A stretch of 64,000 bases of DNA from Chondrosia reniformis (taxonomy: Eukaryota > Porifera > Demospongiae > Chondrillida > Chondrillidae). A program made the translations under genes and the position numbers. Below the pieces are notes generated by a model. That model had not been told where the DNA came from. It was given only the letters and a program-made list of their open reading frames with translations, and searched no databases. The DNA lies in assembly GCA_947172415.1 (NCBI GenBank), contig OX359193.1:754501-818500 (forward strand). Reading direction: 5' to 3'. This document shows, one piece after another, positions 1-64,000 of this stretch (the first letter of the stretch is position 1; every line of letters begins with the position of its first letter).

Positions 1-17667
<17,667 letters not shown>

Positions 17668-17840
17668 ATTCAGCAAGACTCATGATTTTGGACCGGAAAC
17701 AATACATAATCTATAGGCATTTAGATTTTAGGAACTGTACGTAGTGATATATAGCCATGTAGCTATATATAGCCAGCTAGAACCCGATCAATGACATTGT
17801 AATTTCTTTTGGTCATTTGTACATATTATCGATAAGTAAA

Positions 17841-17938
17841 CATAATCCCGCAAGCTGTACGTAGCTATACGTGGTATACATCAATCCCGCAAGCTGTACG
17901 CGGTATACAACAATCCCGCAAGTTATACGTAGCTATAG
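17841..17938 (+). repeat. Short degenerate tandem repeat upstream of the GUSB start
   Basis: Three copies of AATCCCGCAAGCTGTACG-like sequence lie in the 307-bp gap between the EGF/GAIN stop (17667) and the beta-glucuronidase ATG (17975). The gap must hold the 3' end of one gene and the promoter of the next. No TATA box at a convincing position was seen. Confidence 0.6.
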
Positions 17939-17974
17939 CCCTACATCATATGTGCATGTCGCAAGTGGAGCAAA

Positions 17975-20900
17975 ATGTCGCATCCAAGGGTCTTGAGTTT
18001 CTTGCTGCCATTTTGCTTGTCCCTGGTCTCCGTGTTTGCTATATTGCATCCCCAGGATAACCAACAACGACTGGTGAAGGAATTAAATGGTCTTTGGAGC
18101 TTTCGGGTAGATTTCTCCCCAGATCGACAGCAGGGTTTCAAAGAGAAATGGTTCGAGAAACCGCTCGACGAGGTTGGGTATTACTTGGTTATTTATTCAA
18201 AGGTTGTAATGCAATAGTAGTTAGCTTTGACCAGTAGTTCACTAAGCTGCTAACTACGTCTATGATGACTGACCTTTTACACAAATATAGATAACTCGGA
18301 ATTCAGAGTCACTTAAACTCACGGTTTAGGAATATAGATACGTTAATTAATTACAGTACTAGTGTCACATGATATGCAAGGGATAAAATGGTTTAATTTA
18401 GGTTTATGCATGCAATAATATATGTACTGCTATTTTGATCACGTGATTCTGTATAGGATACAACATATAGTGTGTGTATAAAAGACATTGCCAATTATAT
18501 TATGCCTGTGTGAGTCCTTGCATAAGACATGGTTCAATTTCCATATAAGGCCAAGAAAATATACTATTTTGTTGCACCTATAACCTGAGAAGTTTGGATG
18601 AAGATACAGTTTCAGCCATTTTTTCCACTGGGCTAGACAGCAGTTTCTGGGGATTTCACCCTTTATCAGTGACCCTGGGAATCTTTGTCTTAATTTGTAT
18701 AATATTTAATTACTTCAAATTAGTCTGGTCCGGTTCTGCTGATGGCTGTCCCATCAAGTTTCAATGACATTACTGAGGACAGGGCAATCAGGGACTACGT
18801 AGGGTGGGCTTGGTATGAGAAGTCGGCCATATTGCCACCCTTTCAGGCCACATCCAACAGCACACGCTACGTACTCAGATTTGAAGGAGTCCATTACTAC
18901 GCTATGGTGGTAGGTAACCATTATATGCTAAAAAAAATTTATGGGTCATTTGTACTTGCCAGTTACTTATCTAGCCTCATTCCCTCCTCCAAACCTCTCC
19001 CTGGCTCTTTGGAGGAGGGAAGTATTACTATTAGACTGATAGTGTATGAACTTATTTGTGCTGCAAGTCTTTGTTTATATATATAAAGTCTTACAAAAAA
19101 GCTTCCATAATTTAGGAAATTTTTGTAGCTAAAATATTTTCATAGTTGGCTCTCAACCAGGAAAATTTCCCATGTAACTGTTTTTCAATGAGTGCAATTA
19201 CATTTATCTAATCATTACTACAGTAATTAAGGAGTACATACCTTAATTAGTAATTTGGGAAATTGTAGTGATAAGTTTGTGGTATGTATAAATATATAAT
19301 TATTGTTCATTTACTAATTTTGTTCTCATCATCCAACGTGTAGTGGGTGAATGGAGTGTACATGGGTTATCACGACGGTGGACGTCTTCCTTTTGAGTTT
19401 GAGTTGAAGTCTATATCTTCCACAACGAGGATCACTGTAGCAGTGAACAACACGCTGACTCCCTATACACTGCCATGTGGAAGGATACAGTATTACAACC
19501 AGCCTCCGTGAGTCACCACCCATGCATAACAACAGTAATAATTAATAATAATATATCATATTTATTATTATCATTAGGCCCCATAAACTAGTAGTTAGGT
19601 TCTCATCCCCGTTTGCATAAACCTTTTCATGGCCACTTTATTGGGGTCACATGGTTGAACTGGGTGACTCTGTTAGCTGTAAATGGTCCTTGTTATAGTG
19701 CAGATCCGATTACACGTATGCATGTTAACTATTGTACTAATTTGCTTATTTATAATAACAAATGTGGTGTGAGACCATGAAATCTTACCATTAATTATAT
19801 TCCTTAGCAATTGTAATAAATAATTTATTCTTAATCTTATGATTGTGTGTGTACATAGAACTATATCATGGATATATTCTTACATATTATAATTAGATAT
19901 CCTAAAGGTTATTTTGAGCAAGATCTTCAGTTTGACTTCTTCAATTACGCTGGTATCCACCGTACGGTTTCCATTTACACGACCTCTTCAGCGTACATTT
20001 ATGACATCAACACTACAACAGCACAGGACACTGCTGATCCAAGTACCTGGTATCTTAGATACCAAGTTACCCTGGGGGGTTCCCCTTCCTCTAGTTCAGT
20101 GTCAGTGAAGCTCTTTGATAGGTCGGGTCAATCTGTGATAGCGAGTGGGAGTAGCTTAGCTGGGAATTTAAAAGTGAAGGACCCCCAGCTCTGGTGGCCG
20201 TGGAGTATGAACCTGACACAAAATTACTCGTACATGTACATCCTTCAGGTAAAGCAAATGTTGGGACAGATAGAGTATTTATATTGTATTACTGTGTGTG
20301 CATACATGTGTATAATGTATGCTTATGTATATTTACTGTATACTGTATGTACTGTATATAATGTAAACTGTATCTGTATGTATGTATGTATGTATATAAT
20401 ATATTATGCTTATGTGCCTATACTATATACTGTGTACACTATATCTACATACATATATTACTGTAATTCGATAAATTTTTGTTGTTAAAATATTTTTGTG
20501 GTTAGTCCAAACAATGAAAATTTTTCACATGACATTTTCACTCGTTCATTTGTTTGTGCGAATCAAGAAGTGCGGTTGTTTAGACCACGAAAATGTATCA
20601 CACGAAAAGTTCCCAAATTATGGTATATATGTATACTATTTATTGTACACTACGTTTAGCAATATAGTATATGCTGTATGTACCTACCTATTAGTTTTGC
20701 CATAGCATGTCAGTGTATTGCTGTTAACATCTAGTGTTACTTCTTGTAAAGGTTGATGTATCGGGTAAGGATAAGAGTGGAGGTAACTATGACGACCAGT
20801 ATAGACTGAAAGTCGGCTTCAGGTCTGTTAGAGTTACTAGCACTCAGTTCCTCATTAACGGGAAGCCATTTTATTTTAATGGCGTTGATAAGCATGAGGA

Positions 20901-23445
20901 TGCTGATGTGAGTGATGTCATAACTTTCGGCACATTGTATGCACAGTTCTATTACACTCATATATTACTGTGTTATATAGTTCTACTACACTCATGGTAT
21001 ACTTATATTGCTGTGTAGATTTATATAGTTCTACTATACTCATGGTATACTTATATTACTGTGTAGTTTTATATTAAGTTTATGAGCATAATTGCAGCTA
21101 CTGGGAAAATCACAGTGAATGCTTTCCAGAACATTTCAACTAACTGATACAATAAATTGACAGTAGAAGGCCTATAGGGAACTAAACTTAGTGAGAGATT
21201 TGTATGTTATTCCATATCTTCTCATTCACACCACTTAGATCCGAGGGAAGGGCTTTGACTATCCTCTGTACCTCAAGGATATCTACATGATGAAGTGGCT
21301 CGGTGTCAGTGCCATTCGTACCAGTCACTATCCTTACGCAACCGAGTTCCTAGACATGTGTGATGAGGTGGGTATAGCTGTCATCGGAGAGAGCACTGCC
21401 GTTGGACTTCAGGAGTAAGTGCAACGTGCTGTGGAATCACAACAATACCATTTACCCAAATCTACTACCACTTTTGTATGTTGTTGTCTGTAGTGCAGAC
21501 AATTTCAACAATATTACCCTGCAGCATCACTTGGAAGTCATGAAGGAGATGATTGGTAGAGATAAGAACCATCCTGGCATCGTGATGTGGTCACTGGCTA
21601 ATGAGCCAAATTCTGCTCTGTCAGTTTCTGAACCGTACTTCAAGTATGTTTTCCTCACTATTGACAGCAGTGGCACCAGTAACCATATATGGTGTTCATT
21701 ATTCGTTCCAGGACTGTGTTTGACTACACGAGACAGCTTGATCCTACACGCCCTGCGACATTCACTTGTAATCATCATTATTATGATGATTTGGTGGTGA
21801 GTTGATGCTCCGTATGATGAACAATGTAGCGCTGACATGTGACTGGTGAATATTTGTAAAAGAGATCACAAAATAGATGCGTTAGCTATTTGATAGTTTT
21901 CAGTGTCGTCACTGACTACACATGAAAAATCTAAGATACCATTTTCCTACATGCTACATGCCTATTCTGTAAAAGAGCCTATAGGAGAACTAAACCTGAA
22001 GAGAGCTTTGGATGAGGATACAGGAGTCTTTTCTTCCTTCTTTTCCCTTCTTTCATCTTCTTCTCCACTGGGTCAGATAGCTGTTTCTGGGAATTCCACC
22101 CTTCATCAGTGATCCTGGGAATCTTTGTCTTTTCTTTATCTTGATCTTCTGTGAATCCTTGGCATGTCACTTTGATAGTTTTCAGTGTCGTCACTGACTA
22201 CACATGTCACTTTTAGTCTGTATCAATGGTTATAGAATTTCTATTAGGGTCATGCAGTGTATCTTCTAATACATTGCGATATGCACATAGATCCTCCAAT
22301 GTAAGAAGTATTTAAAAACTGTCATTTTCTTGTTAAATGTAAAGACATTGAGGGTTCAGTGTATTTTAATACATAAGGAGCCATTTGATATAGGTTGGTT
22401 AGTGTAAAAAAGGAAGAGATGGACCAACCAGTTTTCTCTGATTAACTAAACCTGATTGTCCCTCATAATCATATATAGGCTATGTATATTCATTAACATA
22501 CTCCAATTGTGTATATCTGGCTATCCAACTAACACACTAATACTGATTGAATACTCAGTGATCCCTGCTCTGTCCTGCTCCTTGTTACAGACCCAGTTTG
22601 TTGACGTTGTGTTGATAAATAGATACTACGGTTGGTATGAACACAATGGACACCTTGAGCTGATCCACGACCTGTTGGCCTATGATTTGGAAATGTGGTA
22701 TGAAAAAAGGAAAAAGCCGATGATGATATCTGAATATGGAGCAGGAACAGTCATTGGATTTCATGTGGTTGGTGTTCTTCTCTAGCATCATTTCCATGAC
22801 TGTTTGTCTCAAGTAAATTTCTATATCACAGTATCCTTCAATGACATTCACAGAGGATTACCAATTGGCCTTTCACTATGAGCACTTTCAAACATTTAAT
22901 GAATATCGTGGCAAGTTCTTAGTTGGGGAACTAATATGGAATTTTGCGGACTTTATGACTGCACAATGTAAGTATATATGTCTACATACATAGAATATAT
23001 ATATAAACCATATAGCTAGGCTGAACCCATTTAGTCTGTTACATTATATATGAAACTCATTTCTAATGCTTTATATACTGTATATATACCCTATAAAATC
23101 AGTGAAATTCATTTTAGCCCTATACTTTATAAATTAGTTAATTCTGAAACTCTGTGAAATTCATCATGATCCAGTGATACTCTAAATGACTTCATTAGCT
23201 AGGTCTGCCTAGTATATATAACCATTACTGTAATCAGTGTTGAACTGTTTGCATTGTTGTAATTATTTTCTATCTATCTAGCCTCAAATAGAGTGTGGGG
23301 GAATCGGAAGGGAATTCTGGACAGACAGAGACAACCCAAGCCAGTAGCTTACCTGGTGCAGAGTCACTACTGGAACATCACTCGTGGATCAGTCAGTGGG
23401 CGACAACCCCACAAGACTCGCTTTGAAAGTGTGAAGAAATACTAA
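17975..23445 (+). CDS. GUSB: Beta-glucuronidase (lysosomal, GH2)
   Basis: Eleven exons: 17975-18172, 18724-18909, 19344-19507, 19897-20248, 20752-20907, 21239-21414, 21494-21643, 21712-21796, 22591-22767, 22832-22967 and 23282-23445, giving 647 residues against 651 in human GUSB. Hydrolyses terminal glucuronic acid from glycosaminoglycans in the lysosome. A signal peptide ([16 protein letters not shown]) is followed by the GH2 sandwich and TIM barrel. Diagnostic blocks are [63 protein letters not shown] and [17 protein letters not shown]. The acid/base Glu lies in ANEP and the nucleophile Glu in SEYGAG. The human DECPGVG block reads GESTAVG, keeping Glu but losing Asp. All introns are GT-AG and phases fit. 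The gene ends 58 bp from the convergent gene at 23504. Confidence 0.97.
18593..18700 (+). repeat. Dispersed repeat copy in GUSB intron 1
   Basis: Contains the family segments GTTTGGATGAAGATACAG, TCCACTGGGCTAGACAGC and CACCCTTTATCAGTGACCCT seen also at 21925-22170, 32925-33075 and, inverted, 44045-44215. Truncated and diverged. Confidence 0.7.
21889..22206 (+). repeat. Dispersed repeat flanked by 36-bp direct repeats (GUSB intron 8)
   Basis: A ~246-bp element (21925-22170) carrying the segments CTAAGATACCATTTTCCTAC, CCTATAGGAGAACTAAACCT and CTTTGGATGAGGATACAGGA is bounded by 36-bp identical direct repeats at 21889-21924 and 22171-22206 (start TTTGATAGTTTTCAGTGTCG). Related copies lie at 11440-11510, 18593-18700, 32925-33075, 41665-41765 (inverted), 44045-44215 (inverted) and 51590-51660. 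Confidence 0.8.
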
Positions 23446-23503
23446 CATTAAAAATAGTTTAATTAACACTGGAGTGTTTGAGCTTAGTGTAATTGTTAAA
23501 ACA

Positions 23504-26500
23504 TTATGAGCGTGTTCTTCTTAAATCTGTGGATTTAAAGTCTAAAGCAAGAACTTTTAGTTTGGCTGATCTTACAGGTCTGCTCTTTTGTGAAGAACTC
23601 GGCTCGAGCTCTTTCTTTATTCTTCTTTTTTTGGAAGGAGGGACAGAGGAGTGTCTTGTATCTTCTGCCACATCTTTTACCTGGCTGATGCTAGAGTTAG
23701 AAGCAATGCTTGAGGCCACACTGACATGATTAACTGGTGAATCCTCATTTTCCGATGGAAACAACTCCAAAGTCATAGATCTGGGGTCCAAAGTGTCACC
23801 TGTTGTGTCTAATTCTTCCTGGTCGTTGCTGTACTCCTCCTCCTCCTCCTCCAGACCATTTTCACTGGCTGCATCTTCATCATTTATTCTCTCTTCAATT
23901 TGCTTTAGAGACGGTACCCAAGGGGTTGCTTTGCTTGGTCTATACCGTAGGAATTAAATATACGTATATTTCTAAGTACATACATACGTAGATACACATG
24001 TAAAGGTATAAGTGATAAGGTTTTTTTGTTGCATTCATAATAAGTATCCTAATTTTATATAATGCTGATGAAGACCTCCGGGTTGAAACATTCAATTTGT
24101 TTTTAAATACAATTGTTGCTGAGTCTCAATAAAATTAGGATACTTACCATATATACATTTATCTGTCTCAAAAGGATTGTATGTTATGATGAACCGAACC
24201 CCCCAGCCTATTGGCCTGATATTGCTATATTGTGTAATGTATACTGTACGTTTGATATACATTGTACTAGCCCCTTACATAATCTGTTTTCTTTCATATA
24301 CCATGATAATGTACGTCTTTATCACTTTGTACAAGTAGCTCTCTGTCCTATCAGTTAACTGATGATATTTACTGGATAGTTCTGCTGCAGAATACCCTTT
24401 GAATAACCTAAATATACATTGTATACAGGAGAGAGTTAGCCAGTGGTCACATGACAGTGATGTCATATTACATCACAGCAGACAAGAAATACATGTACGT
24501 ATGTATTAGCAAGGTGTACCCTATATGAACACGTTGTACCCTATATGAACACGTTGCACCCTATATGAACACATTGCACCCTATATGAACACGTTGTACC
24601 CTATATGAACACATTGCACCCTATATGAACACGTTGTACCCTATATGAACACGTTGTACCCTATATGAACACGTTGCACCCTATATGAACATGTTGCACC
24701 CTATATGAACATGTTGCACCCTATATGAACAAGATGCACCCTATATTAGCAAGGTGCATCCTATATGAACACGTTGCACCCTATATGAACACGTTGCACC
24801 CTATATGAACAAGATGCACCTTATATTAGCAAGGTGCACCCTATATGAACAAGTGCTATCTACAGACCCTCACCCCTTCTCCCTCCACTCCTCCCATTTG
24901 TGGTCTACCATAGATTGGAGGTACTGCATCATTACTGGAGGTAAGTGTGGGTCCTCTTGAGGAGGTAGGTGTGGGTCCTCCTGAGGAGGTAGGTGTGGGT
25001 CCTCTTGAGGAGGTAGGTGTACCTGAGGAGGTAGGTGTGGGTCCTCCTGAGGAGGTAGGTGTACCTGAGGAGGTAGGTGTACCTGAGGAGGTAGGTATGG
25101 GTCCTCTTGAGGAGGTAGGTGTACCTGCATGAGGAGGAAAACAAGACAGTGCCAAAAGGGTTTGCAAAGTTTATTAAAGTACTTAACTCATCATGTAAAA
25201 TACATGGGATGGTCTAGTAATGCTCAGTCTGTGGGTTTCCTAACGGATACTACATCATGTACATGTACTGGCAATCCTCCATACATTCTTCTCTAACATA
25301 GACATAGTATAATTATTGTGTTCAGTGCGACAATAGTCTCTTATTTAAGTGAACACTGGCCTCCACATAACATCACATTTGCTTTATCATTCAGCACTAC
25401 TCAAAAATTTATGTTTTTCTATTGCTCTTAATGAATCTAACAAGACCTTTAATTGACTCAATTTCATCAACTTTATTCCATATCCTATTCATTGTATGCT
25501 GAAATCCTATGTACTATAAGTTTCATATATACAGTGCAAGTTACAAAATACCATACCAATATAATGTATATATTAATACACTAGTTTGCTTAAAAATGGC
25601 TACCCAATTTGCTTGGGCTGTCCAGTGGTCCACATGACTTTAAAAGCCTTAAAAGAAATCAGTTGGGAGATGAATATAGACATCTAATTAATTATCAAAG
25701 TCTTAAAATTAATGATCAAATATACTTATAAAACGTTTGGAATGACCTTTAACCAATAATTTGATACACTTAACAAAATTACTACTATCACTCTACCACA
25801 TGACATCACAAAGACACTAGTAATTTACTGCTAAATAAGTTGACATCTTGTCTGTTCTATATAGTACATTAGTTGCTTAGAAACTAAAAAGAATTCTTAC
25901 ATTTCCTGGATTAGGTCAGAAGCCTAGTTTCAAAAGTAAGAACACATTTAAAAATGAAGTTAAAAGTGTGTAACAGTGAGTATAGCCAGCACATTTGAAA
26001 AAGTAACAAAACAAGACAGTGATCATGTGATAAGGTTGACCATACAGAATTCAGTGACACACTCAGCATAAGCATACACTTTACTTCTATGTTTGGGCAC
26101 ATCAGGATAGCTGAAGTACATAGGTTATGAAAACAATGCATATAGGTACATAGACAAAGCCATACACTGCCCCGTCAGAAAGGCAAATTTCACACAAGAT
26201 AGCTGAGGTATGAATAGACTGATTGATCAAGTGACTTCCTTTAAATATTTCAGGAAGATCTTATTTGATAAAGGTTCCTCACTAGAATGGCTTCAAATTA
26301 AGCCTCTCTGGTGGTAAGTCATGAACCCCCAGCCGCCAAGAAGCATGTGAAACCATATAAGGCAGGCTGATAGGTAATGCTACAGGATGATCAACAGCAA
26401 GACACTGAGAACTATATACAACATCTAGTAGACATCTAAACCATGATAGTCACAAAGTAAACATTCAATTACCAGGCGAATCTCTTCACACACAATCACA

Positions 26501-29500
26501 AACCCTATAACAACACAATTGTCAAACTGGTTGCTAAGCATTTCTTAGCTATGATGTAATAGGCTGGTAGCTTAGGAGATGTGTGATCATCAATTTGAAG
26601 CCTTGCTCTGCTCAGTTCCTTCTAAGTGATTTGATATCATCAAAGCCCACCATCACCAACTCAACCACAACTCCTACCATCACTCCATAGAGATGGCTGA
26701 GGGCAGTCTAATAATCTCTAGGTCACTTGTTGAGGGTCTATACATAGTACGTACATCTACACAATCAGACAGATTCTGCTCACATCACTCACTAAGTCTT
26801 TATGTGACAAAAATGTTTACCAGACCAGGGCTGAAATCACCCAACTAATAGACCATGATGAGAAGAGGTAGTGAAAAATATTTCATAAATACCAGTGATG
26901 TCACATGCATTTTCTATATAAATATCTACATATATACAGAAGCATTGCAGACAATTATCCTTTGAAGGAAAACAGAATTGAATTTCAGACTTACATACCT
27001 TTTGTATGAGACCAAATCTTGTGTCTGCAGGAGGATATCCTGGGTTTGGGACAACCTCTTTGGCATTCCACACTTCCTCTGGCTTGAGGTTTCTTGAACT
27101 ATAACAAGAAGAAAGCATAATATACTTAATCAAATGTGGCCAAGTGAAACCTAGGACCACTTTGGAGTGTGTAGCTAAGAATTTGGAGGAGAAGACAAAG
27201 ACTTCACTGTCACTGGTGAAGGATGGAATTCCTAGGAACCGCTATATATCTCACTCATGCAGTGGAAAGGGAGGATAGGTGGAAACTGTATCCTCATTCA
27301 AACTCTATAAGTTTCCCGATGTAATAAGAGTATAGGAAAATACAGTCTGTTCAATTTGTATGCTTCTTAAACCACGTCTATAAGAAAATGGTGTCGCAGA
27401 TCATTTATCATAATGAAAGGAATATATACTTAGTATAAATGGTTGATTGAGCACGGATCAACAGTTTAAACAATTACGCTGTATGGACATTCAATTAATC
27501 TTATATACATAAAACAAATTTCCATGGAGTCCTAATAAGGATGAAACAGCTGATAATGGTTTGACCATCCTTCTAAGTGGCTCTCTGGTCCTCGTCAAGT
27601 GACCTTGGTTTGCTCTTTGTGCTCCTCAGGAGACATGAGGGAGTGGGTTAAAATCCAGAGTCCAATGATGGCAAAGCTTTATGATCTTCTTCAGATCTTT
27701 AAGTCCTTTAATTCTCCATATACACACACCCAATCCAAACCATCTAGTATCATGGCGTCAGAGCAGACAACATAAGGAATTATTGAGATAACAAATTATG
27801 GAAAATAAAGTTCATCACAACTCGCATTAGTAAGCACTTACATGTGACCAAAACGGTCTCTTTGATCTCCATATGGCTATATTAAAGGGGGAAGCCCCAG
27901 TATAAATGAGATGGGTCCTACAGCCATGATTAAATCTAAAAGAAATTTAAACCCAACTTGAGATGTCTACTTGACCAATGGAGTCCAACGACTAACATAA
28001 TCAGAAAATTGGTCAAAATGTTTGTAATGAGATATGCAGCTACTTATACATAGTTAACCATATTTCATTAACACAAATGGAAGTAATGGAATATTTAGAC
28101 ATGATACATTAACTGCATCTCAATGCTCATTCTTTAGCTTTCCCTATTCAGTCTGGGAAATGTGCAGTTTTGTCTATTCTCTATTTCCCAGGCCTTATCT
28201 GTATAAATCATCTAAAACACCATTTTCCTACAAAGTTATGGTTCACATGAATGTAAACCCAAGGAAAACCATGTCAACAGTATCCACAGGAAAATGCTAA
28301 TTATATCATACAGCTTCTTTGTGTCAGCCATTTTCCCATTACATAAACCCCAAACAGTGGACAATCATTAGGGAACTTCCCCTCATGTTATGCTGGACAG
28401 GTGTTTACACATAGGACTGGTTCATATTCCAGTTTCAATAGCTCACGTTACTGTTACCGCCTCCTACTACTTACGCACATACACACGAGTTACGACTTCA
28501 AAGTTTGTGGAATTTAGTAAGCATGAAGAAAATGCAAAAAATCGTGATTATGCAACTTTTCAGCTCATCATCCATAGGTAGTGTCTACGCTAATCAGACA
28601 GACCTTGGTAGGCCAATTCCATTGAATAGGAATTGATCACTTGAAGTGAATTGAAATAATTTGATTTCACAATATATTGATGTACGTAGCTAACAATAGA
28701 AACATATAATAGATATACATTCTCACATTCTATTTACATTCTATAGAGCTAATTTACATTGGACATAATTATTAAAGAAACAATGCACAGATACGAATGT
28801 GTGTATACATACACACATACATCAACATTAGTAGCAATATATATGTAATACAGAACATGACAGTAGCAAGGATGTGTGTATATGTCTATATATATACTTT
28901 GATTGAATGAATGAACCGATTGACTTTATAGAGATAAATCAAATGAACTCATACAAGATACCCTATTCAACATCAATATTACCAATACTGTACTGGCATC
29001 CTATTTAGATGTAATTGATTCACTCATTAGCATATATTGCTAATTACATTAGCTCTCCTGTACACTCTTGTCATAGTAAGGCCTTATTCAGTCACTATGG
29101 CATGTACATGGTAATCCATAGCTTCCTGTACGTGAAATTTTTTAAATTTCAAATCTGCTTTGCATCAAAGCACTTAAAAAGAAGTGAGCAATTGTGGGGA
29201 AGACTTCTGAATTAGCATTCTTGTTGAGAGTGGTAGGTAAAGATAGTCGTCCAAACACTACATTGAACCAGTTGTGGTGAACAAGAATTCTCATTAATGT
29301 GGCTGAGCAAATATGGAAACCGATTTTGACATAACGAAATAAGTTTGACATGACTGGACCTAATTTGGTGAGGTTGTCACAACTGAACTAATAAATGCGG
29401 TGAATGTGACATGATCTGAAATAACGTGTTAGCTTATGCGTATATGGGGGTATGGGGGTATGGGGAGGAGTGTTCTTACGGGACTAGTCCACCTCTTTCG

Positions 29501-29628
29501 TTCTGTTGGTTTAACGCTCGTAAAAGATGCTCCGCCTCTTGTATCTCTGGGTTTACAGGTACCCAAAAGATCTCATTGCTCTTACGTGATTCTTTTGTAG
29601 AACGCTTCTGTTTTGTTGTAGCCGCCAT
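23504..29628 (-). CDS. Unrecognised gene with HLPPQ-repeat exon and acidic, basic-tailed C-terminus (incomplete model)
   Basis: Exons on the minus strand in transcript order: 29628-29480 (ATG; M-A-A-T-T-K-Q-K-R-S start, ends phase 2), a gap where at least one exon is missing, 27876-27842, 27098-26999, 25124-24874 and 23939-23504 (stop). The last four join in consistent phase. The 25124-24874 exon encodes repeats of V/PHLPPQ(EDP), then MMQYLQSMVDHKWEEWREKG. The final exon has an acidic run (EEEEEEYSNDQEEL), a Ser-rich part, a K-K-R-R nuclear-signal-like cluster and a C-terminal R-P-V-R-S-A-K...D-L-R-R-T-R-S. The last block loosely recalls the basic C-terminal box of shugoshins, with different spacing. 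No family is assigned. Membership of the 29628 exon is inferred from strand and position only. Confidence 0.55.
24508..24852 (-). repeat. 20-bp tandem repeat, about 17 copies
   Basis: Unit ACCCTATATGAACACGTTGC (plus strand) with AAGATGC and TTAGCAAGG variants. It lies wholly inside the intron between 24874 and 23939, starting about 20 bp past the donor. Confidence 0.95.
24944..25124 (-). repeat. Coding minisatellite in the HLPPQ exon
   Basis: Alternating units read CTACCTCCTCAGGTACAC or CTACCTCCTCAAGAGGACCC on the minus strand, encoding VHLPPQ and EDPHLPPQ. All unit lengths are divisible by three. The exon's acceptor (ATGCAG|GTACAC) resembles the internal CCTCAG|GTACAC steps, so several in-frame alternative acceptors exist. 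Open reading in other frames and strands here is only repeat structure. Confidence 0.85.
25125..29479 (-). other. Mostly intronic stretch of the unrecognised gene
   Basis: Apart from the two short exons at 26999-27098 and 27842-27876 nothing coding is visible. 25150-26990 is AT-rich unique sequence. 27165-27330 carries a degraded inverted copy of the dispersed repeat (GAAGACAAAGACTTCA, GTATCCTCATTCAAACTC). At least one further exon of the gene should lie between 27877 and 29479 but no convincing candidate was found. Confidence 0.5.
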
Positions 29629-29815
29629 TTTTTTCAATTTAATTGCCCAGAGTTTCTATTCATTCTCTGCCTTTCCATGATTAAAATGAATTTTACCAAT
29701 TTCCGAATTATGTACATATCAATAACAAAATATTATGTACATACCACAAAGACAAGAAATGAAAAGCACGTAGAAACACGGACAAATGTAGACATAAATT
29801 AATAACTTTCTATGA

Positions 29816-30552
29816 TTATAAAAGTGAACATTTGCTGTTTTTCTTTTTCTTCTTTTTCTGTTTCGAGTCAACAAAGGCCTCTGGAAAGACGACTACTTCG
29901 ACTGCCGTTTGAAACACTTCCTTTAATCCTTTCTGTGTAAGAGAAGAGCACTCGAGATATCGGATAGCTTCGATCTTCTTTGCTAACTCTAGTCCTTTGA
30001 CCTTTGGAATCGGAGATAAATCTTTTTTAGCCATATTCTCTATCGTCGCTTTATCTTCTCTCAGATCTATTTTGGTAGCGGCTAAAATGATAGGCACAGT
30101 AGGGCAGTGATGCTTGATTTCTGGGATCCACTTGCGATCTATATTTTCATAAGTCGCTAAGCTATCGACTGCGAAGCACACGACGAACACATCGGTCTGA
30201 GGGTAGGATAGAGGACGCAATCGGTCATAATCTTCTTGTCCAGCCGTGTCCCATAAGTTCAGTTTGACCCTCTTACCTCGGAGGATCATAGTTTCTGCAT
30301 AATTATCAAACCTATATTGAAAGGAAGGAGAGAAAATATTATCTAGATAGCTACGAACTCGATATACGATCGCGAGTCACTAAATAATGTACCTATACTG
30401 TATACTTTTGCTAAGCTCCGATAGGATTATGCCACTTACACTGTTGGTATATATTCACCGGGGAAGCTCTGTTTCGTATAACAAATCATCATTGACGTCT
30501 TGCCGACAGCTCCGTCCCCGACTACGACGCATTTAACGTAGTGCATATTCAT
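29816..30552 (-). CDS. Rac/Cdc42-like Rho-family small GTPase
   Basis: Two exons, 30552-30440 and 30311-29816, encode 202 residues. Membrane-anchored GTP switch controlling actin and polarity. Motifs in order: P-loop GDGAVGKT (12-19), switch [27 protein letters not shown] with the catalytic Gln, T-K-I-D (NKxD equivalent), E-C-S-S-L-T-Q (SAK equivalent) and a C-terminal hexalysine followed by the CaaX box C-S-L-L, predicting geranylgeranylation. The core is closest to Rac; the C-terminus is about ten residues longer than human Rac1. The split codon at the intron (T-V-F) matches the conserved protein sequence. Starts 224 bp from the divergent TXNDC17 start and lies 5.9 kb from the RhoGEF gene. 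Confidence 0.95.
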
Positions 30553-30776
30553 GATTATGCTGCAGTGTGTTTGTTAATATAGAAGAACGCGCAAACTTTA
30601 CAGCCACAAATAAATTAGAAGCACCACCTTACTAACTACAGCTCCGGTTACACCTTCGTACCTTAAATTATCACTATTCGTTCCAATTTGAGAGACAGAT
30701 GTATTTTATAAGGCTGGTCTATATTTAGTAATACGTCATTAGGGAATTCCCTTTTGAAGATCGTTTTTCAATCATC
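30553..30776. promoter_or_regulatory. Probable bidirectional promoter, Rho GTPase / TXNDC17
   Basis: Only 224 bp separate two divergent start codons (30552 minus, 30777 plus). No clear TATA box or CpG-rich stretch was identified; the call is from geometry alone. Confidence 0.45.
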
Positions 30777-32176
30777 ATGAGGATAGTGAACGTGGAGGGA
30801 TTGGAAGAGTTTCTGTCCGTTTTAGCCAAAGAAGAGGCAGCAGGAGAGAAAATTCATGTGTTCTTCTGTGGTACTCATCTCGAAAGTGGCGAGAGCTGGT
30901 GTCCTGATTGCGCAACAGGTCAGACATCTCTATTATATATAGTAGATGACCATTTAGTTGGCTGACATGCACGTGGTTATATACATGCAGCTGTTTTAAA
31001 TGAATGAAAGTGAAAACTAGCTATTCGGAGTCTAACATGCGAGGCCATTGCTTACCAGATACCTTGGAGGGGTGATACTGTGATACAATGCCAATGGTAT
31101 TAGGAAGTTGGTGGGATAAGCTTTGTGCTTCATGCTCCATTGGTGGCTCATTTTTGTGGTAGTCTGAGTTGGTATGTAGTATTGTCAGTGCAAAGGTGTA
31201 CCAAAACACAAAGAATGAAATAGGATTTGGAATATTTGTGTGTTTTTTATGGGAATTATACGTATATACATGTGGTGACTTTTCTAGTATTTATATTTAT
31301 CACAAATTAATCTATATAAATTTTATTAAACTTCTTAATCAGCCGAGCCATTGATTAGAGGAGTTATTGAGAAGAAGGAGAATGGTGTCTTTATTCACTG
31401 TACTGTTGGAAATAGAGAAAGGCAAGTACAAGACATGTGAATTTTGTTAATCTTTTATCACAAGAGTAGAGTACACTGAAACTGTTGGTGAAGTATGAGT
31501 GATTGCAATGCCTTAGGTAAAATATGTGTCTTTCCCATTGTGCAAGTACATCCTGTTTGACCTTTGTACCCGTGACCTTGGCTCACGCTGCCACTACCAG
31601 ATCTCCATTCTTTTTCTGCATGACCCAGCAAATATGGAAGACACTAACAAATTCCATGGATATACAAGTAGTTTACTTCCTTTGGTAGTACTTCCATTAG
31701 GTGACAAAACTGTACTCAACATATTGCAAACATGTACAAAATAGAATTGTTCTCTCTCTAGCTCTATTTGTGTGTGTCTGTTGTTATAGTTGGAAGGATG
31801 CGTCCAATCCATTTAGAACTCACACAGCCTCAGCCTTGACAGCCGTCCCCACCTTCCTTATTTGGGGAAAGGTAAGGTTACCATGGTTGTATGATTATTA
31901 TATTTGGATCTCTTAAAAAGAAATTCAGTGAATTCAATGATTTTTGCATGCGAAATACTTGAGATATTCAGACAGTTATATGTATGGTGGAACAGCTCTG
32001 ATACCTGGTTATGTGTGGTTCCGATCCACCTGTTCATATGTAATAAGGTCCTTTGCCTCTCTTCTTCATATATAGTAAGGTCCTTTGCTTCTCTTCTTCA
32101 TATATAGCCAAACAGATTAATAGAGGAGGAATGTTTTAAAGTAGAAGATATTGAAAAATTCTTAAATGAAAACTGA
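30777..32176 (+). CDS. TXNDC17: Thioredoxin domain-containing protein 17 (TRP14)
   Basis: Four exons, 30777-30918, 31343-31421, 31790-31871 and 32108-32176, encode 123 residues, the same length as human TXNDC17. A cytosolic disulfide reductase. The active site is W-C-P-D-C, as in TRP14, preceded by H-V-F-F-C-G-T. Later blocks are A-E-P-L-I-R-G, V-F-I-H-C-T-V-G, F-R-T-H and A-V-P-T-F-L-I-W-G-K. Intron 2 appears to use a GC-AG donor (AAAG|GCAAGT at 31422); a GT donor in that place would break the frame. Next gene starts 81 bp downstream on the same strand. Confidence 0.93.
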
Positions 32177-32257
32177 CTTCATTAGATTTACTCTTCAAGT
32201 ATTGTGATTGATTTAGAATGGAGTTTTGGGTTAAGATGTTACGCAATAGGGTAAAAA

Positions 32258-32756
32258 ATGGCGGACGCTAGCAGCAGTACTAGTAGTACTAGTAATGAAA
32301 GTATTAGTCAAGAAAGCGGCCAAGATTTAGATCCGGATACTGTCCGATGTTTGGACATGTTTACAGCTTATAGAAACTGCATATGTAAGGTAGAATATGT
32401 AATATTGTATACTTACATGGAATTATGGTGATCGATGTCTCTGTACATGTACGATCGATCCAGCATCTAGATATCAGTTTCGTCAATACTACATTCATGG
32501 AAAGTTTAATGACTGCAAAATGGAACGCGCCATATTAACAAGCTGCTTCAAGTGGAAAGCGAAAAAGTCACAAGAAACAAAGGTAGAAGCGTTTCCATCT
32601 CCTAAATTGACCATTTGGTATTACCGTATACCCTTTTTAACCAACTTTTACATTTTATAGGAAATCTTTTTAAATAATTTGGCCAAAAGAGATGAACATA
32701 AATCTTATTCCAATCCAGTCTGGAAAGCTAGGACAAGCCCACCCAGGGACTGGTAG
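32258..32756 (+). CDS. C22orf39 / PANTS-like small Cys protein (UPF0545 type)
   Basis: Three exons, 32258-32384, 32464-32582 and 32661-32756, encode 113 residues. After a Ser-rich start come V-R-C-L-D-M-F-T-A-Y-R-N-C-I, then R-Y-Q-F-R-Q-Y-Y-I-H-G-K-F-N-D-C, C-F-K-W and a C-terminal V-W-K-A-R-T-S-P-P-R-D-W. These match the C...Y...C, Y-Y-[VI]-H-G, C...W and W..R..PP.DW pattern of human C22orf39 in order and spacing. The spaced Cys pairs recall twin-Cx9C-like folds. The vertebrate protein is reported as a synaptic regulator; the role in this organism is unknown. The stop directly follows D-W. Confidence 0.85.
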
Positions 32757-34570
32757 TGAAATGACTGCTGGGGGAGGGTCCAGTGTTTCTGTAACTATAT
32801 ATTTATAATTTATTATCAACTTTTATTTAACGAGTTCTATCTCTTGTATATATTATTAGGAATCTGTCATTTCAGAGATGTATATATACACATATATGAG
32901 TGTAATCGTTTTCACATAATACCAGTAAAAGTCCGATAGGGAACTAAACCTAGTGAGAGCTTTGGATGAGGATACAGGAGTTTTCTCTTCATTCTTCTGA
33001 TCCACTGGACCAGACAACTGTTTCCAGGAATACCACCCTTCATCCGTGACCATGGGAGTCCTTGTAGTTCTTAAATCATTGTAAATCAAAGAACATATAT
33101 ACAGTACTTGTACGTACTCAGATGACAACATGTATAATTAATGTTTTGTAGTAATTAGAATTAAAGAAGAGTTCTAGTGTGATATCCTTGATGAACAATC
33201 CAATTTTGTGTTGCTTGTCCCGTTGGTTTATTGCAGTAGCTCTGTTACAGCTGGAATGAGAGAATTATCTATAATCCATCATCCCTCTCCACTGCACTAA
33301 ACACTTGCTCACTTGCAGACACCAATTATTAGCTTCATCATCTCATAGGAAATATTTCATACATGCCTGTGAATTATGCTGAAATCAAGTATTAGCTCCA
33401 TATCTTGGCATTTGTTAGAGTTATGGCACTAAATGTACACTAAATTCTGAGAGCTAGGGCAAATATGAATGTAAATGAAATTTTCTAAAAGTCTTTGTCA
33501 ATACATCATTCTCTCTTGAGTTAGGAATTAGACTTAGAGTACAGCCGGTCTAGTTAAAATATCGATCATAAACATTAATATCGTACAGGCGATAAATATC
33601 GGACCTCGCACTATCTCTAGTTTTATGTATCATGAAAAGTCGCTCTCCTCCCTCCACCAAGACATATACAGGCTTTTATCCATTTGCCATAGTTTTGAGA
33701 TGTATTGGAAATACTGCGTATGTGTGTAAAATTGCTTGGAACGATTCACTGGTCTGGAATTAAAGTGGAATAAATTGACGATTTCTCGAAAATAATTGGG
33801 AACAAAAAGGTCGCTCTCCTCGGCCCATCAAGACACTTACAGGATTTTTTCCGTTTTCCCCAGTTTTCAGATGATCCACAAATACTGCTTATGTCTTTAA
33901 ACTTGCATGGAACAATTCATTGATCTAGAAATAACTAGAAATATATTAAAAAAGGTCCCAACCACAACCGTTTTCTTTGGACAAAACTTCATATAAATAG
34001 AAGCGAAAAACCTTATATAGTAGGCCTACCTGGACACATCTCTATGGTGGTTGCGGTTCCCATAGAGGTTGGTAGCGCTTAGACTCTGAAGCTGTCTCCT
34101 AATCGGTTGGTGCCATAGAGACGTGCTCACCAATAATCCGGATTTCGGGGGGGTTCCACGTAATGTGGGATTGGCATCTGATATCTTAGGATTCATATGA
34201 GTCGGCCATATCGAGAAGAACTGGTTCTTCTCACGCAAGTGACACCCAAAGCTCAACTCGGCAGAGCGTTACCACCGATCCCGGCCTATGAGCGTCGTGG
34301 ATGGTAGCGTTCGGTATGGTCCAGCTTTTTTGCTTTGGAGTTTGGTTGGCTGTCGATTGACGAAATTTCACTTTAACAAGATCCATATCAAAATATATGG
34401 ATAGATAGTACTTCAATAACAATCAAGTACTACACAGTGCATATCCCTATGTATAAAAAATTGGAAAGTATTCTAGATTTTCAGATATAGTTTGGAATTT
34501 TGTCTTTATTATATTATACCTTCTAACGGTCGGCCATATATAGTTATTACGCAATTTTCTCTAACAAAAC
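32757..34570. other. Intergenic repeats between convergent genes
   Basis: No gene is seen. 32925-33075 is a copy of the dispersed repeat (CTTTGGATGAGGATACAGGA, TCCACTGGACCAGACAACTG). 33635-33960 holds two diverged copies of a ~190-bp segment (AAAAGTCGCTCTCCTC and AAAAGGTCGCTCTCCTC; AAATACTGC[GT]TATGT in each). 33961-34450 is more GC-rich, with no ORF that looks real. Confidence 0.6.
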
Positions 34571-36300
34571 AGTACATTAACTGTAGTTCTGTAACTCCAT
34601 CAAATGGAGAGATATGAAGCTAAATCTTATTGTCAGCATTCACAGACATCCTATAGAGCATGTCCAATGGGTTTGTGCAATTTTGATGAAACTTAAAATT
34701 TGCCCTATCTCTCACCATACATACATTAATTTTGTATACCAGAAGTTAATGTACATTGAGGGCTGTAACTCTTTCAAATGGAGAGATATGAAGCTAAACC
34801 TTTGTGTCAGCATTCACAGACATCTATACAACATGTCCAATGGGTTTTTGAAATTTTGATGAAACTTAAAAGTTGCCTTATCTCTCACCATACATTAACT
34901 TGGTATACCAGAAGTTAATGTACATTGAGGGCTGTAACTCTATCAAATGGAGAGATATGAAGCTAAACCTTTGTGTCAGCATTCACAGACATCTATAGAG
35001 CATGTCCAATGGGTTTTTGAAATTTTGATGAAACTTAAAATTTGCCCTATCTCTCACCATTCGTACATTAACTTTGTTTACCAGAAGTTAATGTACATTG
35101 AGGGCTGTAACTCTATCAAATGGAGAGATATGAAGCTGTGACTTGGTGTCAGCATTCACAGACACCTATAGAATATGTCCAATGAGATTTTGAAATTTTA
35201 ATGGAACTTAAAATTTGCCCTATATCTCTCACCATACAATAACTTTGTATACCAGATATAAATGTACATTGAGTGTTATAACTCTATCAAACAGAAAGAT
35301 ATGAAGTTTATACTTCGTGTCAGCATTCACAGACACCTATAGAGTATGTCCAATGAGATTTTGAAATTTTGATGGAACTTAAAATTTGCCCTATCTCTCA
35401 CCATACATTAACTTTGTATACAAGAATTTAATGTACATTGAGTATTATAACTCTATCAAACAGTAAGATATAAAGTTAATACTTTGTGTCAGCATTCACA
35501 GTCACCTATAGAGTATGTCCAATGAGTTTTTGAAATTTTGATGGAACTTAAAATTTGCCCTATCTCTCACCATACATTAACTTTGTATACTAGATATAAA
35601 GGTACATTGAGTATTATAACTCTATCAAACAGAAAGATATGAAGCTTATACTTCGTGTCAGCATTCACAGACACCTATAGAGTATGTCCAATGAGATTTT
35701 GAAATTTTGATGGAACTTAAAATTTGCCCTATATCTCTCACCATACAATAACTTTGTATACCAGATATAAATGTACATTGAGTGTTATAACTCTATCAAA
35801 CAGAAAGATATGAAGTTTATACTTCGTGTCAGCATTCACAGACACCTATAGAGTATGTCCAATGAGATTTTGAAATTTTGATGGAACTTAAAATTTGCCC
35901 TATCTCTCACCATACATTAACTTTGTATACAAGAATTTAATGACTTTTGTACATTGAGTATTATAACTTTATCAAATAGAAAGATATGAAGTCAATACTT
36001 TGTGTCAGCATTCACAGACACCTATAGAGTATGTCCAATGAGATTTTGAAATTTTGATGGAACTTAAAATTTGCCCTATCTCTCACCATACATTAACTTT
36101 GTATACAAGAATTTAATGACTTTTGTACATTGAGTATTATAACTTTATCAAATAGAAAGATATGAAGTCAATACTTTGTGTCAGCATTCACAGACACCTA
36201 TAGAGTATGTCCAATGAGTTTTTGAAATTTTGATGGAACTTAAAATTTGCCCTATATCTCTCACCGTACATTAACTTTGTATACCAAAATGTAATGTACA
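34571..36300 (+). repeat. Satellite of about ten ~170-bp units
   Basis: The anchor GTACATTGAG recurs at 34751, 34920, 35093, 35263, 35433, 35602, 35773, 35949 and 36125, spacing 169-176 bp; a diverged first unit begins near 34571. Each unit contains GTCAGCATTCACAGACA, ATGTCCAATG[AG]G and TTTGCCCTATCTCTCACCAT. The last two junctions carry an extra GACTTTT. Short ORFs here repeat with the unit and are not genes. Confidence 0.95.
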
Positions 36301-36435
36301 TACGTATATACCAAACACAATCATAGCTTACAATAAATCATTTATTTAAATAAAGTGAGTTATGGTACAAAGGCCATTCTTGAAGATAAAATTTAGTGTT
36401 CAAAAAAGTGATAAATATAATAAAGTACATTTTGG

Positions 36436-39400
36436 TTACATCACAGAACAGCACTCTGATTTGACTACTTGCACATTAGACTGTCCAGAAGCAACACTGC
36501 ATGGCAAGGGGAGGAAGAAGAATACTATTAATATTGAGTTTAATTTTATATCCTAAAATTTATGATAATATGCCCATTCTGTTTCTAGGTCCTTTCTTGG
36601 AGCCATATGAATTATTTATATTACTGTGGTATTTTGTAACTTGCACTGTATATATATTGTTAATAATTTATTACAATGACACATGCATGTTGGAAGGACA
36701 CTAGGCCAAGCTGAGTCACAAAGATACAAATAGTTAAAGTGAACTGTAGTGTTAATACAATACCACATAATTTCTATTTGGATTTGTTGATTTTCAATTT
36801 CTCAAACTATTTTGTTTACAATTCTACTTAAATGCATTGTGTTCAAAAAGTTATATAATTATTATTACAAAATATTTTTAAATTTGCATTTTGTACATGT
36901 ACATATGTACGTATGTACGTATATATAAGTGCGGTGAGTAATAGAACTTCATACGTAACTGACCTACCTCATGGCATCCTGAACTAGTTTTGGGACTAAT
37001 CCACTACCACTGTCTGGAGGCTTCGTCCTCCTCTTATATTTACTAACCAGTGGAGTATGCTATCACATTCAGAACAAAGGAACAATACTAACATAACACA
37101 CATATGTATTCTTATATAACACATACGTACATACCGTGATACATACATGAAAGGGTTATGTGTTACGTTTATATGGAAGATATACGTACATTTGAACATC
37201 AGCAACATTTCAAAAAACTGAAAAATTGGATGTTTGACCCATAGGTCTTCTTCAGCAATGGAGAACTACAATTTTTGAAATGCTGATGTTCAAATATATT
37301 ATTACCTCCCAGATTGAATATGCATATACGTATATATATATATATATATATTAACTTGCACTGTATATAACACATACAACAGACAGCACACACGTATATA
37401 TATGTATGTAGGTTAAACGTAGTGTGAGGAGTATTGTTGTGCATACCTCATGGTTGTCATGGTGATCCTCTCCTCTGTCTCCTCCTCCTCCAGAAGAGCT
37501 GTCTGAACTATTTCCCTGATCTACTCTGTCATGCTGTTTGTTACTATGGCAACCATCTTCTTGTGTGGCTTCCTCATTGCTGCCACTCTCCCTGCTGGAG
37601 ACACTCCCACTTCTGTCAATACCTGTCAGATCCTCTTCAGAGCGTGAGTTTATAATGGTGGATGTAAGGGGGTAGGGGGAGGGCTAAGGGGAGAAAGAAA
37701 AACAATGACTAATGATCTCCGTACGTATGTATTAAATAGCAGATTATACGTAGGTCCTGATTTATAAAGAAATCAACTAGTTTAGCTGTCTAGAGTACTT
37801 TGATGTCTCTACACTAGTATCATACAGCCTAGTCCTTTGTAGAGTACCAGGTCCTGAGCATAACTCACTAAATGTATGCTGTTTGACTGAAGACTTTCAC
37901 TGTCTTCTGCCTGTTTCGTAGGAGTGACGTGGATGGTTCGTGGTTTTAGCTTTAGACTGAGTTCTGACGGATCTTGCTTGGAAGTGTTTACAGAACGAGA
38001 GGCATTCTGACGACTAATAGACTCCATTAGCTCCCTGAGGTATACACACAAATGTAGACATTACACTACACATAATTCCACTGTAAAATATAATGAGAAA
38101 GAAATTAAAACTACAAGGACTACACTAGCCAACTCCCCTACCTCAATTACATGCACATACTTTGAAGTCAAATACAAATTACTGAGAAATGGGTATTCTT
38201 TGATTAACATGCAGAGTGAAGACAATCCAGTAAACACTTACACTGTGAAATTTCCCACAGTAAAATACTTGCATACACTAATGAACAGTTTATTGGAATA
38301 TTATAGCAACACATATTTTGAATACTTTTACTCATCCCAAAATGGTACATATGAGATTCACTGTTAATACATGTACTTGCACGCATGTTCACAATCATAA
38401 CCTGTGTCACACTATAGAAATACTACTTCTAACACTTTGCTAGAGCACACAATCTCTGGTAGAACAGATGCACAAATTTGAACTGCTCTATTATTACTTA
38501 CTGAATGACCTTTCGAAGACTCTCAATCCACGAGTACACCTCTTCCTGTTTGGTGGCAAAGAGCAAAAGAGATGTATCTTCGTTGGCTACCTGAAGAATT
38601 AGAATAACCACATCATAACACTTGCCTTCACATTACTCTTCTCTCTTAGAGCTCTACCAGTGTCTTATACATACATATGCTCATAATATCTTTGAGAATC
38701 ACTAACGCTGCTTGGATATAGAAATTGAATCTCTCTTCATTCATTGCTGATGAAGACCTGGGGGTCAACATGTGCAATTCTGTATCCAAGTAGTGTTGCT
38801 GATGCTCAAAGATACTAAAATTTGGCAGGCAATATATTTGGTGAAATGCCCAATTTTAGCATTTGGCGAGTTTAATTCTTCGCCAAATTCACGAATGCAG
38901 CTATCGATTTCGAAGGTAACGATACATTACAGGGCGAGCTTCTAACTACTCGCCAAATTGCCAAATTTAAGTCCTCGCCAAATTTACCCACTATACGGTA
39001 ATCAATTTGTATGCATGTATATACGCATGTATGCATGTGTGTATGTACCCTGAATAGTGCTCCAGGTTGTCCCTGACTCTCTCCAAGCACTAGACCAACA
39101 CTTGAGTTTAGCAGTGGAAGAACATACCTACACTCATAAGTCCTACGTACATAATATATGCAAGATGATAACCAAACCACAACCATTTCATTATGACAAA
39201 GGTAACACAGAGAGGCTAAGGTTGGGGAATTGAACACAAATGACAGATCTTACATACAGAAGTTAATAGCTGTTCTATTACTAAGCGTCAATTCCCACAA
39301 CAATACTTCAATGATTACAGAAACAGTCAACCAGTTTACAAACCATTATTACATGATATGCACACACAGGATCTCTATATAAAATGTCAATTACATATTT

Positions 39401-42400
39401 GACGGATGGATGGATTTGGTACTGCTGTATTGCATAAGTACATCAAGCATACTTTGAAGATCTGGTGGGTCTTGCATACACTAGCATGTCTGAAAAGAGA
39501 AAGAACATTCTCTCTTTTGCTTTCCTGGAACTCCTACACACCTGCACATACGTACGTACACATACAAAACAAAATTGAATCACAAATACATTGAGATTGG
39601 TCTCTGAAGTGGAAATGTATTTTGATGACAGACCTTCATGAGTCGTCCTTCTCTAACAAACTTCCTTCCTGGAGAGAGCAGGCCGGGGACGTTGGAACCA
39701 GTGAGATTCTTTTGGATTTCAAGGATTTTACGCGAGTTCTCTTGGGCTCGTAGATGCTCATTTATGTAGTCTGTCATATCGTTCATCTTCGAGCACACAT
39801 CTGTAAACACACATTTGATTGGTTATGTGAAACACATTTCATCTCGCTAAACCCACCAATGTGTATAACAAACTATAATGAGAAGTATGGGAATATAAGA
39901 AAGTACATATAAGTACATACATACATAAGCATGCATACTCAAAAGATGCAGAATGTCAAATTAAGGTCTCCACATTTAACGTTATACCTTAAACCACGTA
40001 CATGTAGCAGTTTACCTGATCCCTTAAATGACTATTTTGCATGAATAATCAACACACCATTTTCCTACATACCATGTCAATTCTACAGTAAACAGCCCAT
40101 AACTAGCAGAACACTGAAGAGCTACCGTAATTTGGGAAATTTTCATTGTTACAATATTTTTGTGGTTGGCCCAAACCACGAAAATCTATCACACAAAATT
40201 TTCTCTCATTCCTTGTTCATGCGAAGTGCAAATCAAAGAAGTGCACGTTTGGCTTAGATCACGAAAATATTTCAACACAAAAATGTTTCCCATGAACATT
40301 TCCCGACTTATACTATGCGAACACTTACTTACCTTTTAATCTTGCATAATCAAGATGAGTCTCTTTAGTGTGTTTCAAGAGGTCTTGAAGGAGAAGTCTA
40401 TACCTAATAAGGAAATTCATTCAGACAGTTAAGGTAGTTACACCCATCCTTGTTGTACAAGCCAGTTAAACCCAAACAAGTAGTTCGAGTTTAAAAACTC
40501 GTGGGGCTGCCGCCCCCCAAATTTACTCGAACTACTTGGCCGTATCGTTGGCATTTAATATATATATTCGTAATACTAACGATTGAGGACGCTTAAGTGT
40601 CCTGAACATTATAAATAGCGACAGAAAAGCTTCGTTAACTAAAGCTTCCTGAACGCCGCCATTTGCAAAACGATGTATTGATGTATAAATTAAGTATTAT
40701 AAAGTATTATAATAGTTGCGTATATATGAACCTGTATTAAATATATATCGACGTATAAATAAAGTGTTATAATAGTTGCGTATCAACCCATATTATATAT
40801 ATATCTTTCCGTAACATGAAGCCATACAACGTAATCGGCAAATGAAAACAATATAAGGGGCTGCCATAGGCAGCCCCTAAAAATGATGTGTAGTGGATTA
40901 GTCAAATTAAGCACTCAAGGAAGTCATTCTCTCTATATATATACTTATATATGTATACTCAAGGGGTGGTAATACATCTCTATGTCTATAAAGTGCTATA
41001 CCTGGGTATTCTCTGGATAGGGGTGATAAGAAGTGATTCCAACTTTAAATTTTGACATTCAGGTAAAAATTCTGTTGCAACTTTGAAATTTAAAAAATCC
41101 TGACTTCTTTTTTCCCAAATCTGCAAAATTTAATTATTACACATTATCTTATGAGAATAGCAGTAAGTGCAGATATAACATAACATAATCACTTACTGAA
41201 ATAAAGTCATATATGACACTGCATATATTATTTATTAACACTTAATGTTCTATCACTTAAAGTGTATAACAATTGAACTGAAACACTGGGTGTCATACAA
41301 TACTTGTGGTTTAGCTGTCATCTGATTTACAGATAAGGTCAAACATAGGGCTCTCACATTTAACATCTCCAGGGCACCATTGTAGTTGTCAGCATAGACG
41401 GCATACACCTTGAGGAAGGGACCCATGTTGATAAAGGCGTCCACTGGACCCTTTTGCCTGATACAAGTGTAAAGCTCCTTGTTCAAAGAGAGAATATGTT
41501 CAATGTTTCCAAAGATGGCTTGATTCACTTCAGCCGGGAGAAGAGATCGTGCTTCAATTGGCTTCAAGAACATCTATATACATACGTACATATGAACTCA
41601 CACAAGTAGAATGAAACAATTCTGCATACACTATAATAGCGTACATGCGTAGGACTAAAAAAAAAGAAACAGATAATGACTCCCAGGGTCACCAACGATA
41701 AGGGGAATTCCCAGAAATAACTGTCGGGCCCAGTTGAGAAAGGAAGGAAGAAAAGAAGCCTAACTTATGATAACCATATTTTATGGAATATGGGGTCTAG
41801 ATAATTCATATGTATGTACGTACGTAGATAGTAAATACATTACACAATATTTAACCATTACTGTTAATATATTAGTATGTATGTACATATATACGTATAT
41901 CATGTACGTATATTGCTCTAGTATCTACATAAAATGTATTATATACGTACGTATGTACAAAGTTATAGCATTGAATATCAAAAGTTAGTTTCATAATGAT
42001 TCACAATAGGACAGCACTACCACACTCACATCGACTATAATCTGCAGCTGAGAGATATAGGACTGCTCAGTGTAATAGATCTCATTGACAACCTTCTGCC
42101 TTCTTGTCAAGTTTGGGCTACCTATAGCATCAGAAACACTTATCAGTCTCATTGTGTGACTAATCAAACCACAACCGTTTAATCAAACCACAACCGTTTA
42201 ATCAAACCACAACCGTTTAATCAAACCACAACCGTTTAATCACTACTCATAAAGTGGGAAAACAAGAGTGAAATACTGGGAATTGAAACCGGATGACAAC
42301 CATTGCTCTGCTCTTGAGCTATTCATGCGTGACTCCATCTTTCTCCCTCTGACACAAAACTATTCATCTAACATCATTACAATATTGGGTGATTTGAAAT

Positions 42401-45400
42401 AAATGGTACTCCTTGGTGGCCATTTTAAAACTGACATAATCAGAGTGGTTGGTGGGTAGCTATCACAATTATTAGAGAAGACCAAACTGCAAGTTTCCAC
42501 CAAATATGGAATGAGTTTTAAGTGAGACTGTACATAGGAGGTGAGTGCTGAGGGTAATATCAAGAATTTCAGGAATGGGTCATGGAAATCCTTCTCAACA
42601 GATTATCAGTAGAGGTGGTGAATACTAGCACAGGAAGGAAAGACATTATTGGAGGTGATGGAATTTCCTCTCATTCCATTACCATCACCATTATTCAGCA
42701 GGGCAGGTTAAACAGTGAAATAACTGATTATAAACAGATATGTAGGTATGTGGTACTCAGATAATTCTTATTTCCCATAGTTATGTAATCATTGTACTAT
42801 ATATACGTACATATAATAGTGGTACTATTAAAAATCCCTACATGACTACTAAACAGCTCTAAACTGTAATGAGATCATAACGAGTATCCATCTATAGGTG
42901 TTGCTATGGATAACAGTAATTTCCCGGAAAAGTAGAAAACCTTTCTCTAGCTATTAAACAACTAATGTACTTCGTCCTCATTTAATGCAGAATAATAATT
43001 ATCGTCTCTCAATAGCAGTATGAACTGGTATTATGAATGATTATGTAGGAAATCCATTTATAAACATAAATGCATGTACAATCGTTGATCATGCAATTGT
43101 GAGGTGCAATATACTTATTATGTGTATATACAAACCTAGCTCCTCTTATACCCATCAACAACACAATGCTACTACACATTTGAGCTACTACACAACAGGG
43201 GATATATATATATACGTGTGTATACAGGTGACCAATGGGACTTGCAACCTTTACAACTGACATCTAACAAGGTATCTACAAGAGACATTTTGATAAGAGA
43301 TAATTAGTTGTTGCTATGGATACCAGTTTTAACAGTTAAATTTTGATGAGATGTTCTAGTTAATCTTATTTCATTACTTCTCTACACAATACCTGACAAC
43401 TTTAATTAAATTACTGACCTATGCAATATAATACGTACCTATAATATTGTCCTAAAGATCAATCATAGCAAAGAGACTTGAAAGACATTTTAATTGTGTT
43501 TATTACAATTAGATCATCTTGCTGTCCCCTCTAAAAATAAATTACATTACGTGTATTAACAGATAAGTTATACAGTGCGCACTTCACAACAGAGAATGGA
43601 ATAGCCTTGCATTTCCATGGCAACTGACAAGCAATTACAAGGTAACACTCGACACTAATTTATGAAAGAGTTAATAATTACATTAACACTGTAATGTGTT
43701 ACTTATGCGTCAAGTAGTAATTCTTAAGAAACATCGTCCTGTACTTAACATGTACACAATTAGCTACCAATACAGTCAATGGTAATACAGATGTACGTAT
43801 GAACATCATCGCTGAAGTGTAGAATTAACAAAGTCATTTATGCCTTTAGTGACAATCAATTAAATGGTAGAGCTGAGCTAATTACAAATTTTGGAATTTT
43901 TAAGCGTTAATAATTAATGTGATTATAGATGGTAATTTCTGTAAGAGAAAAGAAATTGAAATTATCACCTCATCTGTATGGTGAATACAAGCACGCTCAC
44001 TCCATATATAGCAAGTACACATATCACATACATGAGCCAAGAAAATCATTAAAAGATCAAGAAGAAGACAAAGACTTCCAGGTCACTGATGAAGGGTGGG
44101 ATTTCCAGAAACACCTGTCTGGCCCAGTGGATCAGAAGAATGAAGAGAAGACTCTTGTATCCTCATCCAAAGCTCTCACTAGGTTTAGTTCCCTATAGGC
44201 CTTTTACTCTATAGAGCATGTTGAAAGTGTTAGGAATACATTGTCATTGTCAATGAGGTCTAGAACCTGTACTCATTTGAACAGGCAAGGAGAGTTCATA
44301 TCTACCACAAGACTGACATGCCATAAAGTTCCCCTACAGAATTAGTTCCCGGAGGACTAAAATGACACTGCTGTGCTTACCAAATTGGTTGCACTTTGCT
44401 GAACTAGTCACTCCATTCCTGCCATTAAAGACATTTGACCAGTAAAGAAGGAATTGTTAAGAGTGCCTACCTACGTATAATTAAAAACGTTCTTCACTCT
44501 CACAGACATCTCAGTGGGTCTTATCCAATGGACATTAAATTACAAGTCTACAGTGAAGTGTCACTCCTACTTACCTACTGAAACTAGAGTGCAAGGGTGT
44601 GAGGTGGTAGCATGGGAAAGTCAATACCAAGGCTTAAACTGTTAAAACTGCACAAAGTGAGATACGTAAGTAAAGAGTAATAGAAGAACATACCAAAAAT
44701 GATAGACATTGGATTACTTGATATTTGAAATTCAAAGGAGACATTCAATCAATCTAGCTACCTATATGTAGTAGAATCTATCAATCCACACACCATATAC
44801 GCATACATATATTGACATCATGGAGGAGGAGGAGAGAGGATAACATCATAAAGTAAAAAGCATCTTTGATCTTTTCTGGACAACCTATGGAAGCCATTTA
44901 ACACATTATGGTATATTAGAGAGACATTAAACAAATACAGTATTCCAAAAACAACATCAAATAGTCTGTCACAGGTCTCCTTGAGATTTGATTTGTTAAT
45001 GACTGCAGGCGTGACATTCTAGGGAACAGTAGTCCAACAATGTGGAAAGGAATTCTTAAGGAATCACTATTAAGAGGAAATGGACTGCCAGCTTTGGAGG
45101 GAAGGAGTCTGGTGGCCGTAACCTGGGAAACCATGGCAGTTCATCACAAGGAACTGGCATGATGTCAGACATTTAGGTGCAGACTTATCTGTGGGGAACA
45201 GAAAATTTCCACTTGATTAACTAATGCACATTCCAAACAATGATTAAAGGGTAGATACACAGACTTAATTGTACTGGACACATGTACAAGAAGGAGATAT
45301 CACAAATGAACACAACATCTTTGAAACACTCACAAATAGACTGTATGGCATGTCAGTCAGTTCATAGGAAAGGAGTGTAGGGAACACAGAAGAATTGGAC

Positions 45401-47045
45401 AGGTTTGTAACTTGAGACTTATGCAACTTGAACGAATGGATATTGTTATGGGAGTACATTGTTATGGGAGTACATTGTTATGGAGTATATTGAAGTTTGG
45501 AAAGGTATTGTTAGAAGTTTGTGGCCATGTTGTCGTGTAGGTACTCTTCTGGGAGGGGTAACCCAAGCATGTATTGTGGTGTAATAAGACAATTGTACCA
45601 ATTAGACAGAAGAGAGACAGGAATTAAATATGTATTTTTCTATTTGAAATAAATCAAATGATACTGATTGGCAGTTGAACAAGACAACACCATATGTTTT
45701 GCTGTAAGTGCAATGATGTAATGATTCTTACAATGTTACATAAAAAACTTGAATAACACAGGTGTAACTCAAATACTTCCTTTTAAAGTAACATATTTAT
45801 CTCATATACGTGCATAGGGGAATTTGCTTATTAGAGAAATGTACCCATAGAATAATTCACATTATTTGAATCAGGTTCACGTGAATACAGCTTCAGTTAT
45901 ACTGTATTGAGAACTGACTTTCTATTTCACTACAGTAAATGTGAACTAGTCCATACAGACATTTGTACTTAGTACAGGACATGTACTGTGCCAAGAATTG
46001 AAGTATATATTTGTGATCTTTGGAGATATGTACGTATAGGAAGTGTACAGTATAGTGTACACTGTACAAGATTAAACACCTTTCACTGCAAGTCTTCATA
46101 TAGCAGAGACTTTGAAACACTCCCACTTTCTCCCTTTCCACTCCCCTCCCCCCTCTTGCTTTCTCTCTCCCTCCCCCCTCTTGCTTTCTCTCTCCCTCCC
46201 CCAATCTCTGTCTGTGGCATTACAATTCACAGATTACATAAATTCTCACACAGACAGCCATTAAAGCAGCCATTGCTACGAATTTCCCAGACAAACAAAT
46301 GAAAATACATTATCTGCACTTTCAAGAAAACAACAGATCCACTTTCCATTTATACACAAAGGTCATATTTATGTGAATGTTTACATAAGAAGCAATTATT
46401 ATCATTAGCAATAATAGATCAAAATAACTACTTTAGAGAAAATATACACAAGGACACACTCTATATTCTTAAGTGACATTCTCTTAAACGTAAGCGATGT
46501 GGTTCCAAGTATAACGACTCTCTCCCTTTCAGAAACACATGCATATAGTCAAATAGTACTCTAGTAATACGATCAGAAGCGACCAGTAGTGCATTGCGAT
46601 ATTACTGCAAGACTCAACCACGCAAGAAGCACTAACTAAATGGTCACCAGAAAGAGAGAGAAGGAAGGTTTTGTAGTCAAGGAACGATGGGTCCAATCGC
46701 TATACTTCTTCTAACAGCCTAGTACCCTCAGTACAAGGCTCCCGCACGAATGAACGAAGCTTGTTAGAGATCATACAATGACGCGACTGGTATAAAGGGT
46801 CTGCTTCACGTCTATAGAAATTGCTCACTGGTCAGTAGTATTACAGCCATACAACATCCATCGGCCCGTGGTGTCTTCATTGCAGCAGCAGGTCTAGACT
46901 ACTGGAGACTTTAGGGCACACAAAACTCACTTTGCAAAATCAAATTCTCTTCGAGTCCATTGCTGTGAAAACGATATTCAATCACTCGATTGCCTAGTTT
47001 CCTTTGTTCAGTAATCACGCTTCTGCTTGCTTGGACCACCTCCAT
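36436..47045 (-). CDS. DH-PH domain Rho guanine-nucleotide exchange factor with C-terminal CaaX-like box
   Basis: Thirteen minus-strand exons: 47045-46931, 42121-42030, 41573-41358, 41120-41002, 40403-40333, 39800-39634, 39541-39453, 39127-39049, 38590-38502, 38034-37869, 37683-37447, 37032-36968 and 36496-36436. Phases agree throughout, giving 521 residues. Activates Rho-family GTPases. The DH domain runs from R-Q-K-V-V-N-E-I-Y-Y-T-E-Q-S-Y through I-F-G-N-I-E-H-I-L and the conserved L-L-I-T-P-I-Q-R-I-P-R-Y-R-L-L-L. The PH domain follows (VREGRLMKVCRSSRKAKERM, F-F-L-F-S-D, and Y-S-W-I-E-S-L-R-K near its end). The tail is Ser/acidic and ends E-C-C-S-V-M, a CaaX-like motif. No FYVE or SH3 is seen; size and order suggest an ARHGEF39/FGD-core type. 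The acceptor at 37033 is weak; intron 1 is 4.8 kb. Confidence 0.9.
38822..38997. repeat. GGCGAG/TTCGCCAAAT-type interspersed element
   Basis: Inverted motifs TTTGGCGAGTTTAATT and TTCGCCAAATT recur within this stretch of a RhoGEF intron (between exons 39127-39049 and 38590-38502). Compact MITE-like sequence, no coding content. Confidence 0.6.
40130..40320. repeat. Interspersed element with AATTTGGGAAATTTTC ends
   Basis: Contains TTTTTGTGGTTGGCCCAAAC and CACGAAAATNTATCACAC. Related copies lie at 19106-19200 and 20470-20620 in GUSB introns. Located in the RhoGEF intron between 40403 and 39800. Confidence 0.7.
42162..42237. repeat. 19-bp tandem repeat x4
   Basis: Unit AATCAAACCACAACCGTTT, four perfect copies, lying about 40 bp upstream (minus-strand sense) of the acceptor of the first DH exon. 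A solo AACCACAACCGTTT occurs at about 33960. Confidence 0.95.
44045..44215 (-). repeat. Dispersed repeat copy, inverted orientation
   Basis: Reverse complement of the element at 21925-22170 and 32925-33075: contains GACAAAGACTTCCAGGTCAC, GGCCCAGTGGATCAGAAGAA and TGTATCCTCATCCAAAGCTC, ending CTAGGTTTAGTTCCCTATAG. Confidence 0.8.
46121..46201. repeat. Pyrimidine-rich tandem repeat
   Basis: CTCTTGCTTTCTCTCTCCCT repeats with CCCCTCCCC stretches on the plus strand. It sits in RhoGEF intron 1 and appears as a purine run on the transcribed-sense strand. Confidence 0.8.
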
Positions 47046-47281
47046 TGTACGCCTTCAATCACTGTTTTGCGTTGCGATTTGTGGGTTGACTTGGTTTTAA
47101 TACACTTCCTTAGATTTACGGGATAACCAACCTCGGATACCAGTTTCGGATATTAAAAATAGCAATTTCTCGGATGTCCGTCAGCAAATTAATTTAAAGA
47201 TTATAATACAGAACTATACAGGTATGCAGCATTAGTTCAAACGCTATCCAATTAAAAAAACTTAAAGTTTTGTGGCGTGTA

Positions 47282-49018
47282 TCATTGTGTGAAATCTGTG
47301 ATACTGCTCTCTCCAGCTGTCAACTGTCTCAGAACCAGTTTCTTGTATATGCCATCTCTTGCTATCAGTTCATCATGAGTGCCCATCTCCTCAGCGCGAC
47401 CCTTGTTAATGACTATCACCTAAGTCAGTGAGACAGCAATCACACAGCACTGTTACAACATGTTTACCAAATCAGTAACCACTAAATAATCAAGTATTGC
47501 ATAATATATCATAATATATGTATTTTGTACTACTGAAGAATTTATTCTTAGAGAAGAACTGATAAAGGGCAGATCTAGGGGAATGTTTCAAGCTTTCTTG
47601 GGAGCAACTAAAAGGGAATTTAAAAGGGAATTTAAAAGGGAATTTTAGAGATTTCCTTTTCCTACTTTTAATTTTCAAAATGATTTACTAATTTTAAGTG
47701 TATAACAATGATCCATTATCCCCAGTTAACAGAATTTAACTAGAGAAAGTCTTCCAATGAACAACCCCTCAACATTGCCCCTAGATCTTCATATTTCAGA
47801 GCAATTATCACACATATCAGAAATCATTGTTAAATGTAGACTATTTGTGTCTTGTATCATTAAATTCATCTTTACACAAATTATACCACTTAGACAATTT
47901 AGTATACCCTTTACAAGTGACCAACCTACCACTGCTATGGCTTAATAAGGCTTTACATAGTCAATGTCACTGGACTGTGACTAATGTTCAGTTACATGCT
48001 TAATACAGCTATCAACTAGCCAACCAACCAGCCAGCCAGCCAGCTAGCTAGCCAACCAGCCAACCAGTAACCAACCAGCCAACCAGTAACCAACACTTAC
48101 TTTATCAGCATTGCGTACAGTTGACAGGCGATGGGCAATTACCAGCACCGTTCTGCCCTTCATGGCTCTATCAATGGCTTCTTGAACCAAGTGTTCACTC
48201 TCAGCGTCCAGGGCACTTGTAGCCTAATGGAGCAAAGATTTCATCATATAGCATTTCAACTTTGAGCAGAAGTTGTGAACTAATAATACCACTAGAGCAC
48301 TAGCTATTAGCCAAGCAGTACAGATACACATAATATCTTTGGGAAGTGCATATTGAACACTAATTAGGTTTAGACACGTCAGCTTCCCAACAGAGATGTT
48401 GGAACAGTCAACTAGGCTGCTTCTGTGGCTAATTGAGTGAATTATCTCTAGTCCATTTGCTGACGACTACACTCATTAAAAGTGATAATCTGATTGGTTG
48501 TCCGTGTCCCTACTTCATCCAATAGGAGAATGGCAGGATCCACTAGCAGTGCCCTTGCTATTGCTATCCTCTGCTTCTGACCTCCAGACAGCCTCACTCC
48601 CCTCTCCCCTACCATGGTGTCATACCCCTCCTATAGGGGGTGAGGAAAGAATGGCACTAAAACAGACAAGACACTTGTATGATTTCTTTTAGGAGGGGCA
48701 GACATTTGCCCCTCCCCCTTAAAGAAAATCAAATTGCAGTTTTTACTAGCAAACAAAGATATGGAATTAAGTAGGCTGTCCCTCAATATTTCTCTATATT
48801 GTATTCCCCCTCTTGTAATATTTTCTCTAAAACAAATCCTGATTTGGATTGATGCTAAACACATACGACTATAATATTACGACAAATAAGCCGGAACTGG
48901 CTAGTCAATCTCTTTCTTTTAGATTGTCACTTTAATAATCAATGTTATTATTATTATTACAATAATTGAGAGTTCTGAGTTCAGAGAGTTCACTAACAAT
49001 AGTAATAACAATGATATG

Positions 49019-49065
<47 letters not shown>

Positions 49066-49342
49066 AATAAGGGTAACTGGCACTGTTGCTGACAATCAAT
49101 AGGTGAGCACATCAAGAGCAGATACATTGATAGGACTGGGAATTGATCCAATCACGGATGCAGCATTCCCAGCCCAAATGGCAACTGAGAGCTGTTGCAA
49201 TAGATAGGCATAGGACTTGGGCTCTCCATTTACCATTATTATTATTATTATTATTATTATTATACTAACATCAGAAATCAAAATACAACCTTAACATAAA
49301 ATTTAAATTTACAATGGATAAATAATAATAATAGTAATATTG

Positions 49343-49428
<86 letters not shown>

Positions 49429-52400
49429 GGAATAATAACAAACACATAGATGGAATAATATATATGCAGTGTGCACTCATACCTCAAATGTAACGATGAA
49501 ATCATGTGCATTAGCCTGAATAGCTGCCTCTTTCATCTACGTATATAACCAAGAGAAGAATGCAACAAGGCTGGAACACAATTCCTGCTTAAGATGTAAT
49601 GGTAAGTTGATAAGAGTGTAGTTCATAAGTCACAAATGTGTCAGTCTACAGTGACTTCTGTAACCAAGCAACCACATATCCTACAGTTCTAGCCATGTGA
49701 GCGAGGGAGATTTAAAACACAATGTTTAGAATGTTTCTATATATATCTCCTATATTTAAAATTAGTAACATAGTGATTGTATTACAAGAAAGCATTCAAA
49801 ACAGTGCAAACAGTTATATGATCAGGAAACAGGCCATTTGATGACATTCTTAGCATAAACAAGTGATTATATAGCCTCCACTCACCTCACAGTCACTAGT
49901 GTCACTCACCTCACAGTCACTAGTGTCACTCACCTCACAGTCACTAGTGTCACTCACCTCACAGTCACTAGTGTCACTCACCTCACAGTCACTAGTGTCA
50001 CTCGCCTCACAGTCACTAGTGTCACTCGCCTCACAGTCACTAGTGTCACTCGCCTCACAGTCACTAGTGTCACTCACCTCACAGTCACTAGTGTCACTCA
50101 CCTCACAGTCAATAGTGTCACTCACCTCACAGTCACTAGTGTCACTCGCCTCACAGTCACTAGTGTCACTCACCTACCACTCACTAGTGTCACTCACCTC
50201 ACAGTCACTAGTGTCACTCACCTCACAGTCACAAGCGTCACTCACCTCACAGTCACTAGTGTCACTCACCTCACAGTCACTAGTGTCACTCACCTCACAG
50301 TCACAAGCGTCACTCACCTCACAGTCACTAGCGTCACTCACCTCACAGTCACTAGTGTCACTCATCTCACAGTCACAAGCGTCACTCACCTCACAGTCAC
50401 AAGCGTCACTCACCTCACAGTCACTAGTGTCACTCGCCTCACAGTCACTAGTGTCACTCACCTCACAGTCACTAGTGTCACTCACCTCACAGTCACAAGC
50501 GTCACTCACCTCCTGATCAGTAGCATCACTCCTGCCAAATTTAATGTTGTCTGCAATTGAGCAGGCAAACAGCACCGGCTCTTGACTAACAACACTGATG
50601 TGACGTCTAAACCAGACTGGATCCAAGTCTCTCAGGTTATGATCACCTAATGTAGACATGCAGATCAGCTATGTATGTGACATGCTGTACAGATCACCAT
50701 TAGAGGCAAAACAGCATTAACAGAGACTGCCAACTGCACGTGGTCATTTAGGTAAATGCAGTTGTGAATACATGAAGTACATGAGAAGGCAATCTGAAGT
50801 GACAGCAGTCCACTTACTGAGAAGAATGCGACCACTTTCCAGATCATAAAACCTCTCCAGCAGATTGACAATGGTTGACTTCCCTCCTCCCGAGGGTCCG
50901 ACTAGAGCCACCACTTGTCCCGGCTCCACCTCAAAGGATAGACCCTACAATTCAAGTGATAACCAAACCACAACTGTTTATATTTGAGGAAATACAAAAA
51001 TGTAATTTTGTGAATAGTACGTAACTAGGGCAGCTGGTCTAAATCAACGGTACTCTAACATTGAGCTACAATTATCACAGTTATGCAATTAAATGTGTCA
51101 GCCAGAACAAAATGGCTGACTGTATACGTTAGCCAGAACAAAATGGCTGACTGTACATAACATCTGGTCAGCTGACATGCTATTCCATAACACTTACGTA
51201 CCTGTAGAACTTCATTTTCAGGTCGTGATGGATACTTAAAAGTGACCTTTTCAAAGGCAAACCTTCCTTTGAGGTAATCCAACTTCTGACTGCCGTCTCT
51301 GATTTGAGGGATCCGGTCCATCAGATCAAATATCCTCACAGAAGCACCGACAGCCTGTGACAAGATGGCATTTAGAACAATAATCATGTACACCTTCACT
51401 TCTGTGGCCTTTGATCTGTATAGTCAATTTGATTGGTACAATTTGATACTGTACAAGTTATTATACATAAATGCAACTACGTAAATGGATATTATCAAGT
51501 ACACCTCATTCCTACAGACGTGGTTGACACCAATTATTAGGATAAGATTTAATACTTAAATAGATTGCTTTCCTGAACCTATTACTTGGGGAAAACTATA
51601 GAGCTTTGGATGAGGATACAGTCTCATACCAACTTTTCTTCTTTTCTTCCAACTGACCATGCTTGATTGTATTATTACTACTTGGCCAGGTCAACCCATA
51701 GAAAAGATTATTGGGCAATAGTTCAGAGCTATTGCACAACAAATTGACTTACTTGCATAAAGTCACCATAGAGACTGGAGAGGAATGCAAAGGCCATTGC
51801 CAGATTGAGTGTGTACAACATGAGAGCAGTCAGGGTCCCCGATGTAATATCATGCGTGTACACCAAGTAACCTCCATACCAGAGCACTAGGACAGCCGCA
51901 CCCTGCAAGATGGAGGTTCAACAAAGTAACATGGCCGACAGCACAAGTAACTATAGTCTGGCAAGCCAGACCTTACATCCATGATACGTTGAAAGTAGTT
52001 TCTCTCGGAAATATGGTCTGGCCCCCTGACTATTATGTACACATCATTATTCATGTAATGACAAAACATGGCTGACAACACAGGTAACTATTATACATGT
52101 AATGACGAAACATGCAATCCTAATGGAATTGGTACTCCTACTGTAGCTCAATAATTATCAACCAATAACATCTAAAGTCCTTGTTTCTACTGCCTAAAAT
52201 GGTGCGTGGGCGTGTGTCTATGTACCTTAAATCAATGTACAGTTTGAAAAGGTCAATTATTCTAAATAAAGGCACAACCATCCTTACAACACAATCTGTA
52301 TCACAGTGAAGTCTATATTCTCTTATTCAGGATATGTATGTATGTACATCTTAGCAACTAGTGGTCTAGACAGTCTATCTACAAGTTACCTACCTGTACC

Positions 52401-55383
52401 ACAAACCCGACTGTACCAGTAAATATTCCTACAGAAAGATGTGGAGGAATGAGATGGTACTTGCAATGGTTCTCCCTAAACAGTGTTAACACTGCACGTT
52501 ACCTGTCAACGCAGCCAGTCTCTTTCCCATGTCGTAGCTGATATTGATATCCTTGTCGTACAACTTCATCATTTTAGGATCGTTTGAGAAGGACCGCACT
52601 GTTCTAATGTTGGATATGGACTCCTCAGCAGTGCTGGAAGCTTGAGCCAGAGCGTCCTGAAAGCGCTTCCTATAGTTCTTCACATATTTGCCTAAACAAT
52701 AGAGCACTTGTAGTATAATACACCCTCTATGACCACACCCACTTTTATTGGCCACACCCACTTTACCAGTCACACCAATTTCACCCATTACCTGTATCTT
52801 TCAAGTTAACAAATACGATCAGTGGGGTACTTATCACCATGACAACTAACATAATGATAGGGTCTTACCATATTGGACTGCTCCTATGGCTATGATGGGT
52901 ACAACTGACAGGAGGACGGCAGTCAATTTGGGACTCTGCCAGAACATCAAGCCCAAAGCCATCAACATTTGAAGAATATAGCGGACAAGCATGGAAATGT
53001 TGACGGTGACTGCATTCTGCACTGCCTGAGTGTCAGAGGTCAGTCGACTGATCAGCTCGCCAGTTCTAAAAGAAGACACAAGTAGTGATGAAATGAGGCA
53101 GTTCTAAATAAAGACACAAGTAGTGATGAAATGAGGTAGTTCTAAAAGAAGACACAAGTAGTGATGAAATGAGGCAGTTCTAAATAAAGACACAAGTAGT
53201 GATGAAATGAGGCAGTTCTAAATAAAGACACAAGTAGTGATGAAATGAGGTAGTTCTACACTTGACCCTTTGAAGGCTTGCTGCAGCACATGGTGTCTGT
53301 AGTGGCAGAGCTGAACTTACCTGCTTACATCAAAGAACCCGACCTCCTGATGCATAACTGAAGCAAACAGCTACAGAAAGAGGCAAAATAACAGAGAATG
53401 CCTAAAGAACAAATCACAGATAATCTAAAACATCATTTTCCTAAATGTGGTTGAGGAGACTAAATCACAGAGCTTTGTATGTGTGTGTTCAATTGAAAAG
53501 CGTTCCTATTTTATGTACATACATCACACTGCTCACAATATAGTAGCCATCCATACATGTAACAGTCAACCAATCACAACTGAAATCAACACAGAAACTA
53601 ATACACTAGTCATACGCCTCTCAGAGGTAGCCATTTTGAAATGCTCAAATGTGTACAAACCTTCCTTCTTAGCCGTGCTACAAATCGTTCTCCTGCAAGT
53701 GTGAAGAGCCAGGACCTCAAGAGGGTGGCCACAGACCCCACGGTGAAGATGCCAAGCAGAATGAGAGTCTCCTCGGAGAAGGGCCAGATGTCAAAGGGAC
53801 ACTCCGTTGTGCCATTAATAGTGTGGTTACTACATGAACCAACAGAAGATACACATACTGTACAGTGCACTTAGAGGATTACTTTAAGAAGAAATCACAA
53901 GGGGGGACTATAGGAAATTTTGAGGGCAATAATAAAGTTAAATATATTCATTAGCCAAATATTTTTAAGAGGGGTAAGCACACTTCTTCCTCGCCCCCCA
54001 AGGGACACCATGGATTACTATACAAACATGTATGTATGTATGTAGACAGGTACTGTACATGGTTACGTCAGCAAGAACTGCCCCTCCCTCCCCACAGTCA
54101 GGTCCACTCTCTCCACTCCCCACAGTCAGGTCCACTCTCTCTACTCCCCACAGTCAGGTCCACTCTCTCCACTCCCCACAGTCAGGTCCACTCTCTCCAC
54201 TCCCCACAGTCAGGTCCACTCTCTCCACTCCCCACAGTCAGGTCCACTCTCTCCACTCCCCACAGTCAGGTCCACTCTCTCCACTCCCCACAGTCGGGTC
54301 CACTCTCTCCCCTCCCCACAATTACCAAGTGAGGTCCCTGGGTTGAGCTTGGTCAATGACCTTGCCAAAGTACAGAGGAGCCAGCGACCAGGAGACTGAT
54401 CCAACTATTAGAAAGGCTATACCAAATGCCATGATACAATACTCCTACGAAATAAAACGGAGACCACATTTTACATTTTGCACATATAACCATTCAAGAA
54501 TGATAACAACAGTCTAACACATAGGAACGTTGCCAATAGCAACAGTCTAACACATAGGAACGTTGCCAATAGCAACACAGTCTAACACATAGGAACGTTG
54601 CCAATAGCAACACAGTCTAACACATAGGAACGTTGCCAATAGCAACACAGTCTAACACATAGGAACGTTGCCAATAGCAACACAGTCTAACACACATGCA
54701 CCAGGAGGTTCCTAACTCACTGGTTGGGCCAACGCAATGAGTCTCTTTATGTCTGCTCTACCAAACCTCCTTTTTGAATTTTTTGCTGCCTCTACTTCAG
54801 TCCCCTCTCCGTTGATGACGGCAAAGATGTGCAATGCTCTTTCGACCCTGCTCAGCAGCAGCCAGGCAGCCACTGACAGTATAACCTCTACTAAAGGCAG
54901 TACTATAGCAACCACGCCAAGTACCTTATAAGCCACATGCATCCTCACAGACGCCTCGGGCCAGTATTTCACAACAAAACCCAGTTTGACAAAACCGTAC
55001 ACACAGCAAACCAAAGACACCAGAACGACCACTCCCAACTGTAACGTCACGACAAATGGCCTTTCTCCCGTATGACTGCCACTGAGTCTCTTTGTCAACT
55101 TTCTGAGGATCCATTGCTCCAAGAATATCAAGGACGCCGCCAGTATTAACCCTCTGACCACAGCAATGCACGCGAGGTCAAACGTGGAATCAATAAACTC
55201 GAAATGGGTAACGTTGTCCTCCAAATACTGTATACTCCCTGCTGCCAGCCATAGCACTATGCAGGCGATCGCATCGATAGACACCACGAAAAGGAGGAGA
55301 AAGATTACAATGGGAAGAGCGAAGAGTCGCCTCCTAATGGACTTGGGTGCAAGTGCTCCGTGTACTTGGACTTGATTCTCCAT
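47282..55383 (-). CDS. ABCB-family half-transporter (ABCB10/TAP-like core with N-terminal TMD0)
   Basis: Fifteen minus-strand exons: 55383-54721, 54444-54326, 53829-53661, 53370-53321, 53065-52869, 52691-52503, 52428-52394, 51902-51753, 51354-51202, 50944-50818, 50646-50510, 49536-49483, 48630-48514, 48223-48101 and 47419-47282. They encode 806 residues. ATP-driven membrane transporter working as a dimer. Exon 1 alone gives about four hydrophobic helices (TMD0-like), then a six-helix ABC core and one nucleotide-binding domain. Motifs: [19 protein letters not shown], Walker [11 protein letters not shown]-loop V-V-S-Q-E-P-V-L-F, signature LSGGQKQR, Walker B I-L-L-L-D-E and H-loop I-A-H-R-L-S. 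The core (DPVWFRR, CSIADNI) is nearest ABCB10, while the N-terminal extension recalls TAP/ABCB9. Minisatellites crowd its splice sites. Confidence 0.94.
48001..48098 (-). repeat. CCAACCAG-type short repeat next to an ABCB donor
   Basis: CCAACCAGCC and CCAACCAGTAAC steps repeat up to the donor of exon 14 (GATAAA|GTAAGTG at 48100). The repeat ends within a few bases of the splice site. Confidence 0.8.
49345..49429. repeat. (ATT)n microsatellite
   Basis: About 28 uninterrupted ATT triplets in the ABCB intron after exon 12. A shorter ATT run lies at 49229-49262 and a CAA run at 49020-49063 in the same intron. Confidence 0.97.
49884..50509 (-). repeat. 24-bp minisatellite of tandem 5' splice sites, 26 units
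   Basis: It begins exactly at the donor of ABCB exon 11 (CAGGAG|GTGAGT). Each unit starts GTGAGTGAC and ends GACTGTGAG, so every junction recreates GAG|GTGAGT. Of 26 units after the true donor about 20 carry GTGAGT, five carry GCGAGT and one ATGAGT. The minus-strand frame stays open (V-S-D-T-S-D-C-E per unit) through about 13 units until a TAG near 50172. Confidence 0.95.
53061..53255 (-). repeat. 38-bp minisatellite duplicating a 3' splice site, 5 units
   Basis: Units start at 53061, 53099, 53137, 53175 and 53213 with a partial at 53251. On the minus strand each contains CTT[CT]TTTTAG or TTTATTTAG followed by AACT, i.e. the polypyrimidine tract, AG and the first bases of ABCB exon 5. The true acceptor is the one next to 53065. 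Confidence 0.92.
54093..54316 (-). repeat. 28-bp tandem repeat, 8 copies
   Basis: Unit CACAGTCAGGTCCACTCTCT plus CCACTCCC (plus strand), starting at 54093, 54121, 54149 and onward. It lies in the ABCB intron directly after the exon 2 donor (GTAATT), beginning about 10 bp into the intron. ORFs through it on the plus strand are artefacts. Confidence 0.95.
54506..54690 (-). repeat. ~33-35-bp tandem repeat, 5 copies
   Basis: Unit contains CACATAGGAACGTTGCCAAT and AGCAACA(CA)GTCTAA. It lies in ABCB intron 1, starting about 30 bp past the exon 1 donor at 54720. Confidence 0.93.
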
Positions 55384-56098
55384 CTCAGATCTTACGACAA
55401 AGTACTGGCGAGGGCAACTATACGTTGTGCCAGTTTATTCGACAGTACACACACAGCTGTAATTACGCAATACTTAGTCACGTTCCAGAACATGCGTCCA
55501 GAAACCCCGTCCTTTTCTAGCAATGCCTCAGAAACATTGAATCAGTTTTCTTACTAATCAATTATCAAATTGCATCTGCACTACGGTAGATTTATAAGGC
55601 AATTGCTAGCTAACGTGGAATTAAAAGCAAATATTTGGCTAATAAATTAATTGAGATCCAATGTTATTTTAAATTCATGATTAATTGAATCTACTGTAAC
55701 TGTGATTTTACTTTTACAAATGTGTAATTAATCTCCTGGACAGTCTCCCAATCTCACAACACATTCAGTATAATTATAATTACATGTTTTGTGGGTAGAA
55801 TAGATTCTTTACAGTAGCTAGTTAACTCCTGAAAACTAGAAAGATATTCCTAATTGAGCCAACAACAAGGTATCACACACTAATATACTGTTAACACTTT
55901 AATTTGGCACCAAATGAACACCAAGTGTAGACACACACAAGTATAGGAGTGATGAATGTGGGTATTAAAAAAGCAAAAATAAAAATATATAATTTTGGAA
56001 AATTGCAATAAAACAGTCATACTAGTATGACTTTTAATACATACTAAAAGTCTCTCACTGTTGACAAAATTAATTGAACAACCTTATGCTAATGCTGT
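55384..56098. other. Intergenic, ABCB start to TRAF-like stop
   Basis: 715 bp with no recognisable gene or repeat. It must hold the ABCB promoter and the TRAF-like gene's 3' end, both minus-strand. Confidence 0.5.
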
Positions 56099-57086
56099 TC
56101 ATGTTAACTCATGGCACCTTATTGAACAATCACAGTAACTGCAGTTCACTATCCCATCATCATCATTCTCAAATGCAAAACACTCACAACAGTTACGACA
56201 AACACCTAATTGCACATGCCTACCGCGAGCATGGCCACAATAATCACACCAGATATCCTTTTCATGAGATTGAAATACTGCACAATCACAATTGGACGCA
56301 GTACACCTGCCTCTGTAGGTACATTTAGAAGTACCTTCTTCCTCAAACCTTTGACCAAGTACTTCAGATTCCATCAACTGCACTTTTGTCACAAATTCTT
56401 CAAGCTGCTCTGTCACAAGAGAGAGATGTTCATGGACTTCATCCTTCAAGTGCTGTGGCAGTTTGCTTCTGACAAATCTCTCCTGGCATCCATGTTTCCT
56501 GTAGGTGCATGAGATAACTTGCAGTGGACACTCATTCAAATGTTTCTCTACCTCTCCGCGAGGCATGCACTGATCATTGCATCTATTAGGACAAATTACA
56601 GGATATTTTAGGCACACACTGTCGTAATGTCTCCCAATCACTTCTTGGTAGGTTGCGCTGTAAAAGCAATACTTGCAAGAGTATGGCCTTAGAACACAAT
56701 TTTCCTCAATATGCTTCTTGATTTCAGATCGCCTTGCCTTCGCCCCACAATTGTGTGGACAAGATAAAGAGACGTAAATACACTCGCCTTCCATTTTACC
56801 TCGACTAAGATGTTCATTAATTTCCTGAACTGTACCCTCCCAAGAACATCCGTCTTCACGATAAATGCAGTAAATTTTCAAACTAAGGACCTTTCTCTTT
56901 TCCTTCAAGTCGCGCATAAATTGAAAGCTTTTACTATTACATATTGGACATCTAAATGTTTGCTTTTTCGCCGCCTTAAGGCAACTCTCACAAATGTGAT
57001 GGCCGCAACATCCCGTGAGCTGGGGATCCTTAAAAACAAGCAGGCAAATAGGACACTTCAAGTCTTCATCTGGCTTCTCAATGAAA
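56099..57086 (-). CDS. RING / TRAF-type zinc-finger protein, body of gene; start exon separated by a transposon
   Basis: Uninterrupted reading frame to the TGA at 56099-56101. RING C3HC4-type: C-P-I-C, G-C-C-G-H-H-I-C-E-S-C, C-P-I-C, then two or three TRAF-type zinc fingers (C-P-H-N-C-G, C-P-N-R-C, C-P-L-Q-V-I-S-C), a short helical segment and an unusual Cys-rich C-terminus (CNC-like clusters near its end) in place of a MATH domain. Likely a ubiquitin ligase or signalling adaptor. In frame upstream lie Y-T-F-I-E-K-P-D-E-D but no ATG; a TAG occurs inside the transposon end. The missing start is at 59046, beyond the element. Without the element and one 7-bp target copy the frame is 1,020 bp, 339 residues. 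Confidence 0.88.
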
Positions 57087-57093
57087 GTGTAAG

Positions 57094-59014
57094 CATAGAT
57101 ACTCTATACTCCGTAACCGGGATTGGAAACTCGAGTAATGTATAGTTTTTGTATTATAACAATGCACGCGTTTAGTATAAATACAATTGTTACGTCACTT
57201 CCGACGTGACCACCTATGTTAATAAACTTACACAACGGTGAAAGGTGACCTGCCGTTTCACACTCACAGTGAAACAACAGAGCATCTTTTTTCCACATGA
57301 CTCTTCTAGCGCAACACTAAATAGACTAATGCGTGTAACAAAAGCAAATTTTAGGTTAAAAACAGAACGTTTAAATGACTTTTACAAACTTAATCTCACA
57401 GCAAAACACCCAAGCCGCTACTCTATGGCAGAGACAGCAACGAAGTTACATGCTGTATCACAACAAACCTTCTATCAACGTAATCGTCCTAGTTGTCTAC
57501 GTGTACTCGACAGTGTTACCTGCCAGTCTCTCCCAAAATCGCTTGATTTCTCCAAAAAAATCACTTAAACTGCAGTCCATCCACTCTGCGCGATCTATCT
57601 CGGTCATGCTACAGTCAAAAATCGTCCGGTTTGCACTATTCCCCAGCGCGAAGAAGGCTCTATGTTATAGGCAGCCATTTGGAACTAGTATAATGTCGCT
57701 TTCGGTGATATACGAGCTTCAATCTGCCCCCGAGTTGGTGTTAATTGAGGCAGGAATGCAATTTGCGTGGGCGTTCTCAGACCACAACGAGTGCCTTTAT
57801 TTTAAAACAATGAGCTTACACAGCATATGAAAATTATATTATATACATTAATTTACTGTTGTCTGTTGCCTTGCAGGAATAACTGCTTTCGCAGAGGAGC
57901 TTTTCCTTTAGTGGCTCCCCTAGTTGCTTCTTTGTATTCTTCAAGAAGTCTTGAAGCTATTGAATAGCCTCTCAATGTTACCCATAGTTCAATCAAATCT
58001 CTCAACACGACATTGCCTTCTTCTTCATTGAGGTCAACACTTAGCATTGACCAAAGGAAGAGGACATCTTCATCATGCAACACAATAAACATGACTTCTT
58101 TCTTTGAAAGGGCAACACCACCTGGTGAGAGGCTCTTCTTCAACATTGGATATATGCTAACTTCTAATTCCAAGAAAAAGTCATACACCTCCTGTGACAC
58201 TTCAAAGAGTCCACCACGATCAACAACTCTCAGCCATGTAGTGGTGTACTCTAGAAAGTCTTCCTCTTGGTGTGCATCCTGATCAACATCTGTATTTGCT
58301 GCCATGGTGTCTAAAGTCTGGCAGATACTTACAGAATTTTTCTTATTATATTTCTTCTGCAGCCTCTTGATAACATAGCCAGCTATATATCGGATGGCAT
58401 TCTCTTCAATTGTGTCGATATTTCCCTTCCTTTCCATCTTCTCCTGATACCTGCTGGTGGTAATGTCATTGTCCTTTCTGTACATCTCCTTTAATAGTGA
58501 CACAGTGTAATCCAATGTAGCCTTTTGAACCAGGATAGCGTCAATATCCCCACAATGGGTCTTCCAAATAAGTGGCAGCTGTTGCAGTCTAAACTGATGA
58601 TATTGTGGCCAAAGGGAGATCTGAAATGGACTATAGCTAGATTTAGTAGGTAGAGCCATAAGTAAAGCTGAGAGTTCCTTATGGAGGCTTGCATGTAGCA
58701 ATTGCAGCACATTGGGTGACTGTAGCAGCTTCTCTGCCTGTCTTCTAATGCTGCAGTGACGAGGGAGCTTTTCGCTTGAAAAATCGTCGGTACACAACTT
58801 ACGGAGTACAGTCACAAATGATTCAAACTGAAAACAAGCCATTTCGATAGCCGAAAACGACTGGCAACACCTCGAATCGCTACGCAACGATACCGGAAAT
58901 AACGGCCATTTTAATCGGAACGGCGGACATTTTAAAACCGGAATATTAACAAACGTGGTCACGCGTTATCGTTCCGAGTTTCCAATCCCGGTTACGGAGT
59001 ATAGAGTATCTATG
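57094..59014 (-). mobile_element. 1,921-bp DNA transposon with 40-bp perfect terminal inverted repeats
   Basis: Left TIR 57094-57133 and right TIR 58975-59014 are exact reverse complements (outermost bases CATAGATACTC). They are flanked by identical 7-bp copies GTGTAAG at 57087-57093 and 59015-59021, a target site duplication. One minus-strand ORF lies inside. CA...TG termini and a 7-8-bp duplication recall P-type or hAT-type elements, but the superfamily is not settled. The perfect TIRs and intact ORF indicate a recent insertion. Confidence 0.93.
57853..58842 (-). CDS. Transposon-encoded protein (transposase-related, family uncertain)
   Basis: From the first ATG at 58842 the frame encodes 329 residues; it stays open upstream to about 58962 without another ATG in frame. 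Visible blocks are E-E-N-A-I-R-Y-I-A-G-Y-V-I-K-R-L, W-L-R-V-V-D-R-G-G-L-F-E-V-S, D-E-D-V-L-F-L-W-S-M and L-I-E-L-W-V-T-L-R-G-Y-S-I-A-S. This pattern appears in many transposon-derived uncharacterised proteins of sponges and cnidarians and resembles the C-terminal part of THAP/P-element-like transposases. No THAP zinc finger or DDE/RNaseH core was recognised, so it may be a truncated or non-autonomous copy. Confidence 0.75.
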   Translation of the reverse strand: MACFQFESFVTVLRKLCTDDFSSEKLPRHCSIRRQAEKLLQSPNVLQLLHASLHKELSALLMALPTKSSYSPFQISLWPQYHQFRLQQLPLIWKTHCGDIDAILVQKATLDYTVSLLKEMYRKDNDITTSRYQEKMERKGNIDTIEENAIRYIAGYVIKRLQKKYNKKNSVSICQTLDTMAANTDVDQDAHQEEDFLEYTTTWLRVVDRGGLFEVSQEVYDFFLELEVSIYPMLKKSLSPGGVALSKKEVMFIVLHDEDVLFLWSMLSVDLNEEEGNVVLRDLIELWVTLRGYSIASRLLEEYKEATRGATKGKAPLRKQLFLQGNRQQ

Positions 59015-59046
59015 GTGTAAGAATATCCGCCCATATTGTTGGCCAT
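59015..59046 (-). pseudogene. Severed 5' coding end of the RING/TRAF gene
   Basis: Minus-strand ATG at 59046 followed by ten codons and two bases (M-A-N-N-M-G-G-Y-S-Y), stopping at the transposon end. Its reading phase matches the continuation at 57086 exactly. Related sponge-type TRAF-like proteins typically begin with a short tail and then Y-T-F-[IV]-E-K, which supports this as the true start. Confidence 0.85.
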
Positions 59047-59131
59047 TTTTGTCAATTAGTCTCGCAGATTCCAGACCGATATTAATTCCGTTCCTATCGC
59101 GATATCGCTCCATGCACGAAATACCACAAAA
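59047..59131. promoter_or_regulatory. Probable shared promoter, RING/TRAF gene / methyltransferase
   Basis: The two divergent ATGs (59046 minus, 59132 plus) are 85 bp apart. No core promoter motif was recognised. Confidence 0.4.
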
Positions 59132-59962
59132 ATGGAGACAAAGACCAGTATTGTCCAAGAAGGTTTTAATGTTGCCAATAACGATCCAAACGATTACCGG
59201 GTGTTTAAGGATAAGGTGGAGGGTGTGTTGACCACACTGCTGCACTCTGCAGATCGCTTTCAGCCAATCACCAAACGGGAAGACAAGAGCGTGCTACCTT
59301 TGGAGGTCGTAAAGGGGGAGACACAGGGCAAGCTTTTAACAACCCACAAAGGAGTATTTCTTATGAAGGGACCGCATGATATAGCACTTTATCATCAGTT
59401 TCTGTGGCACGTCAAGCCTGCCACCATTATCGAGCTGGGTGTTTTCCACGGGGGATCCGCTATTTGGTTTGGCGACACTGCGAAACAATTGGGGATAGAA
59501 TGTAGAGTGTTTGCTATCGACATCGACCTTTCTCTAGTCTCCGAGAAGGTGCATCTTGTCAAGCCAGATAATGTTACCTTTTTGGAAGGGGACTGTTTCA
59601 AGATTGAGCAAGTACTTACTCGCGAAATGGTTTCAAAGTTTGCCCATCCGATTGTGCTGATCGATGACGCTCATGCTAATTCTCCCGGTGTTATGCAGTA
59701 TTTTCACAGTTTTTCCAAGCCAGGAGATTACATTATCATTGAAGACACATCTTTCCTCAATCCCACAACTAATGGGATGGGTCTAGATCTATTTCCTGAG
59801 CTAGGGTGCCAACACCCACAGAATCCAGCAGCAAAGATGAACGAGCTAAGAAAGTTTATGGAGCAAAATGAAGGGAAATATTTGGTGGATACATTCTTTA
59901 CAGATTTCTATGGGTACAATGCGACTTACAATTGGAATGGCTTCATTAAGAGAGTAGCTTAA
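59132..59962 (+). CDS. CmcI / rhamnosyl O-methyltransferase family protein (intronless)
   Basis: Single exon, 276 residues, in a region where most genes have several introns. The family (cephalosporin hydroxylase CmcI, rhamnosyl O-methyltransferase) uses S-adenosylmethionine and is common in bacteria. Motifs: G-V-F-L-M-K-G-P-H-D-I-A-L-Y, the SAM-binding I-I-E-L-G-V-F-H-G-G-S-A, A-I-D-I-D-L-S, F-L-E-G-D, V-L-I-D-D-A-H-A-N and I-I-I-E-D-T-S. No signal peptide or transmembrane helix. The substrate is unknown. Lack of introns and a bacterial-type family suggest ancient lateral transfer. Flanked by clear eukaryotic genes, so not a contaminant contig. Confidence 0.85.
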   Translation: METKTSIVQEGFNVANNDPNDYRVFKDKVEGVLTTLLHSADRFQPITKREDKSVLPLEVVKGETQGKLLTTHKGVFLMKGPHDIALYHQFLWHVKPATIIELGVFHGGSAIWFGDTAKQLGIECRVFAIDIDLSLVSEKVHLVKPDNVTFLEGDCFKIEQVLTREMVSKFAHPIVLIDDAHANSPGVMQYFHSFSKPGDYIIIEDTSFLNPTTNGMGLDLFPELGCQHPQNPAAKMNELRKFMEQNEGKYLVDTFFTDFYGYNATYNWNGFIKRVA

Positions 59963-60518
59963 CATACCAATGGTAATAAATTAAAAATTCTGAAAGATTA
60001 TATTTTGATAAGTTTAAATACTTCATTTTGCAACTTATTTAATTGCCACCGGATGCACCATCCATTCCTACTAGTACTGCAGCTTTATAATGCTTCCAAA
60101 TAAAGAGGTACATTGCTACGTACATTACTTATTCAGTATGCTATACTTGAACCACTTAAAATTTGACAGTTCAAATGTTTCATGCCATATGACATCACAT
60201 AGCTTCATTTATATTAAAACCACAATTGCAAGATCCATGCGCTGATCATTACACCTGGGAAGTATATATGGTTGAATGATATTATCCACTTGCTATGGGC
60301 TACTCTGATCGATCATACAATACAATTTTAAAGAAAAGTAAACTTTAATTATAATTCCCTTTGTTGTTGTATTATCTGAAATGTATTACACAAATGCATA
60401 TAATTCTCATTAATGTCGTACATTTAACCAATATATTAATGGCATAGAAATAGTAAGACATACATTCCAGCTAATAAATGTCCACACTGTAGAAACAGTT
60501 AGTTGTAGAGAAATCAGT
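59963..60518. other. Intergenic between convergent genes
   Basis: 556 bp, AT-rich, no gene. Two AATAAA motifs (59975-59980 and about 60100) could serve as polyadenylation signals for the methyltransferase. Confidence 0.5.
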
Positions 60519-63500
60519 TCACATACAACTTCCTTCAGGAATGACCAGAGTGGCTGTTCCAGTGCTACCAACCACGCATTTGTAGTACTTCACATCCGCA
60601 ATACTGTCTCCTCCAACGGCTGCAGCTATGTAGACAGTTTCAGATTGAGCTCCTGTGATGATGACTGTAATCTTGTCATTATTATCACTATACGCAATGC
60701 TGCTGAATCTAGTTGTTGAAAGTGACACGACCTTCCCCACCTCACCTAGGAGGGTCAGATTGGTGTTAACAACAGGTGCAAGTGACCAATACTGGTAATC
60801 CGCTTCACCGCAGGAAGAGATATGAAAAGATGACGAGATATTCTGAGTAGCAGCAACACTTTCACCAAAAGTAGGTGTAAATGCCATGTACTTCGAGGGT
60901 GGCTTAACATCACTGGGAGTGGGCAGATCTGACAGTTTAAGAGTAAACAAATCCTCTATGTTGACTCCCAATACAAAGTAATACAAGTGACCACTCACCT
61001 AAAATGGACACAATAAAAGCAAAGACTAATTAACAATTGGTATAACATAGTACTCAATGATGAAACAACATCGGAAAATTGAGCAACATAAATGCTAACA
61101 AATTATAACCATAGCTGTGTAAATCAGTTTTGTAAATCATGAGTGAGAAAGAAACATAGATCACTGTTGCTGGGCAACTGGCTTGCAGTAGTTCTACAAA
61201 ATAGCCCATATGGACCTCCTACCATATATGGAAAGTGATAACCATAAATTAACTTACAAATGCTCAAGCATGTGAAATGTGTCAGCCATTTTCTACAAGC
61301 TGTGATTGCGCAATGAATCATATCAGACTAGTACAACAGGTCACACTCACTATGGAATAGGATACCCAGAACTGGCCCTTGATGTCTCCTGAGCTGAGGG
61401 CTCTCTGAATGATTGTGAAATCATGACTCATAGCTGGACGAGTAGCCTTCAAAAGTCGGCCATCTTGCATGCTATATTTAAAGCAATATCTATGTATAAT
61501 CACTACACAACACTAATCTACGATAACATAACAGTTAAAAATTTTAATCATTATGCTGTCTGGTATATACGTATGTGTAGAGAGCTAAAGGTACGTCTAT
61601 GGGGAAGTAAGCTATACAATAGTACAGGACAAGCTGAACACTGCAAGCCACATGCTCTGACCATGTAGACATGATGAGAGTCTTGTTCATGTCTGGAATA
61701 CTATCTCCAGGGCCAATGGGGCCTCCGGCCAAGCAAGCTGACACTGTCTCTAGTTCTGGGTAGGGCTCCGGCTTTGTGAACTTACATTTGGTCTGAGATG
61801 TCTCCGTGTGGAAGGTCTACAGAGCAACAAATACAAAACTCATGTCAACTTACAAGTAGTACACAAATAACAAGCAATGACAAAAATAATTCAATCAGTG
61901 AATAACTGTGCTGAAACTTGGAATACAACTACCACAAGCAGGTAGGTAAGTATAAGATGAAAATCATTAAAAATTCATCAAAAATGGGACAAACCCCCCT
62001 TAAACTGTTTTGTATCATGCACAGTAAAGCCAGTGTAGTGGTTGCCTAAATTGTTGATCATCTCCAAATTAAGTTGGCTAAATTGTGTAAATGGATCGTA
62101 GGTTTCGCTGCAGTATATACAAAGTTTTAGAATCTGTCATATATGTATTTCTTCAATTAAAACCAATCTTGTACTGTCAACAGGTATAGTACAATATAAG
62201 TATCTCTCTAAGGTACATTCTGAGAATGTAAAAGTCTTACATCTTTGAAGGCTGACAGTCCCAAAGCTTCTGCCAGTATAACTGTATCACCTATATTCCA
62301 CTGTGTGTTTCCGGGCTGGTAGTCATCGCTCACCCGAATCTGTGTCACCACATCGATTAGGAGGCTCTGAAGATAGTGTTTGGGCCAAGCCATGCAGTAT
62401 TGTATGGTGAGGCCATTGTCATAAGCCCCTTTACCCATTTCCTCCAACCAATCTTTTGCCAAATCAAATAGTTTCTATTGAGACACATGTGACATACACT
62501 TTAACTCATGTATACAAGTTAGGATAATAACTAAAGATTCATAACTATCCATTCAGTAGAGCTCACATGTAGGTACGTACGTAGCTGGTAACTCATACAT
62601 ACTAATACTTTATAGTGCTCACATAGGCAGCTAGTGCTCACATAGGCAGCTAGTGCTCACATAGGTAGCTAGTGCTCACATAGGTAGCTAGTGCTCACAT
62701 AGGTAGCTGGTAAGTAGCTCCCAACGTAGTCCAGCCAGTCCTGTTCGTAGACCATCAGACCCCACTGAGATTTGGCTTGAGATAAGAGAAAATCCCAAAA
62801 ACCATTTCCAGGGACTGGTAGACCAAGGGTCCCCTCTATGACAAAGTCAAACTTGCCTCCATTCTGTGACAAAGTCATGGAAAGAACTAACATCACAGGA
62901 TGTATAAATTATTCCAAACATTGAAGTTTGGAGTGTGAGCATACATATGTTATTACTGCACATTAGGCTTTGCTGCACCATAACAAATTGTACTTTAATG
63001 ACAATAATTAAGAGATGTCTCCTTACTCTGAAAATGCTGCACATTTTTATCTGATGTAATTATAATGTGTGAGGTTTCTATTACTCTTATCTGATTGCTC
63101 TAGTACAGTCCATATTTGGAGGTACGTACACAGAAAGACAAACCTGAGTAGCATAATCAGTGTTGTTGGCCCAGTATCGATTGTGTGCTACTATAGGCCA
63201 GCCAGTCTGCTTCACTACTGCTTCAATTCCATTTGGAAAGATGGATGGCATTGCTGTCCAGTTCTTCACTCCATTACTGGTCCCTTTAAAGTACCACCAC
63301 GAGTCAATCTTAGCACAAGAGAACAGCAAGTCGGTTAGGAAAGCTATTATTACTGAATGTATATACACACTTATGATTCAGAAAGGGTGCTTAATTGGGC
63401 AAACTATGTATAACCATACATACGTACCTATCCATGGGCATCATCAGAACATTATAAGGAAGTGCATGGTTAAAGTGGAGTTCCTACAGCTATGCATTGT

Positions 63501-63967
63501 ACTATCTTGCGCCTATCACATGAACAAATGCACCTCACTATACCATACGTAGGTTAGTGTCACTGATCCATTTAAACATATTCACACAATCTTGTCAAAA
63601 CTAACTTGTAAATATTTAAAAGGAATACCCTCCTTGTCAGCATATTCCTTCACAGCAACCATTGCATCTTCGTAATTGGCATAATCGCCAGTGTAGTAGT
63701 AGTAGCACGCTCCATTGTCCGTCCAGTATCTAATAAGCCAACCACATATACATATACAGAGACCACTTCACTAGTGTACTGACCCAAGGTTGTTAATGGC
63801 AACAGAGTCTAGTGTACTTACCCAAGGTTGTTAATGGAATAGTCCTTTGTTCTGTATGTCTGGTCCTTTTTGGTATAAGCCCTCATTAATCCTCCCCACT
63901 CCAGCACAGTGTCCACAATGCCACTACCAGCATACAACATGACCTCAAACATTGTACCAGATGGAAC
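60519..63967 (-). CDS. TIM-barrel glycosidase-like protein (GH36/raffinose-synthase-like), 5' end outside window
   Basis: Eight minus-strand exons: 63967-63822, 63729-63606, 63308-63144, 62863-62699, 62474-62241, 61816-61662, 61471-61351 and 60998-60519 (stop), all phase-consistent, about 506 residues here. Blocks: L-G-Y-W-T-D-N-G-A-C-Y-Y-Y-Y, P-F-K-Y-L-Q-I-D-S-W-W-Y, W-P-I-V-A-H-N-R-Y-W, F-D-F-V-I-E-G, L-M-V-Y-E-Q-D-W-L-D and G-L-T-I-Q-Y-C-M-A-W-P. Repeated Asp/Glu at strand ends (Y-W-T-D, Q-I-D-S-W-W, Y-E-Q-D-W-L-D) suit a (beta/alpha)8 glycosidase, with a beta-rich C-terminal domain in the last exon. The family name is tentative, from the Q-I-D-S-W-W type pattern shared with alpha-galactosidase-like enzymes. 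Probably secreted; the signal peptide lies outside the window. Confidence 0.75.
62618..62710 (-). repeat. 19-bp tandem repeat of a splice donor, 5 units
   Basis: Minus-strand unit GTGAGCACTAGCTACCTAT (or CTGCCTAT). The first junction (CCTAT|GTGAGC at 62699/62698) is the donor of the glycosidase-like exon 62863-62699; four more copies follow, each rebuilding CTAT|GTGAGC. Confidence 0.93.
63771..63846 (-). repeat. 38-bp tandem duplication covering a splice donor
   Basis: CTAGTGTACT[GT]ACCCAAGG and the following GTTGTTAATGG occur at 63771 and 63809. The second copy holds the true exon end and donor (CTTGG|GTAAGT); the other keeps the exon end with a weakened donor (CTTGG|GTCAGT). Confidence 0.9.
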
Positions 63968-64000
63968 CTGGAGCCAAAATGAAAATCTAACATGAAGCAG

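What the first reader, a model, noticed from the sequence alone, without database searches (positions are those of the whole stretch)
49884..50646. Minisatellite made of 26 consecutive 5' splice sites in the ABC transporter gene
The array starts exactly at the donor of exon 11 and each 24-bp unit rebuilds a strong donor (GAG|GTGAGT). The unit is divisible by three and the frame stays open for about 13 units, so using any of those donors would add n x 8 residues (V-S-D-T-S-D-C-E) between the Q-loop region and the signature motif of the nucleotide-binding domain without shifting frame. It may be a length-variable splice 'ruler', a decoy-donor array that sequesters U1 snRNP, or a neutral expansion seeded by the exon-intron junction. 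Five units carry GC in place of GT and one carries AT, which makes graded donor strengths possible. I know of no named class for such an array.
Basis: partly seen in the sequence, partly recalled or inferred. Interest (0 to 1): 0.88.

Follow-up and report, generated by a model that had tools for sequence, protein, structure and literature searches.

The report
Repeated splice-site array in sponge gene
In a sponge transporter gene the start of one intron has been copied 26 times in a row, making a chain of look-alike splice signals; repeats of this kind are already known from amphioxus, more of them turn up in this sponge, and this one is probably neutral.

Summary
The array is real. On the minus strand, exon 11 of a 15-exon ABCB gene ends at 50510 and is followed by 26 units of 24 bp plus a truncated one: 27 donor-like sites (21 GT, 5 GC, 1 AT). 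A named class exists: 'mirages' of amphioxus; human minisatellites at exon-intron boundaries are also described. Of 21 tandem-donor arrays examined, 7 start at an apparent coding-exon end, 3 of them homology-confirmed: this gene, INTS14 (51 sites) and NTHL1. In the six others the second donor would give a stop or frameshift, so the open frame here is not a general design. Interior donors have decayed (6 of 26 units) and an out-of-frame acceptor-like array lies in the same gene. Best reading: a nearly neutral junction minisatellite with the first donor normally used. No RNA or second haplotype was available, so donor choice is inferred; ruler and decoy are not excluded.

The parts
47282..55383 (-). 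ABCB-type half-transporter gene, 15 coding exons, 806 aa
   Evidence: Spliced model open from ATG to stop, all 14 introns GT-AG; Pfam ABC_membrane 5.9e-59 and ABC_tran 1.9e-31
50510..50646 (-). Exon 11 (Q-loop VSQEP to RSDATDQE)
   Evidence: homology to P-glycoprotein chains
49885..50509 (-). 24-bp minisatellite at the exon 11 donor: 26 full units plus the first base of a truncated 27th; 27 donor-like sites (21 GT, 5 GC, 1 AT)
50504..50512 (-). First donor GAG|GTGAGT (last exon base 50510), the one expected to be used
   Evidence: Joining here fits the spacing of the homologues shown to within one residue; use is inferred, not measured
50174..50176 (-). In-frame TAG in the 14th unit; donors beyond it would give a truncated product
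49483..49536 (-). Exon 12, [18 protein letters not shown], phase 0 at both ends
   Evidence: Best 18-residue match to six homologue pieces in the intron; TACGTAG before, GTATGAG after
48514..48630 (-). Exon 13 with the signature motif LSGGQ
53061..53258 (-). 38-bp array of 3' splice site-like units (TAG|AACT, six including the true acceptor of exon 5); period not a multiple of three
54084..54320 (-). 28-bp array starting 5 bp after the exon 2 donor; unit resembles the junction but lacks the donor
   Evidence: exon similarity not significant
54509..54694 (-). 35-bp array 26 bp after the exon 1 donor
   Evidence: exon similarity not significant
48013..48086 (-). 12-bp array 14 bp after the exon 14 donor

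Best explanation
A 'mirage'-type minisatellite: DNA at the junction of exon 11 and intron 11 was duplicated in tandem, then expanded and homogenised by ordinary minisatellite turnover. Every copy carries a 5' splice site because the seed spanned it. The array is close to neutral: the spliceosome is expected to use the first donor (50509), which restores the normal protein, and to treat the other 26 as intron. Shown: the array, its register, the gene model, similar arrays at exon ends in the same genome, decay of interior donors. Inferred: the seeding event in this gene, use of the first donor, neutrality.
For: Donors run in exact 24-bp register from the exon end. The exon's last 24 nt match unit 0 at 15 of 24 positions in register; 15 of 126,432 other window 24-mers reach that, 8 of 7,338 ending in AG, 6 of 1,479 ending in GAG. 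Clearer cases in this genome: INTS14 (L036; 294-aa ORF, Pfam 3.2e-24 with the domain cut at the junction, last 21 exon nt identical to the unit, 51 sites); NTHL1 (L055; the exon, cut at the junction, matches human NTHL1 at 2.5e-28); L056 (last 29 exon nt identical to the unit; weakly SLC37-like); and, by ORF and sequence only, L038, L039, L054. In all 7 of 21 donor arrays examined. First donor expected: in INTS14 it gives VCLREDWYGLMYSG, colinear with human INTS14 with no insertion at the junction, while later donors give AGG TGA; the second donor gives a stop in INTS14, NTHL1, L038, L054 and L056 and a frameshift in L039. A published analysis of near-equal competing donors found upstream preference when the upstream intron is under and the downstream intron over 250 nt; here introns 10 and 11 are 171 and 973 bp. 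GT is lost in 6 of 26 units and column 2 is among the most variable. The best-scoring paralogue, L043, has a GT at the same codon boundary, so the intron is probably older than the array (no RNA).
Against: Exon-unit similarity is weaker here than in INTS14 or L056; a gapped local alignment gives only p = 0.05 against window DNA and 0.11 against exon DNA. Donor-containing arrays are not in excess genome-wide: 329 places against 544 for the mirrored pattern (for GAGGTGAGT alone 186 against 108; for the rest 139 against 396). In 264 kb 1 of 127 minisatellite units holds AGGTRAGT, reversed control 0. Upstream sense ORFs are not longer as a group than antisense ORFs at the far edge. In INTS14 the GT is intact in 49 of 50 full units, which does not look like decay. 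Clustering of arrays at junctions in this gene: Fisher p = 0.008 over 8 arrays including the chosen one, 0.066 without it. In human duplicated genes, repeats at exon-intron boundaries often do give alternative transcripts. No RNA was seen here.
Confidence: 0.72

Rival explanations
1. In-frame splice ruler: alternative use of donors k = 1 to 13 adds n x 8 residues between the Q-loop and the signature motif, and array length sets the isoform range.
For: Period divisible by three, frame open for 13 units, phase 0 on both sides; GT units pair well with U1. In human duplicated genes 66% of repeat-driven intron modifications also show a transcript that keeps the repeat in the exon.
Against: Six of six other exon-end arrays give a stop or frameshift at the second donor. 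The homologues shown have at most a one-residue insertion in the stretch after DQE. The 38-bp array in the same gene is out of frame. An open frame is partly expected if the unit descends from coding sequence.
Confidence: 0.1
2. Decoy array: the extra donors bind U1 snRNP and delay splicing, protect against premature cleavage, or tune transporter output.
For: 20 further GT sites with strong U1 pairing. Larger donor arrays exist in INTS14 and NTHL1.
Against: Donor dinucleotide not preserved within this array (it is largely intact in INTS14). No excess of donor arrays over mirrored arrays genome-wide. No relatives or expression data to test it.
Confidence: 0.1
3. Exonic 8-residue coding repeat ([16 protein letters not shown]...) that became intronic.
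For: All 24 nt align to the exon end in register and the peptide is similar.
Against: Paralogue L043 has a GT at the same codon boundary, so the intron probably predates the array.
Confidence: 0.05
4. Assembly artefact (collapsed or inflated repeat).
For: Tandem arrays are hard to assemble; only one assembly was seen.
Against: Units carry an irregular pattern of variants; the assembly paper gives QV 69.8 for the primary assembly.
Confidence: 0.03

Closest known systems
Mirages of amphioxus (Adh3, globins BflGb6 and BflGb9; PGBD5 and troponin C as cited)
   Same: Minisatellite-like tandem duplication of an exon-intron or intron-exon boundary; many units carry splice signals; both boundary types occur; several genes of one genome. 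The 24-bp unit lies within the 10-72 bp given for Adh3.
   Different: Here a demosponge. The globin example has 3 or 6 units of 150-160 bp; here 27 sites in ABCB and 51 in INTS14. Splicing was checked by RT-PCR in amphioxus globins, not here.
Internal tandem repeats at exon-intron boundaries of human genes in segmental duplications (PMC2812944)
   Same: Minisatellites (30-bp units on average) at exon-intron boundaries that affect splicing (passages).
   Different: About 4 units on average, found by comparing paralogues; reported to form new introns and alternative transcripts. No run of repeated donors is described in the passages seen.
Intron gain by duplication of AG/GT proto-splice sites (as cited in PMC3087553)
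   Same: Tandem duplication that carries AG/GT sites.
   Different: The intron here appears older than the array; no new intron is seen.
Ordinary intronic minisatellites
   Same: Period and homogenisation.
   Different: Starts exactly at the exon end and repeats the splice site.

Membership tests
Mirage | Tandem repeat beginning at or spanning an exon-intron boundary | tested here: met
   First unit starts at the base after exon 11
Mirage | Units contain duplicated exon sequence | tested here: inconclusive
   15 of 24 in register, gapped p 0.05-0.11; clear in INTS14, L038, L056 and visible in L054, L055
Mirage | Many but not all units carry AG/GT signals | tested here: met
   21 GT of 27 sites
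Mirage | Regular splicing not disturbed | not testable with these tools
   No transcripts; frame arguments only
Mirage | Length polymorphism or somatic instability | not testable with these tools
   An alternate haplotype assembly exists but was not at hand
Mirage | Interior units homogenised, boundary units diverged | tested here: inconclusive
   Proximal 13 units differ from consensus by 1.0 on average, distal 13 by 0.62; the truncated 27th unit is divergent
In-frame splice ruler | Open frame in the added units | tested here: met
   13 units
In-frame splice ruler | Use of several donors in transcripts | not testable with these tools
   No RNA
ABCB transporter | Transmembrane and nucleotide-binding domain with Q-loop and signature motif | tested here: met
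   Pfam PF00664 and PF00005 above cut-off; motifs

The most novel reading that the evidence does not exclude
A sponge genome in which exon-intron junctions repeatedly seed long arrays of strong, near-identical donors, so that splicing must pick the first of 27 (ABCB), 51 (INTS14) or dozens (NTHL1) in important genes. Array length could then act as a heritable tuner of splicing efficiency or NMD load.
Probability: 0.12. Interest if true: 0.75.

Novelty: new member of a known kind. Interest (0 to 1): 0.45.

Why it matters
It shows mirage-like arrays in a sponge. In the listings of searches (open-licence library only) the name 'mirage' for such arrays appeared only for cephalochordates; the related human case is PMC2812944. 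The arrays are natural tests of how the spliceosome chooses among many near-identical competing donors, since exon definition and intron definition predict opposite ends of the array.

Tried and rejected
Genome-wide excess of donor arrays: looked for, not found overall. ORF-length comparison: sense ORFs ending at the first donor have median 32.5 aa over 20 arrays, antisense ORFs at the far edge 37 over 15 (five loci held only short flanks), so the count of exon-end arrays rests on the individual cases. Frame filter (periods divisible by three): of the seven exon-end arrays four are multiples of three (24, 33, 27, 39) and three are not (44, 40, 23), and three of those four stop at once, so dropped (the period of L055). 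A first candidate for exon 12 ([18 protein letters not shown]) was rejected because no donor follows it; the accepted exon scored 33.2 against 17.3 (12 of 300 random segments also reached 33.2, the top five with exactly the same score, as expected if they contained the true exon, which had not been excluded). Seeding of the 28-, 35- and 38-bp arrays by exon sequence is not significant (p 0.05, 0.22, 0.89 against window DNA). Pfam found nothing for the array peptides of either strand or for the L038, L039, L054 and L056 ORFs; PDB found nothing for L039. Calling L054 SMYD5-like is recall only; L056 as SLC37-like rests on E = 0.89.

Full report
Setting. The window is G000:C5:754501-818500 of a 117.4-Mb assembly in 15 contigs. 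COX1 with eight TGA codons lies on C15, taken as the mitochondrion. The identification is by match of lengths: strong, but inferred.

Gene. I built a 15-exon minus-strand model, 55383 to 47282, all 14 introns GT-AG, 806 residues. Pfam gives ABC_membrane and ABC_tran. The best PDB relatives by sequence are P-glycoproteins.

Array. 26 full 24-bp units plus a truncated one follow exon 11 directly. Donor positions are 50509 - 24k, k = 0 to 26: 21 GT, 5 GC, 1 AT. The frame stays open through 13 units. The next exon is 49536-49483 and joins in phase 0.

How unusual. Minisatellites are dense here: 127 with period 10-200 in 264 kb, made of 20 fetched stretches of 10 kb and the window. One of the 127 units contains AGGTRAGT, the present one; the reversed control gives 0. 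Three AGGTRAGT sites 6-36 nt apart occur at 329 places against 544 for the mirrored pattern; with GAGGTGAGT alone 186 against 108, with the other first letters 139 against 396. Places are overlapping matches, not distinct arrays. So such arrays are not in excess overall. The listings show 26 distinct regions; they are truncated, so more may exist.

Exon-end arrays. In 7 of the 21 an open reading frame runs to the first donor and the case looks sound on inspection: the window; INTS14 (L036); L038; L039; L054; NTHL1 (L055); L056. Three are confirmed by homology: ABCB, INTS14 (Pfam 3.2e-24; junction colinear with human INTS14) and NTHL1 (2.5e-28; only the first unit was read, the rest is from the listing). 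L056 is weakly SLC37-like (E 0.89). L038, L039 and L054 rest on ORF, frame and exon-unit similarity alone. L032 and L058 lie in long open frames through the array itself and were not counted. In INTS14 the unit ends with the exon's last 21 nt and in L056 with its last 29 nt. Splicing from the second donor gives a stop at once (AGG TGA) in INTS14, NTHL1, L038 and L054, a stop within the first unit in L056, and a frameshift in L039, whose first donor joins in frame to the next exon (the line for L039 was offset and is replaced). Only the ABC array is open.

Within the gene. Eight minisatellites lie in its introns; placed at random within their introns they would be this near an exon with Fisher p 0.008, 0.066 without the array chosen for study. 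One is a 38-bp array of acceptor-like units before exon 5, out of frame, a sign that such arrays are tolerated without frame keeping.

Origin. The exon's last 24 nt and unit 0 agree at 15 of 24 positions in register, RSDATDQE against VSDACDCE; a gapped test is weaker. Of the 10 other genomic matches to exon 11, seven were readable: L043, the best-scoring (48% identity), has a GT at the same codon boundary; L044, L045, L046 and L047, L052, L053 continue without an intron there. L051 did not match the motif used and two were not fetched. So the intron is probably older than the array.

Function. A published analysis of competing donors of near-equal strength (PMC9225289; abstract, one section and passages seen; species of the data not checked) found the upstream donor preferred when the upstream intron is under and the downstream over 250 nt, as here (171 and 973 bp), and the downstream donor when both are short. 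Whether that holds in sponges is unknown. Donor dinucleotides are lost in 6 of 26 units here, but in only 1 of 50 full units in INTS14. I expect first-donor use and near-neutrality.

Known class. PMC3087553 (passages) and PMC3902484 (one passage) describe mirages in amphioxus, including splice signals in many units and RT-PCR suggesting regular splicing. PMC2812944 (passages) describes minisatellites at exon-intron boundaries of human duplicated genes, 27 intron modifications, with new introns and alternative transcripts. The founding mirage paper (Canestro 2002) is not held and was not read. The listings of searches showed no mirage under that name outside cephalochordates; most subscription papers are not in that library, and most listed papers were seen only as listings.

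Noticed in passing
L036 (G000:C4:1801959-1803617): INTS14 carries 51 consecutive donor-like sites (50 GT, 1 AT), 33-bp period; every donor after the first leads to an in-frame TGA.
   Followed up: yes
L055 (G000:C7:220209-222637): NTHL1 exon end followed by a 44-bp donor array; by the listing it spans about 2.4 kb.
   Followed up: partly
window 53061-53258: 38-bp array of acceptor-like sites (TAG|AACT) ahead of exon 5 of the same gene.
   Followed up: partly
window 34592-36301: 169-bp tandem repeat, about 10 copies.
   Followed up: no
window 59060-59962: Single-exon ORF matching RMNT_CmcI (Pfam PF04989, 2.1e-21), a family I recall as mainly bacterial.
   Followed up: no
window 57853-58965: ORF with a P-element transposase C-terminal match (PF12596, 1.7e-05).
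   Followed up: no
window 56099-57103: RING and TRAF-type zinc finger ORF (PF02176, 3.2e-14).
   Followed up: no
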